Source of the DNA: Apostichopus japonicus
Taxonomy: Eukaryota > Echinodermata > Holothuroidea > Aspidochirotida > Stichopodidae
Assembly: GCF_037975245.1 (NCBI RefSeq)
Contig: NC_092579.1
Span: 26,771,666 to 26,835,665, forward strand
DNA length: 64,000 nt
Direction: 5' to 3'
Below, piece by piece: positions 1-64,000 of the stretch (position 1 is its first letter; every line of letters begins with the position of its first letter). The translations under genes were made by a program, and so were the position numbers. Under the pieces are notes generated by a model that saw only the letters and a program-made list of their open reading frames with translations, did not search any database and was not told where the DNA came from.

Positions 1-30
1 GGTGACGTGATTTTAGGTGACGTGATTTTA
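1..30. repeat. Two tandem copies of a 15-bp unit
   Basis: The window opens with ggtgacgtgatttta repeated twice without interruption. It may be the end of a longer array cut off by the window edge. No function can be assigned. Confidence 0.7.
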
Positions 31-203
31 GTGAAGAGCGAGTGGCCTTGAAGAAACTTCGTGAAAATATAAACTAAATAACGCCTCTGATGAATGATAC
101 AGAACAAGAGTCATCCTGACAAAGTCATATTTCCTTGGATGAAGTGGAAGAAACATTACTATACAGTCACCTCACGGAGTCCTCAGATTTCCAACAAAAT
201 TAC

Positions 204-332
204 CTGTAAATGGATGTGAAAATAATCCACCGAGTAGGACATTCTTCAACCCCAGTATTTGCTTCAGAGAGGCCAACTCTGCCTTCAGAGACTTGAGTTG
301 TTCCTTCAACAGCTTCACTTCATCTTGAGTAG
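204..332 (-). CDS. Coiled-coil exon of an unidentified gene (partial)
   Basis: Read on the minus strand, a pyrimidine-rich tract ending in ccattcag precedes an open frame of 43 codons that runs to a possible donor (ACAG|gtaatt). The peptide contains leucines at heptad spacing (LKEQLKSLKAEL, ASLKQILGL), typical of a short parallel coiled coil or leucine zipper. If the donor is not used, the frame stays open to a stop at 172, which would make this the last exon. The upstream part of the gene is not visible. I do not recognise the family. The acceptor and heptads are seen directly; that the exon is expressed is inference. Confidence 0.5.
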
Positions 333-3300
333 CTGAATGGAAAGAAACAAGAGACACATCGTTGGTTAAATTCCATCCTCGTAAGATGCATGTCAAAAGT
401 TTCGCTTTTTAACCCCAACTTCAAGGGTGCCTTGGGATGTATCAAACCTAGACACTTTCGTTTGACTTTGACTCGGTCAAACACTCAGGAACATAAACAA
501 GACAATTATAGGCTAGAGTTATGTAATTTACTCTATGGCTTCCTGTTACTCAATCCCAGGCTACCCTCCCTCCTACTATTTCATCTCTCATTCGTTTCTA
601 CTGCTTCGTCATGCGTTTGCCGTTGTTGTATCAATCTCTGTATCATATCACCTCTCATGCAGGGACAGCAGATGTAATGACCTACATGAGGTTTGATTAC
701 AGTACATCATGGAAAAGCACTACGTTATCAAGAAATTTAAACATATTGAATTATCACACATGAATAATATAAGATTATATACATGAATATACAAGGACTG
801 AAAAAGAATAAATTCGTGAAAGCACTGATAAGCAGTTATCCTGTTATGATCCATTCATATTCATGTTGAGGAAGTGGAAGAGAACTGTGGGGCAGGTTAT
901 GGGTGACAGGAAGGGGAGTCATTGAAGGTGGCAGGTCCCTGAAAACTTAATGATCTGGGATATTTACCAGCAAAGATACTTTACTGTCTCCAATCAACAT
1001 TTAAGCAATTCCTAATTTGTATGACATTACATCCTTTTGATATGGAATGCTTATAACTAAGGAAAGTACAGTAAGGGAGGAGAAAATTTAAAAAAATATT
1101 TATATATGGTGTAAAATTACATCGTGATTTTGAAGCAATTGTAAGAACAAGCAGAAAAGAATTTCAAAAATGATGGAAAAATTGACCAAAACATAATGGA
1201 TGGTTATAAATAACTTATAAGAACACATTTATTACAGTGGAGAGAAGGTTGACTTGTAGTTCCCCACCCCTATCTCCCTTTCCCTTTGTCCCTTTTATTT
1301 CACAACTGAGATGAAGATGTTAAAATTTGCTTCTTTACATCTGTCAATCCTTGTAGTTGGTACAAGGTAGTAGGTTGAAATCTTCCTTTCATTTCATTTC
1401 CTTTTTTCTTCTCCCCCCCCCCCCCCCTATCTCTCAGTCTGAAAGTTGACCTTCTTGATACATGTTAAACAGTTTTAACATGAAAAGTTCTAAAAGAGTT
1501 CATGCCTGCTATGTAACCTCACATCCAGTGGGATGTCAAACATCATTTTAACTGTCACCTCTACTCTCCATAGATGATCAGTCTGTCATGGCTGGCTGAT
1601 GTGGTCTTGACCTAGAGGTCAAACCATTATTAATCCCAGACAGAGGACACAGTCAGCTACCCTATTCAAAGTGTGGTTACCAGAATGGGCTGGGTGACAG
1701 ATTTATGATTGACGGCCTCTACTACTAGGGTAAACTGCCACCTGGCAACAGACTAAATACTTGGTCAAGCCACAACAAAGTTAAAACACTGACTGGCCAC
1801 TCAGATAATTAATAAAATGAAGTTGAACTGTAACTGTAGGAGAGAGATATCCAAATGTAAAGATGAAAGCAAATAGTTTCAGTATGGGGACTAAGTCAGT
1901 TTTTTTTTATTATAAGTATAGTTAAGGAGGCAGTGTATGAGAAATAACACAGATCAAAAAAAAAAAGGATATATGACCTAAAGATTGGTGGTCTCAAAAA
2001 AAGAAGTCATAAGCCAAGTGGATTCTCCTTCCCCTGATACCCCCTCCCCCCCTTCCTCGTTTTGCCGATCACAATGTACAATGTCCAGCATTTAAACAGG
2101 AAATGTTGGGAGCTATGGAATTAATTACTGTTATAACTCACAAGTTTGAGAAATCCTTTGTGTCTCGATTATTGCGATACTCGCGACCACACAAGTGGCA
2201 AGAGGAAGAGGATTTCATTGTTTTAGATTCCTGTTTAAGAACATGATGACAAATTACTGACACTGAATTTTCAAAGATCATATCATATGGATGGAAGTGT
2301 TGAAGGGACATATTTCAATGACAACATTACACATATGATTGAATGGAAAACGTCAGAAAACTACTGCTTTGTACATTGTACTATAGTTTCATCATTTCAA
2401 AAAAATGTCAAATATCTGAAAAATTCTGTTTAGTGGAAATTATGACCTATTTAAAGTGGTATTTACATCTTAATTATCACCGAGTGTACATAATAGTAAT
2501 TTTCAGGTTTTAACCATAGCAAGTGTCTCACCACTCCAATTTTTTTTTTTTTTTTTTTGGAGATACTTTGCCAAAATGAAACTGATACATGTATGTGAGT
2601 TACAGCAATTGTTTTCAAAATGTTCACTTTCAAATGCTTCATATATTTGTCAAAATGTTCAAGTGTCCAATCTGGTTGTCAGCCTTTTATTGTCTTACGA
2701 TGTACATAATCATGTGATATCTCTGTTAGTGTACCCTACTGTAATATAATAATCCAAACAGTTGTGAGCAGTGTGAATATAAAAAGAACAGATTACATCA
2801 CAAAACTATTACGATTCCTTTTTCACTTTTAAGGAAACTATAATTACACAAAATATATGAAAATTTACTGTTTGTAAAAAAAAAAAAAAAAATTTTTTTT
2901 GTGTATTTTTTTTCCTTTTCAGAATTCCTTACACAGAAATTATAAGGATTTTACCTAGAATTAAAGTAGCTTTTTATTTACCACATATCTAGTGGAGGTC
3001 GTTTGTTTGCTCCATAAAGACCATCAATAAACGATAAAAGTGTTCTCTAATAAAGTGCCCTAGGGAAAATCCCAACCCCTCAATCTTTGCATTTATGGCT
3101 GGTTTTACAACTTGATCATGAAATATTATAAAATCGAAGCTCCCTCTTAATCCGCGCTATCAAAAACCTGTTTCCACCCCATCGCTTCATTTCGCTCCAT
3201 CTCCGCTGTTTTTATTTCCTCATCAATTAGGATCCGCTTATAACTATGAGGTGTGAAACGTGATCCAAAACGAGTTAACTTTCTGCACAGATATGATGAT

Positions 3301-6300
3301 AGAGTCCTGTAATTTCCACGAGCAAATTTCACGCTTATTTCAAACATTTATCCAGCAAAATGACATCCCAGCAAATTGGAAGGGAATGATGCATTAGTTT
3401 TTCTGCTATAGAATCCACTTACACTCTGCCAAAAAAGATTTATGATTTTTGGAAAGAGTCAATAACCTGCATTCTTGGCTTTCGAAATGAGTCTTCTTTT
3501 TCCACTCCTTATCATAGTAAAGATTGAAGGCTAGATAAACAGGTTCTTTGACTGAAATCGCTTTGAGCTCCGCAGCCAACCAAAACACTGGCCATTAGGA
3601 GTCTTATGATAGAATCCATCTTCCATTAATCATGACAGTTTAAAGAGTTTGAAACAACCAATGTCACATTTCCAAATTGCCAACAGCTAAGAAATATACG
3701 TGCTACTATAGTCAAGTGTAAGAAAGCTTTTTTTTCCTTCCCTTTTCAAAAATAAAATGTCTATTTATTTGGTAATCGCATTTTACTGTACAAGCCAGGA
3801 GCATATTTTGAAATGCCAAATCGTTTGGTGTAGGCATCAGTAGATTTTTGTATTTTAAACCACCAATTCCCAATTGATGGATTGATGCTGATTGAATATG
3901 CAGACAGAATGTTGCACGTTGCATTCCTACACTGAATGCACATGAAACTTTGAAAGTAGCAAAACTCGTCCTACATTTAACCCGGCGCACCCATCTGATT
4001 TCTTGCTTCCGTAGCTAGCGTGGATGATGCTATTGCAAACAATTTGCTTTACAAGAAATTCTTAACACTTACAGTATAGCAGTTGGTTCATATTGATTGG
4101 TTGGATCTTAAATACTATTCAATAGAAAGAAAAAAAAACACCAAAATAATGCACCAAAGAAATCAGGTCTCTTTGGAAATTTGACCGAGTTGAAAAATTG
4201 TGTGTATTTCTTGTCTTCTTTACAAATATGATAAAAGTGACAAGAAAAGTGTCTGGACAACAAAATTATAACTAATATCTTCACTTTTTCCTCATTTTTT
4301 GTGTTCCTTCCCTTGAAGGATACATATTGCTATCTGTATTCTTGTGCAATGCTCTCTATATAATTTAAGTTTACATTAGTACATATACGGAAACCATACT
4401 GTAGGTGCATGGTAGAAATTAGAGAAGATTGCTGCAACACAGAACAGATGTACTGTACCATTCTAAAACAAACTGTTCAAAATAAAAAAAATTGTATATA
4501 TATGTATATATTTGTATATAGTATATGAATCATCTTTGTATCATATTGTATCATATTTATATACATATATATACATCATATTTGTATATATATGTATATG
4601 AATCATCAAGTTTTCACACTGAATTGCATTCTGGGGAATTGTGTTTGTTCAGCTTGGTGGACACACTGCTGTGCTTCTTGGATTGCCCAATTATTTTCCC
4701 AGGGTAGGCTAAATAGATCTGTCACTACACAAACTGTACACTTCACAGCATAGGCTAGTTAATGGGACTTTTAATATCTTTCAGTTTCTGGATTAAATAT
4801 AAGTAGAATTTCTAACACGTTCTTGCACCTCTTTTAATTGATTTATAGGAATTTTGTAAGTGTGAGTGTGTGGGAGGATTCAGGAAGCAAATTACCTACA
4901 GAGAAAAATAAATCCAGAACAGAAATAATTTATACTTTGCCTATTTTTTGCCACACCTGAGCCTCCAAAGGTTGAATGTAAATTATATCTAAATCTTACA
5001 ATTACCATAAATGTACAGTTATATCATGCAATAAAGCTACTTTGCCCAACAAGGGATTTGACCACCTGTAATGCATGATTTTCAAGTCCCTCATTTTCAG
5101 TGTTTGTAATAATAAAATTTGATGGCACTGCAGGTAAGATGATTCATTTTGACATTAAATTGATTACTTCATTTTACATTTGTAGTAGAGAGGTGCACTT
5201 TGGTGGAGCCCTATCACCCAGATTAATATCTCAATATTTAGATATATATATGGAGCTTCTTTATTCCATTTTATTCCATATTATTAAGTGTATGTTGTTG
5301 TTTCTAAGAAAGTTCTGTTCTTTTAATGTTGTTTGGGAGGGGTGGGGATAGGGAGGGGAAAAGCAGTGGTTTGCTTGTAAAAATATTTTTAAAAACTAGT
5401 TATCGGTCTGAACTAGTACCATATGAAATGTTATACAAGTAGTTTCAATATTTAATGTGTTTGATTTGAAGTCATACGTGTTATTATGCTGTAGTGTACA
5501 TCCATACTTACATACAACCTTTAATAGTATATATATACTCTCTACATGTAGATTGAACTACTGTATTAAGCTGGAATAAGATTTTCTTTTTCTTCTACTT
5601 TTCTTTTCTTTATTCAGAGTAAATCATCTATGCTCTGATTCAAGATATTGACATCATCCTGGTAGGGTATTAATTGTGTAGACCTATACCAGCATATCAG
5701 CCACACAATAGGCTCTAAGAGGAGACTGAAGGAGATTATCAATTGATGTTTACAAACTTGTCTACATCAAACTCATCAGAAAAGGAGGATTTTAAGGTAA
5801 ATGTCCTCCCTGACTACTGAGTCCATTCAAAGGCTGAACAGATGCCTATTTCATTTGGAATGGAAATAAAGGATTTTGACCAGTTTTATAGGGATTATGG
5901 AAAGAAAGTTGGTCTACAACAGAAACCATAGAAGCTTAAAAAAAAATCTCAGCCAATAAACCTACTAGTACCTGCATGTACAATACTGAATAGGGTTTAA
6001 CTAAATGCACACTGTGTGTACACATATGTACATGTATGTGCATGTAAGACTTAGTATGAATCGCCAACATGCAGCTCTGTTACAAATAAGTGTTGCGGTA
6101 CATAGTACTAACAGGAATTAACAGCCAAGGAAATTTCACACGTAATTAGACTCAAGGAAACATGGTTATGATTTCTACCAGATTTTATAGATTTTTATCT
6201 TACAGAGTTGGATTAAGATCAAACTTGTATTATACAGATCCCCAGATGGGAAACATTTAGTCCACAGGCAAACTTTCTGCAGCCTGCAAGGAATTCAATG

Positions 6301-6340
6301 CCTCACTAATGTGGCCTACCAAGGGGTTATATCTAAGAAA
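333..6340. other. Non-coding stretch, no gene recognised
   Basis: Open frames here are short and lack coding character or convincing splice signals. The stretch holds homopolymer runs (poly-C at about 1413-1427, poly-T at about 2540-2558, poly-A at about 2877-2892) and a TA-rich low-complexity patch near 4490-4610. A minus-strand frame at 3147-3240 preceded by a weak acceptor-like cacctcatag could be a terminal exon, but nothing else supports it. It is best read as intron or intergenic DNA. Confidence 0.6.
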
Positions 6341-6636
6341 ATTATGCATAAAATATGTATATACTTTGGGGATATTTGTGTTAAGTTTCAAAATGTGCAT
6401 GTTTAACCTTCTATTCCTTCCCATTTCCCATAGAATATTTCTACTTTATTTTTGTTTATTTTTCACGGGAACAGTGCCTCATAATTATGCATCATATATG
6501 TATATACTTTGGGAGTTTGGGGATATTTGTGTTAAGTTTCAAAATGTGCATGTTTAACCTTGAAAACCTTCTATTCCTTCCCATTTCCCATATAATATTT
6601 CTACTTTTATTTTTGTTTATTTTTCACGGGAATAGG
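6341..6636. repeat. Tandem duplication, two copies of about 140-150 bp
   Basis: Copy 1 (6341-6474) and copy 2 (6483-6636) both begin attatgcat, share the core gtgttaagtttcaaaatgtg, and both end in a T-rich stretch followed by cacggga. Copy 2 differs by small insertions, including an extra gagtttgg and an extra gaaaac. The short frames over this region only reflect the duplication. It is a simple local duplication, with no terminal repeats. Confidence 0.85.
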
Positions 6637-7652
6637 AACATGCTTATGAGTTCGGTTCATGGACCGCAATGGGTACAAAATCTCACTGTGGCCTAGGAGA
6701 TCGTGTTCCTACCCACCCCTGATATATATATTTGATATTCCTATGTGATCTTTGTAGCAATTAACAGTACTATAAACAGGTATGTCATGATAAGGACAAT
6801 GAAAAGACCTCTAATAGCCTATACAGTGCATTTTACCAAAGTGGTTTTACTTAAATGCACTTTTAACCTAACAAACATTCCTTTGAGATTCCTTGTTTCC
6901 AAAAATAACATATTTGATTTGTCATCTGTGTGTACTTAGAAATGTTAATGTGAATAATAAAATATATATATACCATCAACATCTGTTATGAAACTAAACC
7001 AAATTTGCATAGCCATTTCCTGTTTATCAGGGCTGGCATAGTTAACCACATTCCCTAACAGTACATCTACAGCATCTGTTAAGCGGTCCATGAATGAATG
7101 TCGTTATCAGCATCAAGGGACCCACAGTTCTTCTTCTTCATCACTTGCAGAAAGTTGGCCAGACCAGAAATCTCTTGTTATTTCTCTTTCTTAGAAATCT
7201 GGACTGCAAAATACCTATGAATCACCTTGAAATATCATCAGTGGTTTTGACAATGAACTTGATTCAGACAAATGAAAAAAGCCACTGTCCCCTGACCTAA
7301 ATGTCTGACCTCAGACATCCATCTTCACAAATTTATTGGCATTTTTCTTTCTTTCTTTTTTTTGGGGGGGGGGGTGGAGAGGGAAGGTTGTTGATGAAAA
7401 TTGTTGGTCTTAATATTAGAGATCAAGAAGGGTGAAGCAGATTCCCCACAAGTAAACAAATTAATGTCAGACTCCAGAAGGTAAGGAACCTTTTTTTCTT
7501 CAACATCAAAGTACATGGTCCTATGATCCTGGCTTGGTTTTATCTTCTTGTTTTTGAATTTTTCAAACAGGACAGTGAAATTAGAAACAGGACAGTGTCA
7601 AATAAAGTACAAAGTGGGAATGTAGTTCTTTTGGGGTTGTTTTTTCGCGTAG
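6637..7652. other. Non-coding stretch, no gene recognised
   Basis: Only short chance frames are present. A T-rich/G-rich low-complexity run lies at about 7345-7375. No splice-bounded frame, RNA gene or element end was recognised. Confidence 0.55.
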
Positions 7653-7808
7653 GTCACACTGTCACCCTTTGTGTCATAGTGTATTTACCAGCCCTAGATG
7701 GAAAATTCCCCAACCCCAGTCTCATGTGGGTCACACTGTGTCCCTCTGTGTCATAGTGTACTTACCAGCCCTAGGTAGATGGAGAAAAGTTCTTCAACCC
7801 CAGTCATA
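7653..7808. repeat. Imperfect tandem duplication of about 78 bp
   Basis: Two adjacent copies (about 7653-7727 and 7730-7808) share gtcacactgt, gtgtcatagtgta, ttaccagccctag and caaccccagtc in the same order. Copy 2 has a few extra bases around the agatgg motif. The repeat is translatable in one frame but shows no sign of selection for coding. Confidence 0.8.
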
Positions 7809-10800
7809 TGGCTTGATTTGCTTTCTTATTGGTACAGAAGGTCATTTTACAAATTGTGACTGATCGAGCATTGAGGTTGCATGACAAAAGCAACCAGAAG
7901 ATAAAACACTATACATTGTTTAATTTGTGTAAGTACTCTGTATGAATGGAGACACAGTACAGTAGATCCCATGTTTATAAATAATAGACTCATATAAAGA
8001 AATGTGCTGCAAAGTACATATACTCGAATTTGAAAAGGTTACAAAAATCTTCAGCGACCTCTTGAAGTATTTAGGGCAGGGCTAAGTTGTGGTCCTTTCG
8101 GGGTGACAGACTGGCTGTCCTTGTACATGGTCTGGTGATTGGCCGAATTATTCAGCGCAGCTGTAGACTGTCACTGGAGGTACCGATGGGGCATGCGAGC
8201 CGATATTCCTTGATATTTCTTGGTTGCCGCTAATTAGTACAGTATTCATATCGAGGATTCTATTCAGTAATAGGTTAGGGTTAGTTTGAATTGCCTTTGC
8301 ATTGTACATTTTACGTTAAGTAGTAGTGGTTTTTATGTACGCCTGTGATAATTACACATATATACCATTTCATATATACTCTACTTTGTTTATTCCCTGC
8401 TTTGGGAATCAAGAAAGCAAGTAAATGTCACATCCGAGCTAAACAACCTTGATGAACAAGTCCCACGATTCAGCTACCCACACCCAATTCAGACTGTTCG
8501 CTCCATTACAATTCTGACTACACATTCAAGTACTTGTGGATAACCCTTTGCATAAGAGCTTGACTTGATGATAAAGCACCACATCGACATTCTCGTCTCA
8601 CCTAAAACAAAGAGGTTCATTTATTTCCGACAACATAAGAAACATTTCATGTCACCGCCCCTGGTCTTAACTTTTGTCTGGGTATTGACAGCCCAGTTGC
8701 TTTATCTCCCTTCCATATCTCCTCTCTCTGAACTTGCCATGAAAATTTTGACATCTCCATTTGTTACCCCTTTTGTGCAGCTCTTACTAAACCTAGAAGC
8801 CTGCAAGTGTAAGCAGCTGACTTCTACTTGACATCATACTCACACGGTCATAAACACAGATAAAGGTTAACCACATCGGTCATAACCCTGCAAATATTGT
8901 ATAAAAGGAGAGTGTAGATAATATACTGTAAGGCACATTTCACAGGTAACCCACAGAAAACAAAAGCATATGGAAAAATTGTCCTTGCCCAACAGTCATG
9001 ATATAATTATTATTCACAAATATGGACTTACTGTAACTTAACTTTTTTGTCACTTTTGACATTTTTGTCAAAGGGTTAGAGGGATTTTGGCAGTCCATGA
9101 TGCTCGGAGACCAAAGGACTGATGAGGTACACTTAAGAATAGGAAGTATTGTGACATGTTATATATGTAGCTAACACAGAGACAGAGATGTTCAACACTG
9201 CCATTGGGGCTATAAGGACAGATGTTTTCAGGAGTGGTGTGAGGTACACCAAAGATAAGAAGCATCCTTATCAGGTACACCGAAGATAAGACGCCATCCT
9301 ATGCTAGAGGCAAAGCGCATGTGGAGAGGACCAAGCGTCAAAAAGAGGCTTTGTACTGTAGCAGTCATATGACAGACGTATCCAAGTTAGACAAGGCAAG
9401 ACTGAGAGGTACTGTAAATGATTACACAGTAGAATCATTGGATAAGAGCGTACCCCCCCCCCCCCCCCTCTACTGTCTACAGGTCATCTACTCTACAAGT
9501 CTGTATCAACTCTCTGCACCTCTATCAAATAAGGATCAAAGAGGTAGCCCTCTTGATCTCTCCAGAAATAATCTCTAAAATCCTGCTGCCAGATATTATC
9601 CCTCCCTCCCTCCAAACTCACTTCCTGAGAAGACATGGAGAGAGATTGATTACAAGAGAATGAGAAGTTCATCAACATTGTGAATGCCAGTGTAAGTTGA
9701 CCTGCTGGAGAGGTGATGTAGTAAGTAAGTTGAGGGTGGGTTGTTTAATATTAAAACAGCCCCCTGAGGCAAATCGAAATTGCTTTCAACTCTTAACAAG
9801 ACAGGTGTATACAACAAACCTATTACTTACTATCCATGATGGAGGAAAGGAGTATAAACCTGTGGCAAACTGGCAAAGGTATAAGAATTCTCATATGCGT
9901 AACAAAATAGTGTGAATATATTTGGTCTTTATACTGTACTACACAGCAGTGATTCAATATGAACTCCTTTACACAATTTACTACCTGTATCAGTTATTAC
10001 TAAAAATAAATACCAACTATTAGGTAAATTTAACAAGTAAATTTAGAATCCAGGATTAAACAAGTCAGCTGTTTATTAGATAGGGTCAATGGAGGTGGGA
10101 GCAGTGCAAGAATGTTACCAGTTATTAGGTAGATTGTAGTGCGTATGTATGCGCAGGTGTGCATCAATAAAGGAGACAGGTACAGTAGAGGAGTGGGGTA
10201 AATTAAACTCTTCCTAGCGAACAAACAGTCGGACTATAGACAGTGTAACTTACACTGTCTATGTGTAACTATTAAATAATCTACTAATTTTAGAGAACAC
10301 ATGTGAGCCTCCAGATTAAAGTACTGTAATGCTATTAAACAATGCAAATATATAGCATCAAAAAAAACAAGAGTTCAAAAGAGGTCTATGATTTTCTCAG
10401 TGAAAACATTTAGTAGAAAATGAAGGTTCAATTGGAATTTACAAAATACAAAATGAAGAATTGCAACTTTATTTTGGTGTATAACTGGCACTGGAAAGAT
10501 CTATGTAAAAGTTAATTTGCCTATTTTATTAAAAATTAAAATCTTTTATGGACGATGCCTTTTATATAGTGAAAGAATTTACTCTACCAAATGGTTCAGA
10601 TCATGTTGTGTATGATTTACATTCTTTTTTCTTTGGGAGGCGGGAATTTGTTTATTTGTTGACTAATATTATATTACGGTATACTGTACATTAATAACAT
10701 TACAATTCTAAATCATTTTCAAGCTCATAAATACTTATATGCTAGATCTAAACTTGGTCACTTTCACAGATAAATAATGAATGGCATTCATCATACTTAA

Positions 10801-13276
10801 AGGTCATCAGTATTGTTCAAACTATTTAGCATGCTAATAATTGACTCCGAGTCTCCAAATTATTTCTCAGACAAGGGGCAGTGCTAAATTAGACATGTAA
10901 TATCTCAGTGAGAAAGAAAGGTTTGGAGGCTGGCAGTAAAACTGATTGTACATTTTACGTCTTTTGTGTATCTTTATTATGTGTCCTATTTATAAATATT
11001 GTAATTTATACTGGAATAATGAAATTGAATTGAAAAATTGCAATCTGAGCATCAGTGACCAACATCTGACTTTCTAGCATATTTGGGGTGTTTACTGATG
11101 AATCAACGAAAAACAGCAACAGCACCACGGAAAATTAGTCAGGTCTTAGACAGCAGTCTTCTACTACCGGGGTTTCCCACCCCTCACTCTACCACGAAGG
11201 AATATATATCATGAACCGATGGTCCGCAGATTTTTAAAATTTAGACCCGACAGGGCCACGACCGAGGATCCTCTATTAGTACTGAGCCACGACCCACGAC
11301 AGCTAGACTTAATAAGTGAAGTTACAAAAAAATGACTTAATCAATCTCAATTGGCACACGTCGCTCCTGAAAAATCCAAGCGACCCAATGGAAAATGTTC
11401 TCAACCCACTTTTGGGTTGTGGTCCCCCATCCTGTAAACAGATGACCAATATTCGTAGCAGAAAATTACAGAGGTAAGCATAGTGCGCGACTACCCATAC
11501 CACCTTTGTTGGCCTACTTTGTGAAGGTCTGGTCTCTATACTGTGGCACATTGTCCTAGATATTTCTAATCTTTTTCATATAATTTGCACATACTGTATG
11601 AAGGCCTATCACTTTTCACACTCCCTTGGGCCCTAAGACAGATCTTACAATATTCCTCTAGAAACATTCACTACTCGAGTCAAATCTACTAATTAAGCAA
11701 ATCAACCAACAGGAACAAAGGAAAAGAGATCTGCCATGAAGCAAGAGAGATTTTCTTTGAGACGGAACTAGCCAACTTGGTTCGTTCCTTCCTCTCCTCC
11801 GCCAGGTTATATAGCACCTCCTCGTGTGACTATACACAGCTCTTTTTACGCAGTCGTGCTTCGCGAATTCTCATTTCAAAATTGAAATTGGATCAATAAT
11901 ACCCCCCAGGAAAAAATTTGGGAAGAAATAAGTCCAAATTGGTTCGCCCCCACGAATCGGTAAATTATTCTACAGTATTCAAAACGCTGGGAGGAATATG
12001 TTCAGTGACACTTCCAGGTGTGAACCAATTACCAAAACCATGAGGCAAAATTTAACACTGCCAATGATGGGACTTTGCAAAACAATGAAAAAATGTAGGA
12101 ATAGCCCAAAAATGAGATTAATTATGTGCTTTAACAACCTGGTTAATACAATATACATTTAATCACACTGTAGTAACAAAGTGCACTAAACAATCTAATC
12201 TGTGAACATATACCAGGGAACAATTTAGTGTTCAAATGTTGTGTAGCATTTTCAAAGGATATGAATTGTTTCTCTCATTGAACACTATAGTTCCTGTGTA
12301 GAAAACTGATATATTTACACCTGTATAGCAGCTTGACCGATTGTATAGCATTTTGGATAAATTATTCCCTGAATATACTGAGCTGTCACAATGATTAAGC
12401 ACTGTTCAAGAGCATACAGCATAGTATTAATGTATATATTATTGGACAAAAGCAGAGAAATAAGATATGACTCATAATTGTCTAATAAGGAGTACTGTTT
12501 TGAGAAATATATTGGAATTTTTGGTCCTCCAGGGACCTTCATCAGCAATACTTTGCAGTGCCACTTGGAGTACACCAGGATTTTCTTTATAAGATACATC
12601 ATATGTATCTATGTCTATATCACTTGTAAATGTAATCTAGACATTACGCATTTACTTTCATTACCCATCTGCAAAACATACAAACTTAACCTTTGAATTA
12701 ATATTAAATTTTTCCACACTCCACGGGCCTAGAATTTCAGCCGCTTGCTAAAAGCAAACAAAGCCAGTGCATAAAGTACAATTCTCCCTTGGCATTTTCC
12801 TGGATTACAACCCATACATTGAGAGCAGACAAATAATGTTTCCTAATAAACAGTAGAATCCATGGCTCATGTCAGGTACGGAAATCATGCTGGCTCTTTG
12901 ACCGACTATTACTATTAACCAACTTATCGATGTGTCTCAGTTCTTTGTCTAAACTGGCCAGTGCCTCTTTTATTCCCTTCCTTCTTCTAGCTAGCATATC
13001 GCCCAACTTTTGAGGTCTTACAACCATAAAGAAATTGAAACCCTCAACAACTATTTTGCATTACTTTGTTGCTGTGCAAACTTGCAGTACAAGTAGTCAA
13101 ATATACAGAATGGCAAACTGATATACGAATCTATGTTAACGAAGAGGCCGTAAATGCAGATATACTGTAGTCTTTAAGAAGGACGGAGATAACCTATCTT
13201 TCAGCTGCCCCCCCCCCCCCCCCCCCGCTGCTGCTGCTACGTGAATGTCTCCGAAAGATGTGTATGTCTCCTGAAA
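7809..13276. other. Non-coding stretch, no gene recognised
   Basis: There is no recognisable coding exon. A moderately GC-rich patch at about 8080-8220 could be a promoter or first exon, but I see no supporting signal. A poly-C run lies near 9452-9467. Diverged sequence around 11150-11450, including tgggttgtggtcccccatcc, resembles decayed DNA-transposon ends without definable termini. A poly-C run at about 13208-13226 sits just outside the DIRS element. Confidence 0.5.
10236..10262. repeat. Near-perfect 27-bp palindrome
   Basis: ATAGACAGTGTAA is followed by one central C and then its exact reverse complement, giving 13-bp arms. It could form a tight cruciform or be a dimeric binding site. 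It may be a MITE remnant, but no flanking structure supports that. Confidence 0.75.
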
Positions 13277-13302
13277 CTCCAAAACTTACTGGTTTGGATA
13301 TT

Positions 13303-13437
13303 TACGAGTGACGAGCTTACCTGTCTCCCCCCAACCTATGCACCTCATTCTACCGCGCCTAGAATGTCCTGGTAACCTTTTAACACTGTGCACCCTCTGT
13401 GACCCGGCTTCACGGGTCACCAACCTTCCTTCTCATG
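13303..13437 (+). repeat. Left inverted terminal repeat of the DIRS-like element
   Basis: From tttacgag through the shared core cttacctgtctcccc to ccttctcat, the sequence matches the reverse complement of the right end, with few differences in the core. The outermost bases (13277-13318) differ from the right end, as is usual in DIRS elements, where the internal complementary region stores both ends. Confidence 0.88.
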
Positions 13438-14063
13438 AGACCAAAGCCCCTCCAAAGTGGTCTCTGCCTTGGAGTCGAGTAGTAGTCCTTCCCGACAGAT
13501 GGGAGGGCTACCCCCTCGACTCCTAGTCTAACATCGAATTTCTGACGCTTCCAACGGGAGGGGTAGTACTCCCCTTCCTGTGGGGAGGGGGGGGGCTACC
13601 CTGTACGACCCCATCAGCCTGTACCCCTTAGGTCTAAAAAAGGTAGCAGAAGGTACTCTACAAGTTAGGCCCAAGGCCCTGAGCACCGTAGTGTTTAATG
13701 GAGAAAGACGAAGGAAAAAGAGTATCAACATTATAAAGGAAATATATATATAACGCTTCTCCATATATATATAAAACACTTTAAGACACTCTTCCTTAAG
13801 TCACTCATAGTGGCCCTAAGTTACTACGAGATACTACAAGTTACTACCGATTACTACAAGTTGCTACCGGTTACTACCGGTCAAGATAAAACTTTGCAAC
13901 AAACTCGCTGGTAACAATAGGTGATGGTACGGGGGCTCGTACGGTAGTGGAACCTCCTTTCCTCAGGTCTCTTGGCCTGTGCTAGAAGGTGTTTTGTTAA
14001 GTCAATGAGACCGCTCCTCCGTGCGGCTGTGTTCCACCCCCCTCGGGGGAGGGAGGCGGGAAT

Positions 14064-14162
14064 GGAGACAGGTAAGCTCGTCACTCGTAAATATCCAAAC
14101 CAGTAAGTTTTGGAGTATTTACTTCGTTCCTCGCTTACCTGTCTCCCCCCAACCTATGCACC
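14064..14162. repeat. Internal complementary region of the DIRS-like element
   Basis: 14064-14113 is the reverse complement of the left outer end (13277-13325), including ggtttggatatttacgag. 14112-14162 repeats the right outer end in the opposite sense (tttacttcgttcctcgc, then cttacctgtctcccccc). In DIRS replication models this region templates completion of the ends and circularisation. It overlaps the last codons of the recombinase gene. Confidence 0.88.
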
Positions 14163-15096
14163 GAGTGGCACTGCCCGATGGTGGGAGGCCCGAGGGGTGG
14201 GACCTAGTACCCGCCGGATCTCGCATCACCACGCTACGTAATGTCGCCTCAGCCTGTAATGAGTCTGAAAGGTAACAGGCGACGAACGTCGTTGGTGTCC
14301 GCCAAGCTGCTGCCTTAAGGATGACCTCTATTGGGACTCCTGCAAAAAGAGCTGTCGAGGCCGCTTTTCCTCTAATGTCATGGGCTCTCGTTAAAGTTGT
14401 GCCAACTGCGAAGGGGCGAATAATCTCCGTCAGCCACCGAGAGAGGGTGTCCTTAGACACCGTTGAAAAAGGTGCTCTGGGTAGTATGAACAAGGACATG
14501 GTTGTTCGTCTCAGGGGTTGAGTCTTGTTTAAGTACCATTTGAGAGCCCTGACTGGGCCCCACAGTATATCCTCTGCGACTGAGGAAAGCGTCTTTATTA
14601 CAGGGATAAAGATGTCCCCCGGCAGGAAGGAAAGGACCTGGTTCTTGGGTATGAAGGACGGATCGGGGACCATTCTCCCATAGTTCTCAAACCTAATATG
14701 GTTCTGCTTTGTAGGCAGAGCGTGGAAACAGCTCCTTCTTCTTGCTGACGCGAGGGTGATCAGGAAAGGGGTTTTCTTTCTAAGGGCTGCCAGCGAGGCT
14801 GAAGCCAGTGGTTCGTATGGTGATTTAGTGAGTGCCTGCAGTGCTGCTGATGGACTCCACGAGGGGGCGAGCCGTCTGGTCCGAGGACGCCTGTTTGCCA
14901 TCCCCCTGATGGGCTGGGTGATGTCCCCGTTGTTGACCGGGGTGGACCCATCTGGAAAGCCGCGGTGGATCGTGGTAATTGCCAACCTGTAGTTCTTGAT
15001 GGTTGACACTTGCTTTCCCTCCTCGAAGAGGGAGTGAGGAAGTCTACCACTTGTGCCAGAGAGGTCTCGGCTGGCAGTGCCTGTCTGTTCTGGCAC
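14119..15096 (-). CDS. DIRS-type tyrosine recombinase
   Basis: This uninterrupted 325-residue frame encodes the integration enzyme of the element, which would insert the circular DNA copy through a tyrosine-DNA intermediate. Residues 30-125 form the N-terminal DNA-binding part. An Arg in LASARRRSCFHAL (about 119-121) fits the first catalytic Arg. TRAHDIRGKAAS supplies His239-x-x-Arg242, Trp265 sits at the second-His/Trp position, and FVACYL supplies the nucleophile candidate Tyr275. All expected catalytic positions are therefore present. The last 15 or so residues lie inside the internal complementary region. The first Met is a guess, because in intact DIRS elements this frame overlaps an upstream RT/RNase H frame that is not seen here. 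The copy could still make protein, but it lacks visible partners. Confidence 0.88.
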   Translation of the reverse strand: MPEQTGTASRDLSGTSGRLPHSLFEEGKQVSTIKNYRLAITTIHRGFPDGSTPVNNGDITQPIRGMANRRPRTRRLAPSWSPSAALQALTKSPYEPLASASLAALRKKTPFLITLASARRRSCFHALPTKQNHIRFENYGRMVPDPSFIPKNQVLSFLPGDIFIPVIKTLSSVAEDILWGPVRALKWYLNKTQPLRRTTMSLFILPRAPFSTVSKDTLSRWLTEIIRPFAVGTTLTRAHDIRGKAASTALFAGVPIEVILKAAAWRTPTTFVACYLSDSLQAEATLRSVVMRDPAGTRSHPSGLPPSGSATRCIGWGETGKRGTK

Positions 15097-15109
15097 TATT
15101 CCCCGCCTA

Positions 15110-15360
15110 ACAAAATAACCCTGATCAGCGATAACCTGTCAAACATAGAGACAGATCCCTCCTCATTGCGGTAGCCAAAAAGCCCCCGACTGACAGTTTA
15201 TCTAAAGGTCCCCCTTTATACACCTGAATGGAAAGACGCAATGGAGATAAAATGCCTTGCCCAAAGACACAACGGGATGATCTGGCCAGGACTCAAAACT
15301 GCAAGTCTTAGATCACCAGTCCACTGCCTTCACCATTTGACCACAGTGCTCTCGAAAATT
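15110..15360 (-). mobile_element. tRNA-derived SINE inside the DIRS-like element
   Basis: On the minus strand, starting near 15355, there is a pol III A-box-like tggtcaaatgg and about 40 bases later a B-box-like ttttgagtcc. A body containing tgtctttgggcaaggc and caggtgtataaa follows. That body resembles conserved SINE central domains widespread in invertebrate genomes; I cannot say which family. It lies where the DIRS reverse transcriptase region would be expected. Clear target-site duplications were not resolved. Confidence 0.6.
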
Positions 15361-15609
15361 GAGTACTGAATGGATAGTTTGCTTCATCAGAATCTTGGTC
15401 AATGCTACAACTGTTATACTGTATGTGACTACTAAAACTATATATGTATTTATGTATTTTAGTATAATGTATTATATGTATTTTGGATCATCCTGCAAGC
15501 AGGAACTTGTGAAGAAACCTCGTAGACCTATCAAGGCCGCAAGTTGACCGAATTCAGTCTCTTACATTCGTATTTAATTTCCATGATAATGAATTGTCAA
15601 CAACTCTGT

Positions 15610-15706
15610 GACTGGACGACATACATTAATCTTGGAGTGACCCCAACTCGGGACCTTATAATTGCAAGGCACCGGCCTTAACCACTGAGCTACAGTAACT
15701 GGGCTA
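15610..15706 (-). mobile_element. tRNA-derived SINE head
   Basis: The minus strand reads tagctcagtggttaaggc, which fits the pol III A-box consensus, then about 30 bases later ggtcccgagttgggg, a degraded B box. It could be a decayed tRNA gene, but no clear acceptor-stem pairing is visible, so a SINE head is more likely. Confidence 0.6.
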
Positions 15707-16806
15707 TAGGTCTACTCATCAGAAACAAACTCCCAACAGGGACCGTGAAGTTGGTGAGAGGGTGGGTTTGTAGAAATTCCACCTCATACATCCCTGGCTG
15801 CTTTAACCGAGCCCGGGGAGTTACTCATCACGCACAAACGCGTTATTAAACGCTTCGTCTTTTGTTATGATAACGTTATTTGCGGTGTAAAAAAATATGT
15901 CACCGAAACGTTTTCAGGCTAGTAAATCCACACAAATTTCGTAAGGACATGAATATGACATTAATATAACATTAAAATCTCATAGAACGTTATGTCGACG
16001 TTTCAACAACACCACATTTGATGTTATAAAACGTATTAAATGTTATGCTAACGTACCTGTTACTTCTCAAGTCTCTTCATGTCGAGATGAGAATTGTATC
16101 ACTATCGTAGTACAGTGAAGGTTTCCAACTTCCTATTGAAACCAGCTAGCGCATGGTCACGGCCAGCCTATCAGGTGCTACGAAGTGCAACTCTGCTTAA
16201 AGTTTTGGAACATCGAACAAGTTATTCATGGAGCGTATCCCGTATGTTCGGAGCGTGATAGCCCTTGTAGCTTTCATGGGGTTCTATCCTACCCCTTATT
16301 CAACTTACTCACGCGTATGTCTTGGTAATTCTCCAGAGAAATAGAGAGGCTTATACCATAGGATCGCTCACATAGTCGACAGCTCGTTGCAGCAAACGTT
16401 GAGCTCACACGTGGCAAGCCAGGTGACTGCCTGGCCCCGCCTCCTCTCTTAACAAATGTACCGCGTTATACACATTGCTGGCAGTTTGCCAAGGCTTAAG
16501 AAGTTTTCGTTTTTCTGGCACGTTGCCAATGTTTGAGATAGTCCTCTTTTTGGCAGTTTGCCAAGATATTAAAGCATCGTTTGAAACCATTCAGTCTTGC
16601 GCATTTTAGCATATTCGGCTTGCGCATTTTAACATGTTCTGAGAGTGGGTTCCACAAGTGTTTTAGAACACAAGTGAGGTTTTAAACCTAGATATATGGC
16701 GATGAATTATTATTATTAGAGAGGAGTATAATTAGCGAGGACGATCTGACCCATGAATGCGCAGGAAAACTATGTCATGTCCTGGTTTCTGCTGGTACTG
16801 TACTTG
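15707..16806. other. Non-DIRS filler between SINEs and gag-like region
   Basis: No reverse transcriptase, RNase H or other conserved domain is visible in any frame. The stretch 15840-16050 repeats the word acgttat many times in both directions. Two copies of tggcagtttgccaag with similar spacing occur at about 16480-16565. The origin is unclear: secondary insertion or decayed element interior. Confidence 0.45.
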
Positions 16807-17700
16807 TTAAACACATTTGGGATGTGTAGCGATTAAAGGTGTAGCGGTTGCGGTGTTTTTCTGCAATTGATTCGAACCTGTCGTCGCAGCCCAAGCTGCT
16901 AGTTTCGGGGGGCAACGATCCCCCCGATGTAGAAGGCTTTCCTCCTCTGGGAAGCGGGAGTAACCGTCCTCTGTAACCCCGAAATCTAGGGGTCGACCTC
17001 GTCGTCTAGGCCGGACAGGTTGACCGACGTTCTGCAAACCAGAAGTTCCTCACCGGGGGACAAATCAGGTTGCATTCTTTGGTCTGGGATTGATCGTGGT
17101 GTCGCGGCCGGGTGTTCAGTGCCCGTATTTGTCCTTCCCTCTCTGAGGCTGGGGATAAGTATATGTCCCTTCGCCGTGGGAACCTCGTTCGGGGCCGGCT
17201 CTCTTTTCGGATTGGGCGCTCTGGGGGCCCAGCAGTTGTTACTCTCGTCGGCCCCCGGCCTCGGGATCGGCCGCGGCTCCAGCTAGGAGGTCTGCGGACC
17301 GGGTTTGTGCCCCTGCTTCCCCGTTCTGGGGGCCCAGCAGTCGTCGATCTCATCGGTTCCCGGCTCCGGGACCGGCTCTGGGTCCGTAGTGGGGCTTTGG
17401 TTTCGGGCTCCCTATGGAGTCTCGTCGGACCCGGGCCCTCCGAAGCCCATCTCTCGGGACCCAGCAGTCGATTGTAGCTCCGGTTCCCGGCTTCGAGGCC
17501 GGTCTCGGATCCGGAGTGGAACCTCGGTTCTTCACTCCCTCTGGGGTCTCGCCGGACCCGGGCTCCCGGAGCCCATCTCTGTGTGTACCACGCCGAGTAC
17601 CACTCTCCTCGACCCGGACATTTTGTCCGTTCCGGTCGGAATTTCTAATGGGCTTTACATTGGCCTTTAGCCTTGCCCTTGCCTCCCCCTTGGTCATACA
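16807..17700 (-). pseudogene. Gag-like region of the DIRS-like element, frame-broken
   Basis: The segment is GC-rich, unlike its surroundings. Its minus-strand frames encode Pro/Arg/Gly-rich peptide with a recurring CWAPR or CWVPR motif (three times, in different frames). Near the 3' end lies PPKLAAWAATT, resembling the PKLA-x-W segment of DIRS ORF1 proteins. The reading frame shifts and stops several times between 17697 and 16807, so no single intact protein results. Position upstream of the recombinase fits ORF1/gag. The homology is recognised by eye only and is weak. Confidence 0.45.
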
Positions 17701-17822
17701 ATCCGGACGTCGCCGGGACCTTGGGTTCTGGTCGGAATTTCTAATGGGCTTTACATTGGCCTAGGCCTTGCCCTTGCCTGCCCCCTTGGTCATACAATCC
17801 GGACGTCGCCGGGACCTTGGGG
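17635..17822. repeat. Tandem duplication of about 95 bp in the DIRS leader/gag region
   Basis: Copies at 17635-17725 and 17730-17822 share ggtcggaatttctaatgg, ggctttacattggcct and cggacgtcgccgggacc with only a few differences. The high identity indicates a recent duplication. Confidence 0.88.
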
Positions 17823-19866
17823 GGGCAAAAACTCTTTCTTCTCTCTCTCTATCTCTCTCCTCCGGAAGGGGAGTCTCGTACATCAGCTAGTACAGTGCGC
17901 CAAGCCATTGGGCCACTCTATGTGTTCTTGGCCACTCCCCATTCTATCTCTTAACGACTCTTTGGCTTCTTCCTCACCTCCAGTCTCTCCTACAATTCCC
18001 TCCCCTCTCGGAGAGCCGTTGGGGGTACGGGATGGTGTCCAGTTTGTCCCGGAGCTAGCTAGCTAGCCAGCCAAGTGTATAATTCTTGCCAAGGAGCTGG
18101 CGTAAACAAGATTTAGACCAACAAGGGTCTCTGGGCTACAGGTCCTGCCTCTGGGGCAAGGATCCTGGCCAATCCCCGCCCGATCCGGGCGGAACATCAA
18201 AACAATTGACATAATTCAAGTGGCTCCGAGTACATGATTGAAAAACTCACGTTAGGAAGGCTAGGAAAGGTAGTCTATCGTAAGAACGTAAACTAACCAA
18301 GGGAGTGGAAGGAGCGGGGTGGGGAGACTAGAATTGCCTTTGCGGTTTTTGATCGCGATAACTTTCGTGGAAAATTTGTAGAACTTCGTTGACAACCGTG
18401 CCCGCAGTGGTCTAAATTTTGTCAACGAACTTATTCGTTTTCAACTTTTTTTTTTTTTTTTTTGATTTTCAACGTTTGTTATCGATCGTTGGTTTTTTTT
18501 TTTTTTTTTTTTTTCCACGGGAGTTAAGCGAAACAGTACTGTACGCTACAAGAGTGAAAACCAACACTTAGAAAAGCGACCAAGTAACGAAGTACATGAA
18601 ACGAGCAAACATCTTATAAGAAAAATAACAGATAAAAACATGTACAGATAAGAACATGTAAACAATGCGAGAACCGCCCATTCGCGCTAATGCGAAAAGG
18701 GGGTCGTGGTTACAAGGTACGCTACAAAAGTGAAAACCCAACACTTAAAGCGAACAAGTAACGAAAGCATGGAAGGCAAAAAAATTTTCTCTTGGCCGGA
18801 GCCTGGCCCTTCTCTTTCTCTGTCCACACTCTCTTCCTCGGCCCCCTCTCACCACCTCTCCTTCCTCTTCCTCTCCTATCTGTACTAGGTCTCCCACTAC
18901 TAGGGAGCCGCTGGGGTTGGGGAGCAAGTCTAGTATGTTCTGTAGCTACAATCTAAGTCCTGCTAGCCAGGTAATGATAATTAGCCAAGGAATGGGGGTG
19001 AACTGGGAACGCACCAGACACGGAACCCTCCTGGAAAAGTACGGCACTAGGGACAAGGGCAAGTTCATCCCCGGCCCTCACTGGCCGGAACATGGAGCAG
19101 TCAATGCATTTCAGCTGATTCCTAGACATGACTGAATGACCCCTAGCTAAGGGAACAACTTCTTAACAATATGATAGGAGAAGCCCCCCTTCTTTGGGGA
19201 GGAAAACAGCTAACAAGGAAGAGATAGGTATAATGTAAACATTTACAAACAAATGTAATTATAAATATGATATACCCATGTAGTATAAATTAATATACAC
19301 ATGTGGTATAAGGATAATAAAATATACACACATGGTAAGGGCAATGCGATACTACCTTAACACCGTGCCTCGGCTAGAGGCCCGCGGCTTACAAGGTAAC
19401 AGAATAGGCATAAGGCCAGCCCACAAAAAGGTGGGGAAAAAGCCAGGAACGAGCCTGGGAGCAAGGAAGGGACAAGTAATATAGATATATAACGTATAAA
19501 GCAGCGATAATACAAGAGAAGTAGAGTAGTTAACAACTAAACAACGGGTGAGGGAAAGAACTAACGCAATAGCGTGTGTAGCCAAAAAAGGCGGGAACTA
19601 GCGTAACTACGGTAAACAATTCGCGGAACTGCTACCAGTACTAGAGTTCTGCACAGAAAAAAAGCGGAGCGAACGCCGCTCCCGAAAAACAGCCCTAAAA
19701 ACCTCTCTAAAAAAAGAAAAGGATACTTATCGGGCTGCAAAGACTTCAAATACTTCCAAAAACAGTGGATGGGAAAAAATTTCCGATCCTAGGAACCAAA
19801 AGTGGACGAAATTCGGTGGAAAATATCCGCTCGAAAAAATACGAAGTAGACGCTTTGGTTGGTAGA
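17823..19866. other. DIRS-like element leader region
   Basis: No conserved frame is visible between the gag-like region and the right terminal repeat. It contains two poly-T tracts near 18447-18463 and 18493-18514. A diverged direct repeat of about 60 bp (starting gtacgctacaa, at about 18541 and 18717, ending near aagtaacgaa) is also present. A minus-strand acidic and Arg-rich frame at 18745-18927 is low-complexity and probably not coding. Confidence 0.5.
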
Positions 19867-20004
19867 ATGAGAAGGAAGGTTGGTGACCCGTGAAGCCGGG
19901 TCACAGAGGGTGCACAGTGTTAAAAGGTTACCAGGACATTCTAGGCGCGGTAGAATGAGGTGCATAGGTTGGGGGGAGACAGGTAAGCGAGGAACGAAGT
20001 AAAT
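19867..20004 (-). repeat. Right inverted terminal repeat of the DIRS-like element
   Basis: Starting atgagaagg and running through ggtgacccgtgaagccgg to cgaagtaaat, it is the reverse complement of the left repeat over about 120 bp. This is the upstream end with respect to the minus-strand genes, so it should hold the element promoter. Confidence 0.88.
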
Positions 20005-23000
20005 GACGTGTATGTCACCTGAAGACTGTTTCTCTTCGTTGTCAAGTCACAGTCTGTCTGAGATCTGGGACAATGACCTGCTTATCGTATTAAGCTGAGA
20101 CAACTTTATTACAAAATATTAGTGACAAGCCCCGAGGAGTACATATCAGAATTGACAAAAAAATTACCAAGCTTTCCCAGCCAAGCCCTGAAGACGGTAA
20201 CCAAAAATTTGTTCTTTCTTCAATTAACAAAGGTTACAGGCTGATCAAAAGTGACCATGCAGATCTTTTGTTAAAGCTTTTAGGGAACTGAAATTAGCCA
20301 ATTGTTTCACAACAACATGTTTTGTGACATACTTTTAAAAGGCATTAAAATTAAAGGTTGCCCATTTTTAGCTCAACAGTTATTCCATGATAGAAATAAG
20401 TAGTACTGTTTGGCCAAACGATTTCCAAAATAACCTCTCTGGAGTCTGAAGGTTTTTACCCTCTAGAGGTACAAATTAAAGACAATATGAGTAATCTACA
20501 GTATTTGTACAGGTTTTGTTGATTGATCATCTCACAAAGTTTGGCTTTTTCGTCGGATTTTTTACCTCACAGATGTAATGGTTTTTGCATTTCAACCAGA
20601 GGTTTCTGACATTTTCTGATGCTTTGGACCTATGACAGTTATTTTCTTACTGTATGTGAACTAGGACAAACTACCATTTTCAACTTGGTGCAACTTTTCG
20701 TAGTATCGACAAACTAACCACATTAATGCAGAGGGTAACATCTGCTGTCCACTGTTTTTTTACTACGTAACTTCTACTCTGATAGGCTAGATTGTATACA
20801 AGCAGTACGGTATTCAAATCGCATTCTTAATAACTTAACTCTTAAATAATGCTGTATCATATACCTGTGCTACACATTCCCAAATTCCTACACCATTTCC
20901 CCCCCCCCCTTCCACAAATATTTTGTCAAAGCTGGTTACTATAGTCCATAGGGAAATCAAACGCAGCGACTTGTAAGAACAAATGACACATTCCACACAC
21001 AAAAAAGAAGGAACCTTTGCTGTTTACAAGTCTTTTGATACCCACACATAATAATCAAAACTGATATTCCTAGAGGCACCATATCATTCAAACCTAAATA
21101 GAAGTTTTTTGAATTAAATCAGAAAGAGAACTAAAGACATATATACAGATCAGTGATCACAGCATTGAGGTTCAAATGCAATGGACACAAAAACTAATTT
21201 TGAAAAAAAATTTCAAGTTTCGGGCTGCCGTTTACATGTAACTACTGTGTTTGATCAAATTCGTGTAAGATACATATTATAGTTGAATCACCATTACTCT
21301 CTTTAAAGTTGTTACTGTACGTGGTGACAGAATTTAATGGTGAATTATATTGAAATATTGAAATTAGGCAAAAACTTTTCCAAATGAAGCAAGGATAGAT
21401 CTATGTTGTTAAAGCATCTTTTTTTTCAGCTGAAATTTGATAAATGTTTCAGTGTTACTTCATACAGTAGGTAAATCACATAACAAAGTTACTCAGTAGT
21501 TACTAGTTAGTTTGTTGATCAAGTTTTATTTCCGGTAGCAAAGCAAAAGTCAAATATTTTGAAATTTACTCTGGTGTGCGTTTTAAAACGACTATGGAAA
21601 GTGTCTGGTCGATGAAAACTATTGAATGAAAGGATTGAATCAAATTCAATTCATTCATTAAATTCATTCTGTGAAAAAAACTGAAATCTAGAAACTCGGA
21701 TGTAATAGTTTGAATAATTGCAATCTTATCTGCAGCAAAACTCATAGGTTTGAATTTCCGAAAAAAACTCAAAAAACGGCTTTTGGTGCTCAGGCATTTA
21801 AGTTTTAGGATCAGAATGGTAACCTCCCACCACCCCCACCCCCTCCCACCCCTCCTCACTTTCTTTTAGTTAGTTCCAGGGTTACACAACTGTGTGTGAA
21901 TATTGCATGGCCAATCAGAAATTATGTAATCTGAGAAGCCAGAACAAACTTGAGCTTTCATGGAATGCAGGTTTGAAAAAGATTAAATGTGAATGACACA
22001 TGTTACCATACTCTTGCCTTCAGGTTTATCGCCGGTCGTCTCTGTCAAGGTGTAAGAATTAAAAATTTTATCATAAGAGTCATAAAAACTACAACCGATT
22101 TCACGTTATCATCGAGTCCTTTCAACTCACAGGAGAATTGTTGTGATACCATTTGTACTTGACCACAGGCCTTGTAATCATTTGTGTCGGTATGAATCAG
22201 TTTTCAATATTCAATAGCTAGCGTCAACACCTAGATGATCGAGCATGAATAATATGGAGTGCAATGGACTGGGTTAATCCCCGGCACAAGAAAAAACAAG
22301 GTACCCTCCAGCTAAACCCTTCAAATCTTTGTCAGAGGAGGTTTAGTACTATAGCTAAGGCTATTTTTAAAGGCAATGAAACAGTAAAAGAATAAAGGGG
22401 CAAAAAAGGGGTCAAAAATATGAAACTATGGGGCCACCTCTTTTGTCAATTTCTAAAGGGATTATAAAATATCTTTTGCTGTTGCAGTATTGCTTCGCGA
22501 CAATTTTATCGTCAGTAGTAAATGCTAAATATTGCATATATGTAAACTGTACCAGTTCCAAAGACTGTCGATTTCCTGACAGGTTTAGTACACCAAACCT
22601 ACAGAGTAACATTCAAATCAAAATTGAAAAGAAAGATGCCCTTCTAGATGACTTCCTTAACGACTTATGAATAATTAATTAACGAATATTCGCATTTTCC
22701 TACTTTAATTCAGAGAATCGTGAGGCCACCTCTTTCCCACAGTAAGAATCACCAATTTAAGCAACTTTAGACAAAATTTAAATGATCCATTTTTTTGTCC
22801 ATTCTGCACCAAAGCACTGCCTTTCAGGCATCCATTTTAGCTATCAAACAATACAAAAGATACAGTAGTTGAGTATAAGAGCCTATCATGCTATTTCCCT
22901 GGTTAAAGTAACTCTTATCTTTGATGCTTCAAAGAAAACAAACAATCCAAACTTACTTTAAAAACTAGAAATCAAAAGCCTTGTACAAAGTAAATAAATG

Positions 23001-24072
23001 TTGGTCTAAGAGGACTCCCAGAAAATGGGTGTAATGGCCTAGAAATGGGGGGTTTTATCCACAGTAAACAGAAAGGGACTTCAAGTGTCTATAGGAGGTC
23101 AGATAAGAATAAGACTGAAGAAACACAAATAGCTAAATTTCCAAACACTTGAGATGACTTGAGACTACCTGCAAAGAGCATTAAAGTGGTTTCAGCAAAA
23201 CACTCTATTATACTGGATCTCCTGCAATGACCCACACTGGGTTCTTCAATACAGCAGGGTCATCACTTCCATTTTGCCACCAAATAAGCTAGGAATTCAA
23301 ATAATGGTCAGCCATGTCTCTGGATTCAACAAGCATTCTGCGCCCATTGTCAATGCATTTTCCTCTTTATTTTCTTTCTCATTTATCACTTCTCTCGGGT
23401 CAGGAGAAGTAACATGGTCAGAGCCTCAAGAACAGAGTTCTTCAGAAAAGATTTTAGCTACTTTCTTGTTTTTTAGCAGTGATTTTTAGGTAATTACTTC
23501 TTATTGATGACCCATAGAAAGTTGGTATTTAAAAAAAGTGTCCAGATTTCAACAAGTTTAACATGTGTTCCTGTGAGCTATGGGCTATAGAGACCACAGT
23601 AGTTGAAATATTATACATACAGCATCCGCATGTCGGATTCACAATACGAAATGTAACATACTTTACCTGAATTTTGATCTGTGACACGGTTACAACAACA
23701 AAACAACACCTCACCAATAAAGATAATCATGATAAATTTGAACAGGAAAGATAAACAAAAGTAACATTTGAAACTAATCATACCCAATGCCTAAATCAGA
23801 TAATAAGCATTTAAAAGGATTGTCTGGTGGCCCAAAGAAGTTACCTTAAAAAATAGTAAATAATTTTCCAAACATGTTGTCAAAGTATGAGAACGCTAAT
23901 GTTGCGTTTGACAGAGAAACGATTTTTTAATCGTTATGGATAGACATTTCAAATATGATTTGAACAGTACAATACGTGACGTCAGCTCTGCCATAGCAGA
24001 TTGCGTCATAACCCACCCTCCGCACAGTACCTATACGGTAATCACAACAAAAACAGCGTGTGTATACAGATA
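20005..24072. other. Non-coding stretch, no gene recognised
   Basis: AT-rich DNA without splice-bounded coding frames. A plus-strand frame at 22428-22670 begins with a hydrophobic stretch followed by three Cys, but it has neither promoter nor homologous feature and is probably chance. A C-rich/CCACC run lies at about 21827-21857. Confidence 0.55.
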
Positions 24073-24586
24073 AATTTCTTCCTTAATTTCCGGTGAAATT
24101 TCTTAAAAATTAGATATGTTTTCAAAAACTCCTTAAGCCACCATGTACTTGAGCGGTGGTTCCGTGGTCTTTGTGTAACACAAGGTAAATTTTAACAGCA
24201 GACTCTGAGTTGTTCAGGCTATGCATCGCGCTATCCAGCTCCAACGCGAAAAATGTTCGCATGTAGGCTGTACTCAAACGTTGACAATCGGACAGTTCTG
24301 CGAAGCCTAAGCTTTTCAGCGCTATATTCTGCTCTGACAACGATTCGATCAATTTCTTCAATAATTTCCGGTGAAATTTCTTATAAATTAGATATGATTT
24401 AAAAAACTCCTTAAGCCGCAATATATTTAGTAGATCGGTGGTTTCGTGGTCTTTGTGTAACACGATAAGTTTTAACAGCAGACTCTTCGTTGTTTATACA
24501 TCGCGGTATCCAGCTCCAGCGCGAAGAATGTTCGCGTGTATAGGCTACTGTAACGTTTACAATCGGACAGTTCTGCGATGACATCG
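24073..24586. repeat. Tandem duplication with 277-bp period
   Basis: Copy 1 (24073-about 24315) and copy 2 (24350-24586) share aatttccggtgaaatttctt, aaaaactccttaagcc, gtggtctttgtgtaacac, ttttaacagcagactct and caatcggacagttctgcga in the same order, with scattered differences. The two overlapping minus-strand frames here are shadows of it. Confidence 0.87.
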
Positions 24587-25944
24587 ATCCCGCCAAGTTT
24601 CATCTTTCGGTTTAACGAATACTTTATAAGTTTCCTTTTACTGTTAATTTGATCCGTGAATTTTATTTCAGCGAGTTCGAAGAACAGTTAATGAACTGTG
24701 GTTTGAGTGTGAGTGTACTATGTGTAACGCTATACAAGTACACCAACTGAGCATCGTAGTATATACGTTCGCGAGTATGTACGTTATATATATGAGGCAA
24801 TTCAATGTGCTTACACGTGAGTTAATTTGCTGCGGAATTGGGAGTGCTAACTTCAAGTCGCCTGTTTTGCCTATCTGCAAGCACTACGTCAAACACCATA
24901 TTGAAGCGTTCGAACAAACGGTACTTTTGGAGAGAAACTGGTGAATTTGAAAACCAGATTTCTACAAGAAGAAAATGTCGAATGGGGACAATTTTTACAT
25001 GGTTAGAAAGAGAAAAATAATAACTACAAGGACAATGTATCGAAATCTTCCACCAGACAATTCCTTTAACAACTTCGTTTGATAGTTTTGGGGAAGTTTA
25101 TCTACACAATAAAGGAACGGAACTATTCCAAAATTTCTTTTAAAAAACAAACAACTGCTGTGAGTAAACCCAAGTCCAATATTTACCAAGAGAATGTAGT
25201 CTGAGGGGGTGGGGGGGGGGAAGAGATTTGTTTGCCAAGCAACCTTGTCTTTGCATGATGTTTTTAACCATATATTCCGTTGCAGGTCAAGTGGCAATAT
25301 AAGCACAAATGCTTCTTAACTTTGCTTCATCTACAGAAGGTGTTTCCTTTCATCAAATGTATTTTTTTTTTTTTTTTCTTTCACTTATTGACACCTAAAG
25401 TATAAGTATACATACCAATTCCACAGAGACCTTTGTTAATTTTCGCTACAGTACAGTGTTCATATCCGTAAGGTCATACAGCTAAGTAATGCTTTAAATT
25501 TCAGTAAAAAAATGGTAATAAATCTATAAACAAGGTAAGAAAATTGTCACAACAGATTGCATCAAATCCCATGTTGTGTCATTAGCCCGAGGAGGAAGTG
25601 ATGGCAAGATGTGTTAATACCGTAGAGATGCTTACTAATGCTTGTGCTATCGATTATGAATGAATCTGTCCTCTATTTCCTATTTATCCTCTGTGACGAG
25701 ACACCAATCTCTGCCCGCATCTCTCCTGCTTCTCAGATGGGGACACTATGACAACTTATGGAACAGACAGCCACAGGCTAAACATCAAATGACATCTGCA
25801 GAGAATAAAAGTCCTTCCATGGGGGAAGATGTTGGCAAAGATGGTAAAAAAATGGGGGGGGGGGAAGTGAGTAGACAAGATTTATGGTGTGAAAAAACCC
25901 AGAATGTTGTAAATTCTGACTGAAGGGACTGATGAGGCAAGACA
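24587..25944. other. Non-coding stretch, no gene recognised
   Basis: Only short frames without coding character. A G run lies near 25205-25220 and a poly-T run near 25362-25378. Confidence 0.5.
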
Positions 25945-26119
25945 GGGAGAATAGTCAGAACATAAAGAATTGTGTGAGTGTTACAGCAGGGAGCTGCATT
26001 AGAGTAGCAGCTCCCTGGTTACAGTATGTTGAAACTACTGTAGTCCGGTGTGGGAGAATAGTCAGAACATAAAGTATTGTTTGAGTGTTACAGCATGTTG
26101 AAGGACCATAGTCAGGTGC
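25945..26119. repeat. Tandem duplication with an embedded 11-bp hairpin
   Basis: gggagaatagtcagaacata begins both copies (25945 and 26052), followed by a shared gagtgttacagca. Copy 1 additionally carries CAGGGAGCTGC, nine bases, then its exact reverse complement (25987-26017). The hairpin segment is absent from copy 2, so it was either inserted into copy 1 or lost from copy 2. Confidence 0.75.
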
Positions 26120-26418
26120 TCAAGAGCATGACATATGCAGAAAATAAATCAATAAAATGAGCCATACTGTGAGTGTGTGGTCACTGTGGTGGGGGAGGGG
26201 GCAACAGGTGTGGGAGGATTGGTGTGTGAAATTGGCTGTCTAAGGGACCTAGTTTGCTGTGAAAGGGTAGAGGTGAGGCAACCATTTTCTATGAGGGAAG
26301 CACTGATACTGTTTCTGTCAGTGACCTAGGTCAGTGGTTTTGTATTATGTACTATATATTTCAACTACTGTTGATAATTATATAGTGGTAAACAAGATGC
26401 TTTATAGGAACACTGTAT

Positions 26419-26563
26419 ATTGGGAGCACCACATTTAGTGGGAGCACCCTATAGTGACTGAGAGCACCATATAGTGGGAGCACCACATATAGTGGGAGCA
26501 CCACATATAGTGGGAGCACCACATACAGTGGGAGCACCATATATAGTGGAAGCACCGCATAGT
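26419..26563. repeat. 18-bp minisatellite, about 7 imperfect copies
   Basis: The unit gtgggagcaccacatata recurs in tandem, with the central copies nearly identical and the outer ones degraded. Since 18 is a multiple of three, both strands stay open and give a six-residue periodic peptide. I take that as a by-product of the repeat, not as a gene. Confidence 0.85.
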
Positions 26564-28892
26564 GAGACCCTGGGTTGAACCCAGTGGGTTCCCTTGAAGG
26601 TACTAACGACTAACCCATTGACACGTTGGTATATAGACAGCTGACTTATACGCAGCATTCAGCTTGAAGAGGCACACTTCCTGTAACACTCAAGTTACGG
26701 GGACACAGGACATCGACTGAAGTACTTCTATAAAGGTAATAGGTATGATGTCAATAACAAGCAACAGTTTCGAGTACTTTGAAGTGAATTCTGTTAATTA
26801 ATGAACCATAATTTTTAATGATATGGTGATTGCATCAACCTGAAAGTGAGCAAAACCTTAATTTGCCAATGATACAATGTAGTTGAACAGATTGAGTTCA
26901 GTGCATGGCCATTTCCTGTTCCGATAACTTTCTTTTTCTGGGTAAAACGCTTACACGCAACTTTCATCCACAATTGTTCTATGCAGTATTAATTAGTCTC
27001 TTTTTTTGTTAAACTTTAAACCATCAGGAATTGACACCATCGGGAATTTGAATCAAGTTCAAATAGTGTTTCTCACAAGAATGTCCTTAAATTTTCAACA
27101 ATGAGAGAGAGGCTGCTACAAAACCACATTCTTTTCATTGTGTGAATTGATCACATATTAAGAACGTAAAAGGACCTCATTTTCCACCATCCACAGAAAA
27201 GAAGGGAACCTTTAGAAAACCTTTAAAAAAAACAAGGTCCATTGCTTGAGCTTATTGGAAATAAAAAACAGCATTTCTCCCGCCCCCCCCTGAATCATCT
27301 CAATCTGAGCTCACACATCCATTATTTTCACCATCAGCTGATCCGTTAACTTTTGCCTCATTTTAAAACTGGCAGCAATGACAAACACAATGGATTATAA
27401 AAGAGAAGAACAAATAACCCTCCACAAAGACATCCAGTCATTTTCCTAAACTTAAGGGTACCTTTTTAAAGGAATTTGTATTTTAAATAATCCAATAAAG
27501 TTTATTGAAAAAATCCAACTGAATTCATCCACCAACTGACTTCACATGAACCCATTATGCTTGAACCAATATCAATGTACTGAGAATATGCATGAATCGA
27601 TAGCATACTGGCACATTACATCTTCTTTTCTTTCTCGATATTTACTCTTCAAGAACAATCTAAACAAGAAGGGGACCAATTATTGAATACAGCAGTCATT
27701 GATTGCCAGAAATACAGTGAAAAGTCAATCATATCCAAATATAAGACGCTCAGCCTAGCGGAGAAGAGGATGTTTGATCTGAGAAGTATGAGAGGAAGAG
27801 TCAACAGCTGACCTCCGACAGTCAGACTGAAGAGGTTAGTGACTGAGAGAGAAGCCGAAGGACCAAACAAGACTCAAGATGACAAAGACTACTATATTTT
27901 AAGTAAAGGTTAACAAACGACTATTCAGTTCACCACAATTTATCGCTGCAAAAATTCCATCAAATAAAAAATTAAGCCCTTATTTCCTTCTCTACGACTG
28001 CAGGGTATTGGCTGTTCTGCAGCAGGTCTCACTAAAAGACTATGGGGGGGGGGGGAGGGGGGGTCTTTTTTAGCTGTAATATTTTCATGAAATTAATAAG
28101 TCCCTGTAAAAACTGTACAATGAAGAAATTGCAGAGCTCTGCTACATGGCAGCCTTGTCAAAATTTATGAGGACTATTAAAAAAAATAAGTACCGTGATC
28201 TTCCACAAGAACTATATACTCACTAAAAAGGAGGATAAGTTAACATGATAATGAACCCCCCTCCCCACCCCTCAAGCCCCTCCCTTCTGTCCTTTCTTTG
28301 TTCACTGACATATGTACTATATACTTTCTATGCCGGTAACTGTCAGAAACTATGGGTACTTCCGTCCCTTAATTATGGTAACTAAAAAAAAAAGCTTTCC
28401 CATAATCCATTTCTACAAAAAAAAGATTTCTCATCAATATGAAGCAAAGGTTCTACCATTAGAGCACATGGTGTAAACAATTGAAAAAGAAGAAATATAT
28501 TTAAATCTTCAGTTAACGTTATTAGCTGAGACTTAATATACCACACATTAAAAAATCACTAAGTTTGATATTAAATGGCAAGCAAAACTTCAATACAGAC
28601 TCAGAAATAATTTAAGTTAAGAAGGAAAATAAACAATTCAAATCCTTACCACCAGCCTTAGCTTCTGAATTAGGAGTAAAATCTACCTTTACATTAAATA
28701 ACGTTTATCTTTTCATCTTCCTCTCCACTTTATACGTTCGTTCCACCAAACACACCTTATCCTACATATCTAACAACAAACAGTAGTTTCCCCCTTTAGA
28801 CAAATATGCTTTCCTCCCCTGCAGAAGGGAGGCACTTTCTCTCTATGGCAGCGGTGAGCTACCGTTTTTCTACGTGGCGGAAACTAAAAGTA
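26564..28892. other. Non-coding stretch, no gene recognised
   Basis: AT-rich sequence with homopolymer G and C runs (about 28045-28066 and 28254-28280). No exon, RNA gene or transposon end was recognised. Confidence 0.55.
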
Positions 28893-28925
28893 ACCTTCAG
28901 ACTATGGAACGCCAAAAGGACCACA

Positions 28926-29178
28926 GTGACATGTACCACTACTAATTTGACATGTACTACTACTAATTCGAAGTGTACTACTACTAATTTGAAGTGTAAT
29001 ACATGTAAAATGTCGCGTACTACTACTAATTCGAAGTGTACTACATCAAAAATGTCGCATACTACTACTAATTCGAAGTGTAATAATACTAATTTGAAGT
29101 GTACTACATCTAAAATGTCGCGCACTACTACTAATTCGAAGTGTACTACATCTAAAAAGTCACGTACTACTACTGAAT
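28926..29178 (+). repeat. 21-bp minisatellite in the left foldback arm
   Basis: About twelve tandem units of the type tactactaattcgaagtgtac occur, alternating with variants containing aaaatgtcgcg. The period is a multiple of three, so the frame stays open and encodes a TTTNSKC-type heptapeptide repeat inside a 194-codon frame (28806-29390). The same array occurs inverted at about 30657-30902. Whether it is translated is unknown; no signal peptide or splice context supports a gene. Confidence 0.88.
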
Positions 29179-29456
29179 TGGAGAGATGGCGCTATTCACA
29201 ATCTTTCCGATACCATGTCATCGAGTTGCGAATCTGCATTAAAATAATGCTGAAGAAAACATTCTTCAATACTCTGTTGATTCAAATGTCTATTTTACAG
29301 TTTATACCTTTAAGGTCTGTGGCAAATATAGAAAATAGCATAAAGTTAGGCACAGCTGGGGAATCAAAAGCATTCTTGACATTTCAATGACGGGGAAATT
29401 GCTGCTTGTGAATAATAGTGTGTATAACAATTTTAAGAGTTAAAAACTGGTGTATT

Positions 29457-29458
<2 letters not shown>

Positions 29459-29496
<38 letters not shown>
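29459..29496. repeat. TA dinucleotide microsatellite
   Basis: An uninterrupted run of 19 AT units lies just inside the left foldback arm, in the loop. Confidence 0.95.
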
Positions 29497-29499
<3 letters not shown>

Positions 29500-30222
29500 A
29501 AAACCTCGATGGACATGTCAAAAAAATAGAAAACGGCGCCCAAACGCAAAATGATGCTTTACATTCAGAAAAGACCGGTGAGGTGCTACTGTTAATGAGC
29601 TAAAGTTAGGCTTCCTAGACTTTTTCTATATGCTAGACCAGGCTGCGGCTAGGATATAGTGTCTAATTTAAATGATATTCCAAAACTGCTACTTGTTTAA
29701 ATTATATACAGGTCTAGTACCGTATGCATTTTAGGTGTTCTACAAATGGCCTGAATATAGGCCTACTAAAGTACTAGGTCATGGATTAATTCCGAGCATA
29801 ACTTAAGAGCCCAAATATACGTTACCGTTTAAATTTAGATTTTGGCACAGTAATGTGTGTATATGCAGAGCTTAGTATGCGTAGGATTAGGAGTATATAT
29901 GTCCGTGTCAGTCTTCCTGAATGTTCCCCTTCTCCTTGCCTTCATTACTAATACTATAATCACCATTGTCTGTGACCATTGGGCATCACAAAAAATAAAA
30001 TCCAGTGGTGGCAAAGCAACAAGTTTTCGAAGCCCCAGCAGGTGGAACAATCGATCCCCAAGAATGTGCTTAATGTAGCTTCAGTTTTTAACTCTTAAAA
30101 TTGTTATACACATTATTATTCACAAGCAGCAATTTACCCGTCATTGAAATGTCAAGAATGCTTTTGATTCCCCAGCTGTGCCAAACTAGTATATGCTATT
30201 TTCTATATTGGCCACAGACCTT

Positions 30223-30510
30223 ATTATTATTATTATTATTATTATTATACAAAATTTCTGTAGCGCCTTATCCAATCAGAAATTGCTCTAAGGCGCTTTA
30301 CAGTAAAATACAAACAATCATGATATACAAATATATAAATCGATAATGTAAGGTATAAAAAGGGTAGAAAATTTGTTAAATACCATCTGACAATAAACTG
30401 TATAAAAACTGCAAATGTAAAAGCGAAAATGATACAAATTCTTAAAATTTAAAATATATATAAATGTGAAAATTTTTTAATTTTAAAAGCGCTATAAACG
30501 CAAAATGGAA
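30223..30510 (-). mobile_element. SINE-like/L2-tail insert with target-site duplication
   Basis: The right foldback arm is interrupted by 288 bp flanked on both sides by acctt (30218-30222 and 30511-30515). The left arm preserves the empty site, with acctt once. On the minus strand the insert ends in gtaaagcgccttagagc, then ggataaggcgctac, then an AAT microsatellite. This matches the general form of 3' tails of L2-like LINEs and of the SINEs that borrow them. The first part is AT-rich with no clear pol III boxes, so it may be a 5'-truncated LINE or a SINE. Confidence 0.85.
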
Positions 30511-30937
30511 ACCTTAAAGGTATAAACTGTAAAATAGACATTTGAATCAACAGAGTATTAAAGAATATGTTTTCTTCATCATTATTTTAATGCAGATGCG
30601 CAACTCGATGACATGGTATCGGAAAGATTGTGAATAGCGCCATCTCTCCAATTCAGTAGTAGTACGTGACTTTTTAGATGTAGTACACTTCGAATTAGTA
30701 GTAGTACGCGACATTTTAGATGTAGTACACTTCAAATTAGTATTATTACACTTCGAATTAGTAGTAGTATGCGACATTTTTGATGTAGTACACTTCGAAT
30801 TAGTAGTAGTACGCGACATTTTACATGTATTACACTTCAAATTAGTAGTAGTACACTTCGAATTAGTAGTAGTACATGTCAAATTAGTAGTGGTACATGT
30901 CACTGTGGTCCTTTTGGCGTTCCATATCAGACTGAAC

Positions 30938-31113
30938 TATTAATTGCTATCCTTTGAGAATTCTTATGGAATTCCAATATTATCACCTTAATCAAAATCA
31001 ACCAAACAGCTGTGCTTTGAAAGAGAGGTTACCATAATAATTTCCAGCTACTAAGAATTGCTAAATATTAAAGCCCCAACAGCTCCCTGCTTACACCATC
31101 ATCATGCACTTAC
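30938..31113. other. Short gap between foldback and candidate exon
   Basis: No feature seen; possibly intronic to the minus-strand exon that ends at 31114. Confidence 0.4.
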
Positions 31114-31419
31114 CTTTATCACAGCCACCGCTACATTTAATCGCTTTTATTTCCTCAAGGTATTTCTCCAACAATGTTTTCTCTGCTTCCTGGCTTGTCA
31201 TTTTGTCCTCATTTTTCACAAGAGCAAACACTCTTGACAATTTCTTGATATTTTCATTCAATGAAATCCTATCAAATTGTCTTTGATCTCCACAAAAATT
31301 GTATAAAAAATTATGGTACAAAATATAGCCCAAAAATTTCTTCTCACTTGCACAGAACTGAGCAGCATCTATCAAAGTCTGCAACTGTCCAACACAATTA
31401 ACAAGTTTGAAGATTGATC
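31114..31419 (-). CDS. Candidate internal exon of an unidentified gene
   Basis: On the minus strand, taattttag precedes an open frame of 306 bp that ends at GATAAAG|gtaagtg, a near-consensus donor. Both borders are phase 1, so the exon could be skipped or duplicated without a frame change. The peptide is mixed helical, with five Cys including KCSGGCDKG at the end and KNEDKMTSQEAEKTLLEKYL before it. Residue composition looks like a real globular protein. No family is recognised. Other exons must lie outside or be too short to see; the candidate at 33242-33307 may belong to the same gene. Confidence 0.55.
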
Positions 31420-33241
31420 CTAAAATTAGAGGGTTTGTTTGGTAATAAACTTTACAGCTCAAACTTATAATAGCACAGCTTGCCTAGTCACCCTTGAGTT
31501 GAAACAGCTCAAATGTTTTCCCCTGTGGTGCTTGCAAAGTTGATATATCCCATAAATTCCTATCTTGAGATATTATGTGTTGCAGGAAAAACAGTTGATA
31601 AAGATGTCCAGAAGGTATTCTGCTCTATTACTAGTAATGATACCCCTGTCTAGTTGTTCCAGTTGGATTATGTCCGCTCTTGCTTTGGAATACTGCTAAG
31701 CCAACCTTACTACTGTGTAACTCCTTGTGGACATGCCACTTCACTGGCAGATCGGTGTGTGCAGCTATGTGTCTCTGTGTAGTTGAGTACAATAAGCCAA
31801 GATTAACCTAATACATATTCATGTCACAACAACCAATCAGAGGATACTTCAGTGTGAGTGGGTGGGACAAAGCTGTATAATTGTCATGCATGATACATAT
31901 GGATGAGTCAGTAGAGGAAAGCTTTGACCAATAGCAATTGACAATCGGGGATTTGTGCCAAGTGAGGTGCAATGGTGTGCAGTGGAGTGAGTCATGTCTC
32001 TCCCCCATAGGTAAAAGAAGGGTTGATTGAGAGGTTGGGTAAGCTTCTTCACCTTGAGTTGAATGACCAGAGTAGGAAAGCTCAACTGAAATCCTTTGTA
32101 GTGAGTTACTAGACCAATTACCTGCCACCTTAACAGTTTATTGAAAACAAGACAATAGTTGGGGCAACAGAGGATTAACAGGAAATGAGGAGTCAGCATA
32201 GCAAATCTATTGAAACTTCCTAACTGAAAAGAGGAGAAAGTTGGAGAGGAATCTGTGATGCACAGCAGATTAAGTAGAGAGAGTGGTCTGTAGGTGTGGT
32301 GGGCTTATGAAATAAAGCTAATGCTACATACATGACATCCTGCGATTGTGATTCATTTATTGATATTTATCTGATAAATCTTCAGCTATATATATCTATA
32401 TATAAAGAGCAAGTGGGTTCGATTTATTGATTGATTCATTGATTGATTGATTGATTAATAAGGTATTCTACTTCATGACATTCTTGAAATCTTCAATGTG
32501 CTCATCTATATAGGGGGAAATAATTAGCAAGTTTTGAAGAGGTCCGTTAATATGACTCTCTCATGAAGAAGCTGTTCCATTCAAAGACATTTTACATTGG
32601 CTAGATAAAGGTGGGAAGCCAGTGACTCAATCGAAAATGGTTAAGTCTTAATATTGCTGGTCAAGTTGAAATGACCAAACTGAAAAATAAGGCCACATAG
32701 TTAGATTATCAGTACATAAGGAATTGTACCCCTCCTGCCCTTCCTCCCTACTGCGCTCCCCCCTCCCCCCCCCAGAAACCAGATTGTAACACAGTTAGTA
32801 CATTGCATTAGAGTAATTTACTAGCAATGAGCTATTGTTTTCTTGGAAAAAGAATCTAAGCTTTTGGATCCAAAAAACAAAAATCACTCAAAAGAAACCA
32901 GATGAATTTCCAAATAGTTAAGTGTAAACGATTAACACTGTTTGTATGTGAAATGTGGACTCACTTATACCTACACCTATAAATTACAGCCAATTAGGGC
33001 CAAAAACACAGTAATGTCATCACCATAAATGTACTTTAAACCTGCCACTCAGTTCACCAGCATCGCTTTGCAGAAAATGTGGAGAACTTTGATGAATCTG
33101 TAATATTTTAATCTTGTATGTTTCAGAATATGATGGCATCTCTCTATTAAAAAAAGAGATTTGCTCACTGCTTTGATTTACACATAAAGTGCACTGTGGC
33201 ATTACCCTCTAAGGGTATAATTTGTCCTCTTTTGCACCTAC
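31420..33241. other. Probable intron or intergenic DNA
   Basis: No strong exon. The segment 33033-33152 on the minus strand is open in two frames between an acceptor-like ttttttaatag and a weak donor (GGCAG|gtttaa), but its phase does not fit the exon at 31114-31419. A GATT-type microsatellite lies at about 32423-32456. Confidence 0.45.
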
Positions 33242-33307
33242 CATGCTTACAGCCTTCAACAGAGCCTTCCACTCAGCTTCCCTTTTTCTTTTCAGCTTGT
33301 AAAAATT
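33242..33307 (-). CDS. Candidate 66-bp exon, basic helix
   Basis: Between an acceptor-like gggttcatag and a donor (ATG|gtaggtg) lie exactly 22 codons encoding a basic amphipathic segment containing KLKRKREAEWKALLKAV. An alternative donor (GCT|gtaagc) lies nine bases earlier. The composition is strongly protein-like, but a 66-bp frame with ordinary splice signals can arise by chance. It may belong to the same minus-strand gene as 31114-31419. Confidence 0.35.
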
Positions 33308-36300
33308 CTATGAACCCCCAAAAAAGTCCACTCACAATCGGCTGAGAAACCGACACGTGAGAATTTCAAGTTCGTGTCAAGATGTTGGCCGGGTGTAAAA
33401 TTCTGAAACCCAAATTCCCTTTTCAGCTGAATCTGATCCCAAGGACACCCATACATTAAATTAGGTATGTGCAGTGTCTACAGAATAGTGGAAAGACATC
33501 ATTTCAATCTAAGACACGTACCAAAAAGGGAAAAAAAACTGTCAATTAATGACGTTTTCTGGTGAATTCAAAATATCAACTTTGATCAAAGTTGGGTGCT
33601 GAGGTTCGTTGACATTTAATAGAGCTGCCTTAGTTCCTTTGGAAGATATTTCAGAATTTAGATGTAGATTCAAGTATCAATTTTTATCAACTTTGATCAC
33701 CACTGGGTGAGGTTCATTGACATATAACAGAGTTGCCTTACTTCTCCCTTGCTAGATAATTTCAAATTTTGTTCAATATTTTGTGAATAAGTATAAATAT
33801 GCAGAGAGGTGAGAAGTGAAGGGACCCTTGTGCTATCCTGAGTGTAGCCTCATATCCAACATTAGTTATCTAATTTTATACTTATCAATTATTTATTAGT
33901 TGTATTCACACTCAAATATTGCTTTTTGTATTGATCTTGACAAATATTTCCATACTGCACAGATACTTAAAATCAAATGAGAAATCAGTTCAGAGTCTTT
34001 ATTATCGTGAAATTTTCTTGACATCTGTAACATGTTGACAGAAATGGCAAAAAAAAATTGAAAAATATCTGGAAATTGCTTCATGCATGTGATTGATAGC
34101 ATTATTATAATAAAGGTAAGAGGGCCTGTGTTTCAATCCATGCAACAGTATATCCTTCAAAGGTGGACTTTAAACAAAATCAGAGGAGGGTCACACCACA
34201 AATATACAGAAGGACAGACAACTTAATTGGAAAATTAATTGACAATTAATTGATAATAGAATTAAATTAGACAACACAAAGACTTATACTGAGATGAAAG
34301 GAAACAAGAAATGATATTCTAAGAAGATATGAAAGGGCTGAGGAGATTACAGAGAGATTAAACAATGGGAGTAACTTAGAGGAGTAAAATGAGGGTAAGG
34401 ATGAAAATGGGGGTGGGGGGGGGGGAAGATTAGGGATAAAATGAAATGTAAGGGTAGGATGAACATGATGTGTGATGAAGAAAGGAGGGTATGAAGGAGG
34501 CTGGGAGAAAAAGGAGCGGGTGGGGTGGTTTAGTCATTTGATCCTTTCTTGGATGACAAAGCCATCAGGTTGAATGGTGCATCAATAAAGGCATTACATC
34601 TATGTACAGTTGTTTCCTACTGAGGCAACCTTTACATCAGGGGGGGTGAAGGGGGGGAAGAGCCCAAGAAATAGGGCACAGAAGGTAAATTGCCATATGG
34701 GAGTGTTTATTCTTCCTTAGGAAGGGGAATGTCCTTTAATATCTTTTGGTTTTGTCTTGGTCTGTTGGGATTTGTGGGGGGGTCCCTCCATTTTCTCTCT
34801 CTTGCTTAAAACTTCCCCCAATTAAGGCATAATGCTCAGGGAAAACATGCACATATTTTGGAAATTATCAACGTTAACTTGAGTTTTGGTCAAAATTCTC
34901 TAAAGTTCCAGCTATATATACCAAAGCTGCACTTCTTTGACAAGGAGCTGAAATAATTTCTTTTAACACTTCTTACTGAGAAATAATTTCTACAATTCAT
35001 AATTAAATGCTGAAATCATAACGTAGCACACGCAGTAATATTTACTCCACACCTGTTCTCTTTACACCCACTGGTCAAGATTCAGTCCAAAGTTAATTCA
35101 TGTCCTGACAATAAAAAAGTTTCAGAGTAAAGTGAGACATTACCTGCACAGTCATTTGAGGACAGCTTATATATATAACCTGCCTGCTTGTAATTGTTTC
35201 ATAAGTTAAATGAGTTTAATATCGAACCCTTGAACTCCGCTCGGACAAACCCTTTAAACTCCCTGCTTTTATCTTAGAACCATGGAGGCCTTTCCTACAT
35301 GGTATTTAACACAGCTGTTTGCATTAACCATCTGAATCTCCATAAATCCTCCTAGTATTCAAGCTGTTTTCCTCAGAGCCAGCAGGTGATAATGACCACA
35401 GCAATTTTCTTTCCCATTTATTTGTCTTACGCCAACACAATTCATTTGCTTCAAAGAGCAGACAACAAACAGAAGGAAATCAGCAACATCATGTTAGTTC
35501 TTTGATTCACATTGGAGTGATCTATCACAATTGGGTTCTAAACAAGACTCCGCTCTGAGCAGGAAGGTTTGGTTTCTAGCCTAGTGCTCTACTCAAAGGA
35601 TGCCGAACAGTCTACAGAAACCAACACGATAGGCAAAACTTTGTCATTAAGGACGTCTTTTGAGTGGGTATAGTAACGTTGCATTTAACATGATTCTCAT
35701 AAAGCCAGATAAACATTCACTTAAGTATGAGCCCCAAAAGTTAGCACACTAAACATTGCTAGGAGTTTTCTAAGATACTTTGTCCTGTTTAAAGGTATGT
35801 TGGTTCTAATTCTGACATTCAGGGAGGTTGAAATAGACAACTTGATGTACATATCAGATTTTCAGAGAACTACAGTGGCAGTAAGAGGTGCATGTTGAAA
35901 GTTAATCACAGGCAATTTTTGATGACCTTTATTAAACCAAACTAACAAGATATATATGTGCATACGTTATAGCCAAATATAGACCTATATAAGACACAGA
36001 ATGCACAATTTGACATCAACACTTTTGTTTTTCCTGGGGTGGGGGGACATCCTCAGATACCCTACATAGCAGTTGGCTTCAACAACCTTAGTGCCACACC
36101 CCCTCCTTTATAAAATCCTTTATTCAACTTTGACCCTACCATAAAGATTCATGCCACCTACATAACTCAGTGGGAGGGGGGTGGGAGAGATTTGAATTTG
36201 GCAACCTGCCCCACCTTTGAAATCCTGCACACTCTGGACAGAAATAGCATACAAATATATTTTATATTCAAGAGGCCTACAATAACAGACAAATCAAGTT

Positions 36301-37983
36301 AATTTTCCTTTACCACACTTTAAGGGGTGCAAGAGGGGTGGGAGCTGGGGTGGAATGGATATGATGGAGTAAGCTAAACTTCTTGGGGAAATAGAAACTG
36401 CTTTCTACTTGTTCAGTTCTTGTTCAAAAGATGAAAATTTAATGTAAGTTTTTCTGTGATATGTAATGAACTCTTTTAATAAGTGGTTGCAACCACTTCA
36501 AACCAGAAACAGTGCTCAATCAAATTACAGGTATGGAAAGCTGAGGATGGGCAGAAGCAGAGAGTAATGACAAAAAGTAAGAAAGTGACTCCCTTAATAC
36601 AACATCACAACTACTTAAGTAAGCCGACTGATTCAGTGGGGATCATCCATATGTGAGTGGACAAAGTTTAGTTTTCAGATTTATAATATCACCTCATGTA
36701 GACTTAACAGATTTGTTTTCGGACAATGGACATCTGGACAAGGAAGTCACAAGGCAGTCTGTGTCACACGTAATCCATAAACTTTCCTCAGGCCGAGAGG
36801 ATTAAACAATTGAGACGGATTTAAAATGTTATTCTCTCTGGTAGTAACTGCTTATACAGGTGAGCAATGTTATGAGTTGCGTAGGGGGAAAAAAATCTGT
36901 CCGCAAATAGGTAAAAGTCTTTACTCGACGAATGCTTCAGTGGCTTGAGAAGAACCCTTTAAGCTACTGGCGCTCTAACAAGTTGAAACTGTTTTGAAAG
37001 TAAATACAAAGGTTTCTTTTCTTAGGCCCATTGCTATGGCATTTTACTTTAATGATGGCTCATGGATGTTTTTCTTAAATTCTTGACTGATGACTGCCAA
37101 CTTGTCAATCAAACATCAAGTAGATTATCAAACTGATTATCAAATGAATCGTACATCCCGACCAAAGCATCAAAGTTCAGCATATATAGGCTACCTCATT
37201 GTCACATCTTAATGCTAAGTAATACTGAGTGAATACAATTATTCATGTATCTCATATAAATATTCATATGTGATATGGATAAATGAATATGCAACGACTA
37301 TATAGTTTATACATGCCTAGACATGTATGTCAGCTTGCTTTAGGAATCTGTTGAACAAAGGTTATACACTGTGAATACAGCAGCCTGGTGTTGAGGGGGG
37401 GGGGGGGGGTAAATGTTTACGTGCTCTTTGCCTGAGATATCCTCAGCCAAGTAATGGTAACTATTCATTAAGGGGTCACTCGCACACTCTTTGCAATTTT
37501 TTTACCCTTTTTTGCAAAATAATAGTTGGATGGAGGTTGGGAGGGACATGTTTTATCTGCATGTGGGTGTGTGTGTGCCAAACATTCCTCCCTACAATTA
37601 CCACACCTCGGTCATGTATACTCAAATATAAGGATTCACCTAATGTGACACACACACACACTACAAGTACAACCCCAGTTGGCTGAAAATCATACAGGTC
37701 TGGTGAGTCCATTACAAGTCATTTGAACCTTTGATAAGTTAAAACTCTCAATTAACTGTCAATCACAAGCTACACACAACCAATTTTTTTATCCTTACAA
37801 TTCCGCTGTGAAACAATTTTGACACGAACACTTCAAAAACTGCTCAGTCTTGTCAAAACTCTGTCTCTATAAATTCCCTCTCCTCATCTCAACTCATCAA
37901 AATAATATAGTCTCCACTTCACAGGGGCTCTGCATGCATTGGGATTTGAAATTAATACTGAATATTATGACTGCAATATATCA
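33308..37983. other. Non-coding stretch, no gene recognised
   Basis: AT-rich with G-rich low-complexity runs (about 34412-34425, 36175-36190, 37395-37411) and a short CA run at about 37649-37660. A minus-strand frame after an acceptor-like catgttacag at 34034 ends near an AATAAA and could be a terminal exon. I rate that as unlikely. Confidence 0.5.
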
Positions 37984-38056
37984 CATGAAGAAAATATTGA
38001 AGTTTAAAGCAAACTGAATGGTTTCTATAGATTCCTAATATTATAACATCCAATAT
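37984..38056 (+). repeat. Direct duplication flanking an hAT-like element, copy 1
   Basis: catgaagaaaatattgaag through catccaatat (73 bp) recurs at 38444-38520 with a few differences and a longer T run. The two copies bracket the element at about 38057-38443. Confidence 0.85.
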
Positions 38057-38443
38057 AGGGGGGGTAGGAAGCTTCCAAAAGTGGGGGGCACAACATCAGA
38101 AGGGCACTTTCTCATTCCACAACCATCACTTGTTATGCTATAAACCGATACACACCAGCCATATCACTTAAATATATGTATGATGTGTCAGTTTGCTATC
38201 AATACTATTTATTGAGATTGTTTATTGTTAACCGTGCTACAAAAAGATATGGGATGCCATTTTATAAAATAGCATATGTACAGACTAAAAATAAATAATT
38301 AAAATAAAATATTAACAAAGGCTTAAGATATCCAAAAGACAGTTCTTCATCAAAGGGGCACATTTTATTTGCCAGTAGGGCACATTTCCTATTTGGTAAA
38401 AAATTGGGGGGGGGTCACGTGCCCCCAGGGCTCCTACCCGCTG
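38057..38443 (+). mobile_element. Non-autonomous hAT-like element, copy 1
   Basis: It begins gggggtaggaagc and ends ggctcctacccgctg, giving short imperfect terminal inverted repeats. Internally it shares tataaaccgatacacacc, aacaaaggcttaagatatcc and gggcacattt with the element at 51054-51395, in opposite orientation. No coding frame. No 8-bp duplication is obvious at this copy. Instead the insert lies between two copies of a 75-bp direct repeat. Confidence 0.78.
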
Positions 38444-38520
38444 CATGAAGAACATATTGAAGTTTTAAGCAAACTGAATGGGTTTTTTTTATAGACTCCT
38501 AATATTATTACATCCAATAT
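38444..38520 (+). repeat. Direct duplication flanking an hAT-like element, copy 2
   Basis: Second copy of the segment described at 37984-38056, starting catgaagaacatattgaag. Confidence 0.85.
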
Positions 38521-38588
38521 TTAACATACTCCGATTGTTAATTGCAAAATAGCAGACAGTAAACATTCCCGCCAAAGTACTACAACAT

Positions 38589-38743
38589 ACTATATCAAAT
38601 TACGTACTATATCAAATTTTTTTAGCCTTTGAAGAAGATCCTGCTAGGATCGAAACGACAGGCCAACTTTAATACTTTTACACATTCTCCTACACAGGCT
38701 CTCTAGTGGATAAGCAGTTTGCTAACAGTTTTATTTTATTTTG
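38589..38743 (+). mobile_element. 155-bp truncated retroelement 3' end with 15-bp target duplication
   Basis: aaagtactacaacat occurs at 38574-38588 and again at 38744-38758, bracketing a 155-bp insert. The insert holds tgaagaagatcc, a five-base loop, then ggatcgaaacg, so a short perfect hairpin is framed by GAAGAA and GAAACG. It ends in a T-rich ttttattttatttt. The long variable duplication fits target-primed insertion of a 5'-truncated LINE or Penelope-like element. The hairpin context resembles a degenerate hammerhead-ribozyme core, but the C3 position is T and an extra A precedes the stem. Confidence 0.65.
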
Positions 38744-38758
38744 AAAGTACTACAACAT

Positions 38759-41446
38759 CGGAAATGCATCTGAGCATGCAGGGTGAACCCTTGTTTATAA
38801 AGTATCGTGTTGTATCATATAATGTTGCATCATACACAGTGTGTAAAAGAGACATTTGAATCTTGAATCCAAGGTAGAATATATATCAAATTTGTTGCTC
38901 CAGAAAATTCAAATGTATTACATCAAAATTTTTGTTTGGAAATCTTTAAATTTTTGCCTCACTGTCAGTTCCTAATTAATGCGATGCGTGTGGTTTGAAG
39001 TAAAAGACTACTTTTTCAGGTTTATTTTATTATTTATAGCAAATTCATCACCCAATTTATGCAGCAGATATTTTCTATACAGCTCTTCTTACATTTGCAC
39101 CAGCATTGCCCACAAAAAGAAAGAATGTAAACAAATGTTTCAAGCATATTAATCCTTTTAATTTTTTTTGGGGGGGGGGGTTACACTAGGATACTTTGGG
39201 GGAGGATATTCTCAAACTGAATTGATTTACTACATATTATGTTTTGACCTCACCATAACTGGTCACAGAGGACAAACAATTTCATCTCATTATATTGTCA
39301 CAAAGCATTTTCAGAAAATTTTGCATGCTTCAGAAAAGGAAGGGGGACAGGAAGGGGGCATGATGGGGGCATGAGAAATGAGATTGGGGGACTGTATACG
39401 ATGAGTTGGAACCAAAAGGACAAGCCTTTATATGGTCAGTATCACAATGTCTGGTACCTAACACATGCTGACCCTTCAAAATAAACTGTTCTAGATCAGG
39501 TGCTATACATTAGGAATGATACCAACATCCGTTACAGTAGCTTCTGAATGACAGCACAGCAATGTATTGATTAATATCAACTAATAATGTTATCCTCACA
39601 AACTCTGGGTTGAGTTGCTCAGTAGGTCTGGACCCAATCTGGTCTTGCAGTATTTTTAGCTGACTCTTTACATCTTCTCCTTTTCAATCTTCAAAAATAG
39701 TACAAGCTTGCAATGAAAAAATCAGGTTTAGTCCAACTAGAGCTCTTATTATCCTCTAGGACTAAATTTCTTTTACACATGATTTTGTCAATTTCACAAC
39801 AGAACAAAACAGTGACAGATTTTGTGACAACCTCCTGGGGATGCTATTGTTCTATGTTCAAACCTTTCTCTCATTATAAATAGCATCGTCCCTCCTGCAG
39901 AGTCACCGATATACCAGGGTGAACAAGGTAAAATTAGTAACATAAAAAATCACCCACAAATAGTCAATTGTAATTTAATACTTACAAGGATGGAAGAGAG
40001 GACACTGGATACTCTGACTGACCCCCTTTGTGTGGCCATCATGGAAAAAAAGTACAATCGGAGCCACAAGTGAAAGATCTCCTGCGAGCCATTTTATGCA
40101 AAACAATCATGACCAAATTGAATCCTGAAATATTCAAGGTTCCTTGTATTATAACTTATTTAATTGGTCACCGGGGAGGAACTGCCATGCATCCCCCTAA
40201 AATGCATGAGATTAGACGACAAAGGTGTGAGACAATTAACGTAAAATTATGCAAGAGTAATAGTCACGTCGTCTTGTATCTAGCAGTTCGTAAGGATTTG
40301 TGAATCTTTAGTGCATAAAACACATATGTTACATGTAAAAAAAAAAATTCTACATGCCAATAAAAATAGAAAGTTGTACACCTTTGCATTTGGATATCAG
40401 TTTGTCCCTTTTGGATACCATTTTTACTATGCTATATTCACAATGAATAATTAACTTTTGAAATGATGGTGGCAAATACCAAGAAAATCAGTTAAAATGG
40501 TGATCTTATCTATATTCATTTCAGCAATTGATCTTTGGAAACATCCTCTAATATTTAAAATTGATCCCACATCTTTAAGACTAGCTGAAATAGTCAAAGA
40601 TCATTTAAAAATAAGACACAGCCACAAATGTTAATTTTTACAATTTGAGTGTGTACATTCGCAAACAGGTAAATTTAAAACCATGGAATATGAAATATGG
40701 GGAAATCAGAATCTTCTAAAATAAAAATTATTCATTGGCCGGAGGCCTTGATTTTCTCTGAATTGAAACCTAAGGCCATTACCAGAGCAGTATTGTGTTT
40801 AGTCTTCTAGGAATATATAGTATACCAAGCCTCACAGTGTAAGTAGGGCTGTGAATCCACTAATCAGTCCTACAAACACCATTTACAGAAAGAGACCACT
40901 CTTACAGGGAAAGAAAGTACCTGAAAAGGTTATCAAATAAACTTCAAAGGCATTCTGCAGTGTGTGTCTGGCCGGGAAATCTTTGAAGGTAGTAAGCTAA
41001 GTGTTAAAATTCACAGTCAAATCTCTGGAATGCAACCCATTCTCACCAGACAAGTTCAAGTAAGCTTAAGTATACAATGTTGAGGTTTAACTTGGTCAAT
41101 AGTAATCCTTCATTGTGTAAAAGAAGGACAATAGAGGATTTATGAAAGAAAAAAAATACCAAAGTTATTTGACTGGTAGTTGATTATGGAAACCAATACA
41201 CTATATGTACTTAACAGATTAACTGAGCACACAGGCTTACAAGGGGTAAGGATGAAAACATCATCAAAGGTCGCACACAAAAATGTAAGTTCTGGATCAA
41301 TAAACAATCTTTATGTAATTAAACAGGATGATAATAAATGGTTTCCTGATTTTATTATTCCTCCTTAAATGATGTCCTATTGATAAGTGCTCCACCATTG
41401 ATTTGGGGTTTTAAACAGTTTTGACAAAAACTGTCCACAAATTGCT
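38759..41446. other. Non-coding stretch, no gene recognised
   Basis: No splice-bounded frame or element end was recognised. A plus-strand frame at 40028-40303 lacks coding features. A G run lies at about 39170-39180. Confidence 0.5.
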
Positions 41447-41454
41447 ATACTGTA

Positions 41455-41847
41455 CAGTGGCGGAGCTAGGGGTATTGGTCGGGGGGGGCGAGAATGGTCT
41501 GTAGGGGTGCTTTCGACACTATCTAAGCGGAGCGCCACCACAGGTTGGCGCGGATCGTACAGAAATTTTTTGAGTAAAAATACTCCCTAGATCGCCGGAA
41601 ATGACCCTTTCCGGGCCTTGCTAATTTGCAGATAAACAAAGAAAAAATAGGTGTCATCGCCATTTTGTCAGAAAATTATACCAACAAAATGTGACAAATG
41701 TCAATAGGTATTTGAGAGCGCAATAAAAAAGTCAATAATCGTGAATAAGTAAAAAGAGGTAAAAAGCTGAAAAGGGCGCCAGCAGTCCATTTGAGTCTGT
41801 CAGGGGGGGCATCCGCCCCCTCTGACTGTACGAACGCTCCACCACTG
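41455..41847. mobile_element. hAT-like MITE with exact 8-bp target duplication
   Basis: The 393-bp element starts CAGTGGCGGAGC and ends with the complement GCTCCACCACTG. It is flanked on both sides by atactgta (41447-41454 and 41848-41855). An 8-bp duplication plus CAGTGG termini is characteristic of the hAT superfamily. G-rich (about 41481-41490) and G/C-rich (about 41803-41820) stretches follow the termini. There is no transposase, so it would depend on an hAT transposase encoded elsewhere. Confidence 0.9.
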
Positions 41848-42109
41848 ATACTGTACTTATACTTTCTACTGATCATTTCTGGAATGTTCCCACAAGCTAG
41901 TAACCTTTCCTCTAACATATACAATTTTATATATAATTGTATCAGTAATATATATACAATTATCCAAAAGTCAAATTCATAATTATACAAAAGTCAAATT
42001 CATTCATGCATCACTCATGTCCAAACTTCAACAAGGAATTTACTGCCACCTTCAAAGAATCTTCACTTAGTGAGACATTTAGGCCCTGTTAAAACATATA
42101 TGACCGCAA

Positions 42110-42290
42110 GCATGCATGGTTACCCTAGTGTTCGCGGAGTTAAATTTGTAATACCCAACATCAGAAATGACATCGCGATTTGAACCCAAAGTTAGTACTG
42201 CGATCTACTGCGCTCAGCTAAAAATTTGTAATGAGATCGCAGCTCTGGGTTGACCCAGGATCAGAGATGACCTTTGAACTTCCATTTTTG
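42110..42290 (-). mobile_element. tRNA-derived SINE, partly duplicated
   Basis: The minus strand carries tagctgagcgcagtag (A-box-like, 42205-42220) and gggttcaaatcgcg (B box, about 42174-42187), correctly spaced for a tRNA-like promoter. Before and after it a related tail occurs: tgatcctgggtcaacccag, then ttacaaattt upstream, and tgatgttgggtattacaaat downstream. That looks like one full and one partial SINE copy in tandem. Exact ends and duplications were not resolved. Confidence 0.55.
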
Positions 42291-44557
42291 TTCCTTACAT
42301 GGGTAATTTGACAGAATAGTAAGCAAGTATGCATTAGAAAGCAGCACTGCACATCACATGGCTTATGGTTTCGCCCCTTCCCTCTGGGTAAAGAAAACTT
42401 CAACAAGGGTCTAAAACAGAGCACAGGGTCTGGTGTATACAACATCAATTTCTTGCTGGACACTAAGCCAGGCATCTGATTCAGATGAACTAATTTAACC
42501 TGCCTTCATTAATACTCAGAAATGATATTGAAGGTCGAAACCCCCAGGAGGGAACTTTCGTTAATTCTGAGAGCAGTTTGATAATGACCGTTAAATCCAG
42601 TTGAACTGTCCTTGTGAGAAATTCACTTGCCCATTTTTCCCCTTTTTTTCTGTTTTTTCTTTACGACCAATTAAACCTCATATTAATAATATTCAACTTA
42701 AGTCCCTGAAACAGAACTTTTTTATTTTTTCTCATACTCTCTGCACTTTCCATTCAAATCTCCATAAATCTCCACAACTGAATATTTTTCAATATGCCAT
42801 TTTATCTGTCAAAGCTGTTTACAGGCATCTGATGAGGAAAACATCCCAAAAGTTTGACACTTAAATATTACTCATTGCTCTGGAAAGCTCATTTATCAGT
42901 GGGCGACTGTCACCAAAGAATGTGAAATTAATTCAGTAGAATACCCCATCAACTCAAAAAAAAAACAGTGTACAAAGTCTTCAAACCGCATTATTTATGT
43001 CTCTGTTTACTGCCTAAAGATTAGCTTAGTCACTCATAACTGTGGTTGACTGTAGACACATATCAGAGGAGAAGAATTTTATTAAGGCAAGAATCGATAC
43101 AGATAAAAAAAAGAATTCAATTGAAACAGTCCCACGAAATGATGGTAGAATTGTAAGTATGATAAAACACACAAAGACTTGGTTCAAGATTGTAGGCAGG
43201 TCTAGCTCTTCAAAGGGAATTTCTGGGAAGACAATTCACAATTAATAATCCAGTAGAACACTCTTGGATGGAATGTCCTGATAAGCTTTATAGTAAGTGT
43301 TTGGCGGTAACAAATTTAAACAAAATTATTACTCACCATTTCGTCTACAGGGTAGCACTGCAAAAATATAAACTTGGTCAACTGGGCCGGTCCGTTGTAA
43401 AATAACTTAATAGGACAAACCGAATCCATCCATAATTAAAAGTATGTTAAGATCCATCACAAAGTACAAACAGTTTATGTAACGAAATAAAGGAAGGCGG
43501 CTCCAATAAAATAAAACGATAGAACTTGATGAGAATAATCCGATCCAAAGTAATAATAAGGCGATTAATGTAGACGATTAATTTAGGCGATTAACATAGT
43601 TGGTAGCTTGTTGTGTTAAGCAGTCCAAGTCGAAGTGGTGTAAGTTCGAACTAGAGATACCACAAGGGTAATTGAGGGCGCTATCAGTTGACGGAAACAA
43701 TAGCGGTGTCAAATTAGCCGCTACAAGTGTGTAGCGGCTAATACTCATAGGTAATATCACAGACGACGTAGTGAGAAAACTCGGAAGAAAAATATACGTA
43801 AGTAGCTCAGATCTAGTATAGCTGCTTCTTCAGAATGGTAGATTCGAATGGAAGAGAAAGTGGGGCGGTGGCCCAGAAGCGAGGGGGCAGTGTACATTGT
43901 CTGGTTACCTTGAATCAGGGTTGCTAGTTTTTCTGTGATGCAACCGGCTAAATTGGCTGAAAATATGCCAAACACAAATTTGTTGTCACACTGAACAACA
44001 AAGACTGATTGAAATTAATGATCTTTGGGGGCATTTTCAGTTACAATTTTGATTTCTAGATTTGTAGGCCATTAGGAAATGCCCCAAAATATACAGCCAA
44101 AATGTTGTTTAGTCTATCATTTTCCACTGGCCGAGGAAATTATTAAAAGCTCAGATTTACCTCTTTTTTTTTTAATTGAAAGCATTAAAACTTGCAATCC
44201 AGGCCTTAAAATCATCAATCTTTCCTTAAAAGCATAGTCCAGGTGAAACTTTTGATACATATTATATATATTGATATGTATTTTTATTTTAAATTTAAAT
44301 TTTTATTTTAAATTTATGTTTAATTATCTTCAATTTTTGAAAATATTTGATTGATAAAAGAGGAACATTTTCAAACATCCTGGTGAAGTGTAGTCGCTTT
44401 CTATGAATTGTTGCGAAATATCAACATTTGGAGGTTTGTTATGACCAACAGTGAACATGAAGCAAACAGGTGTGATGTCATAGATTGCACACTGACAAAT
44501 TTGTTCACATCTTTCTTGGAAATCACCCGGTTGGGACAATTTTTTTCTACACTGTTC
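42291..44557. other. Non-coding stretch, one microexon candidate
   Basis: No ordinary exon is visible. On the minus strand 43337-43357 holds exactly 21 bases (seven codons, CYPVDEM) between tatatttttgcag and gtgagtaa. This is a plausible in-frame microexon, but not proven. The rest is AT-rich without recognised features. Confidence 0.35.
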
Positions 44558-45212
44558 TGTCGGGGGAATTCCGCGAGACCGAAATTAAAGAAAAGTCCGC
44601 GAGACCGAAATAAAAAAAAAAATCCTCGAGACCGAAATTAAAGAAAGGTCTGCGAGACCGAAATTAAAAAAAGGTCCGCCAGACCGAAATTAAAAAAAGG
44701 CCCGCGAGACCAAAGGTCCGCGAGACCGAAACTATTACTAGGCCCCACAACATTGACGTAGCCAGAAATTTAGTGCGGGGCACATTTTGAGATTGATATG
44801 GGGGGGGGTCTCTGTTGAGATTTGTTTGAAAAATTGAAGGTCGTTAGATGCGATCTGGTGCAATGTTTTGCCAGTTTCATCGGGGGAATTCCGCAAGACC
44901 TTCGGTCTCGCGGACCTTTTTAATTTCGGTCTTGCGGACCTTCGGTCTCGCGGACCTTTTTTTATTTTCGGTCTCGCGGACCTTTTTTAAATTTCGGTCT
45001 CGCGGACCTTTTTTTAATTTCGGTCTCGCGGACCTTTCTTTAATTTCGGTCTCGCGGACCTTCTTTTAATTTCGGTCTCGCGGACCTTTCTTTAATTTCG
45101 GTCTCGCGGACCTTCGGTCTTGCGGACCTTTTTAATTTCGGTCTCGCGGACCTTCGGTCTCGCGGACCTTTTTTTATTTTCGGTCTCGCGGACCTTCGGT
45201 CTCGTGGACTGT
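44558..45212. repeat. Inverted arrays of a 26-bp minisatellite
   Basis: About six units of the type gtccgcgagaccgaaatt plus an A-rich filler run at 44558-44735. About twelve units of the complement (cggtctcgcggacc plus T-rich filler) run at 44881-45212. Both blocks are introduced by the same direct sequence cgggggaattccgc. Each unit contains GGTC-CGCGA-GACC, itself a small hairpin. The spacer (44736-44880) has acgtagccag and a G run, typical of other mobile-element ends in this window. The in-frame peptide is an artefact of the repeat. Confidence 0.88.
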
Positions 45213-48200
45213 AATCGTTCTGTCATGTCACGCTTCTGTGCACTCGCACAGTGTCAGTATCAATATCATATTCCTATCAGATAAAGGTTAGGAACTGTTT
45301 GTACTGTCGATAAGAGCTTTGAAGCATAGTACGAGAGGACAGTACAGAGTGGTATTAACACTCGGAAATTGGCCCAACTTGCTGTGGAAATTTTACTCCC
45401 AATTTTCTTCATCAAAAATAGAGATCATGATGATATGCATATATACAATGTAAAGTCTTTGTAGTATTGTTAACTTCACATTCCCTAAAGCAAAGTCTGA
45501 ACCCTATCCAATTCAAGGTCAAAACAATACAGTAAGAAAATAGAGCCAACAAATTCTGCTGTCAGTGTACACGACTATGATATCACACCTGTTTGCTTCA
45601 AGTTCCACCTATTGTAAGAAATGTGACAGTTTCAAGTATCAATATCTTGAAAACACTTTTTAGAAAATGTATAGCAAATTCCACCTGGATGCTCTAAAAT
45701 GTGTTTCTTTCATTTAATCCAAAATAAATTTTCACCTGGACTATCAAACAATTAAGCTACAGAAATCTCAAATCTCAAATCGGAAATATTGGTTATTTCC
45801 ATCAAACATGGTAGATCTCTCTACTGATTTTTTTCCAAAATATGAATCATACTATTTGGCACTCGATCATCAAATCTCCAAAGAATCAACATGATGAATT
45901 TGGGGTTAACAGACCAGGAGCTTAACAGCACACAGCTCTACACCCGCAACTCAGAAAAAGATACAATTTATAAGATGGCAACTGATAAGCAATATCTAAT
46001 TAGCCACAACATGTTAACATAGTGAGTGACAGTTCAATAAATGTAAACAACTTGGGATATATGTTGTTATAAATAGAAGTTAACTGTATATTTAAAAGTA
46101 ACAATATGACCATTATTGGTTAGACTATTGCTCAATGCTTTGTGTTATTTTTGTAATCTTTATTCAGTATCGGTTCATGTTGCATTCGCCACATTAGGGT
46201 GGTATGGATGATATCAACAGTAAGCCAATACCCTTTTGTGTTCAAACTTGCCATCAAATTTTATGTTATATCCAACAGATAATTTCACACTGGTACATTC
46301 CATCACATGATTCCAAAAATAATACAGGGCTTTACAGAATAATCAATGCCATGGGGGGTTTAGCTTATAAAAAAACTTTAATTGCAAATGTACCAGCTAG
46401 CTAGCACAATTTATTGGTGAAGGATTCGTGGCCTCAATTGCCATTACTAAACCCAAATCCTTTCGTCTAATACGCCATGCATAAAAAAGTCTTGGAACTG
46501 ATACACGCTGTGTCACCAAAGGTAACAGATATAGTTTTGCCTTGAGAACTGCTGATCAGTGTACATGTTTTGACTTAAAACCCTCTGAGAATTAAGGAGC
46601 CTCATCAAGAAATGATGACTTTGCAATGTATACTCCCAATGTGATTTCATTAGTCTTCGGCTAGTAGCACGGGAGACGTGATGTGATAAAGGAGGAAACA
46701 TAATACTCGGGTTGCTACAAGCAACTTAATTACTCAGAAACCTTGATATGAAAATATCATCCCCGTCTGACTTTCGGAAATTGAGCTATAACAAATACCA
46801 CAGCTTAGCGGCTTCACACCAGCGATGATATGGTTCAAGTTTAAAACTAGCTGATTCTGTGAGCTGCTAACTTAATTCCCCTCATACGGAGGGCTTGGAA
46901 CTACATCGACAGAGATTAATATCAAATTAAGTCCAGAGGTATTCGTTAACACTGAAACAAGATTAGTACACCACTGCAGTAAAGTCGTCGTGGTATGGTC
47001 ATGTGGCCAAGACAATTTAAGTTAAAAGAATTCAAGTTTTGCCCCCAAGTAAAGTTTAGCAATATCAGCATGCCACAATTTTGGGATCAATACTGATACT
47101 AACGATAAACTTGAACAGTTTGTCTCACTTTTATTCCTTTTTCTTGTAATTTTTTCTCACAAAAGTTAGTTTTCGAGAGTATTATTACTTGATTCTGCCA
47201 TTTTGTTCACAACAGAATCTCATTACCCACTTCTTTTGAAGTTGATCTGGCTCGCAGAAAAGGAATGATTAATTTTGCTGGCATACTTTCATTTCATGAA
47301 ATACACCATGAGATGTATAGAGAGTCTGAAACTGCTCTCTTTGATTTCTGTTGTAAAGAATTTACACAAAATACAATTAATTATTTTTCAAATAGTATAG
47401 TAACGTTGCCAAAATAGAGCAACAAGCTGCATGCTGTTAGACGGAGTTACCTATCAAATGCGAAACTCAAAAAAAAAATGTAAATTGAGGAAAAGGGAAG
47501 AAAACTATCGGATCATGGAAAAAATTACAAACGTTAGTTTTAAGATCATTCATGTTGCTAAAATGTTAAAAACCACATACCTCTCCATGTCTTTCTTCAA
47601 GCATATGCAAACACTGCTAAGTGAAATACGCACCAATATCTTCTCAATTCAGTGGATGAGAACTTTCTGGAAGAGAGTTAGATGACATTTTGGTATGCTA
47701 TTATCAATTAATTAATTAATTATTATTAATAATTAATAATGATGACCTTTTGAAGGAGACTATTTCATACAGTTGTATATGGAATCTACTACATTCAAAT
47801 TTATTTCCAGACAACTCCCTCCTATTTGTCACTGCCTTGAAGTGGATTATTTGAATAAATTAAAGAGATTCCGACACCGTATAACCTATTACCAGCAAAA
47901 GCTTTTACACTCAATTTGCCACAAAACCAACCATTTCATTATAATATTTTTTTTCTTTCTACCTTAGTGTAATTTGTGCCTTTAGCCCATTTCTGTGTGG
48001 AGCAAAAATTTGTCATTGTCTGTTTAGTTTCTTTTATTATTAACCTCAATACAATTTAAACTTTCATTCACATATACATTATTCAAAGGTCTTAGGCTAC
48101 AGCTATGATCTTTATCTTGAGATGAACCATTTGGATGTATGAACCCTTTAGCATTTTAAATATTTACAACTTCAAAAGGATATTATCCAAGCGTTTGAGT

Positions 48201-50458
48201 AGCTTTTGTAAGTTTTAGTCCAGAACTTTATTAAACCAACCGAGTATCGATCAAAATAATGTAGCTGTTGACCCAAACTAAGATGCTTAAGATGCATATT
48301 TCATGAAAACAAATGGTTAGTGAGCAATTTAAAAAGAATCTGATTAGATCTTCAACATTTCATCACACTCAAAAGTTTACAGTCTCACCCACACATTCAT
48401 ATATATATATATACACACACACATACAGAATGATAGGAGAAAAACAGGCACAAGACACATGGCATGCTGCAAAATGATTTAAAATAATTAAATTAATATA
48501 TAAGTAGTAGAAAAGTCAGATCAACAATATTTCAGCTGGATAAACCTTCCTTGTTCACATATTAATATATAACAAAATCATCAGGATGGTATTTTCTTCC
48601 AAAATGTCTGGAAAAAAACAATTCTGGAACGTCAGGAACTTGCTAGTAGTCTTTGCCACCTTACTAGCTTTGGAGATTGGACATAATCTGACTTTTCTAC
48701 CATCTCTGTCCCTACATATCATTGTAGAAGATTTTTACAGTTATTCTATTACTTGAAAATGAAGTTTAGTTGAACATTTACGTATCCAAAACTATCAAGC
48801 AAATTATCAGACTGAACTCAAAAAGCTGCTCGATAAGTTTTCCTAGCTTTAGAAGATCAGTCATTACGGAACTCAGTCCCGCAATTTTTGTAACTTATTA
48901 TTCAACCTGTGTAGGCCAACTTACCTGTAACCTATGGGCTATTGTTTAATGGCTGGGCATCCAGTGCTCCACTTTGATTCAATATCCACCATTATCCAGG
49001 ACTGCTTTGAAGTATATACTTCCATTCCGGCCTGAAAAATTAGATCAAATAAAATAAAATATTTAATACTTTAGAATGTAAGATCCATCTTGGTCAGATT
49101 AAAGAAAACAACAATAAGTGCTTTTTATATTTTTTGTTTTAATACTACGGTGGCTACTATAATCATAATTATATGCTCAGTTGTGTACATCCTCAAAGCA
49201 GCATTTTGAGTTGATTTTTACAAATTTATAAATGCTACTCCATATTTAGGGAGATGTTAGGTCTCCTGACAATAATTTGGGTGATTTTCTTGACCATCAA
49301 CATTTCACTTAATTCAAAATAAATCTGTATTGTTCGAAGTTGCATTTTCCATGTTATTGATACTATACATACAAAGGTGTCTGTACCAAAAAATTTGGAG
49401 CATCAAATTAAATCACTCATTAAAAGTTCATCTTGCTTGGAGTAAAGTCATAGTGAGAATGAGCTATAGTACAGGCTAAATGCAAAAAGGGAGCTGTAAT
49501 TTGTCGCATTGCAGGAAGGATGATCTTATTATACAGAATGTTATGAAAGATGGTGATTCGTGTCACTAAGTGTGATGATGCAGCAGTTTTTTTTCTATTC
49601 CTAATGGCAGATTTCAAAGTATACAATAAACTAGGTTAAAGATGCCATATTTTCAGTTTCCTAAGGAACCACCAAAAATACTGCCACAGAAACTGCCATC
49701 CTTCCCTCAAAGCGTCCTACACAAATATTGACTTCATGACAGCACCAGATCTGCATTATTGAATATCAATATTTTGAGGTCTGTAAAGGCCTTCATTGCT
49801 TGCTTGAACCGTAAACTTTTCAAAGCTAGGCCTATCATCAGGCTGTTTTGTTTGTTCTTAGAGGAACAAGTATGAACTATTTCACCCATTTTACCTTTAG
49901 AAAGTTTACTTACAATAATCTCATTCTGGTGAAATTTTGTCAAGTAACCGACTGAGTTACATGACTAAATATTTAAGATAATCTAGGCCTTATTGTAAGA
50001 GCCTCGCCTAGGAATAGGATTAAGATAGATAAATAGGTATATAGACCTTGATAGCCTAGGACCAGGCTACTTTGATTTTACTTTCATTCTTAACTTAGGC
50101 ATAGCATAGGCTAGGCATAGCCTATATTAGGTGAAATAGCCTAGCCTACGTCGGAGTGAGATGTTCTCCTAATTGATTTGCATCACTGAAACACCGAGTA
50201 GGGGTGCAAGCAGGTCCACTCAATGCTGTGGCCAAAAACCCAACAGTTTATTAAGTTGTCAGCAAAAACAGTGGATATTCTTTACTTTTTACTAACAAAA
50301 ATATCAAAGACTTATCTGCAAAATTAATCTTTGACAAGCTTAAGTAGCACGGCGTGCTGAGAGATTGTAAATTGGGTTACTATGTATATAGCGGAGCTGA
50401 ATTGGTCTTTGTACGGAAGCCATGGAAAGACCAATAAATTTGTAATTGTCTCAACTAT
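45213..50458. other. Non-coding stretch, one weak exon candidate
   Basis: Mostly AT-rich DNA. On the minus strand 48925-49031 lies between taatttttcag and TACAG|gtaagttg, both good splice signals. One frame stays open for 30 codons before a stop, so it could be a terminal coding or untranslated exon. Microsatellites occur at about 47707-47743 (ATTA-type) and 48398-48424 (TA then CA). A TAGGC/GCCTA-rich patch lies at about 49985-50155. Confidence 0.45.
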
Positions 50459-50808
50459 CCACTTTATAATCCTTAAATACCTACAATGACATTACTTAAT
50501 AACCACATTTACCTTAATTATACTTACATATCCACTTAGGCTTTAAAAAATAAAATATGGATAGTCATATTCAGTGACTTTCAATTGTGATTATTTGAAG
50601 GAAGCTCCGAGTTTTGATGAGAGAGACATTACAAGTGATTTTTCTGACCCAATGAAATTTATTCAATAAAGTCATGACATTACAGGAAGTTCAAATTCCT
50701 GAAATTTATGTAAAAGATATTGAAGGCTAATTAAGTTTATGAAGGTATTTAAATAGCTTAATGCGGCCATGAAGAAGCTAAAGTGTTTATTTAAGGATTA
50801 TAAAGTGG
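50459..50808. mobile_element. MITE candidate with 21-bp perfect terminal inverted repeats
   Basis: CCACTTTATAATCCTTAAAT opens the 350-bp element at 50459 and its exact complement closes it at 50788-50808. No coding frame. The target duplication is not clear, so the superfamily cannot be assigned. The perfect repeats suggest a young copy, or selection by a transposase. Confidence 0.7.
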
Positions 50809-51053
50809 GTATTTTCAGGGGCTTCCATAGTTCTGCTTTTGCATCCACAACATGTCACCACATTTCTGTTTTCTTTCATGTTTAATCAGGCTGTTACTTC
50901 CTTGTAACCTACTTTTTAGGAAAATTCACCCACGATAGACCCTGGGCTCGAAAATCAAACAACTTGATCCAGTCTCGGCCATGCATGGTTTGCTGGTAGT
51001 ACATCTGACCTGAAGCATGGTGCGAGCAGGGATCGAGCTACTATACTTGTAAC

Positions 51054-51395
51054 CAGGGGGTAGGAGCCGGGGCAGACACTGGGGGGGGGACGTGCCCACC
51101 CCCTCCCACACTTTTTTCCAAAAAAGCAAATGTGCCCTATTATCAAATGAAATTTGCCCCTATGATGAAGAATTGTCTTTTGGATATCTTAAGCCTTTGT
51201 TAATTTTAATATTTTATTTTAATTATTCACATGCACCATAATAGTAATGATAGCATACTAACACATCATATACATTTATGTGATATGGCCGGTGTGTATC
51301 GGTTTATAGATTAACGAGTGGTGGTTGGGAATGAGAAAGTGCCCCTCTGATGTTGTAACCCCCGCCCCCACTTTTTGGACGCTTCCTACCCCCTG
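51054..51395 (-). mobile_element. Non-autonomous hAT-like element, copy 2
   Basis: The 342-bp element has termini CAGGGGGTAGGAGCC and GCTTCCTACCCCCTG and is flanked by an exact 8-bp duplication cttgtaac (51046-51053 and 51396-51403). It is the reverse-orientation relative of the element at 38057-38443. It lies just downstream of gene A. The 8-bp duplication assigns the family to hAT. Confidence 0.9.
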
Positions 51396-51868
51396 CTTGT
51401 AACCGACTCTCTGGGTGAAATAGTGTGAGGTACGTGGTATTGATCGGACTAGTAGAAGATCAGATGAGGGCTGTCGCTTCTCGACTTTTCTTACTAGGGC
51501 GGAGAGGGGGATTTGCAAGTGGCACAAGGCTAAGGGAAATGTCGTATGAGATGTTTAAGAGATAAAACCCTTCCCTAATCCCACTCTCTAGAACGGTGAC
51601 AATGAAATATTGTGCCCCCTCCCCTTAAAATTCGTATTGTAAATTAAATTCCCGGCTGGTTCCGCGCCTGAAGCTAACTGTTTGGGGCTCGTGATTTAAA
51701 CGGGGAACTTTGCTGGTCATGAATACACTTTAACGTGAAATTACAGCTGTAACCTTACGTACATTATGTTACTTAATAGTTCGGGGCGCTCTTTTGTAAC
51801 TAGAAGAAAAAACGAAATACTAGAAAGAAATGGTTTCCCAATATTCACTTGATGGCTCTGTACTTTAA

Positions 51869-51874
51869 TTTATT
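51869..51874 (-). terminator. Polyadenylation signal AATAAA of gene A
   Basis: AATAAA on the minus strand about 42 bases beyond the stop codon of gene A, the nearest canonical signal. It implies a very short 3' UTR. Confidence 0.65.
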
Positions 51875-51915
51875 CTCATAAAGACAATGAGCAGTTAACT
51901 TAAGACAAATTGAGT

Positions 51916-54900
51916 TTACATTTCACGATCCATGTATGAAAGAAGTTCCTTTAGAATCAGTTCCCGAGTCAATGCTGCATTTGATTTGGTTCCGTCGCCA
52001 GCCCCCGTTCCAGATCCACTAATTGGAGCGGACCCATCGCCACCACCAGTTCCGGATTCAGGCACACCATCGCCACCACCAGTTCCGGATTCAGGCACAC
52101 CATTGCCACCACCAGTTCCCGATCCAGGTACACCATTGCCACCACCAGTTCCCGGTCCAGGTACACCAGCAGTTCCCGACCGATCGTCGACATTAACAGC
52201 CGCCGACCCAGATTCATTCCCTGGACCGGACCCATCAGTTCCCGATCCAGGTACAACATTGCCACCACCAGTTCCCGACCCAGGTACACCAGCAGTTCCC
52301 GATGGATCGTCGACATTAACAGCCGCCGACCCAGATTCATGCCCTAGACCGGACCCATCAGTTCCCGTTCCGGGTACAACATTGCCACTACCAATTCCAG
52401 TTACACCAGCAGTTCCCGACGGAGCGTCGACATCAACCTCTGCCGACCCAGATTGAAGCCGTGGACCGGACCCATCGTCACTTACCGATCCACCGTTGTT
52501 ATTGAATAGCATTTCGATGCCTCTGCAGTATGGAAAGCAAAAAATAAATAAATAAATAACTAATGGGGAGCGAATGTGCTTAAGAAACGGTTAGAAACGT
52601 GACATGCGTTATCTAGGGTGGGGTGGGCGTGACGTACACTCATATTTACAACCCCTACATGGGGGACCCTACATATCAGAAGCCCTACATGGGGGAAAAG
52701 GATCCAACGACCCATTGCCAGAATATACAATCTTGCGACTCGTGAAGCTGGGAGTAGGAATTTCGTTAAGGTGTACCAAACATGAAACAAAGAATAATGG
52801 ACAGGTATATACCGCGTAACGTTACACTTACTTAGCCGTTTCGCATATATCTCTCTGAAAATTCAGGAGAATATAATCTGTGATTTCCTGGGCTAATCGA
52901 ATGGTGTCAAGGTACTCGTCGATCTCTGGCGAAAACAAAAATTCGAATATATTGAAAGTCCACATTTATTGAAGAATAGGTTGTAATAATGGGTGCGCTG
53001 GTTCACATTGTTCTTACACGTCATCGACTGTATTAACTTGACCAGTCTGTATAGTTAAATTTAATACTGTTCATTTTATCTTGGACGATGCTTGAAACGT
53101 TCCGGTACCCTCAGCGCCAGAGTGGTATTAGAACAGTGTATGCTACTTGAAATTACCCCGAGACAAAAAAACACATAAACTGTGCCTGAAAACCCCCTTA
53201 AAGGGTGTGAAGACTCTCGCACAAAGAAACGCTCATGCCGGTAATCTAACCTAGTTTCGAATGAGGTGTAACAGAAGTGTTTGACACCACCATCGATCCC
53301 AGAAAATACACACACAGCTTGCTAATAAGACACTAGTGTACAGTCAATACATACAGCTACGGTCAATACCCACAATACAGTGTACATATCAGCGTGGACA
53401 TCTCAGGTCTAGAAAAAAGATAACAAAGTATCACGTTTCATTACTGTCTGTATTTTGTAGCGAAAACTCTGAAAACTCTGAAAAAGTTAACTTTCCGTTG
53501 CTTGCAAATGCCGTTAACTTTTTCAGAGCGCGGCACGCGGTTTGGGGCGAGTCTTCAATGCCTTTAAACCTATGATAGCCGTTAAAATCGATAATAACCC
53601 GCTAAATTTATTTAGATCTTACCAGATGTTGAGAGTGCATAGCTGTTAACGAGAAGATCTGCCTCGTTTCTTGCATCTTGAAGGATGTCCAACCAGACGG
53701 TCCTCAGTTTGCTAGTTATGTCCTCTATGTTTTTCACATCAGATGGAAATAAACCATATTGTTGTAGGAATGAGCCACATTGCAAGATATCTGTAAGTAT
53801 AGAGAAAGAAGAAGCACCGTATTAACTGTTAAAATTAAGGCCCGTAAAATGTGCACGGTGAAGAGATAAGATGGAACATGGGCTCGTGTATAGGGTCTGT
53901 CACCAACTAGGGAGTTATCAGTAGGGGTTAAGAAGAGATACCGTGGAAGGAGAGAGGTTTGGGTGGGGGGCGGGCGGGGGAGTACATGGAAGGCTTAATC
54001 TGTGATTTCTAATTATTCTAGCATCTACTAAGGGTCGATGTACGCTATTGCGTAACACGAAACATACAAGTACACTTTCTATTGTATAACATGTGAAAAA
54101 CACGCACAAACACATGATACATGCTATTGCGTAACGTAACGTATGAAACATGTAAACACCTGATGCATGCTAGGGCGTAACATGCCATTGCGCAACATAA
54201 CGTCTCAACATGCAAACACTGATATGCTGTGACTGATTACCTTCAGAACCAGTGTCAGCACTGATCCGGACATTGTACATCGCTGTTGACAGGTCATTCA
54301 AATTCAATAGCTTTGGGTTGAGGGTTGTAGCAATTTGATCAATCTGTGAAAAATAAAGAGTTGAAAATTTTTATTTCCAAGGCAGCCAATATTTGACTTT
54401 TCTCGTATCGGGTATAGGTAACGACGTATAACTGACATTTTCTGCTAATAGTCGACATTTTAACTTACATAGTTAAGGATTTCAATCATATCGGTCCAAA
54501 CAGGTCCATTGGGTTTAACTTGCGAGTATCTCGCTAATATGGTAGTATGAATGGCGTGTATCTCTACCAGAGTTGTAGTTAAATCCATTCGAAGGAGCGC
54601 CACTCGGTCCGCTTGAAGCATCTGCCGATACGCAGGCCTGGGATCATCTATGGTGACGTCTCTTCCGAAAATTTGATCGAATACTATTTGAGAGACAAAC
54701 AGCTTTGAAAGATTACCCTGACATCAATCAAACACACGTCTACATTAAGGCAATAGCCATATAAAAGAAGGGATATTGTTTTGAGGAATATTTCTATGTA
54801 TATACGGCTCAGCGAACGAAAATCCCTGCGTGGCGGATGGAAGAGGTGATGGCGGACGGAGGGGCGGATGTCGACCAGCCCCACAGAGGATTGCGTTGAC

Positions 54901-55244
54901 TGGTGAGACAACCATTCCAAACAATGCTTTTTTACAAAACTTGGATATCATCGTATGGGCATTTTGATAAACTATACGAGACTTTTAAATAATGTTAATA
55001 TGGCCGAACCCTGCAGCACGTGCACGTAGCATGTAAATAGTGCGAACATGGGGCGCTAAACCAACCATATCGGGGATGGGGGGGGGGCAGTCGAAACGTG
55101 TATCACTAAAATAAGCGTTTAATTTATAAAAACGACGTCCTCTTTATGTAAGGGTAACTTACCTGCACCAAAGTCTGGAAGTCCTAATGATGGAACGACG
55201 ATGGCTCCGAAGAGCGTAATAACGTAGATGATGAACCGAGCCAT
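51916..55244 (-). CDS. Gene A: secreted helical protein with C-terminal GTG/PGS repeat domain
   Basis: I assembled six coding exons: 55163-55244, 54469-54683, 54241-54343, 53623-53790, 52832-52925 and 51916-52522 (1,269 bp, 422 aa). All introns are GT-AG with phases 1,0,1,1,2. The start codon has a strong context (accaccATGG). Residues 1-21 form a signal peptide (MARFIIYVITLFGAIVV). Residues 28-220 are predicted mainly helical, with single Cys at 138 and 217 that could pair. Residues 222-400 are low-complexity Gly/Ser/Thr/Pro with Asp/Asn, built of units of about 40 aa (GTDGSGPGNESGSAAVNVDD) and 11 aa (SGTGGGNGVPE). A short helix (ALTRELILKELLSYMDREM) ends the protein. It is paralogous to the divergent gene B. 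No membrane segment follows the signal, so it should be secreted. The family is not recognised; an extracellular matrix, mucosal or cytokine-like role would be guesswork. Confidence 0.88.
52015..52480 (-). repeat. In-frame repeats in the last exon of gene A
   Basis: A 33-bp unit (ccaccaccagttccggattc on the plus strand, then an 11-base variable part) is repeated about four times near 52030-52165. Longer units of about 120 bp repeat near 52165-52450. All lengths keep the frame, as expected for a repeat domain under coding constraint that can change length by slippage or unequal exchange. Confidence 0.87.
53476..53528. repeat. Perfect 16-bp hairpin in intron 4 of gene A
   Basis: CTCTGAAAAAGTTAAC at 53476-53491 is followed after 21 bases by its exact complement at 53513-53528. 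It may be a MITE relic or a folded intronic element; nothing further supports either. Confidence 0.8.
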
Positions 55245-56052
55245 GGTGGTATACCACTGCGGGAGAAGTAGTGCAAACTGCAACAAATTTGATTCTCCTT
55301 ATAAATATCCGGCTATGGAAGTGTACGGAGACTTAAATTGACCAAGAAAGGGCGTAAATGTTTCAGGGTCCTATCATGTAAACTTGAAATCCCAAAAGGC
55401 TCACCTAGGCCTCCGTAGGTACTTTTGTTTTGTGGCAAGCATCAAGAAAAATCCTTTGAATTCCATGTCCAGCAGGTTTCCATTGTATCAGTTGTCTTAT
55501 TTGAATGTCCATTTAGGAGATGTACGTACAGGCCAATCATATGTTAAACAGACTTAACATTTAGTACTTAGCTATATGATTTCGTGCACCTGTTTCTTCC
55601 TTTGGGACCGGTGTGCATGTGTTAGTTTGTTTTCTCGTTCTTCTAACTATTATTATTGAAACTATTAATTCTTCTAACTATTATTATTGTGTGAGTGTTT
55701 GTGGGTTTTTTTTTGGTATGTGTGTTGCGTTTTCGTTTACAAATTGTGAGTAAATCAGTGTTGTGTATATAGGTAACGAACCCACGTTCCGTAAAGGCTA
55801 GTAATTTACATATGAATCGGTAGCAATTTCACTCAGCTGATGAGATTGTGTAAATAACATACCTTGAGTTATTGAGACATTTAAAAGCGTACGTATCAGA
55901 ACTGTGCATTACAGGCTGTTCAGGCTCGATATACGGATGCCCAGTGCGTCGATTCAGTAAGTCAAACTTGGAGAGTACCCGTCACTGGTCGCCATTGTAA
56001 TTTATTACGGAGTTATTAGATAACTAATAGAATCTTGGAACGGTTTGTCACC
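55245..56052. promoter_or_regulatory. Shared divergent promoter region of genes A and B
   Basis: Only 808 bp separate the two start codons, which point in opposite directions. On the gene A side a TATA-like element TATTTATAAG (plus-strand 55298-55307) lies about 60 bp upstream of the start, which allows a short 5' UTR. On the gene B side no clear TATA is seen. The region contains no coding frame. Shared control of the two paralogues is inference from arrangement. Confidence 0.6.
55298..55307 (-). promoter_or_regulatory. TATA-like box of gene A
   Basis: On the minus strand the sequence reads gatatttataagga, 54-63 bp upstream of the gene A start codon. With transcription starting about 30 bp downstream, the leader would be about 30 bases. 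Confidence 0.5.
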
Positions 56053-58226
56053 ATGGCTGCTACTGTAACCACGTCAGTGCTGCTTCTGTCCATTTTAATC
56101 GGAATTACAAGTAGTCGTCTACCCGCGGATAATAACCTGGAGATCTCTGCTTTTAAAAGATCTGGTGAGTCTGTGTTTTGAACTTTTTCCGTTTTCACTC
56201 AAAATGCAATACATCTTAGCAGAGTTTTGCAACCCCTCACCCCTTTTTCTCGTACCCTTGCCCCCCCCCCCTTTCAAGGATGAGTCCGGTGGTTTTAAGC
56301 AATCTTCTGGGGTGCCACGCATCGTTTTCATTACGATATTCCTTGTTCTACATAGTGCAGTCCGATGACCATGTCATCCAGACGCCAATCCCTCTAGTCC
56401 TGGTGGATAAGGTCCAGTCATTGCGGGAGGATTTGATCACGATCACGGCACTGCTAGGCACGTATGTCCTCCTGTATGAAAAGACCAGCTTCAACCCTCC
56501 AATCATACAAATTGTGGACGTTTTATTAGTAGTAAGTATATAGCCATATTTGTGGTGGGTATACCCTGTCTGTTATCACACTCTCAATATAGACTCATGA
56601 AATCAGTAAGCAACAGTACGGGGATTTCAAAATATATAAAATTTAATTACCAGGGGAGGAGGGGAGGGGTGGGGTGGGGTGGGGGGGGGGTTGTGCTCGT
56701 TGGTAATACATTGTATCCTGCAGGACTCCTGCATAAACACTGGCCATAAACACTGCCACACCATTTCAAATTTGGATTCAAAACTGTTTCATTTCCTCTT
56801 ATTATATTCTCCGTAGTTAGAGAGTCTGTCCCAGAATATCCGACCAAAGGAAGACCAAGTCGATTGGGTGACGGAGGTACAAATCCGGTATGGCGAGGTC
56901 CTACAGAACCCCACTGGTGAGAACTATAAACCACGATAAGGCTTTAAACTGGCAGTGGTCACCATTTCTGTTTCATTATTTAACGGAAGATGTCTTGATG
57001 GTTTAACATTTTACTTAAACCAAATCGCCAGTATTGCTTTGTTTCAACTTGCAGTGAGACAGATAACTGATATCTTTCAACAGTACTTACCTGCAGGTTC
57101 TGACTGTCCAAGATCACCCAGGACAATGAGCGAGTTTTTAATTAGATAATAAAATACCCCATGCAGTAAGGGGAGGGGATGATTGGACTGTCATTGATGA
57201 TGTTAATATGCGCGTCCCAAAAACAGACCTGCGACAGATATTGTCCGGCAAGGGATTGTGGAGTGTGGGGTGTATATCACCTTGTATTTCCTCTATCCCA
57301 AATGGAGGCGGTGTCTCAAAATTGGGGACAGAATCGATCCCGTTATAGCTTCGCCGTTGTCACAAAGAACTGAAATAAAAAAGTTAGGCTTTGCGATGTC
57401 AATATACAATGCATAAATTTTGGTTTGTCTTTCTTTTTAGCCGGACTATTATGCAGTGTTGAAGCCATTAAGAACGAAGATTTACCAGCAGGAATTGTGT
57501 CCTGGCTAGACGAACAAAACCCCATCCATGAAGCTTGGCAACAGATCGCAAATGACGCCAATATTGATGCACAACAACTTTATCAGAATCCAACGATGGA
57601 TATAAAAGGTATGGTTTGTAGTGTTATCGTCTGTGCTTTTAATTTATTACGAACTATAAGGTACCGCAACACCTTTTGCAAATTAGAAGCTTGTATGACA
57701 AATATGACAACATGTTTTACAAATTTTCCTCACCTCACGGGCAGAGAAACTTTCTAGCGACATTACTTCTAACAATACTGCTTTAGAAAAGAACCCGCCA
57801 GCAGTTATACTTCTCAGGGGGTTTTGTGTGTATTTCTCTAGAATAAAATTAGGGTATCAGCACCCGCTAGCCCCCCCCCCCCCCCACTGGCAGTACATAA
57901 ATATATAATAAATAACTAACGTGTATGTGCTGCACAACCTCAACAGTAAAAATGCCTTAACACGGTTTCAAATGTTGCTAAATATAGCACCATTTTGCAT
58001 CTGAGCACCCTCCATTTTACCGAAATGTGGTAGGACCCCCCCCCCCCCATCTGACCCCTCACTGGACGACTTTTGGCCACCTAGTACCAATGAATTATGA
58101 AATACATTTCGGTTTCTTTCTTTTTTATTCCTAACAGAACTTGTTAAAAGACTGGATGGAATTGAACTTCTCCTCCGCTTTACGAGATACGCCGTTGATG
58201 GTTTGGGACGGAGTGCTTGCTATTAG
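56053..58226 (+). CDS. Gene B: secreted helical protein, paralogue of gene A
   Basis: Five coding exons: 56053-56164, 56356-56531, 56817-56916, 57441-57608 and 58138-58226 (645 bp, 214 aa). All introns are GT-AG, phases 1,0,1,1. The start context is gtcaccATGG. Residues 1-21 (MAATVTTSVLLLSILIGITSS) form a signal peptide. The remainder is mainly helical without further membrane segments. Exon 4 is 168 bp, exactly as in gene A, and matches it without gaps at Leu, Cys134, Pro, Asp, Trp, Ile, Asp-Ala, Ala. Exon 5 matches at Glu, Leu-Asp, Ile, Thr, Tyr, Arg and Cys213, the penultimate residue. The C-terminal repeat domain of gene A is absent. The short frames at 56280-56543 and 57425-57757 are shadows extending past the real splice sites. 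Function is unknown. Confidence 0.88.
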
Positions 58227-58860
58227 TCATACAAGTAGGTAAAGTATACAGCTGACAGTACACGCGAAGACAAGGGCAAGACGAAGTGACGGACACATAG
58301 GCATACATAGTCATACACAGGCATACATAGGCTATAGTTATAGGTCTAACGCAAGGTTGTGTTTGGTCGGAAAGGAATGTTCACATCCTACTGAATAGTG
58401 GGTTGCATTGGGCAGGGATGGGCGGAGTAACTTCCAGCAGCGCTAAACTTTACGTGTACAATATGAGCATATTTCTACGTTATACGGTGAGGGGGGGGGG
58501 GGTACTTCCGCCGTTCGGTTCCCCTGCTGCGAAGGTATATTTACACATTGTTCATTTCTCAATTTAGAAACTGCATTATCCAAGTTTACCTGGAAGGTGA
58601 TACCTGTTTACTTTTCTTTTGTGTAGATCTGCAGAGAATTTCCATCGAGGCACATCAGAACATATACCTCGTCTTGGACCGCTCGTACAACGTCGCTTAT
58701 GTTTAACAAACACCACAGCCGAAAATGTAAACCGGGACTGCGGCATTGCTGTCAAAAAACCAACAATGCAATGATGTCCTAAAAAGGACAAGTTTTTAAA
58801 GTTATGTAAACATTTCAAAGATATGGAATTCATGTTTACAATTAAACTACCTCAACTGAC
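58227..58860 (+). other. 3' UTR of gene B with probable UTR intron
   Basis: Twelve bases after the stop codon there is a donor-like AAGTAG|gtaaag (58239). An acceptor-like cttttgtgtag precedes 58627. Joining them would put the last intron of gene B where gene A has its intron 5. A variant polyadenylation signal ATTAAA at 58841-58846 could end the transcript. G and C runs occur in the intervening DNA. Confidence 0.45.
58841..58846 (+). terminator. Possible polyadenylation signal ATTAAA of gene B
   Basis: First plausible signal downstream of the gene B stop on the plus strand. Its use depends on the UTR intron proposed above or on a long unspliced 3' UTR. Confidence 0.4.
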
Positions 58861-59498
58861 ATACCTTTAGTTGTGTTTCTTCTAATTTTGTGTTGATTAT
58901 ATTATTTTGCCACACTCTGCCAGCAACCCCCCCCCCCAACCCAAAAGCCTCCTTCACCAATCATAACGGATATTGCTATGGCGCCTACGCTCTGCAGAAA
59001 AGCTTCCCCATTCGCCTTCAGTAGCATGAGCCTTTTTCACTTAAATCGAAGAATAACTGTAAAAGTTAACATTGAGCCCCCCTCCCCCCACAAAAAAATC
59101 CTATTTCTGATCTCTTGTCCTCCCTTGCAAGCCTTCAGAGACAAAAAGAGAACAAATACCCTTAACGTACGACATAAAATAAGAGGGGAATGCTGAGCGT
59201 GTCGACATAAACAAATATGCTAAATTCGAGATGGCGATCTTTCCATGTTTTTGTTTACCAAAATATGACCTAACTTCTCTCGTTTGTGACGGTGCTTCTG
59301 TTGAATTTAACAAAAGTTAGAATACTCGCGATCACAAATATAGTCGAAAAATGATATCAATTTTCCACTGCATTATTCCCTTACAGCAACATAACCTTTC
59401 CTTTCTTATTCCTTCCGACAGAATCCGTTGTATAAATTTGAAGAATAACTGAAAAGCAAAAATTAAGATGAAACGTTATCACATGTTTTTCTTTCATG

Positions 59499-59777
59499 CA
59501 GGCGCGTAGCCAAGGGGGGAGGGCGAAGGTGGCAGCCGCCCCCCCCCCCCTTGAGCATATCTTTCTTGTATGTTTTTATGATATCGATAGTAATTTCAAA
59601 AGAGAAAATGCTAACATGCAACTTACAAGGCATGGGAAGTGCCAAAATTTTCTTGTACGCTTCGCGCCAACCCATGGTGGCGCTACGCTTAGATAGTTTG
59701 CAAAGCCGTATCTACGTCTCTGATAGTTTGCCTACAGTTTCGACCCATCCCTTGGCAAATTCCTCGCTACGCGCCTG
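59499..59777. mobile_element. hAT-like MITE in the first array copy
   Basis: The 279-bp insert starts CAGGCGCGTAGCCAAGG and ends with complementary CTACGCGCCTG. The flanks ctttcatg and cttttagg (8 bp, six identical) fit a decayed hAT duplication. Other array copies show the uninterrupted site, where ctttcatg runs straight into the tacgttcc landmark, so the ends are well defined. Confidence 0.8.
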
Positions 59778-62445
59778 CTTTTAGGTACGTTCCTTTTTAA
59801 CCCTAGTGAGCTTTCCAATCATAATTTCTACATTATACTGCACAAAACACAAAATAACATGAACTTAAGTGTAAATTTACAACAATCAAAATAGCGGTAT
59901 AGGAGCGTCTCTACATAACGAGTAGGTCTATATGTTAAATACGAGATTGCGACCATTCCAGGTCACTTTATTTCAGCTCTCATGGCTTAAAATTTCATCC
60001 GCATGGAATACCTAATTCCTCGAGCTAATTAAATATCGGAAGTCGACATATCAAGTATACTAACCTCGAAATTTTGACCTCTACTTCCGACATTTTAATT
60101 TCACCAGTTTTACAGTCTACAACTTACACTAGCATGTTACACCTCGGTACGCAAGCGATAACAAACATTAAGAATGTTGAAAGATAAATGGAACATTTTA
60201 ATGACAACTCACCTCTCTTAACCCGTATTTATATCCATTCATATTTTGTATTCTTTCTTCAGCGTGTACAAGTTTTCCACACTTCGTTTACCTAACCATT
60301 ACGTTTGGATTTCTATTTCGTTTGTGACGTAGCTTCGTTTAAGTATAGTTTTTTCTTCTTTTATTTTTATTAAAAGTTATAATACTCACTTTCTCTTTGT
60401 CATTCTTGTTATGATATCATTTTTTGGGCCGATCGCAAAATATAATATGTCGCAAACATTCAATTTTCATTGATTTTTCTTCTCGATATGTTTTCCTGAA
60501 AAGAGAATTCCCTTTTAATAGTTGGATCATCAGAATCCGTTGTAAAACTCGAAGACAGCTGAAAAGCAAAATTTTAGCTGAAAAGTTATTAATGTGATTT
60601 TCTTCCATGTACGTTCCTCTTGTACCCTTGTGAGCTTTCCGATCATAACTTATCTTACATTACTGCATACATCACAAAATAATCTTAAAGTGTAAATGTA
60701 CGACAAAAAAAAAACAAAGGTGTAGGAACGTCTCGACTAAAGCAGTATAAATTAAATTCAATATAGTGATCCTATTTCTGTGAATTTCGTTCTCAGCTCC
60801 ATGGCTACGAACTTAATCTGCAAGGAATACCTAACTCCTTAAGTTAATTGAGATATCGAAAGTCGACATGTCGAGTATGCTAACCTCGAGATTTCGACCG
60901 TCCGACATTTAAATATCATCAGCTCTACTTTCTACAAATTACAACACATTTTACACCTTAGTATGCAAGCTGTAAGAAGCGATAACCAACAGAATGCTAA
61001 ATGATAAATGGAACATTTTAATGACAACTCACCTCTCTTAATCCGTCTTAATCTCCATTCAGGTTTCTTATTCTTTCTTCAGCGTGTACAAGTTTTCATG
61101 TTTCGTTTACCTAATCATAACGTTTGAATTTCTCTTTCGTTCGTGACGGTGCTTCGGTTAAATATTTAATCTAATCTTATTTTTATTTAAAGTTATCATA
61201 CTCACTTTCTCTTCGTCATTCTTGTTATATAATTATTATTTCTCTTTTACCGATGTTGATCGCAAATTATAATCTGTCGAAAACATGCAATTTTCATTGA
61301 TTTTTCTTCTCGATCTTTTTTCCTTGAAAGAAAATACCCGTTTAAACTTTGGATCGACAAAATCCGTTGTAAAACTCGAAGACAGCTGAAAAGTAAAAAT
61401 TTAGCTGAAAAATTATTGATGTGATTTTCTTTCATGTTACGTTCCTCTTGTACCCTTGTGAGCTATCCAATCATAATTTATCTTACATTGCTGCACACAT
61501 CACAAAATTCCCTAACAGTGTAAATGTGCGACAAATAAAACCAACATCAAACAAACAACGGTGTAGGAACGTCTCGACATAACCAGTATATGTTAAACTA
61601 GAGATAAAGATCTTATTACTGTGAATTTCGTTGTCAGCGCTCATGGCTGAATTTTCAACCGCAAGGAATACCTAACTCTTAAAGTTAACTAAGAAATCGT
61701 ACGTCGACATATCGAATATACTAACCTCGAGATTTCGAAATTTACTTCCGACATTTAAATTTCACCAGTTCTACTGTCTACAAACTACAATACCATGTTA
61801 CACCTAAGTACTAAAGCTGTAAGAAGCGACAACTAACAGAATGCTAAAAGATAAATGGAACATTTTAACGACAACTCACCTCTCTTAATCCGCAGTGTTT
61901 ATCTCCATTCAGGTTGTATTCTTTCTTCAGCGTGTATAAGTTTTTCATGTTTCGTTTACCTTAACATAACGTTTCGATTTCTCTTTCGTTTGTGACGGTG
62001 CTTCGGTTAAATATTTTTTCTAATTTTTGTTTATTAAAAGTTATCATACTCACTTTCTCTTTGCATTCTTGTTATGTTATAATTTTTTGTTGGCGGATGT
62101 CGATCGCAAAATATAATATGTCAAAAACATGCAATTTTTATGGATTTTTCTTCTCGATATGTTTTCCTTGAAAGAAAATTCCCTTTAAACTTTGGATCAA
62201 CATTATCCGTTGTACAACTCGAAGACAGCTGAAAAGTAAAATTTTAGCTGAAAAATTATTTATGAAGTTTCTTTCATGTACGTTCCTCTTGTACCCTTGT
62301 GAGCTTTGCAATCATAATTTATTTTAGCTTACTGGACACATCACAAAATACCTTAAATGTCTAAATGTGCTACCAAAAAAAAAAAAAAACAAAGTGTAGG
62401 AAAGTCTTGATAAAACCAGTTTATGATTAACTCGAGTTGTTGATC

Positions 62446-62646
62446 TATGGAACGCGAAAATGGCAAACTTATTTCGTTAGTAAGTTTAACGTATTTTATA
62501 CAACGACGTAAATTAAGACAACGGAATTTTAGACATCAACGTGAGTTTGAGCAACAACGTGGTAAAACAACAGCAACAACTTTAGTTTAGACAACAACAA
62601 ACTTAGTTTAGACAACGAAATAAGTTTGCACTTTTCGCGTTCCATA
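62446..62646. mobile_element. TA-flanked MITE in an array copy
   Basis: The 197-bp body (62448-62644) starts TGGAACGCGAAAA and ends TTTTCGCGTTCCA. Terminal inverted repeats are about 30 bp, with only one or two mismatches, and a TA lies on each side. The inside is rich in tttagacaacaac-type words. Sister array copies lack it. TA flanks suggest Tc1/mariner-type mobilisation. Confidence 0.82.
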
Positions 62647-64000
62647 GTGATCCTATTTCTGTGAATTTTGTTCTCAGCTCTCACGGCTAAGAACTTCATC
62701 CGCAGGGAATACCTAACTCCTAAAGTTAATTAAGATATCGTAAGTCGACATATCGAGTATAGTAATCTCGAGATTTCGACCTATACTTCCGACATTTTAA
62801 TTTCACCATTTCTACTGTCTACCAATTACAATAGCATGTTACACCTAGGCACACAAGCTGTAAGAAGCGATAACAAAGAACATGCTAAAAAAAATAGAAC
62901 ATTTTAATGACAACTCACCTCTCTTAATCCGCAGTGTTTATCTCCATTCAGGTTTCTTATTCTTTCTTCAGCGTGTACAAGTTTTTCATGTTTCGTTTAC
63001 CTAAACATCACGTATCGATTTCTCTTTCGTTTGTGACGGTGCTTCGGTTAAATATTTTTTCCAATTTTGTTTATTAAAAGTTATCATACTCACTTTTTCT
63101 TTGTCATTCTTGTTATGTTAGATTTCTTTGATGGCGGATGTCGATCGCAAAATATAATATGTCGAAAACATGCAATTTTCATGGATTTTTCTTCTCGATA
63201 TATTTTCCTTGAAAGAAAATTCCCTTTAAGCTTTGGATCAACAGAATCCATTGTAAAACTCGAAGACAGCTGAAAAGTAAAAATTTAGCTGAAAAATTAT
63301 TTATGTGATTTTCTTTCATGTTACGTTTCTCTTGTACACTGGTGAGCTTTCCAATCATAATTGATCTTATATTACTGCACACATCACACACAAAAAACTG
63401 TAAAAGTGTTAATGTACGACAAACAAACAACAACAAACAAACAAAGGTGTAGGAACGTCTCGACTAACCAGAATATGTTAAACTCAATCAGTGATCCTAT
63501 TTCTGTGAATTTCGCTTTCAGCTCTCATTGCTAAGAACTTCATCCACAGGGTATACTTAACTCCTAAAGTTAATTAAGATATCGTAAGTCGACATATCGA
63601 ATATACTAACCTCGAGATTTCGACCTATACTTCCGACATTTTAATTTCACCAGTTCTACTGTCTACCAATTACAAAGCATGTTACACCTCGGTACACAAA
63701 GCTGTAAGAAGCGATAACAAACATAATGTTAGATGATAAATGGAACATTTTAATGACAACTCACCTCTCTTAATCCGTCTTAATCTCCATTCAGGTTTGG
63801 TATTCTTCTTCAGCGCGTACAATTTTTCCCTGTTTCGTTTACCTAAACATAACGTTTCGATTTCTCCCTCGTTTGTGACGGTGCTTCGGTTAAATATACT
63901 TTATTCTACTTTTTCTTTTTTAAGTTATAATACTCACTTTCTCTTCGTCATTCTTGTATTGTTATCAAATTTTTGCCGATGTCGGTCGCAAAATATAATA

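Follow-up and report, generated by a model that had tools for sequence, protein, structure and literature searches.

Head-to-head candidate genes for paralogous, predicted secreted helical proteins in the sea cucumber Apostichopus japonicus, one with a Ser-Gly-rich tail exon

Locus layout and gene models

The window, i.e. the whole 64-kb stretch of Apostichopus japonicus DNA that was analysed, contains two coherent candidate gene models, A and B, whose coding regions together span exactly positions 51916-58226. An initial annotation had described them as a head-to-head pair lying 808 bp apart with common intron phases 1,0,1,1 and similar exon lengths. The exons, lengths, phases and gap were all reproduced, the distance between the two ATGs was recomputed as 808 bp, and exon 4 is 168 nt long in both genes. 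Gene A has six coding exons (intron phases 1,0,1,1,2) and encodes 422 amino acids, and gene B has five (phases 1,0,1,1) and encodes 214. GT-AG borders are present at 9/9 introns (5/5 in A and 4/4 in B). An exon 2 of gene A beginning at an upstream acceptor (249 nt) breaks the reading frame, so the 215-nt exon is the correct one. The features of the locus are as follows.

51869-51874, minus strand: AATAAA polyadenylation-type signal of gene A, 41 nt past the stop codon
51916-52522, minus strand: gene A exon 6, 607 nt; 201-aa acidic Gly/Ser-rich repeat tail with C-terminal TRELILKELLSYMDREM
52832-52925, minus strand: gene A exon 5, 94 nt, phase 2 end; Cys217
53623-53790, minus strand: gene A exon 4, 168 nt, phase 1 end; Cys138
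54241-54343, minus strand: gene A exon 3, 103 nt, phase 1 end
54469-54683, minus strand: gene A exon 2, 215 nt, phase 0 end; GT-AG sites
55163-55244, minus strand: gene A exon 1, 82 nt, phase 1 end; signal-peptide-like N-terminus, start codon within ACCACCATGGC
55245-56052, no strand: 808-bp spacer between the ATGs of A and B; possible shared bidirectional promoter
55300-55307: TATTTATA-like element on the A side of the spacer
56053-56164, plus strand: gene B exon 1, 112 nt, phase 1 end; signal-peptide-like N-terminus, start codon within GTCACCATGGC
56356-56531, plus strand: gene B exon 2, 176 nt, phase 0 end
56817-56916, plus strand: gene B exon 3, 100 nt, phase 1 end
57441-57608, plus strand: gene B exon 4, 168 nt, phase 1 end; Cys134
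58138-58226, plus strand: gene B exon 5, 89 nt including the stop; Cys213
58841-58846, plus strand: ATTAAA polyadenylation-type signal of gene B, 614 nt past the stop codon

The spacer, possibly a promoter for both genes, holds two GATA-type matches and one Ets-type match, and no consensus sites for NF-kB, STAT or Runx were found in its 808 bp. These motifs are weak evidence either way, and the suggestion that the pair might be immune or mucosal proteins found no support. Rfam and tRNA scans of the 64-kb window were empty, and of the 43 stretches that a viral-contig scan picked out by pattern, tblastn confirmed none.

A and B are paralogues

It had been proposed that A and B are paralogues that keep their gene architecture at low residue identity, and this was borne out. 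Smith-Waterman alignment of the mature cores gave z 10.4 with BLOSUM62 and 12.9 with BLOSUM45 (0/5,000 shuffles in each), at a sequence identity of 23-24%. When the shuffles kept the hydrophobic/polar pattern, z was approximately 8 and none of 10,000 reached the observed score of 94, the best shuffle scoring 91. The signal is weaker in exons 2+3 (z 6.2 and 4.8; 1 and 3 per 5,000 shuffles) than in exons 4+5 (z 8.3 and 10.0 with BLOSUM62 and BLOSUM45; 0/5,000 shuffles). The latter align gaplessly over 84 columns with 19 identities, which was matched by 0/100,000 plain shuffles and, among 100,000 pattern-keeping shuffles, by 39 when judged by identities and 6 when judged by score. This register scores +53, and all other registers at offsets up to 30 score at most -27. 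Furthermore, each protein has exactly two cysteines, A138/A217 and B134/B213, at corresponding positions. The phases 1,0,1,1, the gapless exons 4+5, the cysteine pair and a hydrophobic N-terminus, by which we define the A-B family, are thus present in both. The low identity may simply reflect an old duplication rather than fast evolution.

That the gene models are wrong, or that A and B are unrelated and resemble each other by the chance likeness of amphipathic helices, is hardly credible. It would fit the result of the exon-split single-gene HMMs. Neither had the partner gene among its four top chains over 214 kb, a span in which chains on the reversed sequence scored up to 25.7 bits, and the sole overlap with a partner was one match in the fourth chain of B (18.9 bits) on exon 2 of A. 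The weak tblastn likeness of A and B (E 14 and 1.5 for exon 2) points the same way. Against this stand an alignment that exceeds every plain and every pattern-keeping shuffle, a gapless register set far apart from its neighbours, and the independent agreement of phases, exon 4 length and cysteines.

Searches for relatives and further members

Lineage-restricted secreted families are common and are mostly annotated just as 'hypothetical protein'. No known domain had been recognised in either protein, and there were 0 Pfam families at E<=10 for A or B, no NCBIfam match for the A core or B, and no credible match among PDB sequences; a strong match of one gene alone to an unrelated family was likewise absent from these three databases. 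The PDB matches obtained were at chance level over helical stretches, viz. methyl-accepting chemotaxis proteins (3 sequences, best E 1.1), botulinum neurotoxin chains (3 sequences, E 0.07-0.29), YjeQ (E 1.5) and GMP synthase (2 sequences, best E 0.71). The idea of an undescribed family fits the Pfam, NCBIfam and PDB searches and holds within their scope. In the literature, no report of the A-B family was found with the terms used, and other terms might show one; the available part of a Holothuria glaberrima genome preprint names THAP and SRCR families, not the A-B family (PMC13228809).

A two-gene HMM with exon chaining, run over 214 kb (the window plus 150 kb of flanks; an unchained run covered 134 kb), recovered A with 458.5 bits and B with 414.0 bits and nothing else above the control, the next chain scoring 24.1 against 26.8 for the reversed sequence. 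Across the 671.6-Mb assembly, the matches listed at E<=10 were all the pair's own exons (5/5, 5/5 and 3/3), and in one of these searches a sixth candidate was scored that is not among the five matches listed. The A query misses B and the B query misses A at this sensitivity, so these searches would overlook a further member that had diverged as far as A and B have from each other. The A tail as query found itself and one weak match on C23, in the repeat part, at E 0.859.

Secretion and predicted fold

Maximum N-terminal hydrophobicity (15-residue Kyte-Doolittle) is 2.52 in A and 2.20 in B, and both N-termini fit the signal peptides initially assigned to exon 1, which remain putative. A and B are thus predicted to be secreted. 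B has two further hydrophobic stretches nearly equal to its N-terminus (1.95 at residue 87 and 1.93 at residue 64), and because of these it may hold a membrane segment past the N-terminus. The cores are acidic, with pI 4.36 (A) and 4.51 (B).

The structure prediction suggested for the two proteins gave helices and no strands in both, with AF2 models of uneven quality. The model of A was poor (44.9), and one of five for B was good, reaching middling confidence (pLDDT 69.6, pTM 0.66; the other four 34.7-50.2). From residue 51 onward in this model, mean pLDDT is 74-92 in 15 of 17 ten-residue blocks and 63 and 67 in the other two. Its loops comprise approximately 9 residues (78-86) between the first two long helices and approximately 5 (179-183) before the last helix. 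Helical periodicity of hydrophobicity has z 3.2 in A and 2.1 in B; the strand-like periodicity of A, a value without shuffle control, is 20.6, little under the helical 24.2. Neither the PDB nor the viral Foldseek search had a match at E<=0.001 (172 and 155 at E<=10), the best VIA-align Z of 7.2 was not above the tool's typical value without a clear relative, and none of the 50 structure matches listed from the two tools was a cytokine or an apolipoprotein. The predictions suggest an all-helical fold for A and B, and the cysteines of exons 4 and 5 probably form a disulphide.

The tail exon of gene A

The full-length proteins differ in plan because the sixth coding exon is absent from B. Exon 6 of gene A already lay inside the coordinates of the initial annotation. 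The tail it encodes and an in-frame stop in the preceding intron are additions to that first reading: if the last intron is kept, translation is predicted to stop after K221, giving a protein of the size of B. The tail (pI 4.05) is composed of 41-aa and 11-aa repeat units, corresponding to 123 nt and 33 nt of DNA, both multiples of three, and 59/201 of its residues are glycine. It holds 17 SG compared with 7.3 in shuffles (1/20,000 reach 17) and three [DE][GA]SG motifs, all DGSG, compared with 0.30 (61/20,000). These counts, contributed by the repeat copies, are not independent. An acidic residue stands one to four places ahead of SG in 10/17 cases. The repetitive DNA is open also in other reading frames, and in a codon-position test the differences among repeat copies gave no preference for the frame of A.

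The three motifs agree strictly with E/D-G/A-S-G, reported as the attachment motif in Caenorhabditis elegans chondroitin core proteins in a study that, in the sections available, also warns that motifs alone are insufficient to identify proteoglycans (PMC8418075).

Possible roles of the pair

We tentatively favour a proposal that, taken as a whole, falls somewhat short of an even chance. A and B would derive from a single gene for a small, acidic, secreted all-alpha protein through an old inverted (head-to-head) duplication. Each would be a compact helical bundle of ~190-200 residues once the signal peptide is removed, probably closed by a single disulphide that links the cysteine opening exon 4 with the one late in exon 5. 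B would be the plain soluble form, and A the same core with a flexible, acidic Ser-Gly-rich tail from its additional exon. This tail may be glycan-modified, most likely with chondroitin-type chains at the DGSG sites, and the glycans would hold the protein in extracellular matrix or mucus. Retention of the last intron of A, ending the protein at K221, would then yield a soluble, B-like form, and the bundle itself might act as a ligand or binding protein.

Three other roles can be considered. A and B could be signalling ligands of helical fold that resemble cytokines or hormones and engage a cell-surface receptor, with the tail localising A as in matrix-bound growth factors. The secreted size, the all-helical prediction, the single cysteine pair and the five-exon core would suit such ligands. 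Long-chain class I cytokine genes have first intron phases 1,0 and last two 0,0; the first two phases of A and B agree with this, whereas their last two are 1,1. The loops in the B model are moreover short for the long crossovers of an up-up-down-down bundle and no sequence match was found in Pfam or PDB, which makes this role unlikely. We also doubt that the proteins are bundles of the apolipophorin III type, carrying lipids or small molecules in the coelomic fluid and opening on lipid. Mostly short predicted loops and the amphipathic helical periodicity of both proteins speak for it, but a disulphide between the two conserved cysteines would keep such a bundle locked, the core, at pI 4.4-4.5, is strongly acidic and Pfam gave no family match. 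A structural or mucus function, in which the Gly/Ser-rich tail is load-bearing or gel-forming and the helical core drives assembly only, draws on the in-frame repeat lengths and the glycine content of the tail; it appears improbable given that the B model has no such tail and that of A is short for a structural protein.

Fucosylated chondroitin sulfate is a glycan for which sea cucumbers are known. Body wall proteomics of A. japonicus, as far as the accessible part of the study goes, did not detect well-known chondroitin sulfate proteoglycans and suggested attachment of fucosylated chondroitin sulfate via type IX-like collagens (PMC7599334). Gene A, with its strict motifs, is therefore a useful candidate. 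It would be a long shot that A and B form a family of secreted helical bundles in holothurians whose A member is either soluble or fitted with a chondroitin-type chain, depending on how the last intron is spliced, A being a fucosylated chondroitin sulfate core protein. If true, this would, alongside the type IX-like collagens, tie the fucosylated glycan to one particular secreted, folded protein. The pair offers a clean homology anchor, with gapless exons and a single cysteine pair, and a testable contrast between a common core with and without a tail.

Comparison with known systems

Like long-chain class I helical cytokines, A and B are predicted to be secreted and all-helical, are of similar size and have multi-exon genes with first phases 1,0. 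They differ from these in the later phases 1,1, the short predicted loops and the lack of any class I cytokine profile or sequence match (0 Pfam families at E<=10; no credible PDB match). With apolipophorin III type apolipoproteins they share, by prediction, secretion and a bundle of amphipathic helices joined by short loops, ~190 residues in all, and are set apart by the conserved cysteine pair, the acidity and the lack of an exchangeable apolipoprotein profile match (0 Pfam families at E<=10). Of the two, gene A alone resembles serglycin and the proteoglycan form of CSF1, through its acidic Ser-Gly-rich stretch, separate large late exon and E/D-G-S-G sites; compared with chondroitin sulfate core proteins, it matches no known core protein in Pfam and its attachment sites are putative. 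With abalone lysin and sp18, A and B share a gene structure conserved between diverged paralogues that are secreted and helical, in the case of A and B by prediction. Lysin is strongly basic, whereas A and B are acidic and come without evidence of a gamete role.

Structure of genes A and B

Genes A and B were rebuilt from the sequence, which reproduced all exon lengths, intron phases, spacing and coordinates of the initial annotation. The five exon pairs compared there hold for the common core, but gene A has an extra sixth coding exon of 607 nt.

Coding exons of the head-to-head genes A and B (window positions)
55163-55244, 54469-54683, 54241-54343, minus strand: gene A, coding exons 1-3 (82, 215, 103 nt)
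53623-53790, 52832-52925, 51916-52522, minus strand: gene A, coding exons 4-6 (168, 94, 607 nt)
56053-56164, 56356-56531, 56817-56916, plus strand: gene B, coding exons 1-3 (112, 176, 100 nt)
57441-57608, 58138-58226, plus strand: gene B, coding exons 4-5 (168, 89 nt)

The intron phases are 1,0,1,1,2 in gene A (product 422 aa) and 1,0,1,1 in gene B (product 214 aa), and GT-AG borders were found at 9/9 introns. Both start codons have the context CACCATGGC and lie 808 bp apart. An AATAAA is located 41 nt past the stop codon of gene A, and an ATTAAA 614 nt past that of gene B.

Immune or mucosal proteins had been named as examples of what the pair might be. The immune label is left with plausibility only: the 808-bp spacer contains two GATA-type matches and one Ets-type match, and NF-kB, STAT and Runx consensus sequences were not found in it.

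Homology of A and B

In BLASTP (one-sequence database, without composition correction) A and B were 22% identical across 215 columns, at E 7e-9. For Smith-Waterman alignment of the mature cores, z was 10.4 (BLOSUM62) and 12.9 (BLOSUM45), attained by 0/5,000 shuffles each; exons 2+3 alone were weaker (z 6.2 and 4.8; 1/5,000 and 3/5,000 shuffles). Amphipathic helices can raise alignment scores, and residues were therefore also shuffled inside their own class alone, hydrophobic or polar. Here z was ~8 and none of 10,000 shuffles attained the observed 94 (best 91; best of a smaller run of 3,000, 90). Exons 4+5 align without gaps over 84 columns with 19 identities, attained by 0/100,000 plain shuffles and, when the pattern was kept, by 39/100,000 by identity and 6/100,000 by score. 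Two cysteines and no more occur in each protein (A138/A217, B134/B213), at or close to both ends of this gapless block. Independently of this, the intron phases agree and exon 4 is equally long in both genes. The earlier claim of paralogy is upheld, and we regard it as established.

Counted against paralogy, A and B are not similar enough for searches with a single gene to link them. In the assembly the A query misses B and the B query misses A, and exon-split single-gene HMMs run on 214 kb (the window and its flanks) did not recover the partner gene among the four best chains, the sole exception being one match over exon 2 of A within the fourth chain of B. The pair had also been likened to fast-evolving secreted factors; its low identity may equally reflect an old duplication.

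Search for relatives

No Pfam family was matched by full-length A or B at E<=10, and no NCBIfam family by B and the A core at E<=1. PDB sequences gave matches at chance level only, in line with the initial statement that no known domain is recognised. Among viral contigs, 43 pattern matches were obtained, none of them confirmed. Searching the assembly (671,581,487 bases in 35 contigs, the window being G000:C19:26771666-26835665) with B returned its own five exons only (5/5 matches listed). With A, the matches listed were all its own five exons (5/5), and a sixth candidate was scored outside the list. An intermediate of exons 4-5 returned A and B only (3/3 matches). A joint A+B HMM gave nothing further above the reversed-sequence control in the 214 kb. 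Since these searches turn up no other member, the family appears to consist of two genes in this assembly, as far as these tools see. No report of it was seen among the papers listed on echinoderm helical cytokines, sea cucumber orphan genes and chondroitin core proteins; in the A. japonicus gene set, A and B may already carry a hypothetical-protein annotation.

Other features in and around the window

A 360-nt inverted repeat (28903-29262/30567-30926) has arms 99% complementary and 1304 nt apart; between them lies an inner pair, 29344-29449/30082-30187 (97%). Tandem repeats of 21/42/63/105 nt occur in both arms, and the whole looks like a young foldback-type element. A second inverted array at 44614-45196 has a 26-nt unit with TTCGGTCTCGCGGACC, its longest arms being 121 nt, 89% complementary and separated by 186 nt. 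A 339-aa open frame (14122-15138, minus strand) lies inside a GC-rich island (14-20 kb); by eye its end resembles a tyrosine recombinase from a DIRS-type element, and Pfam was empty at E<=0.01.

In the flank (L003-L004), two opposed frames at ~88321-88704 (minus) and ~94073-94456 (plus) have similar stretches, a Gly-rich part followed by K-P-x-W...L-x-x-x-x-K-N-F-Y-x-E-H-P. We take them for exons coding the N-terminus of an RNA helicase of DDX5/DDX17 type, and possibly another head-to-head pair near the A/B locus. Two plus-strand frames, at 63740-64000 and, in the flank (L001), 69366-69791, have an almost identical stretch (MEHFNDNSPLLIR...), likely an interspersed repeat; the first was Pfam negative at E<=0.01. 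Elsewhere in the assembly, G000:C29:14745-31219 carries several COX1 fragments with TGA codons, which may be copies of mitochondrial DNA or belong to a mitochondrial scaffold left unplaced. They are separate from the 16,099-base contig C35, the mitochondrial one, whose tRNAs and reading frames, with genes identified by eye, stand in what we read as the sea urchin/sea cucumber order.

Predicted structure

With A as first sequence, AF2 gave a poor yet all-helical model (pLDDT 44.9, pTM 0.36). In the run led by B, the top model reached pLDDT 69.6 and pTM 0.66, the remaining four pLDDT 34.7-50.2. Both proteins are predicted helical, with a poor model for A and a good one for B in 1/5 cases. Past the N-terminal part, the best B model has helices at 51-77, 87-104, 113-126, 130-140, 146-152, 157-178 and 184-213. 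Loop lengths and cysteine positions suggest that they are antiparallel, with one disulphide. Foldseek gave no PDB match at E<=0.001, and the best Z of VIA-align (7.2, 106 residues, 2.8 A) is of the size that common helical arrangements give. It can safely be said that the protein is helical and probably an ordinary bundle, which could not be assigned.

The tail of A and a possible mode of action

Exon 6 of A encodes a tail of 201 residues (59 Gly, 25 Ser, 23 acidic, 6 basic), in which units of 41 and 11 aa recur (periods of 123 and 33 nt). The tail is read as coding because of the splice site, the phase and repeats in multiples of three; the substitution pattern between repeat copies was of no help, and frames other than that of A are also open across it. 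The tail holds 17 SG (shuffle mean 7.34; attained in 1/20,000), eight SGxG (2.12; 7/20,000) and three [DE][GA]SG (0.30; 61/20,000); these rates all overstate the case since the repeat copies are not independent. An acidic residue lies 1-4 places upstream at 10/17 SG. E/D-G/A-S-G is presented in a review as the motif of C. elegans chondroitin core proteins, with the caution that motifs alone are no safe guide to proteoglycans (PMC8418075).

If intron 5 of A were retained, the frame would go on with the same lysine and then meet TAA, giving 221 aa, near the 214 aa of B. For both proteins, secretion and a helical bundle with one disulphide are predicted. We infer that B would be the soluble form of the common core and A that core tethered through a glycan-bearing tail, a splicing choice at intron 5 of A giving the tethered or the soluble form. 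Against a free secreted B, the stretches from residues 64 and 87 are almost as hydrophobic as the N-terminus. As rivals to this tethered and soluble pair, the bundle could be a ligand or a lipid carrier.

Comparison with known systems

Secreted families of orphan genes are familiar as such. This one varies the theme as a head-to-head pair with one common core and a proteoglycan-like tail in one member only. Proteomics of the A. japonicus body wall reportedly failed to detect the classical chondroitin sulfate proteoglycans, and it was proposed that fucosylated chondroitin sulfate is attached through type IX-like collagens (PMC7599334). Gene A is a further candidate for this attachment, modestly interesting and not more.
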